Shown here piece by piece: positions 1 to 64,000 of a stretch of 64,000 nt of DNA (the first letter of the stretch is position 1; each line of letters begins with the position of its first letter). Source of the DNA: Flavobacterium fontis (GTDB lineage: Bacteria > Bacteroidota > Bacteroidia > Flavobacteriales > Flavobacteriaceae); contig NZ_FQVQ01000001.1 in NCBI RefSeq assembly GCF_900129405.1, positions 248,001 through 312,000 on the forward strand, given 5' to 3'. The position numbers were made by a program, and so were the translations under genes. The notes under the pieces are model-generated. The model was given only the letters and a program-made list of their open reading frames with translations. It did no database searches and had not been told where the DNA came from.

Positions 1-30
1 GCTTGTAGTTCATAGATTTTGATTTAAATG

Positions 31-54
31 AAAAAACCACCTTCGGGTGGTTTT
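31..54. terminator. Bidirectional hairpin terminator
   Basis: Inverted repeat AAAACCACC/GGTGGTTTT around a TTCG tetraloop, with A-runs on one side and T-runs on the other, so it could end transcription in either direction. The gene it serves, if any, lies to the left of the window or is the minus-strand unit to its right. Confidence 0.7.
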
Positions 55-60
55 GTATTG

Positions 61-190
61 CAGTTATGACTTAATTATCTACTACCACCCGAAAGGATTG
101 ACTTCGTCGAATTTCATTTCGCGCGGGAGCTGGGCTCACCAAAAAGAAGTTCAAGGATTTTTTTAACAACAATATTGCAGCTCTATAAAG
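61..190. other. Non-coding spacer with a fragment-like, G+C-richer core
   Basis: This stretch lies between two hairpin terminators and has no credible complete gene. Its core (about 91-165) is richer in G+C than the surroundings and reads like a scrap of a dispersed intergenic repeat or a decayed gene. On the minus strand it holds only a short open stretch that ends quickly. The likeness to repeats in other flavobacteria is a memory-based impression, not a tested match. Confidence 0.3.
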
Positions 191-193
191 CAA

Positions 194-214
194 AAGCCCG
201 GACTTGCCGGGCTT
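194..214 (-). terminator. Terminator of the RHS operon
   Basis: Perfect 7-bp stem AGCCCGG/CCGGGCT with a five-base loop, starting 6 bases beyond the stop codon of the last minus-strand gene. A short A-rich stretch on the plus strand gives a weak U-tract on the minus strand. Confidence 0.7.
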
Positions 215-219
215 CTGTT

Positions 220-639
220 TTATTCAAATTGTAGTTCGTTAAAATGCTTCAAACATAATCGAAGCTCTTTTGCCTCTTTCAATAATTTCCGCTCTATTTC
301 ATTCTTTGGATTGTACTTGGCAAAATATTCAGCGTTCAAATTGATTTCCTCCTTACTTGCTTTTGCTATTACCAGCCGATTAAGCTGCTTTAAATGCAGC
401 GATTTTGTTTTATCGTCATAGTCCGGCAATTTTCCATTCTGCAACACAAAAACAATGACCTCCAAATGGTCTTCTATGTTTTCGTAAGAAACAGAAACAA
501 CCCTATCTCTATCCTTAAATTCAACATCGTAAAAAGCATTTCCGTTAATAGTTTCATTTACTTTACTAAAACCAAATTCGGTTTCAAGAAAAGAGTAAAA
601 CAACTTTACGGCTTCTGTATATTCCTTTCGTTCTATCAT
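220..639 (-). CDS. Hypothetical protein, candidate immunity protein (139 aa)
   Basis: A small soluble protein with many charged residues and no signal peptide or membrane segment. I do not recognise a named family. Its start overlaps the stop of the upstream gene in an ATGA junction, so the two are translationally coupled. In polymorphic-toxin loci the cytosolic immunity gene directly follows its toxin, and this gene follows a small exported protein whose C-terminus looks like an RHS-associated toxin tail. The immunity role is inferred from position, size and charge only. It is the last gene of the minus-strand unit and is followed at once by a hairpin terminator. Confidence 0.75.
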   Translation of the reverse strand: MIERKEYTEAVKLFYSFLETEFGFSKVNETINGNAFYDVEFKDRDRVVSVSYENIEDHLEVIVFVLQNGKLPDYDDKTKSLHLKQLNRLVIAKASKEEINLNAEYFAKYNPKNEIERKLLKEAKELRLCLKHFNELQFE

Positions 640-1208
640 GGTTTTATAACTTGAAATACGTTAGGATGAAGCTTTAAATAATTTCTCATCATATTTTGCT
701 CCATCTGATAGAAGATACTCGGATTGGCTCTCGTAGCATCAAGTCCAATATCTAAAATTGGCCTACCACTTCTCATTTGCTGCAAAATCCATTGTCGGTT
801 ATAAGTCATCATTTGACTTGTAACTTGGTAAGCAGTGCCCGTAAATTTTGGCATATCATTTAAAATCACCGACCCCTCACGTTTAGCAGCTTCCATGCTA
901 ACACGCTTCATTCCTTCTCCAATAATTGTCTGTCCCCCCTTAGCGGCAACACTCACCACACCTGCAAAAACTTCATGATCCAGTCGTACCACTTTAGCTG
1001 AAAGAAATTGACTTAGCCCATCAGTAAGATCGGCTTTTTCCCAAAATGAATTTTCAATTCCATCATAAGTATAGACTTCTGAAATGCCACTATGATGATC
1101 TTGACCAAAAATGATTGGATTTGCCGAAACAGGTATGATGCTAACCTGAAAAAATGTTAATAGAATGATTAATATTCTCGCGATCAATTTGATCATTTCA
1201 AAGCTCAT
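636..1208 (-). CDS. Small exported protein with RHS-toxin-like C-terminus (190 aa)
   Basis: The N-terminus has a basic start and a long hydrophobic stretch (about residues 8-27, ending VSA-NP) typical of a signal peptide or membrane anchor. An alternative ATG at 1196 begins directly before this stretch and is equally plausible. The C-terminal 80 residues (motifs MMTYNRQWI, GRPILDIGLD and IFYQMEQNM) resemble, from memory, C-terminal tails on RHS proteins in Bacteroidetes, but no RHS core precedes them here. The gene overlaps the preceding candidate immunity gene by 11 bases and the following one by 4. It looks like a stand-alone toxin cassette, possibly displaced from an older RHS gene. Function is not shown by sequence alone. 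Confidence 0.75.
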   Translation of the reverse strand: MSFEMIKLIARILIILLTFFQVSIIPVSANPIIFGQDHHSGISEVYTYDGIENSFWEKADLTDGLSQFLSAKVVRLDHEVFAGVVSVAAKGGQTIIGEGMKRVSMEAAKREGSVILNDMPKFTGTAYQVTSQMMTYNRQWILQQMRSGRPILDIGLDATRANPSIFYQMEQNMMRNYLKLHPNVFQVIKP

Positions 1209-1572
1209 AATGACTATAAATTGTTTTACTCATATCTTCAAAGAAGTAAATTCGATTCCCTTCTATTTTATCAAGAAAAATCAAATCTTTTATTTTACTC
1301 AAATATTCCACTTCAAGTGTATTTGCATTTATCCTTGCCAACTTGAACCCCGTTCCTAAAAACTTTTTGACATGAGCTGGTACGTATACAAATTCATCTT
1401 TGCAAATAGCCGGGCCTCCATAACGACCTTCTACTATTTTTCCATTAATTGACAGACTTCCAACTTCTGGACCTCCTTGGGAAATTTCTATTAAATCGGA
1501 ATATGCTATGTCAACATCTCCGATCTTCTTTTTTATAACAAATTGGATTGGATCTTCGAACCTACTCATCAT
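1198..1572 (-). CDS. Candidate immunity protein of the RHS toxin (124 aa)
   Basis: A small cytosolic protein without signal peptide or membrane segment. It is rich in beta-type residues and has an acidic C-terminal half. No family is recognised. Its start is embedded in the stop of the RHS gene (ATGATGA junction; a second in-frame ATG follows directly), which is the usual arrangement of an RHS toxin and its cognate immunity gene. Neutralisation of the C-terminal toxin domain of the RHS protein is therefore inferred from context. The next gene in the unit starts before this one ends. Confidence 0.75.
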   Translation of the reverse strand: MMSRFEDPIQFVIKKKIGDVDIAYSDLIEISQGGPEVGSLSINGKIVEGRYGGPAICKDEFVYVPAHVKKFLGTGFKLARINANTLEVEYLSKIKDLIFLDKIEGNRIYFFEDMSKTIYSHYEL

Positions 1573-4500
1573 CGGATTAGTTTAGAGGATTGATTAATTA
1601 CACTTCTAGACGGAACAATAAATTGGAATGAACCACCAGGGTATCTCCATCCTTGTGGACCTATGATTCCGAACTTAATTGGTGTGCCTTTAGGAATTAC
1701 ACCGGTCGTATACTGAGTTAGGGGATTCCATGCTGGTTTTATAGCTCCAAATGTTCTGTTAGCAAACTGACTAGTCCCTATCCTTGCTCCCCAAAAATCA
1801 GGTTTTCCAAGGCTCATATTGCCGAATCTTTGCACTGGGATGTTGAAAGGTGTATTTACTGTAAACCCTCTAAATAAGAATCCATCAGCTGTGGTTACCC
1901 CCTTAGCTGCACCCCATCCTGTTAAAGACTCCCAAAACGCACCAATTCCTTTAAACAAAGCAGAACCAATAAATAGATTTGCAATGGTGTTATCGTCACT
2001 AATCGCTCCATTAACTAATGGATATGTTTTTGAATAATCTCCAGGATTAGAAGTATAGAACTTAGTACCCCCTAGTGTTTGGTAACCGAAAGATGTAGAT
2101 TTAGATAAATCATCAAAATAAACTTTATGGTATCGAAAAAAATTACCATCAGAATCTGTTATTGTACCGTCACTATTTAGATTATAACAGTATCCATGAG
2201 TCTCATTGCTAACTGTAATGCTTATAGCAATTGATACAAATCCTTCAACTTCGCTTGTCACAATATCATAAATATTTTCAACATATGTATGACTTGTTAC
2301 TCCATCAATTTTTCTTGTTAACCAACCTCCAACACTTCTAGGTTCACTGTTATTAGCGTTTGAAAATCCAATATTTACATTTCCTCTATCCGAAGAGGGT
2401 ATGTAATTACCATACTCATCAAAGCGTTTACCCCAATGGGATTCAAATTCAGCATTTAAACTTTGACTATCCCCCCCACTCGGATCAGCCCAATAAACAG
2501 GGTTGTTGTCAAAGGCATTGTAAGGTGACAAACTTAAATGATCAACGGGGTCAATTACTGTCCAACGGGCTAGAGCTGGGTCGTATTGACGCAAATCCAT
2601 CATGTAACTATTCAATCCCAATTCATCCTGGTACTCTTGTCCGTTAAAACGATACTTGTACGGCGTTGCCTTTGGTTTAATACTTACTCCTGTGCCCAAA
2701 GCATCAAAATACTCTTGGTCAAGATTGTAATTATTATGTTTTAAACCATAAGGATAGTAATGGTTTTCTTCAAGAATTGTCAAGGAACTTGTTTGTGCAT
2801 TCCAAGCATAACTCAAACGGTTGTTCCCCAGATGGTCTTGATAATTAAAAACGTAATTGTAAACATTGGCATTATTGACCACAGTGTTACTTACATAGCC
2901 CTCAGCATGAGGGAAAAATTGCAACACTATGGCTCCTGCACTGCCTGTTTTTAAATACTGAAAACCATCCAAATAGTCGGTAGTAGTAACACTAGTTCCA
3001 TTGGTGACCACCTTTTGTTGTTTAATGCCCGAAGCATCGTAAAGATACGTAATTTTTCGGTTGGTTCCTGTAAAGGTTATTTCAACGGGTAAATTTAAGT
3101 GGTTATACTTAATCAATGTGATGCCTTTATTCTCATCTTTTGTTTGATTACCATAACTATCATAACTAAAATCATCACTGGTATCATTAGTTCCATTACT
3201 ATCATCTTTAAACCCACTCGATAAATTCGTAATATCGGTTACTTTCATTAATTTGTTTGAAATTCCATTGTCTTTGTAGATGTAGTTGAGCTGGTCTATT
3301 TTTATCACATTGATATCGTCATCCATTTCTCCATTACGCTCTAGACTCAAAATATTACCATTCTTGTCATAAGTTATCTTTTCATTATAACTATTTCTGA
3401 TTTCGGGAGTAGTTCCTGGTCGTTGGTAAATAGCTTCATTCAAACGATTGATTGCATCATACTGATAACCATATTTTCGTATAGCGCCATCACCATCGGT
3501 TCTCCAGTAGACTTCAGAGATATTACCATTGAACAAAGGGGTTACTTTACCATTCACATTGTTTTCAACAGTATCGTAATTCAATTTAAAGGCAAACAAA
3601 TCCCTTGGGTCGGTTCCCTTCGATAAATTAGTAATGTCATTAATTTGGGTTAACCAACCACGAATATTGTATTGATAATCGACAACCTGTAGGCCATTAT
3701 TCATATCGGTACCCCCAACGCGCTTGGTCTTTACTTCACCAAGTTCATCATATTCATACTTCACCAACAATTGCGTTGGTTCATTATTGATTTTGTGCTT
3801 GTGGCGAAGTAAACGACTCTGTGGGGTATAATCAAAATCCTCACGAACAAGAATTTCGGCACTTGTGCTTAATCGTTTATGCTTCGTTTCAGAAAAAACA
3901 ACTTTACCCGTAAAATCCAACTTTTGATCAACTTGGGTATACCCCCCTAAATGATTGGTTTTATAGTTACGCACCACACGACTATAACGGTCATACAACA
4001 AATAGGAAGTCAAATTTTTAACAGGAGCAGTAGTTGTAAGTTCATTCACCCTAGACCAAACTCCCGTGACCATTCCCTTAGGTTTAATCGTCGAATTGTT
4101 AAAATATACCGCTTGTGAGTTATCATTCAATACGGTTGTAAATGTTGTTGGCGCCCCAGGAAAACTATAATCATCATAATAATTGATAGTTAAAAGTTTA
4201 AAATTACTGGTTGGACTTACTACATTGGTATACCGAGCGGTAACATTATCAATTGTGGTGTTGGATGTGGTTTTACTTTCATTAATAACGGTTGCGCTAT
4301 TTTGTGTGCTTTGGAGCGAAAAACGCGAATTACTATCCACGGTAGCTGCTGACCAAGCGGTATAAACAACACGATTCAATACATCATACTTTGAAACCAT
4401 CCACCCATTGGAAGAACTATTATCACTAAAAGGAGATAAATGGGGTCCAGTTGCAACAACGCGATCAATTTTATCGTAAACAATATACTCCCAATGTTTA

Positions 4501-7500
4501 CCGGGTAATTTCTTTTCAATGAGTCGGTTTCTGTAATCATATTTATACTGATAAGCAAGTTCTTGAAGCACCGAACCGCCTATTGTTCCCTCTGCCAATG
4601 GAGGAAGTACATAAGTCAAATTACCGTAATCATCATATACATAATAAGTGTCTAACGTGGTAACTGTAGGATTGGTGGGTGAGGTTTGATTAAACGATCG
4701 TTTTAAAATCAATCTACCTTCAAAGTCCTTGAACTCTATAATTGTATTTAAATTCCCAGAGGTCCAATGCTCGTTTTTAGTTACTGTCTTAAATAATGAG
4801 TTTTCAGGATAAAACTGAGTTCCTGTTTGACCAAATTGTGTATCAAAACTATGCGTTGAAGAACTAAAAAGGGTAGCTGTGAATCGTTTTACTTGATCAT
4901 TGGCATTGTTTAGAAGTTGCTCCTTTTTAATTTCTTTACCGCTTCCCATGGCCCAAGTTGTTCCGGGTGCGGACTCTTTTATAAGCGTTCCTAGTGGAGA
5001 TTCCTCAAGCAATTGCTCACTAAAGGCTACTTGTCCTACGTATTTACTAAATAGAGCTTGTTCAGAAATGGCATTGGGATTATAATTCAAGCTATTCCCT
5101 GAAGTGGCATAAGGTAGATAGGTTTTGGGATGGATTTTTGTTTCGTCATCATAAGCAATTGGTGTTACGATATCTTTTCCAGTCGCCGATTGGCGGTAAT
5201 CAATTTTCTGTAACGTTCGACCTAATCCATCAAAAAATGATTTAGAAACAACCACATTATCCGATGTAACAGGAAGTGATGTTGTACTAGCAACTTTATA
5301 GGCTTTAGATAAAACTGCGTTTATAGCATTACCTTGATTTATTTCATAAGTGTTTTCGGCAATCAAATTATTATCCTTGTCGCGCGTTTCTATTAAACGA
5401 TTAAATGTATCATATACAAAGGTAATTTTATCATTCTTTGGATCAGTCACAGTCAACATTCCTACCATCGGTTTGTAGGTATATGTAGTCACAAAGGCAT
5501 TAACAAAGGTTGGATTCGTTCGCAAGTTATTTATGGCGGTTAAATTAGCCTCAGTAAGTGAATGCACATTGGAAACTCCAAGCGCACTAGCTACTTGTGC
5601 ATTTGTTGCATTTACAATTTTTGCTATGGGTGAGGTTTTCTGATACCCCCAAAGATAAGTAGTCGTCATACCATTTTCCATTACGATTTCAGTAGGATTA
5701 CTGAATTCATCATAGGCTGTAATTCGGTGACGATTTTCTAGGGCTAGAGTTGATTTTGAGGTTTGTAGAATATGGGGTAAAAAAGAAACATTTGCCGCAC
5801 CCCAATTGTTAGAGTAAAGCAACTGGCTGGTTGAAAGTAAAGTGTTATTTCGGTACGATTCTACTTTTTCAATTTCGCTAATTCTATTTTGTGATAGGGA
5901 AGAATTCCCTGTGTGATAATAATATTTTGTTTTTAATGTAGCACTAGTGGAATCGGTAAGGTTCTGAATTACTTTTTCACTTACTTCACGATTTGTTTGA
6001 TTGTAAGATGTTGTTTCTAATAATTCAATGAAGCGTTGAGTTCCATTTGACTCGTAAAAATAATTCTTTGTTGATGAAGCGGTTAAGGCTGGCCATACAT
6101 TTGTAGTTTTACCTGAACCTAGTGGATAGTCTGTGTAATCACATTCATTCGAAACATCAAAGCCCCAAATGGTATTAAATAGCTGGTTACTCACTTGATA
6201 AAAAGTAAAGCTATTATTCACTTGACTTAAAATCCTATTGTTTTTATCATATGTTTTTGATGTTAAAAGCAGGCCATCTTTATAGCCCAAAATATTATTC
6301 CATGTCTGGGTAGTTTGATTATACTCCGCAGGATTTGGAAAGGCATATTCAACAACAACCTTGCCCAAATATGGGGTTTCAAATTCTGTAACCTCTCTAT
6401 AGCCAACAGTCATTTGTCCACTAGTTGTGTAGGATTTAAAACCACTAGATTTATTGGGGGTAGTTGAAAACTGATAATTAAAATTCTTAACCGAAACAGG
6501 AGTTACAGTTGAGTACTGATTCAAATTATCAAAATAGTCTACGGATTGTTGCTCTTTAAAACTGGCGATTTTTCTTACCCTTACTCCACCGCCATACAAC
6601 CACTGATTTATCTGAGGTTTCAACTGTTTTCGATAAATGTTTATGGTTCCATTAGCAGTGCCAGTGGTGGTTGAATACTCAATCCTATACGTTCCGGGCA
6701 TTAACTTGACTAACTTGCCAAGACAAGATATTGTTAACGTGCTTTCAATATAAAAATTATTGAAATCAGCAATTACAAAATTATTCAAGTCAGGATTAGC
6801 ATGTTTTAACTTGTAAGAAATGCCAGCGTTTGGAGGGTTATTCCCCGGGGGGGTTAATCCTGGGGGATAGGTTATAGGGTCACTAGTAAAACTAAAAAAG
6901 TATTCATCATAAGCAGTTACCGTAAATATAAAACTATTGGCACTTGTTGTAGCATTAAAGGAAGCGGACGCAAAAAGTGTATGGTTAATATTATCGACTT
7001 CATTTTTTTTATAGCATTCTGGTGTAACTTCAGAATTTGGATTTATATTTTGTAAACTAAATGTATTGGATTCAAAATTAAAAATTGAACAGCCTCCAGT
7101 TGGATAGGTTATCTTTTTCAACACATCATGTGTTACATAATTTGGGGTTACAGCTTCTTTTTCCCAATATGTAGCACCATTATAAACATCACAATTAAGG
7201 TGCATATTTAGAAAACCAAAAACATCCGTTCCAAAAACATAATCATTTATTGATAGGTTAGCTGGTATTTTGTTTTCGTATTCGAAACTATGATTTTGAG
7301 ATTGGTTATCACTACTAAACTGCCTCACAACGGCGAGCATTCTTCTTTTTTTAAATATATTATCTGGCGTTTGGTGGCTAGGTATGATTGAAAATCCATA
7401 CTCCATATTAAACCTAGAAATAAACTCGTTATTGTAGTTTTTAATCTCAACTTGATTCAATTGAAGTACGTCATTGTGCTTATACAAACTTGGAATAAGT

Positions 7501-8339
7501 TGATAACTAAATGTGGCAGAGCCTAACCCTGGTACTGTTACCTGATTAATTTTCTTAATACTATTATCATATTCGGTAGACAAATTAATATTAGTATTAT
7601 AACTATTGTATGTGAATAAAGCTAAATCTTTACCGTTATTATCTGTAATCTTAGTTAAGTGATGTGAACTTCTATAGGAAATTGGTTGTGAATTTGTAGG
7701 ATTCCCTGGAGAGGGATATGCCCTAGCAACATCAAACTTTTCAACAAACTCATCATAGATAGTGAAAAAATATTGATATCCTTTATCATCTGTAATTTTA
7801 AAGCTATCAACATCATAGCTCTGAGGATTAACGTTAGCCTCTACAATTACATTGGCATTGCTATTCATCATTTGTACTGTAAACCCACTATCATTAGTAT
7901 TGGGTACAATTAAAAAATTACCCATTAAACCATTTACATTGAAATAGTAGACATCGTTAAATTGAGATCTAGGGTCAACATAAACTTGAGTGAGTATTGT
8001 TTTATACATTTCATCAGGTTGAAACACAATTGTTCTTGTTACAATACCTCCACAAAACAATGACCATCCAAGACCTACATCACTAGCTTTATCCAATAAA
8101 TTAATATTCTGAGCATGATAGCTCAATCCAATCGGAATAGATAAATCTTTAGAACGAGTTGAAAAAGAGTAAATAGGTACAGAAACATTGGGTGTCCCAG
8201 TAAATTTATCAACTTTGATATCACCATACGTTATAAATGAGGCAGCACTTGGTGTTGAGCGAGTAAAATCTTTTGGTAAATCAATCTGTGCGTTTACAAA
8301 AGAAATAGAGAATATAAGGAGAGAAAGTATTTTTTTCAT
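1569..8339 (-). CDS. RHS/YD-repeat polymorphic toxin (2256 aa)
   Basis: A very large exported protein. Residues 1-17 form a signal peptide (cut before QIDLP). An N-terminal region with a GLGWSL motif is typical of Bacteroidetes RHS proteins. A long array of YD-type repeats follows (for example YDDYGN, YDYRNR, YDKIDR, YDYNG-like units). The conserved RHS core lies at about residues 1830-1955, with the signatures RFNGQEY, YMMDLRQYDP, ARWTVIDP and NPVYWADPSG. The shell formed by the repeats normally encloses the C-terminal toxin. Here the variable tail is about residues 1955-2256. Its last 100 residues (PVQRFG, FWGARIGTSQF, IPKGTPIKFG, PGGSFQFIVPS) may form a small enzymatic toxin domain that I cannot assign. 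There is no T9SS sorting domain, so the export route beyond the inner membrane is unclear. It starts 5 bases after the propeller gene. Confidence 0.93.
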   Translation of the reverse strand: MKKILSLLIFSISFVNAQIDLPKDFTRSTPSAASFITYGDIKVDKFTGTPNVSVPIYSFSTRSKDLSIPIGLSYHAQNINLLDKASDVGLGWSLFCGGIVTRTIVFQPDEMYKTILTQVYVDPRSQFNDVYYFNVNGLMGNFLIVPNTNDSGFTVQMMNSNANVIVEANVNPQSYDVDSFKITDDKGYQYFFTIYDEFVEKFDVARAYPSPGNPTNSQPISYRSSHHLTKITDNNGKDLALFTYNSYNTNINLSTEYDNSIKKINQVTVPGLGSATFSYQLIPSLYKHNDVLQLNQVEIKNYNNEFISRFNMEYGFSIIPSHQTPDNIFKKRRMLAVVRQFSSDNQSQNHSFEYENKIPANLSINDYVFGTDVFGFLNMHLNCDVYNGATYWEKEAVTPNYVTHDVLKKITYPTGGCSIFNFESNTFSLQNINPNSEVTPECYKKNEVDNINHTLFASASFNATTSANSFIFTVTAYDEYFFSFTSDPITYPPGLTPPGNNPPNAGISYKLKHANPDLNNFVIADFNNFYIESTLTISCLGKLVKLMPGTYRIEYSTTTGTANGTINIYRKQLKPQINQWLYGGGVRVRKIASFKEQQSVDYFDNLNQYSTVTPVSVKNFNYQFSTTPNKSSGFKSYTTSGQMTVGYREVTEFETPYLGKVVVEYAFPNPAEYNQTTQTWNNILGYKDGLLLTSKTYDKNNRILSQVNNSFTFYQVSNQLFNTIWGFDVSNECDYTDYPLGSGKTTNVWPALTASSTKNYFYESNGTQRFIELLETTSYNQTNREVSEKVIQNLTDSTSATLKTKYYYHTGNSSLSQNRISEIEKVESYRNNTLLSTSQLLYSNNWGAANVSFLPHILQTSKSTLALENRHRITAYDEFSNPTEIVMENGMTTTYLWGYQKTSPIAKIVNATNAQVASALGVSNVHSLTEANLTAINNLRTNPTFVNAFVTTYTYKPMVGMLTVTDPKNDKITFVYDTFNRLIETRDKDNNLIAENTYEINQGNAINAVLSKAYKVASTTSLPVTSDNVVVSKSFFDGLGRTLQKIDYRQSATGKDIVTPIAYDDETKIHPKTYLPYATSGNSLNYNPNAISEQALFSKYVGQVAFSEQLLEESPLGTLIKESAPGTTWAMGSGKEIKKEQLLNNANDQVKRFTATLFSSSTHSFDTQFGQTGTQFYPENSLFKTVTKNEHWTSGNLNTIIEFKDFEGRLILKRSFNQTSPTNPTVTTLDTYYVYDDYGNLTYVLPPLAEGTIGGSVLQELAYQYKYDYRNRLIEKKLPGKHWEYIVYDKIDRVVATGPHLSPFSDNSSSNGWMVSKYDVLNRVVYTAWSAATVDSNSRFSLQSTQNSATVINESKTTSNTTIDNVTARYTNVVSPTSNFKLLTINYYDDYSFPGAPTTFTTVLNDNSQAVYFNNSTIKPKGMVTGVWSRVNELTTTAPVKNLTSYLLYDRYSRVVRNYKTNHLGGYTQVDQKLDFTGKVVFSETKHKRLSTSAEILVREDFDYTPQSRLLRHKHKINNEPTQLLVKYEYDELGEVKTKRVGGTDMNNGLQVVDYQYNIRGWLTQINDITNLSKGTDPRDLFAFKLNYDTVENNVNGKVTPLFNGNISEVYWRTDGDGAIRKYGYQYDAINRLNEAIYQRPGTTPEIRNSYNEKITYDKNGNILSLERNGEMDDDINVIKIDQLNYIYKDNGISNKLMKVTDITNLSSGFKDDSNGTNDTSDDFSYDSYGNQTKDENKGITLIKYNHLNLPVEITFTGTNRKITYLYDASGIKQQKVVTNGTSVTTTDYLDGFQYLKTGSAGAIVLQFFPHAEGYVSNTVVNNANVYNYVFNYQDHLGNNRLSYAWNAQTSSLTILEENHYYPYGLKHNNYNLDQEYFDALGTGVSIKPKATPYKYRFNGQEYQDELGLNSYMMDLRQYDPALARWTVIDPVDHLSLSPYNAFDNNPVYWADPSGGDSQSLNAEFESHWGKRFDEYGNYIPSSDRGNVNIGFSNANNSEPRSVGGWLTRKIDGVTSHTYVENIYDIVTSEVEGFVSIAISITVSNETHGYCYNLNSDGTITDSDGNFFRYHKVYFDDLSKSTSFGYQTLGGTKFYTSNPGDYSKTYPLVNGAISDDNTIANLFIGSALFKGIGAFWESLTGWGAAKGVTTADGFLFRGFTVNTPFNIPVQRFGNMSLGKPDFWGARIGTSQFANRTFGAIKPAWNPLTQYTTGVIPKGTPIKFGIIGPQGWRYPGGSFQFIVPSRSVINQSSKLIR

Positions 8340-8343
8340 GGTA

Positions 8344-9987
8344 TTAGTTGGCTTTGATTATTTTTACTCCGTTTGATTGTACATTAGTTTTAATATTTAC
8401 AACATAAATTCCTTCAGGCAAACCACTTAAATCAATAGGTACTGTTCTTGATTGAATTTCAAATTGTTGAAGTTGTCGCCCAGTTAAATCAGCTACAGTG
8501 GCCGTTCCACGTTCAAATTCATACCCAACAATAATTGTAGTAAACTGTTTTGTTGGGTTAGGATAAGCCTCAATTTCAAGCGTAGGATTATCAGGCTTTT
8601 TGTTATCTTTTAGTTTAACTATCCAAAAATCATCTTGACCGATTCCGGTACTTTTATCTCCTGAAATTGATGAATTTGAATTTCCAGCCATAAGATACCC
8701 TCCATCACGTGTTTCAATAACTTTCTTCAAAATATCTTTCCCATCTCCATGCACAATTTTTGACCAAATAACATCGCCTTCAACATTGATTTTAAAGGCA
8801 AGAAAATCATCTTCCAATGGGGGTTTCTTATTTTTTCGAGTAGCTTGCTTTGATTTTGAAGCAAAATGGGAAGTGCCAATCACATAAGCTCCTATTAAAA
8901 ACGTACCGTCTTGGTTTTCCACAATGGAAGTAAGAGTTTCATTTTCAGCATAATTATAGGTCTCTTGCCAAATTATCTCACCTTCAAAACTGAGTTTAAG
9001 CAACCATAAATCCGTTCCTTCTTTATTGCTCTTAATTTTATCATGACCAGTATTTGAATTTGAATGCGCTCCAATAAAAAGTTCATTTTTAGAAGTAACA
9101 ATTAACGTTTGTATAACATCAGAACCTTCTGAACCGATAGCTTTCTGCCATTTTTCAACACCATCTTTATCTAAACTGATTAGCCAAATATCGTCCATTC
9201 CCCTGGCTCCGATAGTTTTTGTGCCATCATCATTAGAATTAGAAATACCTGCAAGTATGATATCTTCACCATGTAGAACCATACTTTTCAATTCATCTGC
9301 ATAACTTCCACCGAAAGTTTTTTGCCACTCCATCTTTCCCTCAGAATTTACTTTTATTACCCAATAATCTAAGTTTCCATAGGATGGCTCCGTTTTGTAG
9401 ATGTATTTTACTTTTTTATCCTTTTCCTCCGTAGGTATATCTATTACTGTCCCCTTTCCAGAGGTTCCAGCAATAACGTAACCGCCATCTCTAGTCTGCA
9501 ATACTTTGGCATTTTTCTCTTGTCCAAACCCTCCAAGGGCAAGTTGCCATTCTTCAGCTCCATTTGGTGATAATTTGATAATCCAAAAATCATCTTTACC
9601 AATATTCAAGGAGTGCTTACTTTCTGATTTACTTGAATTTGAGGTGCCGGCAAGTAAAAAACCTCCTTCACGGGTGAGTAACACCGAGTTTAGCACTTCA
9701 TTTTCTGAACCACCAAATGTTTTTTGCCACTCAGGTTCGCCTTTATCATTCATTTTCCAAATGAAATAATCATAATTTCCCAAATGATTAGCAGTCTTAT
9801 TCCCTGACTTTACAGAAGCAGAAAATCCTGCCACTAAAAAACCATTATCAGGACAAGGCACAATATCAGATAACACCTCCGATTGTTTCCCTCCTAAACT
9901 TTTTTCCCATAAAATTTTTTGTGAATGTGCAGTCAACGAAAAGATATACTCAATGACTAAAAGTAAAAATAAAGCTACAATGCGCAT
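8344..9987 (-). CDS. T9SS-sorted seven-repeat beta-propeller protein (547 aa)
   Basis: A signal peptide covers about residues 1-22. The body consists of seven related units of about 55-70 residues, each running roughly G-G, D/N-E-x-L, GGYxxAGxSxS, DxWxxKL, W-Q-K. This number fits a seven-bladed propeller. Residues about 470-547 form a T9SS type A sorting domain (YPNPT, LTGRQLQ, LPEGIYVVNI and a basic end), so the protein should be secreted or anchored at the cell surface. It is the first gene of the minus-strand RHS unit and ends 4 bases before the RHS start codon. A role in display, adhesion or release of the RHS toxin is possible but only inferred from this linkage. Confidence 0.88.
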   Translation of the reverse strand: MRIVALFLLLVIEYIFSLTAHSQKILWEKSLGGKQSEVLSDIVPCPDNGFLVAGFSASVKSGNKTANHLGNYDYFIWKMNDKGEPEWQKTFGGSENEVLNSVLLTREGGFLLAGTSNSSKSESKHSLNIGKDDFWIIKLSPNGAEEWQLALGGFGQEKNAKVLQTRDGGYVIAGTSGKGTVIDIPTEEKDKKVKYIYKTEPSYGNLDYWVIKVNSEGKMEWQKTFGGSYADELKSMVLHGEDIILAGISNSNDDGTKTIGARGMDDIWLISLDKDGVEKWQKAIGSEGSDVIQTLIVTSKNELFIGAHSNSNTGHDKIKSNKEGTDLWLLKLSFEGEIIWQETYNYAENETLTSIVENQDGTFLIGAYVIGTSHFASKSKQATRKNKKPPLEDDFLAFKINVEGDVIWSKIVHGDGKDILKKVIETRDGGYLMAGNSNSSISGDKSTGIGQDDFWIVKLKDNKKPDNPTLEIEAYPNPTKQFTTIIVGYEFERGTATVADLTGRQLQQFEIQSRTVPIDLSGLPEGIYVVNIKTNVQSNGVKIIKAN

Positions 9988-10450
9988 AAAATATAGTTGT
10001 TAAGATATTACATATTACTTTAGGCGGATACCAATTACATCAACAACTACATCTATCCAGCGGCTAAGGTATACTTCTGCTTTAACTACTAGGTAAGCAA
10101 AAAGTGTACATTTTGTTAAATTTTCAATATTAAAACTTTGTTTAAAAGTCCATGTACTAATAATTGCTCTGAATTGTTAAAAACAAGTATTTTTTTCCAA
10201 AAATAAGTTTTGATTTTTTTTTGAACTAATTTTTTGAAAAGGAAAAAACCCATTTTTTAAGGGGAAAAATACCAATATGTTGCAGGAAAAATATTTTTTT
10301 GATAGGTGAAAAAATCCGTAAATAATTTTTTTGCAAAATGCGCACCAAAAAATAAAACATGCGCACCATTTTGTAGCCAGAAAAGTCTACACTTTTTCTG
10401 ATTATAATAGCATTTAGGAATAATATAAATATTAAGATAGGTAATAATAT
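9988..10450. other. A+T-rich non-coding region upstream of the RHS operon
   Basis: About 460 bases without a credible gene. It holds long A- and T-runs (notably 10185-10345) and one spaced direct repeat (10339-10368). It should contain the promoter of the minus-strand unit, but no clear TAnnTTTG box at a good distance was found. The only open frame here is hydrophobic and A+T-driven and runs into the tRNA terminator. Confidence 0.6.
10339..10368. repeat. Ten-base direct repeat with 20-base period
   Basis: The decamer ATGCGCACCA occurs at 10339-10348 and 10359-10368, two helical turns apart. This is the spacing expected for a regulator that binds as a tandem dimer. It lies about 350 bases upstream of the RHS unit and just beyond the tRNA terminator. 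Confidence 0.5.
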
Positions 10451-10477
10451 AAAAAAAGCCACTCTTTCGAATGGCTT
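10451..10477 (-). terminator. Terminator behind tRNA-Asn
   Basis: On the minus strand a 7-bp stem GCCATTC/GAGTGGC (one G-T pair) closes a GAAA tetraloop and is followed by seven T residues. It lies 11 bases beyond the mature tRNA end and should end the rseP-tRNA transcript. Confidence 0.85.
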
Positions 10478-10488
10478 CTCTAAAGTTG

Positions 10489-10562
10489 CTCCCCCTCTTG
10501 GGCTCGAACCAAGGACCCTCTGATTAACAGTCAGATGCTCTAACCAACTGAGCTAAGGAGGA
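10489..10562 (-). tRNA. tRNA-Asn (anticodon GTT)
   Basis: A 74-base cloverleaf on the minus strand. The acceptor stem TCCTCCT pairs with AGGGGGA (one T-G pair). The D-arm has GCTCAGTTGGTTAGAGC, the anticodon arm has stem TCTGA/TCAGA with loop CTGTTAA, and the T-arm holds GGTTCGAGCC. The anticodon GTT lies at 10526-10528. The discriminator is G and CCA is not encoded (CAA follows). It lies downstream of rseP on the same strand and could be cut from a shared transcript. Confidence 0.97.
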
Positions 10563-10647
10563 AGATGTTATATCTTTTAAGCGGTTGCAAAGATAAAACG
10601 GAATTTTACAAATGCAAACATTTTAGGCAAAAATTTTCAAAAAAATA

Positions 10648-11991
10648 CTATTTGAAAATCGCCTTATATAGGTCGTTTCCATTGGCAAAAACCAACAACG
10701 CAATAAGAATCACAAAACCAACCATTTGGGCTCGTTCCAAGAATTTATCGCTAGGTTTACGACCCGAAATCATTTCATACAATAAAAACATCACATGACC
10801 ACCGTCAAGGGCTGGAATAGGCAACAAATTCATAACGCCCAACATGATTGATAAAAACGCCGTGATTCCCCAAAACACTTGCCAGCTCCAAGCAGACGGA
10901 AACACGTTGAAAATAGCACCAAAACCACCCACGGCTTTGTATGCGCCGGTGTCGGGATTGAAAATAGCTTTCAACTGTTTGCCATAACTCGTCAGTTGGT
11001 CAATCCCCATTTGAATTCCAATAGGAATCGATTCCCAAAGACTGAATTCCTCCGATTTAACGCTGTACAATCCTAGTTTTTCTAAATTATCAAGCGGCAA
11101 CATGGGAGCATAAGCTACGCCTAATTTCCCCTCTTTGTTCACGTTCAATTGAACAGGCACTTCTTTTCCGTCGCGTTCAACAACCGCAGCTACGGTTTTT
11201 CCTTTCAGGGTAGTTAACTGCGCAAACAACTCGTCTGCGTAGGTTATAGGTTGTCCATTAAACCCTTTTAAAATATCTTTTTTCTTGAGCTGTTTTGCAT
11301 TGTGTGAACCGGCAGGAATATCCGAAACTATAAACGGAATCCGAAGGGTTATCAATGCCTTACGGTCTGTTTTTAGAAGTTGATCAATAAAATTAACAGG
11401 AAGTTTGATTACCGTGTCTTGCCCTTTTCGATTCACTTCCACTTCTTTGGCTAATGCCAATTGTGGTTGTATGTCGTTGAAACGCTCGATCTTGGTTTGG
11501 TCAATGCGCACAATTTTGTCTCCATTTTGAAGTCCCGCTTTTTCCAATACCGGATTGATCACCCAAACGCCATCTTTCACATCACTGTTGGCAATGTATT
11601 GCTGGCCATAATAAAAGGTCATACCAATGTAAATGAGGAAAGCAAGAATAAAATTGACCAATACTCCTCCCAGCATGATGATTAAACGTTGCCAAGCGGG
11701 TTTCGATCGGAATTCCCACGGTTGGGGTTCGCCTTGCATCTGCTCTGTGTCCATCGACTCGTCAATCATCCCCGCGATTTTCACATAGCCTCCCAACGGA
11801 AGCCATCCGATACCATAGACCGTTTCGCCTACTTTCTTTTTGAAAAGGGAAAATTTAACGTCAAAAAACAAATAGAATTTTTCTACTCGTGTTTTAAACA
11901 ACTTAGCCGGTATAAAGTGGCCAAGTTCGTGAAGGACAATCAATATTGAGAGACTCAGTAAAAACTGACTCAGTTTAATTACAAATTCCAT
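10648..11991 (-). CDS. rseP: RIP metalloprotease RseP (site-2 protease, 447 aa)
   Basis: An inner-membrane zinc protease of family M50 that cuts membrane-embedded substrates such as anti-sigma factors and leftover signal peptides. The first helix carries the metal site HELGH (H21, E22, H25). The central periplasmic part has PDZ-like features. The last helices carry NLLPIPALDGGH with the third metal ligand D396. The open frame extends 14 codons upstream, but the ATG at 11991 puts the start directly before the first membrane helix, as in the family. It is followed by tRNA-Asn on the same strand. Flavobacteria have many ECF sigma/anti-sigma pairs that are plausible substrates. Confidence 0.95.
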   Translation of the reverse strand: MEFVIKLSQFLLSLSILIVLHELGHFIPAKLFKTRVEKFYLFFDVKFSLFKKKVGETVYGIGWLPLGGYVKIAGMIDESMDTEQMQGEPQPWEFRSKPAWQRLIIMLGGVLVNFILAFLIYIGMTFYYGQQYIANSDVKDGVWVINPVLEKAGLQNGDKIVRIDQTKIERFNDIQPQLALAKEVEVNRKGQDTVIKLPVNFIDQLLKTDRKALITLRIPFIVSDIPAGSHNAKQLKKKDILKGFNGQPITYADELFAQLTTLKGKTVAAVVERDGKEVPVQLNVNKEGKLGVAYAPMLPLDNLEKLGLYSVKSEEFSLWESIPIGIQMGIDQLTSYGKQLKAIFNPDTGAYKAVGGFGAIFNVFPSAWSWQVFWGITAFLSIMLGVMNLLPIPALDGGHVMFLLYEMISGRKPSDKFLERAQMVGFVILIALLVFANGNDLYKAIFK

Positions 11992-12063
11992 GGATGCGTT
12001 ACCTAAAAATTCAATGCGCCACAAAAATAGCACATTTTGATTCGGAGAATGTCCCTTTAAAAA

Positions 12064-13989
12064 TTAATTCCCGTTTTTTATCATTTTTTTATGAAAAACG
12101 CCTTCCGAAGTGCGAATACGAACGGTATAGCTTCCCGTGGCCAATCCAGAAATATTCATATCAACCGATGCGTAAGTCGCCACTTTTTGTCCCAAAGGAT
12201 TGTACACGTCAATGGCGATTAGGGTTTGGGTATTGGGCATTTGAAGGTGAACCAATTCTTTGGCTGGATTAGGATACAACGCCAAAACCGTATCGGGCGT
12301 AAAGCTGTCGTTCCCTAATTGAGCCGTGTTATTGCGTGAAATGATTTCCCGTTTGGGATCGAATTGAACTCCTGTTACCAAAAAAGGTACCGGTACTATA
12401 AATTCTTCTCCGTCAAAGGTGTGTTCCAAAACTACGTCATGCGTTTGTCCCCCAGCACCTGTTAAACGCACCATCACGGGCATTTCAAAAAAGGAAACAC
12501 TAGAATGCGATTGCGACTGGTTGAGGGTAATTTTAGCCTGACCGCCACCCCAATTTTGCGCAATAACGCTGTAGGTTGGATACCCTTGATTGTACACCCA
12601 ATCGTTGAAAAATTCGGTCAAATCACTACCATGAACGGCTTCCAAATGGCTTTTGAATTGCGCTGTTACGGCATAATTAAAGGCCAATGCTGGGTCGGCC
12701 AAATAGTTGCGCAACGCCTGAAAATAATTGGTATCTCCCATTCGCCAACGCAACATGTGCAACACCATTGCGGCTTTGTTGTAACTCAATCGACTGCTGA
12801 AAATACGACTCGAGTTGGTCGCTTCACTATCAGTAAGGTAAACAGCTCCTCCCGTTTGCGAGGTGATGTTGTTGATTAATTGTGTTTTGTTGGCAATAAA
12901 AGCAGTTTCACCATCAAATTGTTCGATGACCAAGGATGACAAATACGTGGCAAATCCTTCATTCAACCAAATGTCTTTCCACGACCCACAGGTTACTTTG
13001 TTGCCAAACCATTGGTGCGCCAACTCGTGTGCAATAAGTCCACGACTGAAATTATTCATAAAGGACATTGTTGTATGTTCCATTCCACCACCCCAACCAA
13101 ATTGAGCATGGCCGTATTGCTCATTTCGATACGGATAAGGTTCAAACAACGTTTCAAAGTAGTCCATGATGCTTAAGGTTTCTTCCATTTGGGCTTGAAC
13201 CGTAGCATTGAAACTTTCGGGATAAACATAGTTAATCACCGGAAACGTGTTGGGTGCCGTACCCGCAGTTTGGGTGTAAACGGTGTAATTGGTAACGGCA
13301 AAACAAATCAAATAGGCAGGAATGGGGTACCCGTGATGAAAATGGGTCGTTTTGCTGCTTCCATTGACAGTTTCCGATTGTTTCACGCCATTGGCCACAG
13401 AAACATATTGCGAAGGGGCTGTGATAAAAATATCAACACTGTTGATTTTGTCATTTAAATCTTGTTTACAAGGCCACCAATCGCGCGCACCAAAGGGTTG
13501 CGATAACGTCCACATTACGGGAACTCCCGCATGCGTACTCGCTTCAAAAGAATCAAAACCACTCACCGGTGGGGTGCCTGCATAGGTAATTTCAACGGTT
13601 GCACTCGTCCCAGCGATCACTTGAGCGGGTAAGGTAATGACCAACTCCTCATTGGCATTTTGTGTGAAAGCCAAATTCTGCGCATTCATTTTTACCGAGG
13701 ATACCGTCAATTCATTCATTAAATCGAAGGTAACGGTCGTCATGTTTTGCAAAGCAGTAAACGTAGTAGTTACTTTTCCATTGACATTGGCCACGGCGGG
13801 ATTAACAGTGAGTTCTATTTTATGATACGTAACATCGTAATTGGTTGTGTTGGCATTAACGGTCACGGTCATCGTAGACTCCGCCGCTTTTCGTTCGGCT
13901 TGGCTTATCGATTCAAGTTCGTCAGCATTTTGTTGTGCATGACCCAAAAGTGCCATTCCTAACAAGGAGAGAAGGTAGATTTTATTCAT
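12064..13989 (-). CDS. M1 family aminopeptidase with T9SS sorting domain (641 aa)
   Basis: A secreted zinc aminopeptidase. The open frame continues 37 codons upstream, but the ATG at 13989 starts a clean signal peptide (MNKIYLLSLLGMALLGHAQ), so this start is chosen. The gluzincin site HELAH (H321, E322, H325) is followed 18 residues later by the third ligand E344 in WLNEGFATYL. A GGMEH motif upstream corresponds to the GxMEN exopeptidase motif, with His in place of Asn. The C-terminal 75 residues are a T9SS type A domain (YPNPAKE, GLATGSYTVRI, KKMIKNG). It probably degrades peptides outside the cell. Confidence 0.93.
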   Translation of the reverse strand: MNKIYLLSLLGMALLGHAQQNADELESISQAERKAAESTMTVTVNANTTNYDVTYHKIELTVNPAVANVNGKVTTTFTALQNMTTVTFDLMNELTVSSVKMNAQNLAFTQNANEELVITLPAQVIAGTSATVEITYAGTPPVSGFDSFEASTHAGVPVMWTLSQPFGARDWWPCKQDLNDKINSVDIFITAPSQYVSVANGVKQSETVNGSSKTTHFHHGYPIPAYLICFAVTNYTVYTQTAGTAPNTFPVINYVYPESFNATVQAQMEETLSIMDYFETLFEPYPYRNEQYGHAQFGWGGGMEHTTMSFMNNFSRGLIAHELAHQWFGNKVTCGSWKDIWLNEGFATYLSSLVIEQFDGETAFIANKTQLINNITSQTGGAVYLTDSEATNSSRIFSSRLSYNKAAMVLHMLRWRMGDTNYFQALRNYLADPALAFNYAVTAQFKSHLEAVHGSDLTEFFNDWVYNQGYPTYSVIAQNWGGGQAKITLNQSQSHSSVSFFEMPVMVRLTGAGGQTHDVVLEHTFDGEEFIVPVPFLVTGVQFDPKREIISRNNTAQLGNDSFTPDTVLALYPNPAKELVHLQMPNTQTLIAIDVYNPLGQKVATYASVDMNISGLATGSYTVRIRTSEGVFHKKMIKNGN

Positions 13990-14140
13990 GGGAATTGTTG
14001 AAATTTTTGCGAATGTAAAAAAAATTACGGCATTTTGTTGATAATCAATTGCTAAATTGTGTTTTAAGTAAAAGATTTCCAATAGGCTGTATACGGGCAT
14101 TTTGCCGGAAAGGCATGAAGAAATATCGAAAGCATTTTGC

Positions 14141-14148
14141 TACCTTTG
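14141..14148 (+). promoter_or_regulatory. Candidate -7 promoter box of serS
   Basis: TACCTTTG matches the Bacteroidetes -7 consensus TAnnTTTG and lies 27 bases before the serS start. No good TTG was found 19-21 bases upstream, so the -33 element is weak. Confidence 0.5.
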
Positions 14149-14175
14149 TCCACTGAATTTTAACACCCTACACCC

Positions 14176-15447
14176 ATGTTACAGATTGCGGTTATTCGCG
14201 AAAATCCCGAACGAATTATTACAGCTCTACAGCGCAAACATTTTGATGCTCGAGCAATAGTGATGGAGATTGTTGAATTGGATGAAAAACGACGTAGTTC
14301 GCAAGCCGCGTTGGATAATGTATTGGCCGAATCGAATAAGCTTTCCAAGGATATTGGAATGTTGATGAAAAATGGGGAAAAAGCAAAAGCCGAACTCTTA
14401 AAGCAGAAAACTACGAATCTTCGTGACGAAAGCAAACTTTTGTCGGAACAATTGGAGGTTTTTGCCTCACAATTGACCGAAAAACTCTACCTGTTACCCA
14501 ACCTTCCCGCCGCGATTGTACCCGATGGCAAAACGCCCGATGAAAATGTAAATGTATTTCAAGAAGGCGCTATTCCCGTGTTGCATGAAGGCGCCCTTCC
14601 GCATTGGGAATTGGTCAAAAAATACGATATCATCGACTTCGAGTTGGGCGTAAAAATCACCGGAGCTGGTTTCCCCGTTTACAAAGGGAAAGGGGCTCGA
14701 TTGCAACGCGCCTTGATTTCCTATTTTCTGGATAAAAATACACAGGCGGGCTATCAAGAATACCAAGTGCCGCATTTGGTGAATGAGGCTTCGGGGTTTG
14801 GTACCGGACAATTGCCTGACAAGGAAGGACAAATGTACCATGTAGGGTTGGATGACCTTTATTTGATTCCCACCGCTGAAGTACCGGTAACCAACTTGTT
14901 CCGCGATGAATTGTTGAGTGAAAATGACTTGCCGATTTTATGTACTGGCTATACTCCTTGTTTCCGTCGTGAGGCAGGTTCGTATGGGGCACATGTTCGT
15001 GGCTTGAATCGTTTGCACCAATTTGATAAAGTCGAAATTGTTCGTATTGAACATCCCGAGCAGTCGTATGATGCGTTGGAAGGGATGGTTGAACATGTGA
15101 AAAATATCATGCGGGAATTGAAATTACCTTACCGAATTCTTCGCTTGTGCGGAGGCGATATGAGTTTTGCTTCGGCGCTAACCTATGATTTTGAAGTGTT
15201 TTCAACAGCGCAAGACCGTTGGTTGGAAATTTCTTCGGTGTCCAATTTCGAAACCTTCCAAGCCAATCGCTTAAAATTGCGTTTTAAAGGTAAAGATGGA
15301 AAAACACAATTGGCACACACCTTAAACGGTAGTTCATTGGCCTTACCTCGTGTCATGGCTGGAATCTTGGAAAATTATCAAACGCCCGAAGGAATTGTGA
15401 TCCCAGAAGTTTTACGTCCGTACACCGGATTTGATATCATCAATTAA
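14176..15447 (+). CDS. serS: Seryl-tRNA synthetase (423 aa)
   Basis: Charges tRNA-Ser (and tRNA-Sec where present) with serine in the cytoplasm. The N-terminal 110 residues form the long coiled-coil arm that contacts the tRNA extra arm. The rest is the class II catalytic core, with LYLIPTAEVP, the motif 2 region CFRREAGSYG and the motif 3 region with LNGSSLALPRVMAGILEN. Length is normal for the family. It is followed by a strong hairpin terminator and appears to be a single-gene unit with its own promoter, divergent from the M1 peptidase gene. Confidence 0.97.
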   Translation: MLQIAVIRENPERIITALQRKHFDARAIVMEIVELDEKRRSSQAALDNVLAESNKLSKDIGMLMKNGEKAKAELLKQKTTNLRDESKLLSEQLEVFASQLTEKLYLLPNLPAAIVPDGKTPDENVNVFQEGAIPVLHEGALPHWELVKKYDIIDFELGVKITGAGFPVYKGKGARLQRALISYFLDKNTQAGYQEYQVPHLVNEASGFGTGQLPDKEGQMYHVGLDDLYLIPTAEVPVTNLFRDELLSENDLPILCTGYTPCFRREAGSYGAHVRGLNRLHQFDKVEIVRIEHPEQSYDALEGMVEHVKNIMRELKLPYRILRLCGGDMSFASALTYDFEVFSTAQDRWLEISSVSNFETFQANRLKLRFKGKDGKTQLAHTLNGSSLALPRVMAGILENYQTPEGIVIPEVLRPYTGFDIIN

Positions 15448-15472
15448 CATACGTTAAGAAACCCTAAACAAT

Positions 15473-15518
15473 TGTACTAAATAACCGCCTTTTGTGTTAT
15501 TTTAGTACATTGTTTTTT
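15473..15518 (+). terminator. Terminator of serS
   Basis: Long stem TGTACTAAATAAC/GTTATTTTAGTACA with one bulged base, followed by a T-run. It ends only a few bases before the next ATG, so the TPR gene either has its own promoter inside this gap or depends on read-through. Confidence 0.75.
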
Positions 15519-15522
15519 TATT

Positions 15523-17298
15523 ATGAAGCGATTACTCTTTTTACTTTTCTTCTGCATCGGAATTCATGCTGTAGCTCAAAACGAGCAATTGGCACAGAAT
15601 TACTTTGACCGTGGAGAATTTGAGAAAGCCTTGGTGAGCTATGAAGAATTGCTTAAATCGCAACCCCATAATTTTAATTTTTTCCAGCGAACGGTTGAAT
15701 GCTACCAGCAATTGCAACAATTTGACAAGTCCGAAAAACTCATTCAAAATCGCTTAGACCAATACAAACAAGGCAGTTATTTGGTTGAGTTAGGGTACAA
15801 TTTCCAATTACAAAAAGAGGCTGACAAAGCCAAAAAGTATTACGAACAAGCCCTGGATAAAATTCGCAAAAACCATAACGAAGTCTATCAAATTGCCTAT
15901 GGTTTTGATAAAAAAGGGCTTACGGATTACGCTATTCAAGCCTATGAATTGGCAGTGAGTATCGAACCCAAATACAACTTCAATTACCAAATGGCGTTGC
16001 TCTACGGGCAAAAAGGGGACATGGATAATATGATCGAGAAGTTCTTGACCGAGTCTTACAACAATCCCCAAAGCTTAGTGATGATTCAAAACCAATTGTC
16101 GCGTTTTATGAGCGAAGATGCTTCGGTAACCTTCAACGATGCCTTGCGCAAAGCCTTGTTGGGTCGCATTCAAAAAACTCAAGATTTGTTTTGGAATGAC
16201 TATCTGAGCTGGTATTACGTGCAACAAAAAGAGTACGGCAAGGCCTTTATACAGCAAAAAGCAATTTATAAACGCAGCCCCGAGTCGTTTTCCAATATTG
16301 TCAATTTGGCCCAATTGGCTATGAGTGAAAACGACGAAGATGCCGCCACCGAAATTCTGAACTTTATTCTTGAAAATACCCGCGATTTGGACCTCCAAAT
16401 CAAAGCCCACACCTATTTGATTGAACTGCAAATCAAGAAAGCGCAACCTGCAGGGTATCCCGCTATTGCAGCCGAATTGGACACGCGTATCAAACAGTTT
16501 GGAGTGAGTCCCTATTCGTTATCCTTATTGCAATTGAAAGCGAAGTTTTCGGCTTTTCAGCAAAAAGATACCGAAACCGCCAAAGTCATTTTAAAAAATG
16601 CACTCGAAATGCCCTTGAAACGCGAGGAAATTGCTGAGGTAAAAATGGATTTAGCTGCCATATTGTTGTTGGAAGAAAAGTTCAACCAAGCCTTAATCTA
16701 TTTCGCGCAAGTTGAAAATGAGGGCGGGAATAATCCGTTGGGACAAGAAGCAAGTTTGCGGGTGGCAAAAACGAGTTATTACAAAGGCGATTTCAAATGG
16801 GCCGAACACCAATTGGGCGTCTTGAAGTCAGCTTCTACCCAATTAATCGCCAACGACGCGATGGATTTATATTTGCTTATCAGCGACAATACCGTAGCCG
16901 ATTCGACACAAACGGCTTTGAAAAAGTTTGCCCGGGCTGATTATTTGTTATACCAAAATAAAAAAGCCGAAGCCTTACAAGCTTTTCAGACCATTTTAAA
17001 AGAACACAAGGGGCAGGAAATCGAACCCGTAACGCTCTTGCGCATTGGTAAATTGTGGGAAGAACAAAACAATTTTCCCGAAGCCATTGCGAGTTACCGC
17101 CAAATCATTGACCAACACAAAGAATGTATCTATGTGGATGAGACGACCTATTTTGCGGCCGAATTATACCAAAAAACAGGAGAAGTCGATAAGGCCAAAT
17201 CCCTGTATGAAGATATCATTCTCCACCGAGAAGACAGTATTTTTTATGTCGATGCGCAAAAGAAATTTCGTCGATTGCGCGGGGATAAAGAACTATAG
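15523..17298 (+). CDS. Exported tetratricopeptide-repeat protein (591 aa)
   Basis: A signal peptide covers residues 1-19 (MKRLLFLLFFCIGIHAVAQ). The rest is almost entirely helical TPR-type repeats, recognisable by the pattern of paired helices with small residues (for example YFDRGEFEKALVSYEELL, FARADYLLYQNKKAEALQAF). Such proteins are periplasmic or outer-membrane-associated scaffolds. The partner is not evident. It lies between serS and the DUF4286/rsmA genes, an order that I recall from other flavobacteria, so it may belong to a conserved block. Confidence 0.85.
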   Translation: MKRLLFLLFFCIGIHAVAQNEQLAQNYFDRGEFEKALVSYEELLKSQPHNFNFFQRTVECYQQLQQFDKSEKLIQNRLDQYKQGSYLVELGYNFQLQKEADKAKKYYEQALDKIRKNHNEVYQIAYGFDKKGLTDYAIQAYELAVSIEPKYNFNYQMALLYGQKGDMDNMIEKFLTESYNNPQSLVMIQNQLSRFMSEDASVTFNDALRKALLGRIQKTQDLFWNDYLSWYYVQQKEYGKAFIQQKAIYKRSPESFSNIVNLAQLAMSENDEDAATEILNFILENTRDLDLQIKAHTYLIELQIKKAQPAGYPAIAAELDTRIKQFGVSPYSLSLLQLKAKFSAFQQKDTETAKVILKNALEMPLKREEIAEVKMDLAAILLLEEKFNQALIYFAQVENEGGNNPLGQEASLRVAKTSYYKGDFKWAEHQLGVLKSASTQLIANDAMDLYLLISDNTVADSTQTALKKFARADYLLYQNKKAEALQAFQTILKEHKGQEIEPVTLLRIGKLWEEQNNFPEAIASYRQIIDQHKECIYVDETTYFAAELYQKTGEVDKAKSLYEDIILHREDSIFYVDAQKKFRRLRGDKEL

Positions 17299-17329
17299 GG
17301 AGCTATTTAAATATTGAATTATAAATTAT

Positions 17330-17347
17330 AAATGGAAATTTCCATTT
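17330..17347. repeat. Perfect 18-bp palindrome
   Basis: AAATGGAAATTTCCATTT lies between the TPR gene and the DUF4286 gene. It may form a weak hairpin or an operator. There is no T-run, so it is not a normal terminator. Confidence 0.5.
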
Positions 17348-17365
17348 AAAAATTGAAGCGGGTAT

Positions 17366-17689
17366 ATGATACTATATAATGTTACCATCAATATTCACGA
17401 AAGCGTTCACGATCAATGGATGCGTTGGATGCAAACCAAGCATATAAACGATGTCTTGGCTACCGGTAAGTTTTGTTCTGCCCGATTGGTAAAGGTCTTA
17501 GTCGAGGAGGAAATGGGAGGAGTAACTTATGCCGTGCAGTATACCACCGATAGCTTGGAAACGTTACAACGCTATTACGATGAAGACGCCTCCCGGTTAC
17601 GCGAAGAGGGCTATCAATTGTTTGGGGATAAAATGTTGGCGTTTCGAACGGAATTGCAATTAATTTCAGAACATTATCAAAATAATTGA
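17366..17689 (+). CDS. DUF4286 family protein (107 aa)
   Basis: A small cytosolic protein with an alternating beta and helix pattern starting MILYNVTINIHESVHDQWMRWM, typical of DUF4286, an uncharacterised family common in Bacteroidetes with a ferredoxin-like dimeric barrel look. No catalytic residues are evident. It lies directly upstream of a 44-residue ORF and rsmA on the same strand, suggesting co-transcription. Confidence 0.85.
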   Translation: MILYNVTINIHESVHDQWMRWMQTKHINDVLATGKFCSARLVKVLVEEEMGGVTYAVQYTTDSLETLQRYYDEDASRLREEGYQLFGDKMLAFRTELQLISEHYQNN

Positions 17690-17693
17690 TGCC

Positions 17694-17828
17694 ATGGAAG
17701 TTCGTTTTACCACCAAAGAAGAAAGCAATGCTCGTCGACAAGCGGATTTTTTGAAGCTTTCCAAAACGGAGCGCGTACTAGCATTTTTTGCCTTGTGTAG
17801 ACGAATGAAATCCTTCCCCGTAAAATAA
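17694..17828 (+). CDS. Small conserved-looking protein (44 aa)
   Basis: A short open frame starting ATGGAAGTTCG five bases after the DUF4286 stop and ending at a TAA, 47 bases before rsmA. The product begins MEVRFTTKEESNARRQ, contains the segment LSKTERVLAFFALCRRM and ends KSFPVK. The composition (amphipathic helix, basic C-terminus) looks coding rather than random, and I recall a similar short gene at this place in related genomes. It is too short for most gene finders. Its function is unknown. Confidence 0.55.
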   Translation: MEVRFTTKEESNARRQADFLKLSKTERVLAFFALCRRMKSFPVK

Positions 17829-17875
17829 AATTCCTCCCCAAAAAAGGACAACTTTTTTAATCATAATTTCTTCTC

Positions 17876-18655
17876 ATGAACCAAGTTAGAGCCAAAAAAC
17901 ATTTAGGGCAACATTTTTTAACCGACGAAACGATTGCCCGTCGTATTGGCGATACCTTGACGTTGGAAGGCTATGATACGGTACTAGAAATCGGACCTGG
18001 AATGGGGGTGTTGACCAAGTATTTGTTGGAAAAAGATATCGATACCCATGTGGTCGAAATTGATACCGAATCTGTAGCGTATTTGGAACAACATTATCCC
18101 AAATTGCATGGAAAAATTCTATCCAAAGACTTTTTAAAGCACGATTTTTATACCGAGTTTGAAGGAAAGCCTTTTGCCATAACGGGCAATTTCCCCTACA
18201 ATATTTCGACACAAATTGTTTTTAAAATGCTCGAAATGCGCGATCGAGTGCCTGAATTCTCAGGGATGTTTCAAAAAGAAGTGGCCGAACGGATTTGTGA
18301 AAAAAAAGGGAGTAAAACCTATGGTATTCTCTCGGTTTTGGTTCAAGCGTTTTATGAGGCCGAATACTTATTTACCGTTGGTGAACACGTGTTCAATCCG
18401 CCGCCCAAAGTCAAATCGGGGGTCTTGCGTTTGGTACGAAAATCCGATTATCGTCTAGCCTGTAATGAGAAAATGCTCTTCAATGTGGTAAAAACTGCCT
18501 TTAATCAACGCAGAAAAACGCTACGAAACAGTTTAAAATCCTTAAATTTGCCCGATCCTTTACGGGAAGATGCGGTATTTGATCTTCGTCCAGAACAATT
18601 GTCCACCGAAGATTTTATTGCATTGACCCAAAAAATCGAGGCATATGCAGTTTAA
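17876..18655 (+). CDS. rsmA: 16S rRNA dimethyladenosine transferase RsmA/KsgA (259 aa)
   Basis: Dimethylates the two adjacent adenosines near the 3' end of 16S rRNA during late small-subunit assembly, using S-adenosylmethionine. The N-terminus has the RNA-binding signature [11 protein letters not shown]. The SAM site EIGPGMG lies at residues 38-44. The catalytic motif NFPYN starts at N105. The C-terminal part has [12 protein letters not shown]. Length is normal. Its end overlaps the mgtE start by 11 bases, so the two are coupled. Confidence 0.97.
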
Positions 18656-19997
18656 AATCAGTAAAGAGTTACTGGATCAAATCAATAATTTGATTCTGCA
18701 CAATAAGGAGCGTGAGTTACACGACCTCCTTAGCGAACTGCATTATGCCGATATCGCCGAGATCATGGAAGAACTCGACGATACCCAAGCATCCTACATC
18801 TTTAGCATTCTCGATTCTGAAAAAACAGCCGATGTGCTGATGGAAATCGATGAAGAACTTCGCGAAAAGATTCTCAAACGCATGTCGGCGAAAGAAATTG
18901 CCGAAGAAATTGACGAACTCGATACCGATGATGCGGCCGATATTATTGCCGAACTTCCGCAAAGCAAAAAAGAGGAGGTAATCTCTGAGCTTGAAGACGT
19001 TGAACATGCCAAAGACATTGTCGATTTGTTGCGCTACGACGAAGATACGGCCGGAGGTTTGATGGGGAAAGAGTTGGTTAAAGTCAATGAAAATTGGAAC
19101 GTACTGACCTGCGTCAAAGAAATGCGCTTACAAGCCGAAAACGTCACCCGCGTTCATTCGATTTATGTGGTCGATGATGACAATCGGTTGAAAGGACGCT
19201 TATCGTTGAAAGATTTATTGACTACCTCTACGAAAACGCCCATCAGTGAGGTATACATCAAAAAAGTAGATTACGTTCGTGTGAACACTTCCAATACCGA
19301 GGTGGCCCGAATCATGCAGAAATACGACTTGGAAGCCATTCCCGTTGTGGATGAAATGGGACGCTTGGTAGGGCGTATCACCATTGATGATATCGTCGAC
19401 GTGATTAAAGAAGAAGCTGATAAAGATTACCAGTTGGCGGCGGGGATCTCGCAAGACGTCGAGGCAGATGACAGCATTCTGGATTTGACCCGCGCGCGCT
19501 TACCTTGGTTAGTTTTGGCTTTGTTCGGCGGTTTTATCTCTGTAGAAATGCTGAGTTTGTTTGAAGGCGCCATGAAAGAACATTACAAATTATTCTTTTT
19601 TACCCCCTTGATTGCAGCGATGGCGGGAAATGTAGGCGTACAATCTTCGGCGATTATCGTTCAAGGTTTGGCCAATCAATCCATCAGTGGTTCTATTTTA
19701 AATCGCCTCCTTAAAGAAATTTCCCTCAGTTTGCTCAACGGCATAATCCTAGCGTCGATTTTGTTTTTGGGCAGTCATTTTCTTTTGGGCGTTGAGGTGA
19801 AAATTGGGGTAATTGTTACCATCGCGTTAGTTTCAGTGATTATCACTGCTTCGCTTATTGGAACCTCTATTCCGTTAATTTTGGATAAGTTTGGGATCGA
19901 CCCAGCGTTAGCAACGGGCCCGTTTATCACCACGAGCAATGATATTTGCGGGATTTTGATTTACTTTTCCATTGCCCGAATGATTTTGGGCTTCTAG
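18645..19997 (+). CDS. mgtE: Magnesium transporter MgtE (450 aa)
   Basis: An inner-membrane Mg2+ channel gated by cytosolic magnesium. The order of domains is complete: an N-terminal superhelical domain (about residues 25-125, rich in acidic pairs), two CBS domains (about 130-255) and a five-helix membrane domain (about 285-450) containing [17 protein letters not shown] and the pore-type motif [21 protein letters not shown]. It overlaps rsmA by 11 bases, a pairing I recall from other Bacteroidetes. Confidence 0.96.
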
Positions 19998-20044
19998 TTC
20001 GGTTTCCCTTTTCATATCTTTGTTTCTCACCAATCGCATTTGTT

Positions 20045-21415
20045 TTGAAGACCAACGCCATTCGCATCCTTCATTTAGATACCAACCATCCGTTGCTTTG
20101 GGCGCAATTGGAGGCTGCTGGATTTACCAACGAAGCCGATTATACTTCCGATAAAGCTGCCGTTGAGGCCAAGATTAATCAGTATCATGGGATTGTCATC
20201 CGTAGTCGGTTTAACATTGATGTGCAGTTTCTCGAGGCGGCTACCCAGTTGCAGTTTATTGCGCGTGTAGGGGCAGGTTTGGAGAGTATTGATGTTGAAT
20301 ATGCCACACAAAAAGGAGTGCAATTAATCGCAGCCCCCGAAGGCAATCGCAACGCAGTAGGCGAACAAGCCCTAGGCATGCTGTTGTCGCTCATGAATAA
20401 GTTAAATCGTGCCGATCGTATGGTCCGTCAAGGCCAATGGGTGCGCGAGGGTAATCGAGGGTATGAGTTGGAAGGAAAAACCGTAGGAATCATAGGCTAC
20501 GGTAATATGGGAAAATCTTTCGCTCAAAAATTACGCGGCTTTGAAGTGAATGTCCTTTGCTATGATATTCAAGAAAATGTGGGTGATGCTTGCGCACGAC
20601 AGGTTGATTTAGCGACACTGCAAGCCGAGGCCGATGTAGTAAGCTTACACATCCCCTGGACACCTGAGACCCACAAAATGGTCAACCGCGAATTTATACA
20701 AGCCTTTACCAAACCCTTTTGGTTGATCAATACCTCCAGAGGAAAAAATGTGGATACGGCCGATTTGGTTGAAGCCTTGCAAGAAGGAAAAGTGTTAGGC
20801 GCTGGATTGGATGTATTGGAATATGAAAAATTATCCTTTGAAAGCTTGTTTACCGACCACCGACCCGAAGCGTTGCAGTATTTATTGGATTCCGAAAATG
20901 TGTTGTTAACCCCACATATTGCAGGATGGACGTATGAAAGTCATGAGAAATTAGCCCAAACCATTGTCGATAAAATCAAGCAGCAGTACGGTCTATTCAT
21001 CCCCCATAAAAGTGCGCCCAATAAAGAGGCCAGTGTAACGGGTATAGGAGGGATATTTTTTAAATCAAAAGACCCAAAAGCGCTGAAATCCTGGTATGCC
21101 ACGCATTTAGGGATTCCAGTAGACGACTATGGGTGGTCGTTTTGGTGGAAAGATGCTCAAGGAAACGATGCCATGACCCAATGGGCTCCATTTGAGGCAA
21201 GCACCCGTTATTTTGAACCCAGTGATAAAGAATTTATGCTCAATTTTCGCGTGCATCACTTGAAGCCATTACTCACCGAATTAGCCGCACAAGGCGTTAC
21301 TATTATTGGGAATCCAGAAACCTATGACTATGGAACCTTTGCCTGGATTTTGGATCCCGAGGGGCATAAGATTGAACTTTGGGAGCCAATCGATGCGGCA
21401 TTTCAAGAAAAATAG
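20045..21415 (+). CDS. 2-hydroxyacid dehydrogenase fused to a VOC domain (456 aa)
   Basis: Residues 1-320 are an NAD-dependent D-2-hydroxyacid dehydrogenase of the SerA-like group: Rossmann motif GYGNMG from G151, substrate arginine R232 in NTSRGK, and catalytic H291 in TPHIAGW. Residues about 333-452 form a VOC (glyoxalase/bleomycin-resistance fold) domain, from GIGGIFFKSKDP to GHKIELWEP. The reading frame is open upstream to 19946 within mgtE, but similarity to the family begins at the TTG codon at 20045 (MKTNAIRILHLDTNHPLL), which is taken as the start. In related genomes the two parts are, as far as I recall, separate proteins. The VOC metal ligands seem incomplete. The substrate is unknown. 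Confidence 0.85.
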   Translation: MKTNAIRILHLDTNHPLLWAQLEAAGFTNEADYTSDKAAVEAKINQYHGIVIRSRFNIDVQFLEAATQLQFIARVGAGLESIDVEYATQKGVQLIAAPEGNRNAVGEQALGMLLSLMNKLNRADRMVRQGQWVREGNRGYELEGKTVGIIGYGNMGKSFAQKLRGFEVNVLCYDIQENVGDACARQVDLATLQAEADVVSLHIPWTPETHKMVNREFIQAFTKPFWLINTSRGKNVDTADLVEALQEGKVLGAGLDVLEYEKLSFESLFTDHRPEALQYLLDSENVLLTPHIAGWTYESHEKLAQTIVDKIKQQYGLFIPHKSAPNKEASVTGIGGIFFKSKDPKALKSWYATHLGIPVDDYGWSFWWKDAQGNDAMTQWAPFEASTRYFEPSDKEFMLNFRVHHLKPLLTELAAQGVTIIGNPETYDYGTFAWILDPEGHKIELWEPIDAAFQEK

Positions 21416-21466
21416 TTATTTTTAAAACCTATAATTCAAAATCTAATCAACAAAAAAACAAAAATT

Positions 21467-21805
21467 ATGGATTCACAAAAAGTAGACATGTTCATGATGG
21501 CCAATTCAAAATTCTTTGAAGCCCATCACTTACCCGCCATTCGCGAGCGTTTGTTAAGTTTGGATGAAACTAAATGGGGAATGGTGCAAACCACACAATA
21601 TAAAGATCCAACCACCAGTTTAATTATTTCATTGTTGGCAGGTGGATTAGGAATCGACCGCTTTTATGTAGGCGATACGGGATTAGGGATTGCAAAATTA
21701 CTTACCTGTGGTGGGTTAGGTATTTGGAATATCGTAGACTGGTTTTTGATCATGGGAGTCACTCGTGAGAAAAACATGGAAAATTTCCAAAACGCGATTT
21801 ACTAA
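21467..21805 (+). CDS. TM2 domain-containing membrane protein (112 aa)
   Basis: A short N-terminal cytosolic part (about 55 residues) is followed by a TM2 domain: two hydrophobic segments with the marks GIDRFYVGDTGLGIAKLLTCGGLGIWNIVDWFLI. Such proteins are small inner-membrane proteins of unknown function and often sit beside DUF2752 and DUF4870 genes, as here. It is the first of four consecutive membrane or protease genes on the plus strand. Confidence 0.88.
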   Translation: MDSQKVDMFMMANSKFFEAHHLPAIRERLLSLDETKWGMVQTTQYKDPTTSLIISLLAGGLGIDRFYVGDTGLGIAKLLTCGGLGIWNIVDWFLIMGVTREKNMENFQNAIY

Positions 21806-21821
21806 TACGTACTGAAAAGTT

Positions 21822-22226
21822 ATGACCCGAAACCGGCTATACACTTGGGTGTTACTGCTCTCCGTTTCGGGTTTTTTGTATCTAGTTTACGCACTTTTTG
21901 GCCCTTCGGATGCCCCAATTCATGTTTGTATTTTTAAAAACATAACTGGCTATCCGTGCCCCTCTTGTGGGACTACGCGGTCACTAATTGCGCTGTTTCA
22001 CGGTAATTTTGCGGAAGCGATTTACAAAAATCCCTTGGGCTATGTGATGGCTTTGGTTATTCTTACCGTTCCTCTTTGGGTGCTCCGTGATGTGCTCACT
22101 CAAAAAGCTGATTTTTTTATTTTTTATGGCAAAATTGAAGCTTTTTTTACCCAGCGTATTCCTATGCTCCTGGGAATTGGCTTAATTTTTGCCTTGTGGA
22201 TGTGGAATATTTATAAAGCATTATGA
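21822..22226 (+). CDS. DUF2752 domain membrane protein (134 aa)
   Basis: Three hydrophobic segments surround the characteristic motif CPSCGTTRSLIALFHG with its paired cysteines and TR dipeptide. The family is common beside TM2 proteins in Bacteroidetes, and its role is unknown. The stop overlaps the start of the next gene (ATGA), indicating coupling. Confidence 0.88.
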   Translation: MTRNRLYTWVLLLSVSGFLYLVYALFGPSDAPIHVCIFKNITGYPCPSCGTTRSLIALFHGNFAEAIYKNPLGYVMALVILTVPLWVLRDVLTQKADFFIFYGKIEAFFTQRIPMLLGIGLIFALWMWNIYKAL

Positions 22227-22666
22227 TACAAACCGTTCAATTTCCCTACAAACCTTCTGAGCACGAGGCTGAAAAGGCTTCCAACAGTTATTTGATGTCT
22301 CTGGTTGCTTTGGTCGCCGGACTACCGCTGCCCATCATCAATTTAATTGCCACATTTTTCTTTTACATTGCCAATCGAAAAGGCACTTATTATGTGCGTT
22401 GGCATTGCACGCAGGCGTTATTTTCGCAAGCGGCGTTATTGTGTATGAATAGTTTTGGATTCTGGTGGACCATCGACATTATTTTTTATAATCATCCGGT
22501 GAGTAGTACCTATTTTGCCTATTTATTTACGGTAATTATTTTCAATATCACCGAGTTTATTTCAACCATTTACTTGGCGGTCAACACCCGAAAAGGAAAG
22601 CATATCGAATTGTGGTTTTTTGGCCCTTTAACCAATTTAATCTGTAAACCCGATGGCACAAAATAA
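22223..22666 (+). CDS. DUF4870-like membrane protein (147 aa)
   Basis: Three or four membrane segments with a central YYVRWHCTQALF region that matches the water/lipid-facing VRxHaxQAL pattern of DUF4870-type proteins. It overlaps the DUF2752 gene by 4 bases and the M48 protease gene by 14, so the three form a tight operon. The function of the family is not established. Confidence 0.75.
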   Translation: MIQTVQFPYKPSEHEAEKASNSYLMSLVALVAGLPLPIINLIATFFFYIANRKGTYYVRWHCTQALFSQAALLCMNSFGFWWTIDIIFYNHPVSSTYFAYLFTVIIFNITEFISTIYLAVNTRKGKHIELWFFGPLTNLICKPDGTK

Positions 22667-23453
22667 AGTTATTTTACAAGGCGTTGTTTTACTCGCACTC
22701 TTTTTTGGTCTCTTTTTTGGCTTGCGTCAAATCGATTTTGTCAAGGTTTTTCATATTCGACAAACGCAATTGAATACCGCATCAAAGTTGGGCGACTTAC
22801 TTTGGGAACAGGTCGAAGAAACCGAAGTTATCATTCATAACGATACGCTTCAAAAGACCTTGGATTCATTGATGCAACCCCTATTGGAAGCCAATGATAT
22901 TCCGAAGGATTCCATTCGTTTGCATTTGATTGAAAACGATGCTGTAAATGCATTTGCCATGCCCAACAACCATTTGGTGGTGTATACGGGTTTAATTAAA
23001 GCCTGTACCAAACAAGAGTCGGTGCAAGGCGTATTGGCGCACGAAGTAGCGCACATTCGTAAGAATCATGTGATGCAAAAGTTGTCAAAAGAAATCGGAT
23101 TGAGTGTGTTGCTAGGTGCCACGGGAAATAATGGCGCACTCATTCGTGAAATCATCAAAACCTTATCCTCTACGGCCTATGATCGCGCTCTGGAAAAAGA
23201 AGCCGATTTGACCGCCGTAGATTATATGATGAAGGCAAAGATTAATCCGCAACCTTTGGCTGATTTTATGTACCAGTTAGCCCAAGAACGCTCTCTTCCC
23301 GACGGTTTTGGTTGGATTTCAACCCACCCCGAGTCGGAAGATCGTGCCGCTTACATCCTCGATTATGTGAAAGGAAAAAAACTAGGCAATCGCCAGGTGC
23401 TTAAACCCAACGATTGGGAAGCATTCAAACGACAAATCGAAGAAAATCATTAA
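22653..23453 (+). CDS. M48 family metalloprotease (266 aa)
   Basis: A membrane-anchored or periplasmic zinc protease. One N-terminal hydrophobic segment (about residues 7-24) acts as anchor or signal. The zinc motif HEVAH starts at H130 (E131, H134), and a downstream EKEADLTAVDYM provides the third ligand. It has one N-terminal anchor rather than the several helices of HtpX, and resembles the Oma1/BepA-like branch without the TPR part. It may act in envelope quality control. It is the last gene of the operon and ends at a strong terminator. Confidence 0.92.
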   Translation: MAQNKVILQGVVLLALFFGLFFGLRQIDFVKVFHIRQTQLNTASKLGDLLWEQVEETEVIIHNDTLQKTLDSLMQPLLEANDIPKDSIRLHLIENDAVNAFAMPNNHLVVYTGLIKACTKQESVQGVLAHEVAHIRKNHVMQKLSKEIGLSVLLGATGNNGALIREIIKTLSSTAYDRALEKEADLTAVDYMMKAKINPQPLADFMYQLAQERSLPDGFGWISTHPESEDRAAYILDYVKGKKLGNRQVLKPNDWEAFKRQIEENH

Positions 23454-23457
23454 AAAA

Positions 23458-23488
23458 AATACCTGACTTTTTGGTCAGGTATTTTTGT
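23458..23488. terminator. Bidirectional terminator between convergent genes
   Basis: Ten-bp stem AATACCTGAC/GTCAGGTATT with a six-base T-rich loop, flanked by an A-run and a T-run. It serves the M48 gene on the plus strand and the aldo/keto reductase gene on the minus strand. Confidence 0.88.
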
Positions 23489-23490
23489 AT

Positions 23491-24534
23491 TTAAGGCGCG
23501 GGATTCGGATGCCGTTCTTGAATTTTTTCAATTTCACCGCATAGTTCTTTCGACAACACCACCGAAAAAGCCGCGAGGTTTTCTTCCAACTGACGGACAC
23601 TTGTCGCACCGATAATGGTTGAGGTTACAAACTGTTGTTGATGCGTAAAAGCAAGTGCCATTTGTGTGAGTGTTAACCCCTGTTTTTCGGCCAATTCTTT
23701 ATACAAACGCGTAGCTGTAAAACAGTTTTCGTTGGTATATCGTGTAAAATTGGGGAACAATTTCATCCGCGATTGGTCGGGATAACCGTTAAGGTATTTG
23801 CCCGTTAGAAATCCAAAGGCCAAGGGTGAATACGCCAACAAGCCGACTCCTTCACGGTAGCATAATTCGCTCAACCCCACTTCATACAGGCGATTAAGTA
23901 ACGAATAGGGATTTTGAATGGTGACAATGCGCGGCAATCCATGGCGCTCACTTTCTTGCAAAAAGCGAACGACGCCAAAAGGATTTTCATTCGAAACACC
24001 AATATGTTTGATTTTACCATCTTTAATCAGACCGTCAAAAACCTGTAGAACTTCTAGCGTACTGTCGTGCCATTGGGTATCAAATTCGGTCAATCCCCGT
24101 TTGCCAAACATATTCATAATCCGCTCAGGCCAATGCAATTGATACAGGTCAATGTAGTCGGTTTGTAGGTTCTTCAAACTTAAATCAACCGCTTCATGCA
24201 GACTCTTTTTGGAAAAATCTAAGGGTTGCCGAATGTATTCCATCCCGCGATTGGGTCCGGCGATTTTGGTGGCAAGGACCAACTTTTCCCGTTCACTCGC
24301 TCCAATTTTCTTAATCCATGTCCCAATAAAGCGTTCCGTACTGCCAAAAATTTGCGCATTTCCACCAATAGGATACATTTCGGCTGTATCAATAAAGTTA
24401 ATTCCATTGGCGATAGCACAATCCAACTGACTGTGGGCTTCCGCTTCTGTATTTTGATTGCCAAAAGTCATGGTGCCGAGGCAAACGGTGCTCACCTCAA
24501 GCTCAGTATGGGGTAGATGGGTGTAGGTCATCAT
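23491..24534 (-). CDS. tas: Aldo/keto reductase, Tas-like (347 aa)
   Basis: An NADPH-dependent oxidoreductase with a (beta/alpha)8 barrel. Visible family marks are LEVSTVCLGTMTFG, DTAEMYP (catalytic Tyr), TKIAGPNRG (Lys region), YQLHWPE (His) and IQNPYSLLNR near the middle. Length and these segments match the Escherichia coli Tas protein closely. The natural substrate of Tas is not known. Two ATG codons stand together at the start, and either may be used. The start lies 5 bases after the OmpA-like gene ends, so xth, the OmpA gene and tas probably form one minus-strand unit. Confidence 0.92.
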   Translation of the reverse strand: MMTYTHLPHTELEVSTVCLGTMTFGNQNTEAEAHSQLDCAIANGINFIDTAEMYPIGGNAQIFGSTERFIGTWIKKIGASEREKLVLATKIAGPNRGMEYIRQPLDFSKKSLHEAVDLSLKNLQTDYIDLYQLHWPERIMNMFGKRGLTEFDTQWHDSTLEVLQVFDGLIKDGKIKHIGVSNENPFGVVRFLQESERHGLPRIVTIQNPYSLLNRLYEVGLSELCYREGVGLLAYSPLAFGFLTGKYLNGYPDQSRMKLFPNFTRYTNENCFTATRLYKELAEKQGLTLTQMALAFTHQQQFVTSTIIGATSVRQLEENLAAFSVVLSKELCGEIEKIQERHPNPAP

Positions 24535-24539
24535 GGTTA

Positions 24540-25511
24540 TTATAATTCTTCCAACATTTTGGAGATTTCATCCAATTTTGGGGTCAGGATGATTTCAATA
24601 CGTCGGTTTTTCGCTTTTCCTTCAGCGGTGGTATTGGGTTGCAAAGGCGCGTATTCCCCACGTCCTGCAGCGGTTAAGTTTTGACGGTTAATGTCCTTAT
24701 TTTCCGAAAGAATATTGACAATCGCGGTGGCACGTTTGGTCGATAAGTCCCAATTACTTTCGATGCCGCCGCCAATGTTTCCTAAGATTTTATCATCATC
24801 GGTATGTCCTTCAATTAATACCGAAATTTCAGGGTTTTGGGCCAAAACTTTACCCAATTCGACTACGGCTTTTTTTCCTTCAACACCGACAGCCCAGCTT
24901 CCGGTTTGGAACAATAATTTGTTTTCCATCGAAACGTATACTTTTCCGTTTTTCTGTTCAATGGTCAATCCTTTTCCTTCAAAAGCATTTAAGGCACGAG
25001 AAAGGTTGTCTTTCAAACGTTTCATATTGGCATCTTTAGCCGCAATGTAAGCTTCCAATTCGTTGAGTCGTTTGGAGCTGGCTTCCAATTCGCCCCGTAA
25101 TTTATTCAAACGTTCTTGCTCAGCAGCCATGGCTTTTTCTTTGGCTTCCAATTGCGCCAACAGCTCACGATTTTTGTTGATGTTGTTGCTCAAAGCTTCA
25201 TTGCTGTCTTTTTCCAAGGCCGAATAAGCCGCTTGTAAATTCTTTAGGCTTTTTTCAGAAGCGCTGAGTTCGGTTTGAAGTTTATCGCGATCTGCTTTCA
25301 GTTTGTCATACTCTGCTTTCAGTTTGGCCGCATCGGTTTCTAACTGTCCCTTCGCTTTTTGTAACTTTTCATTTTCATCTGAAATCTGACGATTTTCTTT
25401 TTTCAAATCGGCGTATTTGCTCTCCAACTCGTTATAAATTTTCTTAGAGACACATGAGGTAGTTAAGGCCACCAAGGTAAAACCTAAAAACACTTTTTTT
25501 ATCATAATCAT
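24540..25511 (-). CDS. OmpA-family lipoprotein with coiled coil (323 aa)
   Basis: An outer-membrane lipoprotein tethered to peptidoglycan. A lipobox ends at C20 (TTSC). A long charged coiled coil covers about residues 25-170 (EKLQKAKGQLETDAAKLKA-type heptads). The C-terminal OmpA domain (about 200-315) has IEGHTDDDK, NWDLSTKRATAIVNIL and KAKNRRIEI, the peptidoglycan-binding signature. An alternative start at the third residue is possible. It starts 5 bases after xth. Confidence 0.92.
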   Translation of the reverse strand: MIMIKKVFLGFTLVALTTSCVSKKIYNELESKYADLKKENRQISDENEKLQKAKGQLETDAAKLKAEYDKLKADRDKLQTELSASEKSLKNLQAAYSALEKDSNEALSNNINKNRELLAQLEAKEKAMAAEQERLNKLRGELEASSKRLNELEAYIAAKDANMKRLKDNLSRALNAFEGKGLTIEQKNGKVYVSMENKLLFQTGSWAVGVEGKKAVVELGKVLAQNPEISVLIEGHTDDDKILGNIGGGIESNWDLSTKRATAIVNILSENKDINRQNLTAAGRGEYAPLQPNTTAEGKAKNRRIEIILTPKLDEISKMLEEL

Positions 25512-25515
25512 TTAT

Positions 25516-26292
25516 TTATGGGGTTTGTTTGTGTTCAATTTCGACAACAATAGGACAGTGGTCTGAATGTTTCGCTTCGGGTAAAATTACAGCCCGTTGT
25601 AAGCGGTCACGCAACGATTCACTGACCAAGTTGTAATCAATGCGCCACCCTTTATTGTTATTGCGGGCATTGGCGCGGTAACTCCACCAACTATATTGAT
25701 GCGGTTCTTTGTTAAAATGACGGAAACTATCGATAAATCCCGACTTCATAAAGGCATCCAACCAAGCGCGTTCTTCGGGCAAAAATCCAGAAACCGTGGC
25801 ATTGCGAATCGGATCATGGATATCGATGGCTTGGTGACAAATGTTGTAATCCCCACCAATCACCAAGTTGGGAACGGTTTGTTTGAGCGTATTGATATAG
25901 GCTTGGAAATCGTCCATGTATTTGAACTTATGGTCCAAGCGTTCGCTATTGGTTCCCGAAGGAAGATACAAACTCATTATCGAAAGATCACCAAAATCGG
26001 CACGAAGGTTACGTCCTTCAAAATCCATGTGCGCAATACCTGTCCCATACACGACATTGTCGGGTTTACTTTTGGATAAAATCGCTACTCCGCTGTAGCC
26101 CTTTTTTTGTGCTGGAAAATAGTATTGATAGGGATAACCTGCCGCTGTAATGGCATCGGTTGGAATTTGATCCTCAGTAGCTTTAATCTCCTGAAGGCAA
26201 ATTACATCAGGGTTGGCGTGTTGCAACCAATCAAGAAATCCTTTGGTGATAGCCGCTCGAATTCCATTGACATTGTAAGAGATAATTTTCAT
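25516..26292 (-). CDS. xth: Exodeoxyribonuclease III (258 aa)
   Basis: An AP endonuclease and 3'-5' exonuclease in base excision repair. All expected motifs of the exonuclease III/APE1 fold are seen: SYNVNGIRAA at the start, CLQEIKAT (metal Glu), GGDYNICH (catalytic Asp-Asn), WRIDYNLVS and the terminal SDHCPIVVEIE. It is a first gene: the divergent acyltransferase gene lies about 200 bases away on the other strand, and the OmpA-like gene follows closely. Confidence 0.95.
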   Translation of the reverse strand: MKIISYNVNGIRAAITKGFLDWLQHANPDVICLQEIKATEDQIPTDAITAAGYPYQYYFPAQKKGYSGVAILSKSKPDNVVYGTGIAHMDFEGRNLRADFGDLSIMSLYLPSGTNSERLDHKFKYMDDFQAYINTLKQTVPNLVIGGDYNICHQAIDIHDPIRNATVSGFLPEERAWLDAFMKSGFIDSFRHFNKEPHQYSWWSYRANARNNNKGWRIDYNLVSESLRDRLQRAVILPEAKHSDHCPIVVEIEHKQTP

Positions 26293-26452
26293 GAATGGGT
26301 CAAAAATCGTTTAGGAAAGGCGTTCCTTTTGTACGTTGTTCAAAAATAGGTAATTCAAGGAAACTCTTTGAGCGATGTGGAAAAATTATAATAAATGTTT
26401 AACCTTTTTGGGGAAAAGGGGATTTTTTAAAATGGGGATTACGAAGAATTGT

Positions 26453-26460
26453 TATCTTTG
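26453..26460 (+). promoter_or_regulatory. Candidate -7 promoter box of the acyltransferase gene
   Basis: TATCTTTG fits the Bacteroidetes -7 consensus TAnnTTTG and lies 34 bases before the ATG. A clear TTG at the usual distance is missing. Confidence 0.5.
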
Positions 26461-26494
26461 TTTTTTTACAAAACAGATACAATAAAACAACTCC

Positions 26495-28291
26495 ATGGGT
26501 TTAGTTACAGCGAAAGAAGTAGCCAAAGCAATTAATGCCGACAAATACGGAGTATTGGGGACATTTGCAGGATGGTTGTTGATGAAAGTTTTGAAAATTT
26601 CTACACTGAATAAAATCTACGATCGCAATAAACATCTCAGTGAACTTGATTTTTTGAATGCGATTTTGGATGAGTTTGAAATCAAATTCGAAATTCCCGA
26701 AGAAGATTTAAAGCGATTGCCCAAAGACGGCGCTTATATTACGATTTCCAACCATCCATTAGGCGGAATTGACGGGATATTGTTGTTGAAACTGATGCTG
26801 GAGCGGGAACCCAATTTCAAAATCATAGCCAACTTTTTATTGCACCGTATCGAACCGATGAAACCGTATATCATGCCGGTTAATCCGTTTGAGAATCACA
26901 AAGATGCCAAGTCGAGCGTGGTGGGAATTAAAGAAACATTACGTCATTTAAGCGATGGCAAACCTTTAGGAATGTTCCCCGCAGGTGAAGTTTCAACTTA
27001 CAAAGACGGGAAATTAGTGGTTGATAAAGAATGGGAAGAAGGCGCGATTAAAGTCATCCGAAAAGCCCAAGTCCCTGTTGTTCCTATTTATTTTCACGCT
27101 CAAAATAGTAAGCTTTTCTATTTGCTTTCCAAAATTAGCGACACCTTGCGAACGGCCAAATTGCCTTCGGAACTGCTAACGCAAAAAGGGCGAGTGATTA
27201 AAGTGCGTATCGGAAAACCTATTCCTGTAGCCGAACAAAACGAACACGGAAGCTTAGAGGAATACTCCGAATTTTTACGGCGAAAAACCTATATGTTGGC
27301 CAATTCCTTTGACGACGAAAGTAAGTTTCAATCCTTGCATGCGTTGAAGCCTTCCAAAAACGTCAAACAGATTGCACATCCTGCCAATCACGATAAAATA
27401 CTCGAAGATATTGCTGAAGTCCGCAAAGGCGATTACCGCTTGCTGCAAAGTAAAAACTATGAAGTCTTTTTGGTCTCGGCCGATAAGATTCCCAATATTC
27501 TTCATGAAATTGGTCGCCTTCGGGAAATTACGTTTCGGGAAGTAGGAGAGGGCACGAATGAATCCTTAGACCTCGATAAATTTGACAAGTACTACCAGCA
27601 TATGTTCTTGTGGGATGAAGAAACCCAACGCATAGCTGGAGCGTATCGTATGGGATTGGGAAGTGAAATTTTTCCGCAATACGGTATCGATGGGTTTTAC
27701 CTCAACGATTTGTTTCGCTTTGAACCCGAATTGTATCCCATGATGGCGCAATCCATCGAAATGGGTCGCGCGTTTATTATCAAAGAATACCAACAAAAAC
27801 CCATGCCGTTATTTTTGTTGTGGAAAGGGATTGTGCATACCACTTTGCGTCACCCCGAACACAAGTATTTGATTGGCGGTGTCAGTATCAGCAATCAGTT
27901 TACCGAATTCTCAAAGTCGTTGATGATTGAGTTTATGAAGTCGCATTACTATGATCCGTATGTGGCGCAGTACATTCATCCCAAGATGGAGTATAAGGTA
28001 AAATTGAAAGATGCCGACAAGGATTTTGTTTTTAATGAAGCCGAAGCCGATTTGAACAAATTTGATAAAATTATTGATGAAATCGAACCGGGGAATCTGC
28101 GTTTACCCGTTTTAATTAAAAAGTATATTAAACAAAATGCACGCGTGATTGCGTTTAATGTTGACCCATTGTTTAATAACGCTGTCGATGGGTTGATGTA
28201 TATCCGCATCGCCGATTTACCAGAAAGTACGGTGAAACCCGTAATGGAGGAATTCCAAGCGGAACTTGAACGAAAAATGGGGGAGCGATAA
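26495..28291 (+). CDS. OlsF-like bifunctional acyltransferase for amino-acid lipids (598 aa)
   Basis: Two acyltransferase halves in one chain. Residues about 60-270 are a PlsC/OlsA-type O-acyltransferase with the site SNHPLGGID (H87, D93), a MFPAGEVS block and PVVPIYF. Residues about 320-480 are a GNAT-like hemolysin/OlsB-type N-acyltransferase (LREITFREVGEGT, DEETQRIAGAYRMG). OlsF proteins, described in Serratia and Flavobacterium johnsoniae, make ornithine lipid with the C-terminal half doing N-acylation and the N-terminal half O-acylation. The same architecture may make glycine lipids in Bacteroidetes. The amino acid used here is not shown. It acts at the inner membrane. A terminator follows directly. 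Confidence 0.85.
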   Translation: MGLVTAKEVAKAINADKYGVLGTFAGWLLMKVLKISTLNKIYDRNKHLSELDFLNAILDEFEIKFEIPEEDLKRLPKDGAYITISNHPLGGIDGILLLKLMLEREPNFKIIANFLLHRIEPMKPYIMPVNPFENHKDAKSSVVGIKETLRHLSDGKPLGMFPAGEVSTYKDGKLVVDKEWEEGAIKVIRKAQVPVVPIYFHAQNSKLFYLLSKISDTLRTAKLPSELLTQKGRVIKVRIGKPIPVAEQNEHGSLEEYSEFLRRKTYMLANSFDDESKFQSLHALKPSKNVKQIAHPANHDKILEDIAEVRKGDYRLLQSKNYEVFLVSADKIPNILHEIGRLREITFREVGEGTNESLDLDKFDKYYQHMFLWDEETQRIAGAYRMGLGSEIFPQYGIDGFYLNDLFRFEPELYPMMAQSIEMGRAFIIKEYQQKPMPLFLLWKGIVHTTLRHPEHKYLIGGVSISNQFTEFSKSLMIEFMKSHYYDPYVAQYIHPKMEYKVKLKDADKDFVFNEAEADLNKFDKIIDEIEPGNLRLPVLIKKYIKQNARVIAFNVDPLFNNAVDGLMYIRIADLPESTVKPVMEEFQAELERKMGER

Positions 28292-28305
28292 TCCTCAAAG
28301 AGAAT

Positions 28306-28335
28306 AAAAAAAGCCCTTTCATTAAAGGGCTTTTT
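28306..28335. terminator. Bidirectional terminator
   Basis: Twelve-bp stem AAAAAGCCCTTT/AAAGGGCTTTTT around a CATT loop, 14 bases after the acyltransferase stop and just before the convergent sugar dehydrogenase stop. Serves both. Confidence 0.9.
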
Positions 28336-28340
28336 GATTT

Positions 28341-29735
28341 TTATTCGCGAATGATTTTCTCCGTATACCGTAGGCCGTCTTTTTCTATTTGCAAGAAATA
28401 GAGCCCAGGCGTTAAACGGCTCATGTCGATGGTTTGCAACGTGCTTTGCTCCGGTTGAATCGTTTGTATAATTTTCCCAGAAACATCCAAAAGCGTCAAG
28501 GTTTGCAAAGCATAATGTTTGGGATTATTCAAGACAACCGTTCCTCGAGAGGGATTGGGAGCCACAGAGATCCCTAGAGCGGCAAATGTCTGTGAACCCA
28601 ATGAGGTGTCGATGATGCGGAACAACGACGATCCTCCCGTAATGTACAATTCGCCATTCACATCTTCACCAAAAGAAGTAAAGAAGTTGTTCCCATTAAA
28701 ATAGGGGGTATAGGTAATCGCCCCCGTTGTGATATTGAGAATCCCCATGCGGTTTTGGCAATAGTCGGCAAAATAGTACTTGTTTAACATATTGGGGTAT
28801 AAGGTGCCCGTATACACAAAGCCACCAGTAATCGAACAGCCTCCTGTAGCCGCGTGGGTATACTCGGCAAAAGGCGCAATCATCCCCGCAGTATTGCTGC
28901 AGGCACTGTATACTACGGAACCTTCAAAACATTTCCATCCAAAATTTAATCCCGTATTGGGAAGCGGCGAGGGAATACGATTGATTTCTTCTACTTCATT
29001 TTGACCCACATCGGCAATCCATAAATCGCCGTTCAATCGATTAAAAGAGAACTTCCACGGATTGCGTAATCCCAACGCCCATATTTCTTGTTTTCCATTT
29101 TCATTCACAAAAGGATTCGTCGGAGGATACCCATAATTCAAAGAACCCGCTGTGGTATTGACATCCAAGCGCAACATTTTACCTAAATATACTCGCGAAG
29201 GCGCGGTGAGGTTCACTTGAAGATTTTGTGCAAAATTTTGCGGATCGCCACCACTACCGCCATCACCCATACCGATGTATAAGTAGCCATCAGGACCAAA
29301 TTTTAACGTACCGCCATTGTGGTTGGAAAAGGGTTGATCAATGGTCATTAGTATCGTTCCTGTTGGATTGGCCACATTAGGGTCGGTGCTGCTCACAGTA
29401 TATCGAGCAATAACTGTATCGCCAACGGTGTTTGTGTAGTTGATAAAAAATTGACCGTTGGTCGCGTAATTCGGATGAAATGCTAAGCCCAACAACCCTT
29501 GTTCCCCACTGCTCACAGTAAGCGAGGAAACATTCAAGAAAGGCGTCGCTAACACGGCATTATTTTGAACAATACGAATCAATCCGCCTTTTTGAACAAT
29601 AAACAAGCGTGAATCGCCACAATGGGTAATTTCAACAGCATTACTAAGTCCCGTGACCACGGTTTGTAAGGCAATAGTCTGTGCTGAGGTGATGCATCCC
29701 CAGCCCATCAGTAGTGAAAATAGTATTTTTTTCAT
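28341..29735 (-). CDS. PQQ-dependent sugar dehydrogenase-like protein with T9SS domain (464 aa)
   Basis: A secreted six-bladed propeller of the soluble glucose/sorbosone dehydrogenase family. A signal peptide covers residues 1-18. Family marks include GLLGLAFHPNYATNG, HNGGTLKFGPDGYLYIG, GDGGSGGDP (calcium region), LGLRNPWKFSF and DVGQNEVEEIN. The C-terminal 80 residues are a T9SS type A sorting domain (APNPSRGTV, LTPGLYFLQIEKDG). It would oxidise sugars or alcohols outside the cell if PQQ is available. The electron acceptor and true substrate are unknown. Its downstream terminator is shared with the convergent gene. Confidence 0.9.
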   Translation of the reverse strand: MKKILFSLLMGWGCITSAQTIALQTVVTGLSNAVEITHCGDSRLFIVQKGGLIRIVQNNAVLATPFLNVSSLTVSSGEQGLLGLAFHPNYATNGQFFINYTNTVGDTVIARYTVSSTDPNVANPTGTILMTIDQPFSNHNGGTLKFGPDGYLYIGMGDGGSGGDPQNFAQNLQVNLTAPSRVYLGKMLRLDVNTTAGSLNYGYPPTNPFVNENGKQEIWALGLRNPWKFSFNRLNGDLWIADVGQNEVEEINRIPSPLPNTGLNFGWKCFEGSVVYSACSNTAGMIAPFAEYTHAATGGCSITGGFVYTGTLYPNMLNKYYFADYCQNRMGILNITTGAITYTPYFNGNNFFTSFGEDVNGELYITGGSSLFRIIDTSLGSQTFAALGISVAPNPSRGTVVLNNPKHYALQTLTLLDVSGKIIQTIQPEQSTLQTIDMSRLTPGLYFLQIEKDGLRYTEKIIRE

Positions 29736-29791
29736 TGCGTACTTTAATTTGTCGAAAGATACAAAAAAATGATAAGGGTTTGATTGTCAAT

Positions 29792-29820
29792 AAAAAATCC
29801 CGAGTTTCCCCGGGATTCTT
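29792..29820 (-). terminator. Terminator of the DUF4139 gene pair
   Basis: On the minus strand a 7-bp stem AATCCCG/CGGGATT followed by six T residues, 30 bases beyond the stop of the second DUF4139 gene. It separates that unit from the sugar dehydrogenase gene. Confidence 0.82.
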
Positions 29821-29848
29821 GGCATAAAAATGTGTGTTTAGGTTAGGC

Positions 29849-31498
29849 TTATAAATTGTCGATGATTTTGTCTTTGGGATAGCGCACCTTATAACTGATC
29901 CGTATTTTTTTGGATTCGTTGGGCGCCAATTTGAGATCCCAAGTCATGAAACCTGTTTCTGGGTTGACCGATGCTTTGCCGTCTTCCAGTAATTCTATGG
30001 TAATGTCTTTATCCGAACTCAACGGGTGCTGGTCTTTTAAAGTCAGATTAATTTCTTCTTTTTTATTATTGCGTATGGTGATGTCATACGTAAATGTTTG
30101 CTCTTTGTAGGAAGACAAAAACTTGGTACCCGATTTATCGACCACTTTCTCGCGTTTGATGGAAATCTTTTTATCCCGACCCATGCTCAAACTCAAAGTG
30201 TCTCCCGTTTGCTCCGGATTGATGAAGGTTTTGCCCACATTCATTTCTTCAAAAACTATATTGGCCTCGCCTGGTAACAAATTGTACTGGCCGTAGTTGT
30301 CAATTTTAGCCAGCAAATACGCTTCTTTCTCCAATCGTGGCGCACTGTAGAATTTGTAAGTGGCCGGAATCTGGATTTCTTTTAATGATACACTGTGCAT
30401 TTTTCCATTGGACAACACATCATACGGAATGTCAATGTCGAAGGTTACATTCAGTTGGGATTCGGAGATTTGGGTATAATCGTCGATTGTACCATCTTGA
30501 TCTCCATTTCGGAAATTAGTTGTATCGTTTTCAAAATTCTTTTTCAATTCCTCATTTTTTTTAGCACGAGTATACATATTACTTTGAGGTATATTTGAAA
30601 AAAACCCTACGCCTGCTCCAGATCCACTTCCAGATTCCTGATACCTCAAAAACCACGCTTGTTGCAACGGAGCTTCGTTACTTTGGTTGGGGTTGCCGCT
30701 CGACAAACTCATTTTGATTTTTTTCCAATCGATGCCGGTCGATTGCCAAACTTGGGCTTTGTACAGCAATTGAATGGGGTCTTTAATGCTGTTGGCACGT
30801 AAGTCATACATGGGTTTCCAACCCGCACTGTTGGTGATGTACGAAAAATTCAAGGTGACAGTACCCGCGATTTCGTTTAGGACTTGTACCACCAATTTCC
30901 CTTTCGACATTTTTTCTTCCTTGGCGGTATTCAATTGCAAACGCGCATTTAAGTTGGCCAAGGTCTTATTCCACTTGGTTTCTTTTTCTTTGAAGACTTC
31001 AATTTGGTTGTCGAGTTCGATGCGTTTCGCTTTATAATACTCCACCATTTTCATCAACTCGGCGGTATTCAAACCCGAATTGGCGCCGCCCACTTGTTGG
31101 TTGTTGTCGAGGAGTCCGATGGTTTGTTGGTGGGTGTAGATTTGAATTTGGACTTTCTTAATTTCTTTCTTAACGATTTCAATACTGTCGCGCACTTTTT
31201 TAATCGCGGGATTGCTTTCGTCAATTTCGTATTCGGAGATGTAATTTTTAGTAAACTGCACCGACATTACGGTTACCGACTTCGGAGCTTTGATTTGCAA
31301 CGTATTCTCGTTGATGTAATCGGCTACATTTTTTATTACGATTTCGCTATTCCCAACAGGCAAATTGAGTTGGGCGGAATGCTGCAGTTCTGCGCCGTTA
31401 AAGTATACCGTGGCACCTTGTGTTTTGGCGGTGGTAAACAAGGGTTTTTGGGCCAAGATACTCACAGGAAGGAGCAACAGCCAAAGAATATTTTTCAT
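29849..31498 (-). CDS. DUF4139 (MuiA-like) exported protein (549 aa)
   Basis: The open frame extends 25 codons upstream, but the ATG at 31498 begins a clear signal peptide (MKNILWLLLLPVSILAQ). The layout is that of mucoidy-inhibitor-A-type proteins: an N-terminal DUF4140 region (TTAKTQGATVYFNGAELQ), a coiled-coil region (about 90-190) and the C-terminal DUF4139 beta domain (GWKPMYDLRANS, KIKMSLSSGNP, KEQTFTYDITIRNNKKEEI, RISYKVRYPKD). Residues about 286-346 are a low-complexity Gly/Ser and Asn/Asp-rich insert. It is a tandem paralogue of the upstream gene. The role is probably in the envelope and is not established. Confidence 0.88.
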   Translation of the reverse strand: MKNILWLLLLPVSILAQKPLFTTAKTQGATVYFNGAELQHSAQLNLPVGNSEIVIKNVADYINENTLQIKAPKSVTVMSVQFTKNYISEYEIDESNPAIKKVRDSIEIVKKEIKKVQIQIYTHQQTIGLLDNNQQVGGANSGLNTAELMKMVEYYKAKRIELDNQIEVFKEKETKWNKTLANLNARLQLNTAKEEKMSKGKLVVQVLNEIAGTVTLNFSYITNSAGWKPMYDLRANSIKDPIQLLYKAQVWQSTGIDWKKIKMSLSSGNPNQSNEAPLQQAWFLRYQESGSGSGAGVGFFSNIPQSNMYTRAKKNEELKKNFENDTTNFRNGDQDGTIDDYTQISESQLNVTFDIDIPYDVLSNGKMHSVSLKEIQIPATYKFYSAPRLEKEAYLLAKIDNYGQYNLLPGEANIVFEEMNVGKTFINPEQTGDTLSLSMGRDKKISIKREKVVDKSGTKFLSSYKEQTFTYDITIRNNKKEEINLTLKDQHPLSSDKDITIELLEDGKASVNPETGFMTWDLKLAPNESKKIRISYKVRYPKDKIIDNL

Positions 31499-31559
31499 GT
31501 TTGGTTTTCGGTTGGTTAAGGGTATTAACGTCGGTTTCATGATTTCTATTGTTTTGAAA

Positions 31560-33386
31560 TTATAATTTTCCAATCGATTTGTTTTTATCGTAACGAACGG
31601 TATAGCTAAACCGCACCTTTTTGGTTTCGTTGGGTTGCAATGCGATATTCCACCGTAAAAAGCCTTTATCTGTGTTGACTGAAGCTTTTCCGTCGTTGGT
31701 GAGTTCGATCAAAATACTGGAATCATTGCTCAACGGATATTGATCGCGAAGGTCAACCGTAACCGCTTCCTTTTTGTTGTTTCGAAGGGTGATTTCATAC
31801 GTAAATTGCTGTTCTTTTTGAGACGACAAGAACTTAGTCGCTGATTTTGCTTTCACTTTTTCGCGTAGCACGTTGATTTTTTTATCCCGACCCAAACACA
31901 CACGCAACGAATCTTGGGTTTCATTCGGATTGAGTTGGGTAGTCCCCACAACAGTATCGTCAAAATACAATTGGGTGGTTCCTGGCAGCAGATTATATTT
32001 TCCGAAATCAGTGATCTCCGCCATTAAAAACACATCCTTATTCATTTTTGGTACGGAATAAAATTGGTAGTTGGCCGGAATCTCAAGATTTTTGATTTCG
32101 ATACCGTGTTTCTTTCCATTGGATAAAATAGCATACGGCAAATCAATGTCAAACGAAACGTTGAGTTCCCGTTCTACTACTTCGGTATAATCGGAAACGT
32201 TTTGTTTGGTAGTGATAATAATTACTCCGTTAGTACCTCGATTGCCATAAATTGCTACTGCACTTGCATCTTTTAACATTTCCACACTTTTTACAGCTTG
32301 AGGCGGAAGACTCCTGAAATCTTCTGCACTGGTTGGCTTTCCATCGATGATGTACAAAGGATCCGTGTTTCCACTAATGGTACTTGCTCCCCGAATTATC
32401 ACTGCACTTTTTGCACCAGGATTTCCAGTTGCCCCTGTGATATTCACACCGGCTAGTTGTCCTTGTAAAGTTTGTGTCAAATTGGCATTCGGTTGCATCG
32501 TAATTTTTTCTTTCTTTCCATACGGATTGCGGTAAACCAACGTCCACGCTTGTTGTAACGGCGCTTCATGTTGGGTAGCCGGATTCCCGTTGGAGAGGGT
32601 AAGTTTGATTTTGTTCCAATCAATGCCTGTGGTTTGCCACAACTGACTTTTCATCGTCAATGCCAAAGGTTGGGTGAGAGAAGTCGCTTTGAGGTCGTAC
32701 GTAGGTTCCCAACCTGCTAAGTTTGTCGTGTAGGATATTTGAATCGGATACGTTCCCGCTTGTGTCGTGTTGAGATACAACACCAACTGTCCTTTCGATT
32801 TAACGGATGAATTGGGTTTGGGGGTTAATTGCTGGTTCCAAAAATCCAATTGCTTTTGGTACTTGATTTGCTTTTCACCCAAAATATAGGCATCCCAAGA
32901 CAGTTCGTAGAGTTTGGATTGATAATACAACGAATAATTTGCCAATTGTTGGGTCACAATCCCCATATTGTCACCACTCAGCTTAGTGTTAGCGTTCAAC
33001 AAGGCAATTGTTTTTTCTACAGCTCCTTTTTGAATGATTATGGATTGGAGTTTGGATTGGAAAAAGCGAATGCTGTCGTGGACTTTGGCGAGTTCGGGAC
33101 GTTCGTATTCGGGGTCAAATTCGGTGGCGTAGTGTTGCGTAAATTGAGTGGCTAAAACAGTTACCGACTTCGGAGCACTAATGCGTAAAGAAGACTCATC
33201 TAATTCGTTGGCTATGTTTGAAATCACCAATTCGATAGTTCCTTCAGGCAACGTTACGGTTGTTTTATGATGAAGTTCGGCGCCCGCGAAGTAAACAGTA
33301 GCTGATTGTAGTTCGGCTTGCGCAAAAACGGGACGCTGTGCCCATAATGAATAGGAACAAAAAATAAGGAGTAGTAGGGTTTTCAT
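31560..33386 (-). CDS. DUF4139 protein with inserted TonB plug-like domain (608 aa)
   Basis: The same MuiA-type layout as its downstream paralogue. The signal peptide starts at the ATG at 33386 (MKTLLLLIFCSYSLWAQ). It has DUF4140, a coiled coil and the DUF4139 segments GWEPTYDLKATS, KIKLTLSNGNP and RFSYTVRYDKN. At the site where the paralogue has a low-complexity insert, residues about 292-395 form a SusC-type TonB plug module: LQGQLAGVNI, IRGASTISG, PLYIIDGKPTS, VKSVEMLKDASAVAIYG and GVIIITTKQ. No TonB box or beta-barrel is present. The plug may serve as a recognition or docking domain. The unit is followed by the paralogue 61 bases downstream. Confidence 0.9.
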   Translation of the reverse strand: MKTLLLLIFCSYSLWAQRPVFAQAELQSATVYFAGAELHHKTTVTLPEGTIELVISNIANELDESSLRISAPKSVTVLATQFTQHYATEFDPEYERPELAKVHDSIRFFQSKLQSIIIQKGAVEKTIALLNANTKLSGDNMGIVTQQLANYSLYYQSKLYELSWDAYILGEKQIKYQKQLDFWNQQLTPKPNSSVKSKGQLVLYLNTTQAGTYPIQISYTTNLAGWEPTYDLKATSLTQPLALTMKSQLWQTTGIDWNKIKLTLSNGNPATQHEAPLQQAWTLVYRNPYGKKEKITMQPNANLTQTLQGQLAGVNITGATGNPGAKSAVIIRGASTISGNTDPLYIIDGKPTSAEDFRSLPPQAVKSVEMLKDASAVAIYGNRGTNGVIIITTKQNVSDYTEVVERELNVSFDIDLPYAILSNGKKHGIEIKNLEIPANYQFYSVPKMNKDVFLMAEITDFGKYNLLPGTTQLYFDDTVVGTTQLNPNETQDSLRVCLGRDKKINVLREKVKAKSATKFLSSQKEQQFTYEITLRNNKKEAVTVDLRDQYPLSNDSSILIELTNDGKASVNTDKGFLRWNIALQPNETKKVRFSYTVRYDKNKSIGKL

Positions 33387-33388
33387 GG

Positions 33389-33919
33389 CTAATTTTTTAA
33401 CTGGAAATAATATTCTTTTCGGTGGTACCAACTCGATTGATTACCGTTCGGATAACTATGTACATAGCGTAAACAGATACGATTATCGCGTAAGGAAAAC
33501 ACCACCCATTTGCCATTATAAGGGGCGCCGCGTGCTTCTGAAAGTAAGTTGACCATGAGCGGATTGTCACTGTAAATTAGCGCCGCTTGATGGGGTGATT
33601 TTGTGAAATCCAAAAGGGTTTGCCCCACTAGAGTGTTGCCGGGTGTGCCTACATAAACCTCTGAAATATTTATTCGGTGGTTGGGACTGTGTTCGTGCCA
33701 ACCGGAATGATAGTAATAAAGCAGTTCCCATTGGCTTTGGGGTGTAATTTTTTCGTCCTTCTCTTTTTTGGGATTGGAGTTCCATACCGCAATTGTCGCC
33801 AAATCCCGTTTGATGATATCAGGATCGGTAATACGGGTTAAGTATTTCTCCAAAGGAGTATCGCTTTGGGTAAAACTCCAAAGGATAAGACACAACGGAA
33901 GGAAAACTAGTTTTTTCAT
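33389..33919 (-). CDS. Exported protein of unknown function (176 aa)
   Basis: A signal peptide covers about residues 1-18 (MKKLVFLPLCLILWSFT-Q). The mature part is mixed and rich in aromatic residues (WELLYYYHSGWHEHSP, WYHRKEYYFQL). No family is recognised. Its stop lies 2 bases before the first DUF4139 start codon, so it probably shares a transcript with the two DUF4139 genes. A role connected with them is inferred only from this spacing. Confidence 0.75.
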   Translation of the reverse strand: MKKLVFLPLCLILWSFTQSDTPLEKYLTRITDPDIIKRDLATIAVWNSNPKKEKDEKITPQSQWELLYYYHSGWHEHSPNHRINISEVYVGTPGNTLVGQTLLDFTKSPHQAALIYSDNPLMVNLLSEARGAPYNGKWVVFSLRDNRICLRYVHSYPNGNQSSWYHRKEYYFQLKN

Positions 33920-33971
33920 ACAATGGCTTTTTTACAAAGAGGAGCCATTGAAGTAAAAGGTTGGAATGTTG

Positions 33972-34430
33972 TTATTTTTCTTTTTCCAACGAAATTCCAA
34001 GTGCAATTATATTGGGAAAATACGGAAATTCAAACGTGTTTTTTAGGGTAAAGGTATACGTGCCGGCTTCCATTTTTTTTCCTGTAAACAAGGTTTGCTT
34101 CACATCGCAAACATCCCCAGTACAATCGCCCAATTCTTCCCCTTTCTCATTTTTTAGCGCGAGCGAAAGGGTGCCATTTTCACTCTGGGGGGTTCCCGTA
34201 AGTTCCCAGGTTATAGGCAAACTTGGAAATTGTGACCCATAAACGATACTTCCTTCCACAAATGCACGGTACGTTCCGCCTTCTTTGAGGGTTAGGGTTA
34301 TCTTTTTAGGGTCATTTTGCGCCCATTGACGGCTTTCAGGAAAATCAATCATTTCCCGCGCCCCCGTATGTTGTTGGCAAGCGGCAGTGATTAAAAGCAA
34401 AAACGTGAGGAGTCCAAAAGTTGTTTTCAT
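33972..34430 (-). CDS. Small lipoprotein of unknown function (152 aa)
   Basis: The open frame begins further upstream inside the glycosyltransferase gene, but the ATG at 34430 starts a lipoprotein signal (MKTTFGLLTFLLLITAAC), so this start is chosen. The mature part looks like one beta-sandwich domain (YRAFVEGSIVYGSQFPSLP, GTYTFTLKNTFEFPY) with two close cysteines (GDCTGDVCDV) that could form a disulfide. No family is recognised. It lies 52 bases after the GT51 gene on the same strand. Confidence 0.7.
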   Translation of the reverse strand: MKTTFGLLTFLLLITAACQQHTGAREMIDFPESRQWAQNDPKKITLTLKEGGTYRAFVEGSIVYGSQFPSLPITWELTGTPQSENGTLSLALKNEKGEELGDCTGDVCDVKQTLFTGKKMEAGTYTFTLKNTFEFPYFPNIIALGISLEKEK

Positions 34431-34482
34431 CGTGAAGTAGTTTAGTATACTCATAACGCAAACGAACTTGGAATCGTATAGT

Positions 34483-36447
34483 TTAGAATTCAAATTCATC
34501 CAACCGTAGACTGTCGAGAACCACCGTATCACGTATTTTGGATTGAAGGCGTTCTCTGGCGGGACCTGTAATTTTAAGCGGTTGACCGTAGCCTAGCGTG
34601 TCGTTTGGGGTTATCAGTTGACGGCGCAACATTAATCGAGTGAGAAAATCAAATTGTTGTTGGGCAAACGTTTTGGGTTGTTGTGTCCCATCAAAGCGAT
34701 ACATAAATCCTTTGGGCTTGGGAATAATGGTCGCCAAAAACAAGCATTCTTTAAACGTCAATTCTGACGGTTTTTTTTGAAAATAATACTGCGCGGCTTC
34801 GCCAATGCCATATACATCAGGGCCCCACTCAATGATGTTGAAATAGACTTCCAGCATCCGTTCTTTCGTGGCGATGCGTTGGTTTTCTAAAATATACACC
34901 AAAAGAATTTCTTCCAATTTACGTGAAAGCGTTTTCTCTCGCGTGAGGAACACATTTTTCACCAATTGCATGCTAATGGTACTTGCCCCACGTGCAAATT
35001 TCTTGGTGCGAATATTTTTGGCAATCGATTGTTTAAACGCTTCGTTGATAAATCCACGGTGCCGCATAAACGACGGGTCTTCACTGGTCAATACGCATTT
35101 TTGCAGGAAAGGGGAAATCTCAGTAAGGGGGGTGTACAATGGATTGCTGCTTCCAATGAGAATTGGGCGTTGCGGAATCCCTTTTTCAATAGCCCTATAT
35201 ACGAATTCGCTGTTTATTTTTCCCAAATCGGCCGCGCCATAGTGGGTGATTTGTAACTTTTCGGGTTGCAGCTTGCTTTCAAAAACAAGGGCATTCGGAT
35301 TTTTATCATGGTAGCTAAAATCCAATTGATACTTGAAATTTCCCGTTGCTGTCATGCCTTCAAAATGCGAAAACAAGCCTTTGGGTAAGGCATCGATAAA
35401 ATCTTGTGCTTTGGTTTTCGGGATTTGTAGTTTTAGCGCATAGGTTTTCCCGTCTTCTTTTTCATAAAAAAGATAGGGGCGGCATTGTAACTTGCCTAAG
35501 GTGAGAAGCGAACTTGAATCCAAGGCAATGCTGCGTTCCCCAATAATCCAATGAAAATCGACACGAGCTTGTGCAATTTCAACATCTTTGGAGGCAATTT
35601 TGGGATGATTGAGCACCAATTGCTGAATAGAAGCAAATCCGTCGGTGTGAAAATCGCCGCTGTCCATTCCCATATTATCCAAATGAAAGCGCGCGGATTG
35701 GAAGGCGGTTTTCAAATGAAATTTATGTTGCAAATAAGGTAAAATTAGCGTGTCGTTCTTTTTGTTTTTAAAAATCAAATCGGCTTTTCGGTTGCGTGGA
35801 TCGGCAAAACCCGAGAGTTGCCATTGCTGATGTATTTCGCCTTCGGTTAGTCGTATTGCTGTCGTGAGTTGCTGTTGTTGCAACATGAATTGGGTAAAAT
35901 CGAGTTGCACTTTATGGCCCAGGTCGTTGATTTTTAACGCAAATCCTTTGATGTTCATTTGCGTTGGAATCAAGTTGAGAAATCGAGCGGTCAACCGATT
36001 GGCGAGCTCGGCATAATCTACGGTTGTAAAGGTGTCTTCTTTTTCTTTTTTTTGAAGAAAGGCGTCAAAATTGGAACCGTTTTTGGTTTTTACCCATTGT
36101 ACATATCCGCCGTTGATTTCTAAATCGGTAATTTGTAGCGTTCCTGTGAGTAATTTCCAGAAGTTAAATCCTGTTCGAACAGGTCCCATTTGCACCAGGG
36201 TGTCGGCCTGATGCGGGGTGAGACTCATGCCGTCGATGGCAATGTGTTCGAGTCCCTCAAAATGCGGATTTTTTACGACCAATTCGCATTGGTACTCGGA
36301 TTTCATTTTTACAACCGCTTTGGCGATAATTTGTTCTAAAATAGATTGACGAAAGGCAAACCCCATACCGATACCCACGACCAAGAGTCCCAAGATCCAG
36401 TATCCAATGGTTTTGATTTTTTTACGAGAAAAGTTCAATCGTTTCAT
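34483..36447 (-). CDS. Monofunctional GT51 transglycosylase with large periplasmic region (654 aa)
   Basis: An inner-membrane enzyme that polymerises lipid II into glycan strands. One N-terminal membrane helix (about residues 13-32) is followed by some 400 residues with the beta-rich, AsmA-like look of a periplasmic repeat domain. The C-terminal GT51 domain (about 425-600) has LTSEDPSFMRHRG (catalytic E456), GASTISMQLVKNVFL, EKTLSRKLEEIL and MLEVYFNIIEWG. No transpeptidase domain follows, so it is not a class A penicillin-binding protein. It is much longer than MtgA (about 240 residues). The start overlaps the radA stop by 4 bases. Confidence 0.9.
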   Translation of the reverse strand: MKRLNFSRKKIKTIGYWILGLLVVGIGMGFAFRQSILEQIIAKAVVKMKSEYQCELVVKNPHFEGLEHIAIDGMSLTPHQADTLVQMGPVRTGFNFWKLLTGTLQITDLEINGGYVQWVKTKNGSNFDAFLQKKEKEDTFTTVDYAELANRLTARFLNLIPTQMNIKGFALKINDLGHKVQLDFTQFMLQQQQLTTAIRLTEGEIHQQWQLSGFADPRNRKADLIFKNKKNDTLILPYLQHKFHLKTAFQSARFHLDNMGMDSGDFHTDGFASIQQLVLNHPKIASKDVEIAQARVDFHWIIGERSIALDSSSLLTLGKLQCRPYLFYEKEDGKTYALKLQIPKTKAQDFIDALPKGLFSHFEGMTATGNFKYQLDFSYHDKNPNALVFESKLQPEKLQITHYGAADLGKINSEFVYRAIEKGIPQRPILIGSSNPLYTPLTEISPFLQKCVLTSEDPSFMRHRGFINEAFKQSIAKNIRTKKFARGASTISMQLVKNVFLTREKTLSRKLEEILLVYILENQRIATKERMLEVYFNIIEWGPDVYGIGEAAQYYFQKKPSELTFKECLFLATIIPKPKGFMYRFDGTQQPKTFAQQQFDFLTRLMLRRQLITPNDTLGYGQPLKITGPARERLQSKIRDTVVLDSLRLDEFEF

Positions 36448-37802
36448 CCAAATAATTCACTAACAACTTCTTCAATTTTGGAGACCAAAACGACGCGTAT
36501 TTTGAGATTCGGTAAGGTTACTTTGTTGTATTTGGACACAAAAATAGTGGTAAAACCTAACTTTTCAGCTTCTTGAATGCGTTGTTCAATACGGTTCACG
36601 GGACGAATTTCTCCCGATAACCCCACTTCTCCCGCAAAACAAACTTCTTTCCCCACAGCAATGTCCTCGTTGGAAGAGAGAATGGCACCTACCACCGCCA
36701 AATCAATGGCAGGATCGTCTACCGAAATACCTCCTGTGACGTTTAAAAACACATCTTTGGTCCCCAAACGGAATCCAGCTCGTTTTTCTAAAACCGCCAA
36801 AATCATGTTTAATCGTTTGGCATTATACCCGGTAGTACTGCGTTGCGGTGTTCCATAAACAGCGGTGGAAACCAGGGCTTGAATTTCAATCATCAACGGG
36901 CGCATCCCTTCCAGTGTTGAAGCAATGGCCGTGCCGGAGAGTTCTTCTTCGCGGTGGGAAATCAATATTTCAGACGGGTTGGTCACTTCACGTAGTCCCG
37001 AACCTTGCATTTCATAAATGCCCAATTCGGCCGTCGACCCAAAGCGGTTTTTTAAGGCGCGTAAAATGCGGTACACATGATTCCGGTCGCCTTCAAATTG
37101 CAATACCGTATCTACCATATGCTCAAGAATCTTCGGGCCAGCGATATTTCCGTCTTTGGTAATGTGGCCAATTAAAATGACGGGAACATTAGTTTCTTTG
37201 GCAAATTTGATCAACTCAGCGGTGCATTCTCGAATTTGTGAAATGCTTCCTGCGGTGGATTCGATGTAGTCGGTATGGAGTGTTTGGATCGAATCAATAA
37301 TCAGGATTTCGGGATCGACTTCCTGAATTTGACGAAAAATATTTTGCGTTTTGGTTTCCGTAAGTACAAAACAACTTTCGTTATTCGGGTTGATGCGCTC
37401 GGCACGCATTTTTATTTGCTTCTGACTCTCCTCTCCCGACACATAAAGCGTTTTGTAAGGGAGCATCAGTGAAAGTTGCAATAAAAGCGTACTTTTTCCG
37501 ATGCCCGGTTCGCCGCCCAATAAAATCACCGAACCTGGAACGATACCGCCTCCCAAGACCCGATTGAGTTCGCCGTCACCGGTGTTCAAACGAATTTCTT
37601 GCGCGGAATCAATTTCTCTAATCTTTAAAGGTTTTGGCGCTTTTTTGACTTCAACAGTACCTTTCCAGGCAACTTTTTCTTCTTTTTGAATGATTTCTTC
37701 TACAATGGTATTCCATTCTTTGCAAGCATTGCATTGGCCTTGCCATTTGGCATATTGAGCGCCACAATTTTGACAGAAAAAAGTTGTTTTTAGTTTCGCC
37801 AT
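36444..37802 (-). CDS. radA: DNA repair protein RadA (452 aa)
   Basis: A RecA-related helicase that promotes branch migration in recombinational repair. The N-terminal zinc finger has four cysteines (C10, C13, C24, C27). The Walker A motif GEPGIGKST ends at K103-S-T. The RadA-specific KNRFGS motif is present (RALKNRFGSTAELG), and the C-terminal Lon-like domain carries DPAIDLAVVGAILSS and FAGEVGLSGEIR. Length is normal. It overlaps the following GT51 gene by 4 bases. Confidence 0.97.
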   Translation of the reverse strand: MAKLKTTFFCQNCGAQYAKWQGQCNACKEWNTIVEEIIQKEEKVAWKGTVEVKKAPKPLKIREIDSAQEIRLNTGDGELNRVLGGGIVPGSVILLGGEPGIGKSTLLLQLSLMLPYKTLYVSGEESQKQIKMRAERINPNNESCFVLTETKTQNIFRQIQEVDPEILIIDSIQTLHTDYIESTAGSISQIRECTAELIKFAKETNVPVILIGHITKDGNIAGPKILEHMVDTVLQFEGDRNHVYRILRALKNRFGSTAELGIYEMQGSGLREVTNPSEILISHREEELSGTAIASTLEGMRPLMIEIQALVSTAVYGTPQRSTTGYNAKRLNMILAVLEKRAGFRLGTKDVFLNVTGGISVDDPAIDLAVVGAILSSNEDIAVGKEVCFAGEVGLSGEIRPVNRIEQRIQEAEKLGFTTIFVSKYNKVTLPNLKIRVVLVSKIEEVVSELFG

Positions 37803-37817
37803 TTGGGGTAAAAGAGG

Positions 37818-38972
37818 TTATTTTTTCTTGACTTGAGGTTTGAGTTCTTCCATTTTATCCATCATCATTTCCTTGGTTAAGTCGCCAATTTCTTGCAATT
37901 GGAAAGCATTTTGATAATGTTTCAACGCCATTTTTAAGTCGCCATTATTTTCATAAAAACGCGCCATGTGGTAATCGGCCAACATGGATTTTGGATACGC
38001 TTTTCGGGATAATTGGGCGAGTTGTTCAAATTCGTTAAAGGCTTTGTTTTTGATAATGGCTGCTTCGATAGCTTTGAAATCATTGAGACGAATATTCATT
38101 TTCATGCCCAAGGCTTTTTCAACCATATCGTACTTGTTTTTCAAGTATTCGACATAACCCGATTGAAGGACCACAATTTTTTCTTGAAATTCATTGGATG
38201 AAATGGGTTGGTATACCGAAAAAAACTGGTACAAAGCACTGGGAATAGCAAAGGGAACCAAAGAATAATGGGAACACCCTTTGAATTCATCATATCGGTA
38301 GTTTACTTTGGCTAAGTTGGCCGCTTTCATTTGGGTGTCCAAGGCAACTACTTTATCTTTTATCGATTTGATATCGCCATCCGCGGAGGCAACATAATAA
38401 AACATATTGGTTTGAAATGTCGCCATACGCTCGGGAATTCGCGTTTCCATGTCCAAAGGCATCACGGGGCTTAGCGATATGTACGCATTAAAAACGGGAT
38501 TGTCTTTGTATAAATAAAAATTCATAAACCCAGCGGTAACATCGTGTCCAGCGACAATTTTGAACGGGGCGATACGCAAGTTTTTTTGCAAATACGGAAG
38601 GAGTTCACCGCCAATAAATTCAAAAAACGATTCCCCAATGCCTTCTGGAAGTCCCGTCGTTTCATCGACTTTACACTCTTCATCACGTTCGGTATCGGTG
38701 GTATGGTTTAATCCGACTAAAATAACTTCAGGCAAGTCATCCCAGTAATAAGCGTATTTTAGCGTTCCTTGTATAGGGTCAAACAAATAATCTCCATCCA
38801 AAGCCAAGAGAAGGGGATAGGCACGTTTTGCGTCTTTTCCGTAGGAGGGAGGTAATGAAATGGAAAGGTAGCGGTATTTGTCCAAGCGATTGGAAAAAAT
38901 ACTGTCTTTAATGACCTGTCCAAATCCGTTTAGACTCAGGGCAAGTACTAAAAGCAGGATTGTTTTTTTCAT
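37818..38972 (-). CDS. Esterase-D-like alpha/beta-hydrolase-fold protein, probably inactive (384 aa)
   Basis: A signal peptide covers residues 1-18. Residues about 25-260 have the esterase D/enterochelin esterase fold (YRYLSISLPPSY, YPLLLALDGDYLF, YDEFKGCSHYS). The nucleophile elbow, normally GHSxxG, reads GHDVTAG with aspartate at D144, so the catalytic serine is missing. The C-terminal 100 residues have one or two TPR-like helix pairs (LADYHMARFYENNGDLKMALKHY). It may be a binding protein or use another chemistry. It lies 15 bases upstream of radA on the same strand. Confidence 0.85.
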   Translation of the reverse strand: MKKTILLLVLALSLNGFGQVIKDSIFSNRLDKYRYLSISLPPSYGKDAKRAYPLLLALDGDYLFDPIQGTLKYAYYWDDLPEVILVGLNHTTDTERDEECKVDETTGLPEGIGESFFEFIGGELLPYLQKNLRIAPFKIVAGHDVTAGFMNFYLYKDNPVFNAYISLSPVMPLDMETRIPERMATFQTNMFYYVASADGDIKSIKDKVVALDTQMKAANLAKVNYRYDEFKGCSHYSLVPFAIPSALYQFFSVYQPISSNEFQEKIVVLQSGYVEYLKNKYDMVEKALGMKMNIRLNDFKAIEAAIIKNKAFNEFEQLAQLSRKAYPKSMLADYHMARFYENNGDLKMALKHYQNAFQLQEIGDLTKEMMMDKMEELKPQVKKK

Positions 38973-39018
38973 GTTTTATATTGGGTTAGGTTGCAGTAAG
39001 CGACCACCAATATAGGAA

Positions 39019-39981
39019 TTATTTTCGATTTAATAGGGGTAATAAAAGATAGGATAACAAACCTAAAAATAGGGTAAGAAGCGTTTGAGAAGTCCAAACC
39101 AACCAACCAAATGCAGTGGCAGTTTCGTTTGGGATGCCATACAATCCGAAGATTAAGGCAATTGAAAAGGGATAAGCCCCGATACCTCCGTTGGTAAATC
39201 CGATGGCTAAACTACCAAAAATAAAGCCCATAATGATTACGTCAAAACCTATTTGATGCGTTTCTTTTAGGGCAAAAATGGGAATGTAAAACATGACCAG
39301 ATAGCATCCCCAAATCAGAAAAGAATGCCCTATGTAGTGCCATTTTTTTTCCATTTTATAGACGCTCAACAAGCCTTCGGTAAGTCCTGAAAATTTAAGT
39401 TTAAGCTTTTGAATAATAGGCCATTCAGCATAAATCCAAATAAAAATAAAAAGCACCATAAGTGCCAAAAAACCGATGCTGAGGTAAACGATAGATTGAA
39501 GGCCAATGTTTTTGGTTTGTAAAAAGCCGTATAAGGTGTCAAATTGTAGCGCAAATCCAATGATGACAAAGAGAAAGAATAGGGCTAAGTCCACAATCCG
39601 TTCGGCAACGATGGTGCCAAAAGCCTTGTCAAAGGGAACGTCCTCGTATTTTTTAAGCAATACGGCACGCGTTACCTCTCCCGATCGTGGAATGGTCAAA
39701 TTGACCAAATACGAGACACAAACGGTCAAAAAGTTGTTTTGTGTTTTTGGATAGTAGCCCAAGTGATTCAAAGCATATTTCCAGCGGTAGGCGCGCAACC
39801 AATGCCCTAAGGTGGCTACCAAAAGCGAGAGTGCCACGTAGAAATAATCCGCTTTCAACAAGCTGGTTTTTATATTTTGAAGGGCTTCAGGAGTGAGCGA
39901 TTGGTATTGATAATAAATTAGTCCACAACCGAGAAGTAATGGAAGAACGAGTAACAATACATTTTTGACTTGCTTGTTCAC
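39019..39981 (-). CDS. Flippase-like membrane protein of the UPF0104/LPG synthase TM family (320 aa)
   Basis: A polytopic inner-membrane protein with about eight hydrophobic segments and the family marks HWLRAYRWKYALNHLG, LTIPRSGEVTRAVLL, ERIVDLALFF and a Gly-rich GGIGAYPFSIALIFG loop. Related proteins include the membrane part of lysylphosphatidylglycerol synthase and AglD-like transporters. It has no soluble transferase domain. A lipid-linked substrate is likely but unknown. Its start is 5 bases from the panD stop, so panC, panD and this gene appear to be one transcript. Confidence 0.88.
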   Translation of the reverse strand: MNKQVKNVLLLVLPLLLGCGLIYYQYQSLTPEALQNIKTSLLKADYFYVALSLLVATLGHWLRAYRWKYALNHLGYYPKTQNNFLTVCVSYLVNLTIPRSGEVTRAVLLKKYEDVPFDKAFGTIVAERIVDLALFFLFVIIGFALQFDTLYGFLQTKNIGLQSIVYLSIGFLALMVLFIFIWIYAEWPIIQKLKLKFSGLTEGLLSVYKMEKKWHYIGHSFLIWGCYLVMFYIPIFALKETHQIGFDVIIMGFIFGSLAIGFTNGGIGAYPFSIALIFGLYGIPNETATAFGWLVWTSQTLLTLFLGLLSYLLLPLLNRK

Positions 39982-39986
39982 GAAAT

Positions 39987-40337
39987 TTATTTCAACAAGT
40001 TGGTCGTTTCATCGGGGAACACTAACCAAGGGGTGAAGGATTTAGCCGCCTCAAATTCGAGGGTGGCATACGCAATAATGATGATGATATCGCCCGGTTG
40101 AACTTTCCGTGCTGCGGGACCGTTTAAGGTGATTTCACCCGATTGCCGCGCTCCTTTAATTACGTAAGTTTCAAAGCGCTCGCCATTGTTGATGTTTACA
40201 ATGGATACTTTTTCACCTTCAATAATGTTGGAGGCTTCCATCAACGCTTCGTCGATGGTGATACTACCGATGTAATTCAAATCGGCACCGGTTACTTTTA
40301 CACGGTGAATCTTGGATTTAACTACTTGAATTTGCAT
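39987..40337 (-). CDS. panD: Aspartate 1-decarboxylase PanD (116 aa)
   Basis: Makes beta-alanine from aspartate for pantothenate and coenzyme A. The proenzyme cuts itself at G24-S25 (YIGS) to form the pyruvoyl cofactor. Other marks are the conserved [20 protein letters not shown] start, [17 protein letters not shown] and the terminal beta strands with DIIIIIAYA. It lies 14 bases after panC, the enzyme using its product. Confidence 0.96.
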
Positions 40338-40351
40338 GGGGCAAAGGTAAA

Positions 40352-41200
40352 TTAATTTAATGAAATGGTATCAATGAGTCGCACATTGTTTGCAAAAACC
40401 GCAATAAAGGCGCGATATTTTCTGTTTTTTTGTTTTTTCACAGCAGGTTTTAAGGTATTCTCTTCGGCAATTTCAAAGTATTCCAATTGAAAAAGCGGGT
40501 GGTTGGCAAAGGTTTCAGCCACCATTTGTCGTGTTTTTGCAATGGATTGTTGGGCAAATTGATTCGCCGTTTTTTGTAAGGTGGCATAAATTAGCGCGGC
40601 TTCTTGACGCTCTTGTGGACTCAAACGTTCATTGCGCGAACTCATGGCGAGCCCATTGGCCTCTCGGTATACAGGGCAACCCACAATAATTACGGGAAGT
40701 TGCTCCTTGGCAACTAGTTTTTTGACGATTTGGAGTTGTTGAAAATCTTTTTCTCCAAAATAAGCTCTCGTTGGGTTTACAATTTCAAAAAGTTTTTTCA
40801 CCACAGTGCCTACTCCATCAAAATGGCCGGGTCTAAATTTTCCCTCCATTTGGTGTTCTAAGCCTTCAAACGAGTAGGACTTTGATTCGGTTTTTCCTTC
40901 ATAAATATCCGCAACGGAAGGGGCATAAATTAGAATTTTCTCAGAAATAGTCCTTACTTTTTGTATGTCGCTTTCCAAAGTGCGCGGGTATTTTTCTAGA
41001 TCTTCCGGATTATTAAATTGCGTCGGATTGACAAAAATACTAATCACCGTGATGTCGTTTTCAACCACCGATTGTGCCAATAACGAAAGATGGCCTTGGT
41101 GTAACGCGCCCATCGTTGGCACAAAACCCACCGAGGTTTTCGGTTGCCTAAGGGATTCTAAATGATGCGAAAGCGCGTCTTTTTTGTCAAAAACCAACAT
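40352..41200 (-). CDS. panC: Pantothenate synthetase PanC (282 aa)
   Basis: Joins pantoate and beta-alanine with ATP to give pantothenate. The HIGH-like motif reads HQGH (residues 34-37) in [14 protein letters not shown]. Other marks are [27 protein letters not shown] and the MSSRNERL motif. The open frame reaches further upstream, but the ATG at 41200 gives 282 residues, nearly the length of the Escherichia coli enzyme. A TAAGTTTG box lies 25 bases upstream. It is the first gene of the panC-panD-flippase unit. Confidence 0.96.
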
Positions 41201-41224
41201 GAATTTGTTTTCAAATTTGCGGTA

Positions 41225-41232
41225 CAAACTTA
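41225..41232 (-). promoter_or_regulatory. Candidate -7 promoter box of panC
   Basis: On the minus strand TAAGTTTG fits TAnnTTTG and lies 25 bases before the panC ATG. No TTG at the ideal 19-base distance was seen. Confidence 0.45.
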
Positions 41233-41264
41233 GTAGGTTTCGTGTAAAACACCATATTTTTTTG

Positions 41265-41272
41265 TAATTTTG
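41265..41272 (+). promoter_or_regulatory. Candidate -7 promoter box of the glycogen-synthase-like gene
   Basis: TAATTTTG on the plus strand, 48 bases before the ATG, fits TAnnTTTG. It stands in the divergent region shared with panC. The -33 element is poor. Confidence 0.45.
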
Positions 41273-41320
41273 CCTGTTTTTTAAACAACAGTAAAACCAA
41301 AACCAATCAAGAATCAACCT

Positions 41321-42124
41321 ATGGAAGACAAGAGGATATTATATGTGTCGTCTGAAGTGGTGCCTTATTTAGCTGAAAATGAGGTTTCGTTAATGTCGTA
41401 TGACGTACCCAAAATGATTAACGATCAAGGCGGACAAATACGAATATTTATGCCTCGATACGGGAATATCAATGAACGAAGACATCAGTTGCATGAAGTG
41501 ATTCGTCTTTCGGGGATGAATTTAGTGGTGAATGATGTAGATATGCCTTTGATTATAAAGGTAGCTTCGATTCCCAAAGAGCGTATTCAGGTTTATTTTA
41601 TTGATAATGATGAATATTTTAAACGGAAATCAACGTTTACGGATGAAGAGGGTGTTTTGTATCCTGATAACGATGAGCGGGCTATATTTTTTGCCAAAGG
41701 GGTTGTAGAAACCGTCAAAAAACTGAATTGGGTCCCCGATATTATTCATGTTCACGGTTGGTTGGCTTCGATGTTACCAGTGTATATGAAGCATTTTTAC
41801 AAGCATGAGGCTTTGTTTTCAGATACCAAAATTGTTACCTCAGTCTACAATTCAGGTTTCGAAGGCTTATTGGATAAAGAAGCGATAGAGAAAATTAAGT
41901 TTGATGGCGTACCTGCAGCATCGTTGGCGCCGCTTGCAGAACCCAATTATCAGAATTGGATGGAGGTAGCCATTGCGCATTCGGATGCCGTTATTGTGGG
42001 CTCGGAAGATTTGGATGGAGGTTTAACAAAAATTATAGCATCATCCGGAAAACCTTTTTTACCTTTCACCCCAAAAGAAGCGTTTGCTGAAGCCTATACT
42101 TCTTTTTACAAGCAAATGTTATAA
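41321..42124 (+). CDS. Glycogen/starch-synthase-like protein, N-terminal domain only (267 aa)
   Basis: Residues 5-220 follow the N-terminal GT-B domain of bacterial glycogen synthase (ILYVSSEVVPY, PKMINDQGGQIRIFMPRYG, WVPDIIHVHGWLASMLPVYMK). True GlgA proteins are about 480 residues and have a KTGGL motif near the start for ADP-glucose. Here that place reads AENEVSL, and the whole C-terminal nucleotide-binding domain is absent. The end is a natural stop with no sign of a frameshift. Enzymatic glycogen synthesis is therefore unlikely, and a regulatory or carbohydrate-binding role is possible. It lies 8 bases upstream of the DUF4270 gene and, with glmS, forms a plus-strand unit. Confidence 0.85.
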   Translation: MEDKRILYVSSEVVPYLAENEVSLMSYDVPKMINDQGGQIRIFMPRYGNINERRHQLHEVIRLSGMNLVVNDVDMPLIIKVASIPKERIQVYFIDNDEYFKRKSTFTDEEGVLYPDNDERAIFFAKGVVETVKKLNWVPDIIHVHGWLASMLPVYMKHFYKHEALFSDTKIVTSVYNSGFEGLLDKEAIEKIKFDGVPAASLAPLAEPNYQNWMEVAIAHSDAVIVGSEDLDGGLTKIIASSGKPFLPFTPKEAFAEAYTSFYKQML

Positions 42125-42132
42125 TAAAGTAT

Positions 42133-43830
42133 ATGAATTTTTCAAGATTTTTACGATTCTTAGGTGTAGTATCTTTAGTGACTTTGGTTTCTTGTGATAA
42201 AGATTTTACCAATGTAGGAATTGATTTAGTAGGAGAAGATCATTATGGATTGGATCAAACCTATTTTGATGTGATGGCCTACAACCAAAACACAGGAGCC
42301 GTGCAGGCTAATGATATGGCTATAAATTCCTTAGGGTATTACAATAATCCTGTTTTTGGAAAAACCAAAGCGAGTATTGTGACTCAGTTGGAATTAGCAG
42401 CGAATAACCCCATTTTTTATGCCAATGACATTACGATTGACTCCGTCTACATGCATGTGCCTTACTTTGCAACCTTGACGGATGTTGATGAAACTTCAGG
42501 CGACCCAATTTATCGATTGGATTCCATTTTACCGGCTCATCAAGTAGGAACAGCCTTGCCAAAGATCAAGCTGAGTGTTTACGAATCGGGTTATGCTATC
42601 CAAGATTTTGATCCGTCTTCAGGGTTGCAACAACCGCAATATTATTATTCCGATCAGTTGGCAGAGTTTGAAGGGAATTTGGCCAATGGAGGTCAGCGAA
42701 TCAATACCGATAACACCAATATTGACACCCCAGCAACCACTGATTTTAGTCAAAACGACCAATTTGTTTTCCGGGATGATGAGGTCAAAATTTTACGTCC
42801 AAGTGGTACGGTCAAAGAACGATTGGCGCCTGGAATGTATTTAAATTTGAACAAAACTTTTTTTGAGAATAAAATTATCAATGCCCCCTCAGGAGTTCTT
42901 TTGAATAACAACACCTTCCGAAATTACTTCAGAGGGTTATTGTTTAAAGCCGAGGCTGCCGCTGGTTTTGAAAATCAAGGGGCCATGGCACGTTTGAATT
43001 TTTCGAGAGGAACAATTACGATTTTATACAAAGATTTTTCCTCCAGTACGGGTACTGAAAAAGTTCGTAAAAAGATGGTGCTCAATTTTGGCCCACGTAC
43101 CATCAACTTTTTTGAAACCGATTATGTCAACCCTATTTCAACACCCGATGTGGTTAATGGGGATCAACGCCTCTATTTGAAAGGCGGACAAGGATCGATG
43201 GCGGTACTTAATTTATTCAATCCTACCGACAATATTGGTTTTGATGCAAACGGCAATCAAGTAAATACACCTAATGGAATTTCCGATGAGCTTGATCGAT
43301 TGCGCAATCCTGCCGATGGTAAAAAATGGTTGGTCAATGAAGCAAATCTTGTCTTTCACATCGATAAAGATCAAATGCAACTCCCCTCGGATATCAATGG
43401 AAAAAAAGCCCCCGAGCCCAACCGCATATTGTTGTATGATTTAAACAACAACCGTCCTTTGGTTGATTATTCTGCCGATTTATCCACGAGTAGTTCCGTC
43501 AAAAACAACAAGTTTATTCATGGTGGGATTATTTCCAAAGACAGTGATGGGCGCGGTGAATTTTACAAGATTCGTCTGACCCGTCATATTCAAAATCTTA
43601 TTTACAACGATTCGACCAACGTGCGGCTTGGATTGGTAGTAACCGAGAACATTAATAATGTAAATCGGGCTTTTTTACGCACCCCATTTTCTTTTGCCAA
43701 TCGCATTAATAAATACATCCCGGCCATGGCTGTGGTCAATCCATTAGGAACTATACTGTATGGAGGTCACCCCAATGTGCCCGAAAATAAAAGAATTCGT
43801 TTACAAGTATATTATACCAAACCCGATTAA
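42133..43830 (+). CDS. DUF4270 family lipoprotein (565 aa)
   Basis: A lipoprotein signal ends in VTLVSC-D (Cys about residue 22). The mature protein is a long beta-rich domain typical of DUF4270, a Bacteroidetes family of unknown function (KDFTNVGIDLVGEDHYG at the start; ANLVFHIDKDQM and RLGLVVTENINNVNRAFLRTP near the end). It is expected in the outer membrane or periplasm. It lies 8 bases after the glycogen-synthase-like gene and 12 bases before glmS. Confidence 0.9.
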   Translation: MNFSRFLRFLGVVSLVTLVSCDKDFTNVGIDLVGEDHYGLDQTYFDVMAYNQNTGAVQANDMAINSLGYYNNPVFGKTKASIVTQLELAANNPIFYANDITIDSVYMHVPYFATLTDVDETSGDPIYRLDSILPAHQVGTALPKIKLSVYESGYAIQDFDPSSGLQQPQYYYSDQLAEFEGNLANGGQRINTDNTNIDTPATTDFSQNDQFVFRDDEVKILRPSGTVKERLAPGMYLNLNKTFFENKIINAPSGVLLNNNTFRNYFRGLLFKAEAAAGFENQGAMARLNFSRGTITILYKDFSSSTGTEKVRKKMVLNFGPRTINFFETDYVNPISTPDVVNGDQRLYLKGGQGSMAVLNLFNPTDNIGFDANGNQVNTPNGISDELDRLRNPADGKKWLVNEANLVFHIDKDQMQLPSDINGKKAPEPNRILLYDLNNNRPLVDYSADLSTSSSVKNNKFIHGGIISKDSDGRGEFYKIRLTRHIQNLIYNDSTNVRLGLVVTENINNVNRAFLRTPFSFANRINKYIPAMAVVNPLGTILYGGHPNVPENKRIRLQVYYTKPD

Positions 43831-43842
43831 ACAAACAAAGTT

Positions 43843-45690
43843 ATGTGTGGAATTGTAGGCTACATTGGACATCGCGAAGCGTATCCTATTGTAATAAAAG
43901 GCTTAAAGCGTCTAGAATACAGAGGGTACGATAGTGCCGGTGTGATGCTGTATGATGGTACGGATTTAAAAATTAGTAAGACCAAAGGAAAAGTTTCCGA
44001 CTTGGAAGCGCGTTCCCAACAGGAAATTACGACCAACGGAACCATTGGAATGGGCCATACCCGTTGGGCAACCCATGGAGTGCCTAATGACGTCAACTCA
44101 CACCCCCATTTGTCCAACTCGGGCAATTTGGCTATTATCCACAATGGAATTATCGAAAACTATGAGCCTTTAAAAAAAGAGCTTATCAAACGAGGCTACA
44201 CTTTTACCTCGGATACAGATACTGAAGTTTTGGTCAATTTGATTGAAGATGTTCAGAAAAAAGATGGACTAAAATTAGGGAAAGCTGTGCAAGTCGCCTT
44301 AAACCAAGTGGTTGGAGCCTATGCCATTTGCGTTTTTGATAAAAATAAACCCGACGAAATTGTGGTTGCCCGTTTGGGAAGTCCATTGGCTATTGGAGTG
44401 GGTGAAAGCGAGTATTTTATCGCGTCTGATGCTTCGCCATTTATCGAATATACGTCCAATGCCATCTATCTTGAGGATGAAGAAATGGCGATTGTACGTT
44501 TACATAAGCCGTTGAAAATTCGCAAAATTAAAGATGATTCGTTGGTAGACCCTTATGTTCAAGAGTTGCAAATGAATTTGGAGCAAATTGAAAAAGGAGG
44601 TTACGATCACTTTATGCTAAAAGAAATTTACGAGCAGCCCAATGTGATTAAAGATACCTACCGTGGACGTCTTCACGCTTCAACCGGTTTGATTCAAATG
44701 GCTGGGGTGGAAGATAATTTAGAGAAATTTTTGAATGCCGATCGCATTTTGATTATTGCCTGTGGAACTTCTTGGCATGCGGGATTGGTTGCAGAATATA
44801 TTATCGAAGAATTTGCGCGAATTCCTGTGGAAGTCGAATATGCATCCGAATTCCGCTATCGCAATCCAATCATTACACCCAAAGATGTCGTAATTGCTAT
44901 TTCACAATCAGGAGAAACGGCTGACACCTTGGCCGCCATTAAATTGGCTAAAGAAAAAGGAGCATTTGTGTTTGGGGTTTGTAATGTTGTTGGTTCCTCT
45001 ATTTCTCGTGAGACAAATGGCGGTGCTTATACGCATGCGGGACCTGAAATCGGGGTGGCTTCCACGAAAGCTTTTACCACACAAATCACTGTACTTACCA
45101 TGATTGCGTTGCGTTTGGCGAAAGCAAAAGGAACACTTTCTAATTCCGATTACTTCCGTTATTTGCAAGAGTTGGAGTTGATTCCCGAAAAAGTAGCCGA
45201 AGCGTTACATTCGAATACGATTTCAAAAGAGATCGCTGAAATCTATAAAGATGCTTCTAACTGTTTGTATTTAGGTCGTGGGTATAATTTCCCAGTAGCT
45301 TTGGAAGGGGCACTCAAGTTAAAAGAGATTTCATACATCCATGCCGAAGGGTATCCTGCCGCCGAAATGAAGCACGGCCCCATCGCTTTGATTGATGAAA
45401 AAATGCCTGTGGTGGTTATTGCACCAAAGCAAGGGCATTATGACAAAATTGTAAGTAACATTCAAGAAATTAAATCCCGAAGCGGTAAAATTATTGCTAT
45501 TGTAACTAAAGGGGATGTTCAGGTAAAAGAATTGGCCGATCACGTGATTGAAATTCCAGAAACATCAGATGCTTTATCACCCTTAATTACGACCATTCCT
45601 TTGCAGTTATTATCCTATCATATCGCTGTTTTACGCGGTTGCAATGTCGATCAACCTCGTAATTTGGCGAAATCGGTGACTGTGGAGTAA
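43843..45690 (+). CDS. glmS: Glutamine-fructose-6-phosphate aminotransferase GlmS (615 aa)
   Basis: Makes glucosamine-6-phosphate, the first step towards UDP-GlcNAc for peptidoglycan and lipid A. The mature N-terminus would be Cys2 (MCGIVGYIG), the glutaminase nucleophile. Glutaminase marks include RWATHGVPN and HNGIIENYE. Two SIS sugar-isomerase domains follow (about 290-420 and 460-590; ACGTSWHAG, SQSGETADT, YIHAEGYPAAEMKHGP). The end is the conserved NVDQPRNLAKSVTVE. No ribozyme was recognised upstream. A terminator follows. Confidence 0.98.
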   Translation: MCGIVGYIGHREAYPIVIKGLKRLEYRGYDSAGVMLYDGTDLKISKTKGKVSDLEARSQQEITTNGTIGMGHTRWATHGVPNDVNSHPHLSNSGNLAIIHNGIIENYEPLKKELIKRGYTFTSDTDTEVLVNLIEDVQKKDGLKLGKAVQVALNQVVGAYAICVFDKNKPDEIVVARLGSPLAIGVGESEYFIASDASPFIEYTSNAIYLEDEEMAIVRLHKPLKIRKIKDDSLVDPYVQELQMNLEQIEKGGYDHFMLKEIYEQPNVIKDTYRGRLHASTGLIQMAGVEDNLEKFLNADRILIIACGTSWHAGLVAEYIIEEFARIPVEVEYASEFRYRNPIITPKDVVIAISQSGETADTLAAIKLAKEKGAFVFGVCNVVGSSISRETNGGAYTHAGPEIGVASTKAFTTQITVLTMIALRLAKAKGTLSNSDYFRYLQELELIPEKVAEALHSNTISKEIAEIYKDASNCLYLGRGYNFPVALEGALKLKEISYIHAEGYPAAEMKHGPIALIDEKMPVVVIAPKQGHYDKIVSNIQEIKSRSGKIIAIVTKGDVQVKELADHVIEIPETSDALSPLITTIPLQLLSYHIAVLRGCNVDQPRNLAKSVTVE

Positions 45691-45720
45691 TTAATTTGCT
45701 ACAAAACAATACTTTTTATA

Positions 45721-45748
45721 AAAGCAGGATTTAGGTCCTGCTTTTTTT
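45721..45748 (+). terminator. Terminator of the glmS unit
   Basis: Nine-bp stem AAAGCAGGA/TCCTGCTTT with a six-base loop and a run of seven T residues, 31 bases after the glmS stop. Confidence 0.92.
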
Positions 45749-45872
45749 GTATTCATGATAAATCAAAGAAAACGTTGTAGATTCTTCATACATTGCTCGT
45801 TTAAGGCTGGTAAAAATTAAAATTGTTTAACGACTTTGTGTTAAAATATCCCAATAAATTGAAGTTAATGAA

Positions 45873-45892
45873 AAATTATGCGCGCATAATTT
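45873..45892. promoter_or_regulatory. Perfect 20-bp palindrome, candidate operator
   Basis: AAATTATGCGCGCATAATTT is its own reverse complement over all 20 bases. It lies 55 bases before the TonB receptor start, in the 256-base gap after glmS, where a promoter is expected. The site would suit a dimeric repressor or activator. A weak TATTTTGG promoter-like box lies just downstream (about 45911). Confidence 0.6.
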
Positions 45893-45946
45893 ATAATATC
45901 AAAATTATTCGTATTTTGGCTACTTAAACCAACAAAATATAATCAA

Positions 45947-48799
45947 ATGAGGATTTATCATCTTTTTGTAACGCTGTTGTTCTGTGCGGTGACTTTTGCA
46001 CAAACAACCATTACAGGTTCGGTAAAAGACAGTAAAAACGAACCCATACCTGGGGCAAATGTTAAAGTAGCGGGAGAGTCTGCCGCGGCTGTAACAGATG
46101 CTGACGGTAAGTTTACCTTGAAAACGTCCAAAAAACCTCCTTTTACCCTTGAAATCTCTAGCATTGGTTTTGCCACGCAAAAGGTTCAAGTAACGTCTGC
46201 TTCCCAAAAAGTGGATGCTGTGTTGCAAAATGAGGATACACGATTGGATGAAATTGTAATTTCAGCGTCTAGAACACCTGAGCGCATTCGGGAATCTCCT
46301 GTAACAATCGAGCGTATGACGGTGAAAGACATCAAGCGTTCGGCGTCACCTACTTTTTATGATGGTTTAGAAAACCTTAAAGAGGTGCACATGAATACGA
46401 GTAGTATGTCGTTTAAGTCAATAAACACCCGTGGATTTGCTACGGTGGCCAATACACGTTTCATGCAGTTGGTCGATGGAATGGACAACTCTTCTCCGTT
46501 GTTGAACTTCGTATTGGGGAACTTAATTGGTATATCTGAAATTGATGTGCAAAGCGTGGAATTACTACCTGGGGCTTCTTCTGCATTGTATGGAGCTAAC
46601 GCGTTCAACGGTATTTTATTCATGACTAGTAAGAGTCCTTTTACAAGTCAAGGGGTTTCCGCGTATGTGAAGTATGGTCAAACCAGTCAGCGTGCTGCAG
46701 GAACTAATGAATATGCCGACTATGGTGTGCGTGTGGCGCATGCGTTCAACAAGAATTTTGCAGCGAAAGCCAACTTTTCATTTATGACAGGAACCGATTG
46801 GTTTGCCACAGATTACCGCGACATAGATTTAGTTAACAATGTAGGTTTAGATCGTTCTTTCCACAACTACAACGGGATCAATGTTTATGGTGATGAGGCT
46901 TCAACTAATTTACGTGGTGTGGCTACAGGACTTTTGAATGCAGGCGCAATTACACCCGCGCAGTTTTCGGTTTTCCAACAAATCTTACCGAATTATAATG
47001 TAAGCCGTACAGGATACAACGAAGTTGATTTGACCGATAACAAAGTCAAAAATGCTAAAGTTGACTTCTCGTTACATTTCAAACCTTGGGGTGATGATAA
47101 TGAAATCATTTGGCAAAGTAAATTTGGCTTTGGAAATACGGTATACCAAGGAGCGAACCGTTATTATTTGAACGGTTTCTTCATGCAACAACACAAATTA
47201 GAATTTAAAGGGAAAAACTATTTCGTTCGTGGATATTTCACTACTGAAGACGGTGGAAACTCTTACGACATGTTGTTTACGGGATTAAACGTAAACCGCC
47301 AGTGGAAATCCGATGCACAGTGGTTTGGTCAATACGCTGGAGCGTACGTTCAGTCTACATTGGCGGGAGCGACACCTGCACAAGCACATGCTGCGGCTCG
47401 CGGGGTAGCGGATACAGGGCGTTTGATTCCAGGCACACCTGAATTCCAAGCTGCATTCAACCGCGTTATTGCAGATCCAAATGTACTTACAGGATCACGA
47501 TTGGTAGATGACTCTAAATTGTATCACTCCGATGCGAATTACAACTTCAAAGACCTGGTTAAGTTTGCAGAAATTCAAGTCGGGGGATCTTTCCGTATGT
47601 ATGAGTTGAACTCTTTGGGTCGTATTTACACCGATAAAGGTACAGATATCTTATACCGTGAATACGGAATTTATACGCAAATCCAAAAGAAATTCATGGA
47701 TGATCGTTTGAAGTTTACCGGGTCTATTCGTTATGATAAGTCACAAAATTTTGATGGAGATTATTCACCACGTTTATCGTTGGTATACTCGGCAGGTGAG
47801 CAACGTAACCACAATTTCCGTGCTTCATTCCAAACCGGTTTCCGTAACCCAACCACGCAAGACCAATATATCGGGTTTAACGTAGGAAGTGCGGTGTTAT
47901 TAGGTTCTGCTCCCGATAACTTAGACCGTTATACTGAAACCTTACCGATTACTTCTGCTTCAGGGCAAGCCATCGTGGGTGGTACTTCTACAACCATTAA
48001 CGGTAACAATGCTTATTTCAATTCGTACACTGCTGCATCAGCGGCGCAATTTGCAGCTTTAGCGGGAACCGATCCTGTGGCAGCTTCTGCTTTGTTGCGT
48101 AGAGCGAATGTAAGTTTGGTACAACCAGAAACAGTGAAAGCTTTTGAATTAGGATACCGTGGTCAAATTAAAAATTTATCGTATGACATTACGGGATACT
48201 ATAATATCTACAACGACTTTATTGGAAACGTAAACGTAGTAACTCCACTATACGGGGTGGCTCAAGATGCTCCCAACCCATTAGCGGGTCCTACCGATAC
48301 AGGAGCTCAGTCAATTGATGCTTTGGCAACAGGAAATACACGTGTTTTCCAATTGTATACAAATACAGGTGTTGAAGTTCGTTCACTTGGTTTTGGGGCT
48401 GGATTCAACTATCGTTTGCCTAAAAACTTCGAGTTTAGTGCCAACTACAACTTTGCGGAATTTGATTATGATCAAGATCAAGACCCTGGATTTGAAGCAG
48501 GTTTTAACACCCCTAAACACCGTGTTAAAGCGAGCATCAGCAATGATAATTTGTTTAAAAACTTTGGATTCAGCATCAGCGGCCGTTGGAATACCGGGTA
48601 CCGTTGGGAATCAACTTTCGTAGACGGGTGGATTGATGAAGCAACTGTATTTGATGCGCAAATCAACTACAACATACCAAAGTTGAAATCGGTTCTAAAA
48701 ATCGGAGCTACTAATATCTTAGGTAACGAATACCAACAAGTATTAGGAGCCGGATTTATCGGAAGTCAATATTTTGCTTCTTTAACCATCAATCCTTAA
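45947..48799 (+). CDS. TonB-dependent receptor with carboxypeptidase-like N-domain (950 aa)
   Basis: An outer-membrane active transporter driven by TonB. A signal peptide covers residues 1-18. A CarboxypepD-regulatory-like domain lies at about 22-97 (TGSVKDSKNEPIPGANVKV). The plug follows at about 105-225 (DEIVISASRTPERIRESPV, INTRGFATVANTRFMQLVDGM, VELLPGASSALYGANAFNGIL). The rest is the beta-barrel, with the terminal aromatic-rich strand. The substrate is not evident. The SGNH-hydrolase lipoprotein gene follows after 23 bases, so the pair probably binds, hydrolyses and imports an ester-containing compound (inferred). A 20-bp palindrome lies upstream. Confidence 0.94.
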   Translation: MRIYHLFVTLLFCAVTFAQTTITGSVKDSKNEPIPGANVKVAGESAAAVTDADGKFTLKTSKKPPFTLEISSIGFATQKVQVTSASQKVDAVLQNEDTRLDEIVISASRTPERIRESPVTIERMTVKDIKRSASPTFYDGLENLKEVHMNTSSMSFKSINTRGFATVANTRFMQLVDGMDNSSPLLNFVLGNLIGISEIDVQSVELLPGASSALYGANAFNGILFMTSKSPFTSQGVSAYVKYGQTSQRAAGTNEYADYGVRVAHAFNKNFAAKANFSFMTGTDWFATDYRDIDLVNNVGLDRSFHNYNGINVYGDEASTNLRGVATGLLNAGAITPAQFSVFQQILPNYNVSRTGYNEVDLTDNKVKNAKVDFSLHFKPWGDDNEIIWQSKFGFGNTVYQGANRYYLNGFFMQQHKLEFKGKNYFVRGYFTTEDGGNSYDMLFTGLNVNRQWKSDAQWFGQYAGAYVQSTLAGATPAQAHAAARGVADTGRLIPGTPEFQAAFNRVIADPNVLTGSRLVDDSKLYHSDANYNFKDLVKFAEIQVGGSFRMYELNSLGRIYTDKGTDILYREYGIYTQIQKKFMDDRLKFTGSIRYDKSQNFDGDYSPRLSLVYSAGEQRNHNFRASFQTGFRNPTTQDQYIGFNVGSAVLLGSAPDNLDRYTETLPITSASGQAIVGGTSTTINGNNAYFNSYTAASAAQFAALAGTDPVAASALLRRANVSLVQPETVKAFELGYRGQIKNLSYDITGYYNIYNDFIGNVNVVTPLYGVAQDAPNPLAGPTDTGAQSIDALATGNTRVFQLYTNTGVEVRSLGFGAGFNYRLPKNFEFSANYNFAEFDYDQDQDPGFEAGFNTPKHRVKASISNDNLFKNFGFSISGRWNTGYRWESTFVDGWIDEATVFDAQINYNIPKLKSVLKIGATNILGNEYQQVLGAGFIGSQYFASLTINP

Positions 48800-48822
48800 T
48801 TTAAATTAAAACATTCGATCTC

Positions 48823-50376
48823 ATGATAAAGAATTATAAATGGTTGTTTTTGGTAGCACTTACCTTTACAGCATGTAGTAGCGACGATGATCCAGTAGCC
48901 GATGCCAATTCATCTGATGGACTTCCATTAACAGCGGGAACGGCTAATTTTTCAAAGTTTGTCGCTTTAGGAAACTCACTTACAGCAGGATTTTCTGATA
49001 ATGCCTTGTTTATTGAAGGACAAAAAGGTTCTTACCCCAACTTGATGGCGCAAAAATTTGCTTTAGTTGGTGGAGGAGAATTTAAGGTGCCTTATATGAA
49101 TGATAATGTGGGGGGACTTTTATTAGGTGGAACCCCAATTCAAGGAACACGTTTGTTCTTCAACGGAACAGCTCCAGTAAATGTGTCAGGAGTACCTTCT
49201 ACGGAGGTGACCAATGTGTTAACAGGTCCTTTCAATAATATGGGGATTCCCGGAGCCAAAAGTTTCCACCTGTTAGCCAACGGGTATGGGAATGCAGCAG
49301 GCGTACTTACGGGTCAAGCCAATCCGTATTATGTGCGGTTTGCAAGTAGTCCAACCTCCAATGTTTTGGCAGATGCCGTGGCGCAAAGTCCCACATTTTT
49401 CTCACTTTGGATAGGAAACAATGATGTGCTTGCCTACGCCACTTCAGGAGGTTCGGGAGTGAATCAAGCTGGAAATACAAACCCAGCTACGTATGGAAGC
49501 AACGATATTACCGACCCTAATGTATTTGCTAGTGTCTATACCACCTTAGTAGATGGTCTTACAACCAACGGGGCGAAAGGCGTAGTGGCTAACATTCCAG
49601 ATGTTACCGCAGTTCCTTTTTTCACTACGGTTCCCACTAATCCAATACCAGGATTGCCAGCGGCTAATGCTGGTCAATTGAATTTATTGTTTGGAGCAGT
49701 GAACCAAATTACTACCGCTATCGGTCAACCTAACCGTTTTCAAACGTTAGTGGCTGATGATGGAAATGCAGCTACCGTAGAAAACAATCCGTTGTTAATT
49801 CAAGATGAAACTCTCGTCGATTTGTCAGCAGCAATTACCAATGCACTGACTCCAGTTCTTGGGCCAACTACAGCAACTTTTGTAGGAGGATTATATGGAA
49901 GAGCGCGTCATGCTCGAAATACAGCGGGTTCTCGTGATTATATTTTGTTATCGGCACGTGGGGTAATTGGTACAACTACCACTAGTGCTCCAGCGCCGTT
50001 CAACACGGTTGGGGTTTCTTTCCCAATGCAAGATAATACTACGTTGACAGCGGCTGAAGCGGCTGAAGTAAAAACGGCTACAACAGCCTTCAACAATTCT
50101 ATTGCAGCTATTGCTTCTTCCAAAGGGTTAGCCTTTGTAGATGCCAATACACTTCTGAACCAAGTAGCAACAACAGGAATTTCTCGTGACGGCTTTACAG
50201 TTCGTTCAACGTATGTGACAGGAGGAGGATTCTCGTTAGATGGAGTACATCCAAGCCCAAGAGGATACGGTTTAATTGCCAACGAATTTTTAAAAGCAAT
50301 TAACACGACGTACGGCTCTAATTTCAAAGGGTATAACCTCGGTGATTTCCGCATTTTGTTCCCAGCGAGTTTATAG
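48823..50376 (+). CDS. SGNH/GDSL-family hydrolase lipoprotein (517 aa)
   Basis: A lipoprotein signal ends at C18 (TFTAC), followed by acidic residues (SSDDD), which favour surface export in Bacteroidetes. The SGNH blocks are visible: block I FVALGNSLTAG with nucleophile S52, block III IGNNDVLAYA, and block V DGVHPSPRGYGLIAN with Asp and His. It is longer than simple GDSL esterases because of extra Gly/Ala/Thr-rich insertions. It probably cleaves acyl or acetyl esters. It forms a pair with the TonB receptor and is followed by a terminator. Confidence 0.9.
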   Translation: MIKNYKWLFLVALTFTACSSDDDPVADANSSDGLPLTAGTANFSKFVALGNSLTAGFSDNALFIEGQKGSYPNLMAQKFALVGGGEFKVPYMNDNVGGLLLGGTPIQGTRLFFNGTAPVNVSGVPSTEVTNVLTGPFNNMGIPGAKSFHLLANGYGNAAGVLTGQANPYYVRFASSPTSNVLADAVAQSPTFFSLWIGNNDVLAYATSGGSGVNQAGNTNPATYGSNDITDPNVFASVYTTLVDGLTTNGAKGVVANIPDVTAVPFFTTVPTNPIPGLPAANAGQLNLLFGAVNQITTAIGQPNRFQTLVADDGNAATVENNPLLIQDETLVDLSAAITNALTPVLGPTTATFVGGLYGRARHARNTAGSRDYILLSARGVIGTTTTSAPAPFNTVGVSFPMQDNTTLTAAEAAEVKTATTAFNNSIAAIASSKGLAFVDANTLLNQVATTGISRDGFTVRSTYVTGGGFSLDGVHPSPRGYGLIANEFLKAINTTYGSNFKGYNLGDFRILFPASL

Positions 50377-50396
50377 TCGCAACACCCTAATACATC

Positions 50397-50426
50397 AAAA
50401 CCATCGGTATTCCCGGTGGTTTTTTG
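50397..50426 (+). terminator. Terminator behind the SGNH hydrolase gene
   Basis: Stem AAAACCATCGG/CCGGTGGTTTT (one T-G pair) with a five-base loop, followed by T residues, 20 bases after the stop codon. Confidence 0.88.
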
Positions 50427-50505
50427 TTTTCTATAGAATTCATGATGGTTGGGGCAATGCACTTCGAAAAAATCAAAAAAGGGTTAAAAAAATCGGTTTT
50501 TTGTA

Positions 50506-50535
50506 TTGATTTTCTATTTGTAAAACCTATCTTTG
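50506..50535 (+). promoter_or_regulatory. Bacteroidetes-type promoter of atpD
   Basis: TTG at 50506-50508, a 19-base spacer and TATCTTTG at 50528-50535: an exact match to the -33/-7 pattern of Bacteroidetes housekeeping promoters. It is 61 bases upstream of the atpD ATG. Confidence 0.8.
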
Positions 50536-50593
50536 CACTCGAAAAAAAACCGACGTTTTTTCAAATCTAATTCGCTATTAAATAAATACATAA

Positions 50594-52108
<1,515 letters not shown>

Positions 52109-52146
52109 TTGAGTAGCCAGTGTACAGTCGCAGTTAACAGTACTGC

Positions 52147-52177
52147 ACTAATCACTAATTACTAATCACTAATCACT
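52147..52177. repeat. Seven-base tandem repeat between atpD and atpC
   Basis: Four and a half copies of ACTAATC (one copy with final T) end 6 bases before the atpC ATG. Such short arrays change copy number by slippage and lie here where the atpC ribosome binding region would be. Confidence 0.7.
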
Positions 52178-52183
52178 CAAGTT

Positions 52184-52465
52184 ATGATTTTAGAAATAGT
52201 ATCACCCGAAGCTACGTTGTTCAAAGGAGAAGTTACCTCAGTAACGCTTCCTGGAGTAGATGGATCGTTCCAACTCTTAAACAACCACGCTCCCATCGTT
52301 TCGATTTTGAAAGATGGTGCTGTGAAAATTACAGCAACTTCGTTCAACTTTGAGGAAACTGTAAAAGGTCGTTTTACCAAAATTAACGACCAAAACTACA
52401 GCTTGTCCATCAACTCAGGAACCATCGAAATGAAAGACAATAAAGTTATTGTATTGGCCGACTAA
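52184..52465 (+). CDS. atpC: ATP synthase F1 epsilon subunit, short form (93 aa)
   Basis: Central-stalk subunit. The whole protein corresponds to the N-terminal beta-sandwich (MILEIVSPEATLFKGEVTSVTLPGVDGSFQLLNNHAPIV). The C-terminal pair of helices that inhibits ATP hydrolysis in Escherichia coli (about 40 further residues) is missing. The gene ends in a natural stop followed by a terminator, so this is probably the normal form in this lineage. Confidence 0.95.
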   Translation: MILEIVSPEATLFKGEVTSVTLPGVDGSFQLLNNHAPIVSILKDGAVKITATSFNFEETVKGRFTKINDQNYSLSINSGTIEMKDNKVIVLAD

Positions 52466-52487
52466 TAGCGACCCTTACAAATCCTCT

Positions 52488-52519
52488 AAACCCGATGCAG
52501 CTTTGTGTCGGGTTTTTTT
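52488..52519 (+). terminator. Terminator of atpDC
   Basis: Eight-bp stem AAACCCGA/TCGGGTTT with a 12-base loop and a run of seven T residues, 22 bases after the atpC stop. Confidence 0.85.
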
Positions 52520-52527
52520 ATGAGGAG

Positions 52528-52618
52528 TTCTTCCTTGGCAGGTATATATTTCAGGCTCTCTGCTGCGACCTGACTGCCGAAATAAGGCAGTTCCGGGCTA
52601 AATCACGTATATTTGAGG
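52528..52618. other. Intergenic element with hairpin before the biotin cluster
   Basis: After the atpC terminator, a G+C-richer stretch contains the hairpin ACTGCC/GGCAGT with a seven-base loop (52573-52591), no T-run, then TATATTTG (52608-52615), which fits the -7 promoter consensus 19 bases before the next ATG. The hairpin stretch looks like a dispersed element or structured RNA. Which one cannot be decided here. Confidence 0.4.
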
Positions 52619-52634
52619 TAACAATTTTCTAAAA

Positions 52635-53177
52635 ATGAAATCCCAAACAGATCCCATTGTAAAAATCAACTCGGGTAATCGTAAGTTCTACGAACAATTT
52701 CTTGCCGCTGTTTTTTTTACAATAACTGCTTTTACTTTATTTCGGTTGCTTTATGCTTTATGGATTAAAGATTCAAAAGCCATTGGGGATTCACTTGTTG
52801 AATGTGTCAAGTTTGGTTCAATTGGGATTTCTGGCGGAATATTTTTTTTAAAAACTAAAGATGTTTTACTAAATACGGATACTCACGAGATTGTATATCA
52901 ATACTCGGTTGGTCCATTTTCTAAAATTGTAAAAGTCAAATCGACGCCCTTTGAATATATAGCTGTTTTTAAAAATGAGGGTTATCTTTTTGAAACGAAT
53001 CTATGGTGTGAAGGGAATAAGCATTTTCAAATGTTTATTTTTGAAAACTCCAAAGAAGCATTCAATTTTGGGAAAATTGTGGCCGAAAAGTTAAATATAG
53101 ATTTGTTGGATGCAACAGAATATGGGAATAACCAATGGGTAGAACGCGATGAAATTACCGGCGAATTTAAAATCTAA
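52635..53177 (+). CDS. Membrane protein of unknown function (180 aa)
   Basis: Two hydrophobic segments near the N-terminus (about residues 22-44 and 60-72) are followed by a soluble C-terminal domain of about 100 residues with beta-rich character (HEIVYQYSVGPFSKIVKVKS, NLWCEGNKHFQMFIFENSKEAFNFG) resembling PH-like or YcxB-like membrane-attached domains. No family is firmly recognised. Its end overlaps the bioF start by 29 bases in another frame. A functional link to biotin synthesis is not evident. Confidence 0.8.
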   Translation: MKSQTDPIVKINSGNRKFYEQFLAAVFFTITAFTLFRLLYALWIKDSKAIGDSLVECVKFGSIGISGGIFFLKTKDVLLNTDTHEIVYQYSVGPFSKIVKVKSTPFEYIAVFKNEGYLFETNLWCEGNKHFQMFIFENSKEAFNFGKIVAEKLNIDLLDATEYGNNQWVERDEITGEFKI

Positions 53178-54309
53178 ACTCCACCACCGCCAAGCGGCAA
53201 ATGCCTTGCGCCAATTACCCGTTTATGGGAATCGGTTGGACTTTGCTTCCAATGATTATTTGGGATTTGCACAAAATGCCGCCTTGTTTGATGCCGTACA
53301 TGATTTTCTGATCTCCCGAAATAGCAAAACCAATGGCGCTACCGGCTCGCGTTTAATTTCGGGAAACCATTCGTTATATTCAGAAACAGAAGCAGCCATT
53401 GCTCAATTTCATCAAGCGGAATCGGCTCTGATTTTCAATTCGGGTTATGATGCCAATGTGGGCTTTTTTAGTGCCGTGCCCCAACGCGGTGATGTTATTT
53501 TGTATGACGAACTCTGCCATGCCTCCATTCGGGATGGTTTGCAAATGAGCAAAGCCAAATCCTATAAGTTCACTCACAACGATCCCGAAGAGCTGCAACA
53601 ATCTCTTGAAAAATGGAATTCCAAACGCACGGCTGAAAATCACTTCGAAATCTATGTTGCACTCGAAACGGTCTATTCCATGGATGGTGATACGCCGCCG
53701 CTGGAAGAAATTGTCCTACTTTGCGAACAGTACAATGCCTATCTTGTAGTTGACGAAGCCCATGCTTTGGGAGTTATGGGGGAACACGGTGAAGGTGTCG
53801 TGCAGTATCTCAACCTACAATCTCGTATTTTTGCCCGTATCGTTACGTTTGGCAAAGGCTTGGGCTGCCACGGCGCTGCGGTATTGGGTTCTCAAGAATT
53901 GCAGTCGTATTTGGTCAATTTTGCCCGAAGTTTTATTTATACTACCGGTTTGTCTCCGCATGCCGTAGCGACCATTCACGTGGCTTATCAGTTTTTGCAA
54001 CGCGAACAAGCCACCGTGCAAGCGCTACAAACCCGCATTGTGCACATGAATCAAGAAATTAAGCGCCTCGGACTCCAACCGCTATTCGTGTATTCCAAGT
54101 CGGCGATCCATTGTGCAATTATTCCGGGTAATGATAAAGTTCGCGCAATCGCTCAATCGTTACAAGAGGCCGGATTTGAGGTCAAACCCATACTTTCCCC
54201 AACCGTTCCCGAGGGACAAGAGCGCCTTCGATTTTGTTTGCATGCGTTCACGCCGTTGGAATCGATTTCTGCAGTTCTCGAACGGCTAGCCAACACTATA
54301 TTTCAATAG
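53149..54309 (+). CDS. bioF: 8-amino-7-oxononanoate synthase BioF (386 aa)
   Basis: A PLP enzyme that condenses pimeloyl thioester with alanine, the first step of the biotin ring pathway. Marks are DFASNDYLGFA, NGATGSRLISGNHSLYSETE, VDEAHALGVMGEHG and the PLP lysine K236 in TFGKGLGCHGAAV. The ATG at 53149 gives the normal N-terminus and length, although it overlaps the upstream gene by 29 bases. The close relatives that make 2-amino-3-ketobutyrate are less likely given bioD and bioA downstream. Confidence 0.93.
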   Translation: MKLPANLKSKLHHRQAANALRQLPVYGNRLDFASNDYLGFAQNAALFDAVHDFLISRNSKTNGATGSRLISGNHSLYSETEAAIAQFHQAESALIFNSGYDANVGFFSAVPQRGDVILYDELCHASIRDGLQMSKAKSYKFTHNDPEELQQSLEKWNSKRTAENHFEIYVALETVYSMDGDTPPLEEIVLLCEQYNAYLVVDEAHALGVMGEHGEGVVQYLNLQSRIFARIVTFGKGLGCHGAAVLGSQELQSYLVNFARSFIYTTGLSPHAVATIHVAYQFLQREQATVQALQTRIVHMNQEIKRLGLQPLFVYSKSAIHCAIIPGNDKVRAIAQSLQEAGFEVKPILSPTVPEGQERLRFCLHAFTPLESISAVLERLANTIFQ

Positions 54310-54317
54310 GAGCAGGA

Positions 54318-54402
54318 ATCCGCGGTAGGGATAGAAGCAAAGTGCCCTGCCTGACGCTAGGAAGGCCGGCACTGCGGATAGCCCGGGCCGGAGGCACCGC
54401 CC
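54318..54402 (+). ncRNA. Candidate structured RNA (Flavo-1-like) between bioF and bioD
   Basis: This G+C-rich stretch differs sharply from its surroundings. It contains an inner stem AGTGCC (54341-54346)/GGCACT (54368-54373), flanked by GGGATAGAAGC on the 5' side and GCGGATAGCCC on the 3' side, whose GGG and CCC ends can pair. The GATAGAAG...GCGGATAGC layout resembles the Flavo-1 RNA motif of flavobacteria as I remember it. This is unverified. It may alternatively be an intergenic repeat. It lies in the middle of the biotin operon, where it could act as an attenuator or processing site. Confidence 0.5.
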
Positions 54403-54476
54403 AAATTAATAAGCTTTCGTTAAAAATTGATGGTATTTTCCAATCACTTCCCGAACTTTGCCAAAAAATTGAAGGC

Positions 54477-55097
54477 ATGAAATTATTTATCACAGGGATT
54501 GGAACCGATGTGGGGAAAACTGTAGTCGCAGCGATCGTTACAGAAGCGTTGGAAGCCGATTATTGGAAACCCGTTCAGGCGGGAGATTTGGAAGATAGCG
54601 ATACGCATAAAGTTCGTCGTCGCGTTTCCAATACCAAAACGCAATTTCACCCCAATGCCTATGCGTTACATACGCCGGCGAGTCCGCACCTAGCCGCAGC
54701 AATCGATGAGATTTCTATAGATATCACCCAAATTCAAGAGCCCACAACCGAAAATCATTTGGTGATTGAAGGGGCAGGCGGTGTATTTGTGCCGTTAAAT
54801 GCAACGGATTGTGTCATCGATTTGATTCGCCCCGACTATAAAGTGATTGTAGTCTCGCGGCATTATTTGGGCAGTATCAATCATACTTTGTTGACGATTG
54901 AAGCTTTGCAAACGCGAAAAATAAACATTGCAGGGATTATTTTTTCGGGGGACGAACATGAACCGACCGAATCGATTATTTTACAAAAAACAGGCGTTCC
55001 TTTTTTAGGTCGCATCAATAACGAGCCTTATTTTGACGAAAATGTAGTGCGCGATTATGCCGAGCAATTGCGTGAAACCTTGTTGAAATTGGGGTAA
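54477..55097 (+). CDS. bioD: Dethiobiotin synthetase BioD (206 aa)
   Basis: Closes the ureido ring of biotin with CO2 and ATP. The P-loop reads GTDVGKT (residues 9-15) right after the start MKLFITGIG. Other marks are YWKPVQAGD, the PASPHLAA motif, VIEGAGGVFVPL and a conserved SINHTLLTIEAL. The frame is open further upstream through the candidate RNA, but only the ATG at 54477 gives the family N-terminus. bioA follows after 62 bases. Confidence 0.95.
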   Translation: MKLFITGIGTDVGKTVVAAIVTEALEADYWKPVQAGDLEDSDTHKVRRRVSNTKTQFHPNAYALHTPASPHLAAAIDEISIDITQIQEPTTENHLVIEGAGGVFVPLNATDCVIDLIRPDYKVIVVSRHYLGSINHTLLTIEALQTRKINIAGIIFSGDEHEPTESIILQKTGVPFLGRINNEPYFDENVVRDYAEQLRETLLKLG

Positions 55098-55159
55098 GAA
55101 GAAACAAGAAGAAAGAAGCAAGAAAAAAGAGTTGTCTTGTTTTCTTTACATTAAAAAAT

Positions 55160-56431
55160 ATGAATTTATCTGAAAAAGACCAGCTGTACAACTGGCATCC
55201 GTATACGCAACACCAAACGGTTGGTTTGTTGCCCGCGATTGTCAAAGGGCAAGGCGCGGTGTTGTGGGATGAAAATGGCAACGAATATTTGGATGCAATT
55301 GCATCGTGGTGGGTGAATCCCTATGGGCATTCCAATCCTGTGATGGCGGAAGCGATTTACAAGCAATTGACCACGCTCGAACATGTATTGTTTGGGGGTT
55401 TTACGAATAAACCTGCGGTGGAATTGGCCGAAAAATTACTTTCATTGTTGCCTTCCAACCAAAAGAAATTATTCTTTTCCGACAACGGTTCGACCGCGGT
55501 TGAAGTCGCCCTCAAAGCGGCTATGCAGTTTTTTTACAATAAAAAGGAAGTTAGACGCCGCATTCTTGCCTTTGACGATGCTTTTCACGGCGATACTTTT
55601 GGAGCGATGGCTTCGAGCGGCATTACCTTTTTTACGGAAGCGTTTCAGGGTTCGTTGGTCGATGTGTACCGCATTCCGGTGCCTGTACAAGGACAAGAAG
55701 CGCATGCGTTGCAGGTGTTGGAAGAGCAATTACAAACGGGCGAATTTGCCGCTTTCATCTTCGAACCCTTATGCCAAGGCGCTGCGGGAATGGTGATGTA
55801 TAGTGCTGAAGTTTTGGATAAAATGATACTGTTATGTCGCAAATACGGCGTGTTTACCATTGCCGATGAAGTGATGACGGGTTTTGGAAAAACGGGAAAG
55901 AACTTTGCTTGCGACTATTTAACGGAACAACCCGATATGTTGTGCTTATCCAAAGCGTTGACGGGCGGCACGATTCCGATGGCGATTACGTCGTTTACGC
56001 AAGAAATCTTTGACGGATTTTTGGACACGGATGTCAATAAAGCCTTATTTCACGGACATACGTTTACGGCGAATCCGACGGGTTGTGCAGCGGCGTTGGC
56101 CAGTATTGCATTGTTGGAATCAGAGGAAATGCAAGCGAATATTCAACGGATTCACAAGCATCATTTGGCTTTCGCCGAAAAAATGAACGCGCATCCTCGG
56201 GTAAAAACGACGCGGGTTTTGGGGGTCATTTTTGCGTTGGAGATTGCGCGTGAAGGGGTAGAAAGTTATTATGGAAACTTCCGAAATCGCTTGTATCAAT
56301 TTTTTATTCAAAACGGAGTAATTTTACGGCCGGTAGGGAATATCGTCTATATTTTGCCGCCGTATATCATGACCGATGCACAATTGGAAAAAGTGTATGA
56401 AGTAGTGGAAGCGGCTGTAGAAATCGACTAA
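55160..56431 (+). CDS. bioA: Adenosylmethionine-8-amino-7-oxononanoate aminotransferase BioA (423 aa)
   Basis: A class III PLP aminotransferase that makes 7,8-diaminononanoate with S-adenosylmethionine as donor. Marks are WHPYTQH near the start, SWWVNPYGHSNP, DNGSTAVEVALKAA, IADEVMTGFGKTGKNFA and the PLP lysine K265 in LSKALTGGTIPMA. Length is normal. It is followed 23 bases later by a ketoacyl synthase gene in the same direction. The bases before it include a purine-rich run and a partly matching CTTGTTTTCTTT, giving a weak hairpin. Confidence 0.95.
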   Translation: MNLSEKDQLYNWHPYTQHQTVGLLPAIVKGQGAVLWDENGNEYLDAIASWWVNPYGHSNPVMAEAIYKQLTTLEHVLFGGFTNKPAVELAEKLLSLLPSNQKKLFFSDNGSTAVEVALKAAMQFFYNKKEVRRRILAFDDAFHGDTFGAMASSGITFFTEAFQGSLVDVYRIPVPVQGQEAHALQVLEEQLQTGEFAAFIFEPLCQGAAGMVMYSAEVLDKMILLCRKYGVFTIADEVMTGFGKTGKNFACDYLTEQPDMLCLSKALTGGTIPMAITSFTQEIFDGFLDTDVNKALFHGHTFTANPTGCAAALASIALLESEEMQANIQRIHKHHLAFAEKMNAHPRVKTTRVLGVIFALEIAREGVESYYGNFRNRLYQFFIQNGVILRPVGNIVYILPPYIMTDAQLEKVYEVVEAAVEID

Positions 56432-56454
56432 CTTTACAGCCTTAAATTTTTCCT

Positions 56455-57606
56455 TTGAAACATCGTATTTCCATTACTGCTTTAGCAACCGTTTCGCCTT
56501 TGGGTTCGGACACCCATTCTATTCGTGAGGCCTATACTTCTAAAGCCACCGCGATTCAAAAAAAGCGTTTTGGAGCGCATGAGTATTGGGTGGCTCCTTT
56601 AATGGAAACCGACCAAGCACGTTTAGCGGCCATACGACTTTCGGAGGTGAAGTACAAAAATTTGGATCCTTCCGTAATTATGGCATTGGACGTGAGTCGA
56701 CGTGCTGTAGCACAAGCCGGTTGGCAAGCGGGCGATGCCATTGGTATCAATATCGGTTCGTCGCGCGGGGCTACGCAGTTGTTCGAACAGTTTCATTACG
56801 AGTTTATAACGACAGGCAAAACGGCAACTTTAAGTTCGCCCACCACCACTTTGGGCAATTTGTCGAGTTGGGTCGCTCACGATTTAAAGTCGGCCGGACC
56901 CGAAATATCCCATTCTATCACGTGTTCGACTGCCTTGCATGCCATTTTAAATGCCGTGGCTTGGTTGGAAGCGGGAATGGCCGATCGATTTATTGCGGGT
57001 GGGAGTGAAGCACCATTAACGGCTTTTACTTTGGCTCAAATGCAAGCCTTAAAAATTTATTCGCGAGAAACCGAAGGCTATCCGTGCAAGGCCATGGATT
57101 TGGATAAACTACGCAATACGATGGTGTTGGGGGAGGGGGCAGGTGTAGTGGCTTTGGAGCGCAATGCCGAAAATGCGTTGGCCTATATCACAGGTTTGGG
57201 TTGGGCTACGGATGAATTGGAGCATAACATTTCTATCTCGGATGAGGCAGTTTGTTTTCAAAAATCGATGACAATGGCAATGGGGGATTTGCCTCTCTCT
57301 GAAATCGATGCCATTGTAATGCATGCACCAGGAACCATAAAAGGGGATTTATCGGAATACAAAGCGATTCAAAAAGTATTTGGGGATAATTTGCCGTTAC
57401 TGACTACCAACAAATGGAAAATGGGGCATACTTTCGGTGCTTCGGGTATTTTCAGTTTGGAATTGGCGCTGTTGATGCTTCAAGAGCAAACATTTTTGGG
57501 CACCCCTTTTGATAGCCATTTTACTCTTAACAAACCTATGCGTCATGTTTTAATCAATGCCGTAGGATTTGGCGGGAATGCCGTGACGATTCGTATTTCA
57601 AAATAA
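56455..57606 (+). CDS. Beta-ketoacyl-ACP synthase of the biotin cluster (383 aa)
   Basis: A thiolase-fold condensing enzyme. The catalytic triad is complete: C157 in ITCSTALHA, H290 in MHAPGT and H325 in KMGHTFGASG. It starts at a TTG codon (MKHRISITALATVSPLG). It is somewhat shorter than FabF (about 410). The position directly after bioA suggests a part in making the pimeloyl chain for BioF, but a role in other lipid synthesis cannot be excluded. No bioC or bioH is visible in the window. A terminator follows. Confidence 0.88.
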   Translation: MKHRISITALATVSPLGSDTHSIREAYTSKATAIQKKRFGAHEYWVAPLMETDQARLAAIRLSEVKYKNLDPSVIMALDVSRRAVAQAGWQAGDAIGINIGSSRGATQLFEQFHYEFITTGKTATLSSPTTTLGNLSSWVAHDLKSAGPEISHSITCSTALHAILNAVAWLEAGMADRFIAGGSEAPLTAFTLAQMQALKIYSRETEGYPCKAMDLDKLRNTMVLGEGAGVVALERNAENALAYITGLGWATDELEHNISISDEAVCFQKSMTMAMGDLPLSEIDAIVMHAPGTIKGDLSEYKAIQKVFGDNLPLLTTNKWKMGHTFGASGIFSLELALLMLQEQTFLGTPFDSHFTLNKPMRHVLINAVGFGGNAVTIRISK

Positions 57607-57639
57607 AAAAAACCGCCTAACGAGAGACGGTTCTTTTTT
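57604..57639. terminator. Bidirectional terminator between biotin cluster and adhesin
   Basis: Eight-bp stem AACCGCCT/AGACGGTT (one non-standard G-T type pair) with a six-base loop, an A-run before and a T-run after. It serves the ketoacyl synthase gene and the convergent adhesin gene. Confidence 0.8.
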
Positions 57640-57663
57640 GTTAACAAAAAGCCCAATTTTTAA

Positions 57664-60600
57664 TTAACGTATTATTTTTTCTGTGACAACACTTTCGTCT
57701 GATAATGTGATGCGAACAATGTAAATCTGATTCGATAAGGGAAGAAATTCCGACTGGAATGTAGTACTGTTACTTCCTTTTTGGCTGAACACTTTTTTTC
57801 CTAACAAATCAAACATTTCCACGTTTGCGATGGATTCTCGTGTACTTGAAATATGTAACTTCCCTTCTTTTATGAAGGCTATGACCGTATTGTCTGGAGA
57901 GAATGTACCCGTTTGTAATGCATTTCCATTGGTAAAGCGCAATTCAAAGCGGTTGTTTGTGGTTCCCGCTTGGGCGATGGTAAAAGTAAAGGCGCCCGCT
58001 TTTAGATCATGATAGGTTTGAGTGGTTGTGTCGTACAAGTATACATTTTGATTTTGAAACAAACCATCGAAATTGCTCAAACGAATTTGAAATGTTCCTG
58101 TGAGGGTCGATTGGAATCCAAGGGGTACGCGATCATTTTCTTGAAAAGGGAGTGCTCGTCCTTGTATAGCCAACTCTGTAGCATTCAACAAGGAGTAAAA
58201 TGATACTACATTCCCTGCAGGAAGCGTTCTTCCATCATATTTGGAGTCCATACCTTGGGTTGCTCCCGTGATGTACCCAACCAATAGCTCGCTGTAAGCT
58301 CCTTGCGCATTGCTTAAGGTTAACCATACGCGGTGTTTATCCAAAACGGTACTTTGGGTCGTTACTCCTGAGGTTCTAAAAAACTGATTGTTTTCACCTA
58401 CAATACGCATGCTGTTGTTAAAGCGCGCAGTATAGGTTCCCGCTGTTAGGGCATCGTTAGCTTCGATAAAAAATCCTTGTCCAGAAGCAATTCTACCATT
58501 GGGAGTTGTGCCGCCCGTAATTGCTGGATCGGCTGTTTGAACACCGCCAGTTAAGTTGTATTTGGCATAGTCATCACTGGTATACACATAAATATTTGTG
58601 CCACTCACATTGGCAATTGCGGTGTTGTGTGTCCAGAGGTATATTGTTCCATTTACAATCGGATCGTTGGCAGGATCCATCAAAAAGGCATCAATGTCTA
58701 TTGCCGAGGGGTATGGATTTCCAATTAAATTAAACGTTGTACCTGCTCCTTTTACGATGGTCGTGGGTACAATTCCATTGGTTGGTGTTCCGTTGAGGGA
58801 TACCCCAAAAATTTGAGGCGTATTGAAATTGAGCGTATTGGGTGCTCGGAAAATATACCCTCTTCCCGCCGTCATGACCGTATTTACGTTTTCAAAATTC
58901 CAATTATTAATGTTTGGATTAAAGGAATAAAACATGGATTGGGGTGCCAATTGACCTAAAGTTTGGTTTTGAATTGGACTCGAAAAGTAGGTGTAATCAA
59001 ATTGTTTTAGCGGCGTGGTGTTTCGTTTGAAGGTAATCGAGCCTGAATTGATAGCGGCATCGTTAACTTGTACCAAGCTACCATTGTTTTCTACGATAAG
59101 TCCCCCCGAGGCACTAACTTCAATCTCTTGTTGTGTTCGAAGAGTTCGTCCTGCGGGAATGGTCAATGTGGCATTGGCGGCTATTTGACAGGAACAAGCT
59201 TCCAAATCGGAAGTCAACGTATAGTTTGAGGCAATGAGTACCGGTGTTTTATCCGTTGGGGTTCCACTCCATGTGCCATTGTAGACAACAGTATCGGGAA
59301 CAATTATGACAAGTGGAGCGGTATTCACAACCAAGCAATTTCCGTTTTGAACCACAGCACGGAAGTATCGTGTGGTGGCGAAGGTGCCAATTTGAGCTGT
59401 CGATAAACTTGTATTTGTAACCGCAATATCGGTAACGCCCGAGGTAAAGGCAGCATCGGCGGCATATTGCCATTTGACTACCGAACCTGTATTTCCGGTT
59501 AATGTAATTTCTGAAACAGCAGCGTTTTTACAAATCGTTGTTGTGGGAGACGAAAGATTTCCCGCTACCGTAGTGGCGTTGACCGTAACGGTAGTTGTAA
59601 CCGCTGCAGTCGTTACCCAACAAATGCTGTCGACTCTTCGTACCCAATAGGTGGTAGTGGTTGTTGGGGTTACCGTAAGCGAGGCGGTTGTTGCACCCGC
59701 GATGATATTTGCACCTACGGTAGATCCTGTTCCCCATTGAAATGATCCCGTAGTTCCCATCGTTCCCCCAGAGGCGGTAAGCGTAGTGGACGTTCCCTCA
59801 CAAAGAACAGTAGTTCCTGTGATGGCTGTTGGAGCTGTTGATTGAATATTTGTATTGGTAAAAGATACGCTGATGTTGGAAAGCCCCCCGTTTTCGCGGT
59901 TACGAATCTCAACGGAGGAACTTGAGTCTAAGTAGAACGTACCAACGACCACATTGAAGTTTCCATTACCGCTCCAAGAATTGGCCGACCAAACCAGTAT
60001 GTTGTTGATGTATAATTGTGCAACATCATCCCAGTTTTGCATGGCCACCGTATAGTTGCCACAAGGGAAACCACGACGTTTTGCTACATAGGTGTGGTTG
60101 TCAGCAGGAACAGGACAGCCGTTCCAGCCCGCGGCGTTTGAGGGTGAGGTGTTGTTTGCCCAGCTGTTGGTACCGGTTTGGGTGTCAAAATTTAAAGTAT
60201 TGGTCGTGTAAAAGCCGAGGTAGGTGGTAGACCCTAAAGTAACATCGGCTCCGGAGTATCCATATACATTCCACGTATTTGATCCAAAAAGAGCTGGATT
60301 TCCGGGGGCTACTGCAGTAGGCAGTGTGAATGTAATTCCGGGGGTAAAGGCATTACACGAAGGATCAAAGCGACGAACCCAATAAGTTGTTGTAGTGTTG
60401 GGACTCACCGTTATACTCGCACCTGTTTGACCACTAATCACATTCGACCCGATGGTTGTCCCCGTTCCCCACTGAAACGTTGACCCCGAAAGGGCTGTAC
60501 CTCCCGATGCGGTTAAGGTTACACTATTCCCGGGACAAATAGCAGTTGCCGATGGGGTAATGGTTGTTGGGGCTGTCGAACTTGGATTGACATTTACGGT

Positions 60601-61668
60601 TGTTGTGATATGGCCCGAGTTGTTTGCTGGACAAGGTGCTGGATCAACACGACGAACCCAATAGCCCGTTTGTGAAGTTGGACTAACGGTAATTGAGCTT
60701 CCTGTGGCGCCTGCAATAATATTAACCCCCGCGTTGTATCCTGTTCCCCATTCATATACTGCTCCTGTTCCATGCGTACCTCCAGAGACTGTAAGCGTAG
60801 TGCTTTGTCCCGCACAAATGGTGGTCGTGCCACTGATAGTAGTGGGTATGGTTGAAGGAGTGTTTACGGTAATAGTGGTACTCACGCCAGAGGTGACAAC
60901 TGCGCAAGGCGCTGGATCGATGCGACGAACCCAATAGGTAGTAGTCGCTGTTGGATTTACATAAAGTGAATTTCCAGTAGTGGTAGTAATGATGTTAGTT
61001 CCTACAGCGCCAGTTCCCCATTGAAAAACGGCTCCAGTGCCATGCGTTCCGCCTTGAGCAACCAAAGTTGTTCCGCCTGCATTTTGACAAAGAGCCGTGG
61101 GAGCGTTAATAGCCGTGGGCGATGTTGAGCTTGCACAGGCATTAAACGAATAACTTACTCGTGATAGTCCAAATTTTTCATAATATTCTAAGACTACATT
61201 GACGGGGCCATCCAAATAAACAACGGCACTTGTAGTTGTTCCATACGAGCGGTCACTCCAGTTATTGATAATAAATGTTGCGCCCCCATCCAAACTCAAA
61301 CGATATCCATCGTCGCCTCCAACGGTGAAGGTGTAGTTGCCCGGAGCAAAAGTCCGTCGCATGCGCATGCGAATGGCAAAGGTATCGCTGTAAGTTCCGC
61401 AAATATTGGGTCCAGCAATTGAACCGCCAGCCAAATCGTTATTGAACGTCTCGGGTAAGGTAAAAAAACCACGATACGTAGCAAACGGGTTTGCCGGAGG
61501 ATTTCCCGTATCTGTATACGAGTACACATAGGCTCTCCACGTACCAGAACCATAGATGGCAGGATTTCCGGGAGGCGTTGGACATTGTGCAATAAGCGTT
61601 AGGTTAAAAAAAAGAGTGAGCAATAGCGACCAAAGCGGTAAGTCTACAGATGATCTTTTTGTTTTCAT
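57664..61668 (-). CDS. Large T9SS adhesin with PA14-like and Ig-like modules (1334 aa)
   Basis: The ATG at 61668 begins a signal peptide ending LIAQ. The frame is open 34 codons further upstream, but those residues do not look like a signal. Order of modules: PA14-like domain (about 30-180), three Ig-like repeats of about 95 residues (each with GGT, WGTG, SxTVxP and YWVRRxDP), a second PA14-like domain (about 455-610), a fourth Ig-like repeat, a long region with TYFSSPIQNQTLGQ, and a T9SS type A sorting domain (about 1255-1334, ending VTEKIIR). It is probably a secreted or surface carbohydrate-binding protein. Confidence 0.9.
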   Translation of the reverse strand: MKTKRSSVDLPLWSLLLTLFFNLTLIAQCPTPPGNPAIYGSGTWRAYVYSYTDTGNPPANPFATYRGFFTLPETFNNDLAGGSIAGPNICGTYSDTFAIRMRMRRTFAPGNYTFTVGGDDGYRLSLDGGATFIINNWSDRSYGTTTSAVVYLDGPVNVVLEYYEKFGLSRVSYSFNACASSTSPTAINAPTALCQNAGGTTLVAQGGTHGTGAVFQWGTGAVGTNIITTTTGNSLYVNPTATTTYWVRRIDPAPCAVVTSGVSTTITVNTPSTIPTTISGTTTICAGQSTTLTVSGGTHGTGAVYEWGTGYNAGVNIIAGATGSSITVSPTSQTGYWVRRVDPAPCPANNSGHITTTVNVNPSSTAPTTITPSATAICPGNSVTLTASGGTALSGSTFQWGTGTTIGSNVISGQTGASITVSPNTTTTYWVRRFDPSCNAFTPGITFTLPTAVAPGNPALFGSNTWNVYGYSGADVTLGSTTYLGFYTTNTLNFDTQTGTNSWANNTSPSNAAGWNGCPVPADNHTYVAKRRGFPCGNYTVAMQNWDDVAQLYINNILVWSANSWSGNGNFNVVVGTFYLDSSSSVEIRNRENGGLSNISVSFTNTNIQSTAPTAITGTTVLCEGTSTTLTASGGTMGTTGSFQWGTGSTVGANIIAGATTASLTVTPTTTTTYWVRRVDSICWVTTAAVTTTVTVNATTVAGNLSSPTTTICKNAAVSEITLTGNTGSVVKWQYAADAAFTSGVTDIAVTNTSLSTAQIGTFATTRYFRAVVQNGNCLVVNTAPLVIIVPDTVVYNGTWSGTPTDKTPVLIASNYTLTSDLEACSCQIAANATLTIPAGRTLRTQQEIEVSASGGLIVENNGSLVQVNDAAINSGSITFKRNTTPLKQFDYTYFSSPIQNQTLGQLAPQSMFYSFNPNINNWNFENVNTVMTAGRGYIFRAPNTLNFNTPQIFGVSLNGTPTNGIVPTTIVKGAGTTFNLIGNPYPSAIDIDAFLMDPANDPIVNGTIYLWTHNTAIANVSGTNIYVYTSDDYAKYNLTGGVQTADPAITGGTTPNGRIASGQGFFIEANDALTAGTYTARFNNSMRIVGENNQFFRTSGVTTQSTVLDKHRVWLTLSNAQGAYSELLVGYITGATQGMDSKYDGRTLPAGNVVSFYSLLNATELAIQGRALPFQENDRVPLGFQSTLTGTFQIRLSNFDGLFQNQNVYLYDTTTQTYHDLKAGAFTFTIAQAGTTNNRFELRFTNGNALQTGTFSPDNTVIAFIKEGKLHISSTRESIANVEMFDLLGKKVFSQKGSNSTTFQSEFLPLSNQIYIVRITLSDESVVTEKIIR

Positions 61669-61734
61669 GGGTAATTGAGGCATTTTTTTGATTTTGACGT
61701 ACTTTTTTAAAAGTCGACCAAAACTAGCTAAAAT

Positions 61735-61772
61735 ATCGATGAAATGCATAAAAAAATCGACGAAATGCACAA
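61735..61772. repeat. Seventeen-base direct repeat with 21-base period upstream of the adhesin
   Basis: ATCGATGAAATGCATAA (61735-61751) and ATCGACGAAATGCACAA (61756-61772) differ at two positions. They lie 67-104 bases upstream of the adhesin ATG, two helical turns apart, as expected for a tandem regulator site. Confidence 0.6.
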
Positions 61773-61902
61773 TTGCTCCAAAATAACGAAAACGTTTTCG
61801 CTTTCCTTAAACGAAATTAAATAATTGAAAATAAATGTTTTGAAGAGAAATCGTTAAGGCGTAGAAGTCAAGTAAATACTTACAAGTTAAGTTGTAAGAA
61901 AA

Positions 61903-62376
61903 TTAAACATTCTGCTCGTTAAGCCAATCAAGAATGCGGGAATGTTCCCATCCTTTCCGCAGTAAGTGATCGCAAAATTTTTTCTTTTTTTTCAGAAGGT
62001 TGGGTTCATGAATTTGTTCCCATTGTTGCGTAGCCAATTGTTCGAAAGTGGTTTCGTAGGCTTCGGTAGTAATTGTTTTAAGGGCTTTTTGTATGAGTAT
62101 TTCGCCGATTTGTCTTCCTTTTAATTCGTTTTTGAGACGCACTTTCCCCCATTTTTTTTGGTGAAATTTACTTTGTGCAAAAACCAAAGCAAAACGTTCT
62201 TCATTGAGAAAGTTTTTTTGAATGAGCGCAACGATAATCTCGTCCTTTTCCTGTGATGAAAGGCTAAATTCTTGCAGTTTTTGCCACACTTCTAGATGGC
62301 ACCGTTCTTGGTAGGCGCAGTAATATTCAAGTTTAGCCAATACTTCTTGAGCGGAAAGTCCTGATTTTGAGTGCAA
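61903..62376 (-). CDS. recX: Regulatory protein RecX (157 aa)
   Basis: Modulates RecA filaments. All-helical, with three repeats of the RecX three-helix unit: YYCAYQERCHLEVWQKL, IVALIQKNFLNEERFALVFAQSKFHQKKWGKVRLKNEL and FCDHLLRKGWEHSRILDWLNE. Length is normal. recA is not in the window. The adhesin gene downstream on the same strand is 234 bases away, so recX is probably a single-gene unit. Confidence 0.93.
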   Translation of the reverse strand: MHSKSGLSAQEVLAKLEYYCAYQERCHLEVWQKLQEFSLSSQEKDEIIVALIQKNFLNEERFALVFAQSKFHQKKWGKVRLKNELKGRQIGEILIQKALKTITTEAYETTFEQLATQQWEQIHEPNLLKKKKKFCDHLLRKGWEHSRILDWLNEQNV

Positions 62377-62427
62377 AACTACGTAAAATTACAATGGATT
62401 TGTTAATAATTTAGTAATACAAAGCTA

Positions 62428-62457
62428 TTGAAATCCTGTGAATTAGCTGTAATTTTG
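62428..62457 (+). promoter_or_regulatory. Bacteroidetes-type promoter of the last gene
   Basis: TTG at 62428-62430, a 19-base spacer and TAATTTTG at 62450-62457 match the -33/-7 consensus. The start codon follows 22 bases after the -7 box, so the untranslated leader is very short. Confidence 0.78.
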
Positions 62458-62479
62458 TACGCTGGAAAAAGATGAAAAA

Positions 62480-64000
62480 ATGATTTGTCAAAAAGTGACT
62501 TTAAAGAGCTTTAAAATTTTAGTGATTCTGTTGTTTTTAAGTATAAATGCTTGGGGGCAATCTATATTTACTAATCCAATTACAGGTACTAATCCAAATA
62601 CTACCAATCCCTACACCATCGGGCAAGTTATAGATCCAAATATAACCGTTAGCGGAATTGGAAGAGGAACGGGTATAGCTGGAGCAAACGCGAACAATCG
62701 ATATAATGCGAATGGATGGAGTACCGGAGCAATTGATTTAAATGACTATTTTGAATTTACACTAACTCCTGCTCCTGGTTACAAAATTGATTTTGTGAGT
62801 TTTGTGTATACCGCTCAATTATCCTCTGGTGTAGCATCACATTCTTTTAGATCAAGTTTGGATGGGTTTACTACAGATATTGGTACACCTACTACAACGG
62901 GAACAACCATTTCATTGTCTTCATTACCTTTTCAAGGTATAACTAGTTCAATTACTTTCCGATTCTACTCCTATGGGTTAGGTGCTGCAACAACCACATT
63001 CAGTATTAATGATTTTACATTCAACGGTACGGTGTCTTTAAATTGCACGCCCCCTGCCAATCCAACGGGGACAATTACGGGAACAACCCCGGCCTGTACT
63101 TCAACAACGCTAACCTTTACCGGTACCGCTACGGCGCCAGTAGTCAATTATTGGCAAACAACACCAACAGGCACTTCCACAGCAAATAATGCGGCTACGC
63201 CTTTAAATGTAACCACGAGCGGTACTTATTATGTGCGTGCTTTTAATTCGGCGACCTCTTGTTGGTCCACAGGGAACGTGGCTTCCTCAGCCATTACAAT
63301 AGTTCCTGCCGTAAATATTACTACACAGCCTGCGAGTCAAACCGTTCAATCGTTAACCAATACGGTGTTTACGGTTGCGGCCTCTAATGCCGTTTCCTAC
63401 CAATGGCAAGTCTCAACCGACGGCGGTACCACTTGGACAAACTTAACCAATGTAGCCCCTTACAACAATGTGACCAATCCAACGCTAAATATCAACGCAA
63501 CCCCATCAGGATTAAATGGGTATCGCTATCGTTGTGTTGTAACGGGAACGACACCATGTGCAGTTGTTAATTCTAATGTAGCCATACTCACAGTTGCAAC
63601 CCCAATCGTTGCCTTAGCCAATACGGGCGCACAAGTTCCAGCAGCTTTTGTTTCACAAGGTACAGTGGATCACGTTTTACATCGTTTTCAACTTACCGTG
63701 TCCAGTTCCAATGCGACCCTCAACGGACTTCAAGCGATTCCCATTACAGGGACATACGCAGCTACCGATATTGTGAATCTTAAAGTTCGCTACTCCTTAG
63801 ATAACGTTTTGGATCCAGGTGATGCAACCTTGTGTACCCTAACGGCTCCTGGGGTGGCGGGAAATAAGAACTTTACACCCTTTACGTCAACCGTAATCAA
63901 CGCAGGAACGGTAGGGTATTTATTTATTACTGCTGACTTTTCTGCAACGGCCACGCTTGGCAATACGATTGGTGTGAATGGTTTTAGCAATGTAGGTGCT
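62480..64000 (+). CDS. Large exported Ig-like-domain protein, partial (at least 507 aa)
   Basis: The gene runs off the right edge; the last codon of the window is still in frame. A signal peptide covers about residues 1-27 (ILVILLFLSINAWGQ). Residues about 30-190 are a beta-rich domain with YFEFTLTPAPGYKIDFVSF. An Ig-like domain lies at about 275-375 (ITTQPASQTVQ, SYQWQVSTDGGTTW, YRCVVTG). A beta-sandwich module with YAATDIVNLKVRYSLDN and GYLFITADFSATATLG follows. Proteins of this kind usually end in a T9SS sorting domain, which would lie outside the window. An ATGAAAAAATGA stretch just upstream makes a two-lysine open frame overlapping the start. Confidence 0.88.
   Translation, partial: MICQKVTLKSFKILVILLFLSINAWGQSIFTNPITGTNPNTTNPYTIGQVIDPNITVSGIGRGTGIAGANANNRYNANGWSTGAIDLNDYFEFTLTPAPGYKIDFVSFVYTAQLSSGVASHSFRSSLDGFTTDIGTPTTTGTTISLSSLPFQGITSSITFRFYSYGLGAATTTFSINDFTFNGTVSLNCTPPANPTGTITGTTPACTSTTLTFTGTATAPVVNYWQTTPTGTSTANNAATPLNVTTSGTYYVRAFNSATSCWSTGNVASSAITIVPAVNITTQPASQTVQSLTNTVFTVAASNAVSYQWQVSTDGGTTWTNLTNVAPYNNVTNPTLNINATPSGLNGYRYRCVVTGTTPCAVVNSNVAILTVATPIVALANTGAQVPAAFVSQGTVDHVLHRFQLTVSSSNATLNGLQAIPITGTYAATDIVNLKVRYSLDNVLDPGDATLCTLTAPGVAGNKNFTPFTSTVINAGTVGYLFITADFSATATLGNTIGVNGFSNVGA

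Follow-up and report, generated by a model that had tools for sequence, protein, structure and literature searches.

Colicins and pyocins, which are not transporters, carry TonB boxes. On transporters, TonB acts through the transporter's own TonB box, which in BT1763 is the required sequence VDEVVV, with EVVV as its core (PMC7782687). The N-terminal extension (NTE) of SusC corresponds to PF13715 and is described as having no known function (PMC7782687). Contact of TonB-type proteins with a soluble partner has a parallel in ferredoxin, which contacts the TonB homologue FusB (PMC7593965). Ferredoxin, colicins and pyocins are non-transporter proteins that engage TonB machinery, as we propose for the protein described below, but they are imported cargo or toxins and not resident envelope proteins that copy SusC.

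The protein in question, P0001, has its whole scaffold in common with the MuiA/DUF4139 family (TIGR02231, PF13598, PF13600), and differs in that a SusC plug fills the loop where its paralogue P0002 has a short linker. A role of P0001 in inhibiting mucoidy would follow from the family name only. Among the matches listed in the open-access literature, titles and abstract openings held no mention of barrel-less proteins with a SusC N-terminus; InterPro may well include the DUF4139-Plug architecture.

A SusC plug within a DUF4139 protein

The window analysed is a stretch of 64,000 nucleotides from Flavobacterium fontis (genome G000). P0001 and P0002 lie on its minus strand, with the following features in window coordinates:

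31560-33386, minus strand: P0001, DUF4140-DUF4139 (MuiA family) protein with a barrel-less plug, 608 aa (open reading frame, ATG start)
33339-33386, minus strand: putative signal sequence of P0001, residues 1-16 (hydrophobic stretch, by eye)
32997-33302, minus strand: DUF4140 domain of P0001, residues 29-130 (Pfam)
32532-32744, minus strand: N-terminal part of DUF4139 in P0001, residues 215-285 (Pfam and coordinate arithmetic)
32163-32531, minus strand: insert of P0001, residues 286-408 (Pfam, alignment to relatives, structural alignment)
32205-32495, minus strand: plug core of P0001, residues 298-394 (within the insert)
31587-32162, minus strand: C-terminal part of DUF4139 in P0001, residues 409-600 (Pfam and coordinate arithmetic)
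29849-31498, minus strand: P0002, the paralogue, DUF4140-DUF4139, 549 aa (open reading frame and Pfam)
30452-30640, minus strand: insert of P0002 at the homologous site, 63 aa, residues 287-349 (alignment)

P0001 is presumably an exported protein, predicted to be periplasmic, of the MuiA family (TIGR02231, 223.1 bits against a cut-off of 112.6 in NCBIfam), with Pfam matches above the curated cut-offs to DUF4140 (59 bits) and to DUF4139 (174.5 bits, residues 215-600). The original prediction of a TonB plug-like module without a barrel is borne out on both counts. Pfam places a Plug domain (PF07715, 58.5 bits, cut-off 23.9, E 1.1e-15) at residues 292-388, inside the DUF4139 match, and NCBIfam finds a partial SusC/RagA match at residues 291-400 and TIGR04056 at 133.6 bits, below its cut-off of 368.25. 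Among PDB sequences, too, the insert is matched best by SusC/RagA chains, from E 9e-21 (phmmer). The hallmarks quoted in the prediction were located at residues 307-314 (LQGQLAGV), 345-351 (YIIDGKP), 368-381 (VEMLKDASAVAIYG) and 387-394 (GVIIITTK), while the word 'REGION' quoted with them is not sequence. Beyond the plug, the open reading frame and Pfam matches show no barrel: the protein reverts to DUF4139 and ends at 608 aa. The insert is unmatched by the TonB-box pattern, and no CarboxypepD_reg (PF13715) match indicative of an NTE appears in P0001 at E 1 in Pfam.

Structure prediction covered P0001 and a relative from another Flavobacteriaceae member (L045). The AF2 model of P0001 has a mean pLDDT of 78.6 and a mostly good scaffold; within the plug, confidence is fair (pLDDT about 80) for the C-terminal half, and residues 274-316, 318-326 and 332-338, which contain the N-terminal half, fall below 50. 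Residues 298-394 of the model superpose on the plug of the SusC protein BT1763 (6zlt_B; Z 8.1, rmsd 3.4 over 91 aa, 48% identity; VIA-align). Foldseek with the same model returned nothing at E 0.001 or better, the weak matches including the TonB receptors Cir and RagA. Plug residue R332, an arginine that may have a role in barrel contact, is invariant in 13/13 rows of alignment A3, comprising P0001 and 12 relatives with L061 and L067 left out.

In P0002 the scaffold is present and Pfam has no Plug match, and none of the SusC motif patterns matches its insert. Compared with the nearest row (L078), P0002 is 97.6% and 99% identical outside the insert and 45.5% inside, and we class its insert with the fast-changing short linkers. 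The paralogue was predicted to have an insert at the same place, which it does; the accompanying idea of one insert swapped for another is too simple, as the loop is a family-wide hotspot with several states of SusC N-terminal pieces.

Two neighbouring frames were also noted. An open reading frame upstream of P0001 (33389-33919, minus strand) stops 2 bases short of its start codon (window 33384-33391), and the two may therefore be co-transcribed. At 45947-48799 on the plus strand, a 950-aa frame with its own Plug match (52.3 bits; G000:C21:294286-294615) is presumably a TonB-dependent receptor.

Forms of the insert among relatives

We compiled 168 DUF4139 proteins, a non-random sample that combines those scoring best against P0001 or the DUF4139 model with the matches listed in family, genus and phylum searches, phylum matches weaker than about E 1e-30 being left out. 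A full-length match with at least 41% identity to P0001 occurs in at least 15/299 genus genomes, own included; the count is a lower bound because four candidates per genome were scored. In all 14 other genomes the full-length relative has a plug-like insert, and P0001 is not unique in this. The relative in G244 (locus L056) is 82% identical to P0001 and has the same tandem paralogue beside it.

Across the sampled Bacteroidota, the insert takes the form of an NTE with TonB box and plug, an NTE with TonB box and a plug stub, a plug alone, or a short linker. By simple patterns, an NTE is present in 46 of the 168 inserts; a further 23 are long and lack one, and the other 99 are shorter than 100 residues. 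Pfam finds Plug in 26/50 members of alignment A1 and the CarboxypepD_reg-like PF13715 in 16/50, which are not frequencies because the 50 members were chosen to include many plug forms. Carriers of a plug form by pattern include Flavobacterium difficile, F. limnosediminis, F. terrigena, F. swingsii and Edaphocola flava; the insert anchors failed in 21/80 named loci.

Among rows without an NTE, 16 have the plug core alone and one also has a TonB box. A strict mutual exclusion of TonB box and plug was rejected, because NTE forms usually hold both: the TonB-box pattern is also matched in 18/21 rows labelled as NTE plus plug core. These labels carry errors, the NTE pattern being assigned to L063 and L027 without a visible NTE and missing visible ones in L107, L108, L125, L129 and L145, and the insert-state counts are approximate because strict TonB-box patterns miss visible boxes. 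L045-type proteins of other Flavobacteriaceae have an NTE, a TonB box and a plug at the insertion site of P0001 (Pfam CarboxypepD_reg-like and Plug), whereas P0001 retains the plug only. A partial plug in L371 ends after the N-terminal half, and in some inserts the order of motifs is permuted. The linkers of L072, L067, L063, L077 and L346 contain the odd recurring motifs YYRGNVYSK, YRDGDK and FDTLSNGKIIAR in varying order.

Gain and loss of SusC pieces

Mapped onto a scaffold tree of 167 proteins (FastTree, with several long branches and approximate states), the insert changes 21 times in plug core, 30 times in TonB box and nine times in NTE. Such replacement can be seen between close relatives: L057 and L060 share 91.7% and 95.5% identity in the regions flanking the insert, against 42.7% inside it, and the plug of each is of the SusC type of its own genome. 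When 15 DUF4139 plugs are placed in a tree with 28 SusC plugs, a single clade is rejected for the DUF4139 plugs (AU p 1.3e-5), and also within plug types (8 rows, p 0.007; 7 rows, p 0.003; AU, for groups named after the tree was viewed). Two rows labelled as transporters in one comparison, L007 (which is P0001) and L024 (the M56 protein discussed below), are absent from the plug trees. The plugs of P0001 and L056 form one clade and therefore stem from one capture, which apparently took place before G000 and G244 diverged; the G244 gene has the plug too. On these comparisons, DUF4139 plugs go back to several captures, in most cases from the line of descent of the resident leader-type SusC, with G218 and G313 fitting poorly.

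Kinship with the resident SusC transporter

P0001 and the SusC/RagA transporters have the plug in common, but P0001 lacks the barrel, TonB box and NTE and holds its plug within another domain. At 67-68% identity, the plug matches that of a SusC encoded in its own genome (C31:69797-70105, within a 1025-aa frame), the gene of which is followed by one for a SusD-like lipoprotein (by eye). GC3 is 0.283 in the P0001 plug, 0.37 in the SusC plug and 0.462 in the P0001 scaffold, the plug being nearer to SusC.

A SusC with a similar leader is present in each of the 15 genus genomes having a plug-bearing relative. When each DUF4139 plug was compared with the plugs of these 15 transporters, the SusC of its own genome ranked 1, 2, 2, 1, 1, 5, 2, 1, 9, 1, 3, 1, 1, 2 and 1 with L259 representing G342 (first in 8/15, first or second in 12/15), and 1, 2, 2, 1, 1, 5, 2, 1, 9, 1, 2, 15, 1, 2 and 1 with L254 (first in 7/15, first or second in 12/15). 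Both G342 proteins are of the leader type; L254 was used first, and L259 was picked after the result. With either, none of 20,000 permutations reached so high a likeness (p 5e-5). The same value was obtained within plug type, also after removal of two sister genomes (with L259), the permutation handling phylogeny through plug type and two sister pairs only. In 13/13 genomes with a further SusC, the leader-type SusC also scores above the others compared, one or two per genome; in G342 both SusCs have the leader and the better one was taken. The poor fits are G218 (own rank 9) and G313 (own rank 5). The L056 plug is nearer to the SusC of G000 (66/101) than to its own (63/103), and the likeness therefore fails on the shortest time scale, that of G000 and G244.

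Short DUF4139 linkers show a weak likeness to the own SusC (p 0.006, own rank 1 in 2/30), in a test where 20/30 SusCs were leader-type by pattern, the best match stood in for the other 10, the G171 stretch was wrong and all rows were kept. A clear case is G432, with VVVQGYDVKRTK in SusC and VVVQGYDVKRSK in the DUF4139 protein.

Recent gene conversion from SusC found no support in codons. At identical residues, fourfold third bases agree in 137/406 cases for own pairs (0.337) and at 0.324 with the three best other SusCs, and codon identity is 0.437 for own pairs against 0.393 with other SusCs; conversion of recent date is unlikely because fourfold sites look saturated. The resemblance at the protein level would then reflect either an old copy kept by constraint or selection that favours likeness. 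Between P0001 and L056, dN/dS is 0.144 for the plug, with dS about 1.1, and 0.077 for the rest, values that are approximate because dS runs from 0.9 to 1.6 by region. In this one pair, the ratios show a plug evolving under purifying selection, with weaker constraint than the scaffold.

The SusC genes L240, L235, L236 and L238 encode a nearly identical signal sequence (MRSKFKWIFTLL..) ahead of plugs of two types, and a conserved in-frame stretch, EVC.ITNSNK, lies upstream of their start.

TonB boxes in linkers and long inserts

The first motif patterns were devised while viewing the inserts, and the count was redone with the exact EVVV of the published TonB box. This motif occurs in 21/99 short inserts (mean 0.27 and maximum 2 in 300 shuffles), in 33/46 NTE inserts (shuffle mean 0.37) and in 5/23 other long inserts (shuffle mean 0.16), against 4/99, 0/46 and 0/23, respectively, of the scaffolds, which come from the same proteins and are far longer than the inserts. 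After similar inserts were thinned, E[VI][VI][VI] was present in 20/82 short ones against 0.63 expected; this looser pattern is common in scaffolds too and is no evidence alone, because they hold it in 76/99. TonB-box and LQG motifs recur in short linkers far above chance, the TonB-box motifs also in distant families, e.g. L110-L112 and L138. IRG-type motifs in short linkers were set aside as unreliable, resembling point-mutated TonB boxes in one near-identical species group.

Possible roles of the captured plug

Our favoured reading, at a probability of about 0.47, is that the P0001 plug was captured from the N-terminus of a SusC and serves to dock onto the TonB-SusC machinery or to mimic a part of it. 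Its capture is what the sequence comparisons demonstrate; its docking we infer. We propose that the plug entered a variable DUF4139 loop from a leader-type SusC of its own lineage, found today at C31 of G000. In this family, the same loop has repeatedly taken up SusC NTE, TonB box and plug, in the tested cases mainly from the resident leader-type SusC. As a docking or mimic domain, the module would show the N-terminal face of SusC to SusC's partners. Where the TonB box is kept, the simplest partner would be the C-terminal domain of TonB; where only the plug remains, as in P0001, it might be TonB, SusC or an assembly factor. P0001 would thereby be wired to the TonB-SusC machinery as a regulator, competitor or assembly factor.

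Use as a binding or docking domain had been predicted, and still seems the best explanation, with indirect support from the resident-SusC likeness, which hints at docking on the same machinery, from purifying selection and from retention of the TonB box in relatives. The plainest docking route is missing in P0001, because it and nearly all plug-only relatives are without a TonB box. Docking is further opposed by the many losses or erosions of the insert and by the persistence of P0002 without a plug, and old copying followed by purifying selection would yield equal likeness without a continuing link.

The main rival, which we regard as a serious if less probable possibility, is that the plug is a functionless passenger in a tolerant DUF4139 loop, into which SusC N-terminal segments recombine, being abundant and resembling the present content of the loop, and then erode to linkers. 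The scatter of insert states over the 167 rows, near-identical scaffolds with widely differing inserts, partial plugs such as that of L371 and the occasional permuted motif order are all as such an origin would have it. Purifying selection on the plug in the single pair tested argues the other way, as do TonB-box motifs far above shuffles in short linkers, distant families included, and the fourfold sites, which give no sign of recent gene conversion.

It is unlikely, in our estimate, that P0001 is a SusC assembly or quality-control factor, with SusC barrels or BAM recognising its plug copy or being competed for by it, so that the protein monitors transporter folding. Likeness to the leader-type SusC in plug-only forms that lack a TonB box and the invariance of R332 would suit this role, which does not account for inserts where a TonB box or NTE occurs in the absence of a plug core. 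Very improbable is a decoy that protects from bacteriocins or phages entering by way of SusC or TonB, its plug or TonB box competing either for the invader or for TonB: a fast-changing insert bearing motifs of the resident transporter would be expected of it, but selection on the plug is purifying and not diversifying in the one pair tested. Lastly, an assembly chimera or mis-joined contig has next to no likelihood, given the plug gene beside its paralogue in G244 and full-length matches in 13 further genus genomes.

Other proteins with SusC pieces and no barrel

Copies of the SusC N-terminus are not confined to DUF4139 proteins. The own genome has 25 Plug matches, and at least two of these, in P0001 and in the M56 peptidase L241, belong to proteins without a barrel. 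Carriers of SusC pieces outside the DUF4139 family include the following, in coordinates of their own loci:

1302-3221 (G000:C16), plus strand: L274, YfbK-type vWA protein (open reading frame; Pfam YfbK_C, vWF_A and CarboxypepD_reg-like)
1530-3272 (G000:C30), minus strand: L241, BlaR1-type M56 peptidase, plug-like at its C-terminus (24.1 bits, cut-off 23.9; Pfam)
1118-2548 (G338:C1:2082500-2085500), minus strand: L279, 477-aa barrel-less carrier, CarboxypepD_reg-like and Plug (51.8 bits) after an apparent transmembrane segment (by eye)

Like P0001, L274 is an exported-looking protein with a copy of the SusC N-terminus, but its NTE, TonB box and plug start are N-terminal rather than in a loop, and its scaffold is unrelated. 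It begins with an NTE and a TonB-box stretch, EVVITQGYRLVTKKT, identical to the own SusC at 15/15 residues and 8/15 codons. YfbK_C was found in 10/30 genomes. The own SusC ranked 2, 1, 1, 1, 1, 1, 2, 1, 10 and 2 among ten for these proteins (p 1e-4, 1/20,000 permutations as high), a test that used one copy per genome, 10/12 copies in all, with L392 and L403 (no module) out, L400 (no module) kept and five N-termini cut by the locus end. Against 31 leader SusCs, the own one ranked first in five cases, second in two, third in one, and 11th and 28th in the others, the last being G338, the YfbK-type protein of which has no SusC module. Over 186 residues, the G302 copy is 73% identical to its own SusC and 35-57% identical to seven others; fourfold sites agree at 21/61.

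In L393-L399, the YfbK-type N-terminus holds a SusC NTE and TonB box, with a complete-looking plug as well in G302, G196 and G432. A plug-like end (MYGDKGGNGLIIITSK) lies in frame ahead of the YfbK frame of L393 (G339:C45), and a further plug-bearing gene may therefore lie upstream. The M56 peptidase L241 resembles P0001 in having a barrel-less Plug match, but it is a membrane peptidase and the match is marginal; a counterpart with a plug-like stretch, L239, is present in G244.

It is conceivable, though we hold it doubtful, that DUF4139/MuiA and YfbK-type vWA proteins, and perhaps M56 peptidases, make up a class of resident non-transporter envelope proteins, found in flavobacteria and other Bacteroidota, the TonB boxes and plugs of which were copied from the major SusC of the host and have stayed like it, and which TonB-ExbBD also drives or senses through mimicry. 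If so, the specificity of TonB-ExbBD for non-transporter clients would be set by mimicry of one transporter. Copies of the SusC N-terminus that resemble the resident SusC in two unrelated barrel-less scaffolds make shared binding of TonB or SusC directly testable. Should both bind the same TonB or SusC, the DUF4139 and YfbK-type proteins of Bacteroidota would gain a role, and NTE, TonB box and plug would be a portable module beyond a transporter part.

On the side of TonB itself, the own genome has five TonB_C matches. One of them (G000:C11:62033-62239) lies in a 698-aa frame, compared with frames of 267-277 aa for the three best.
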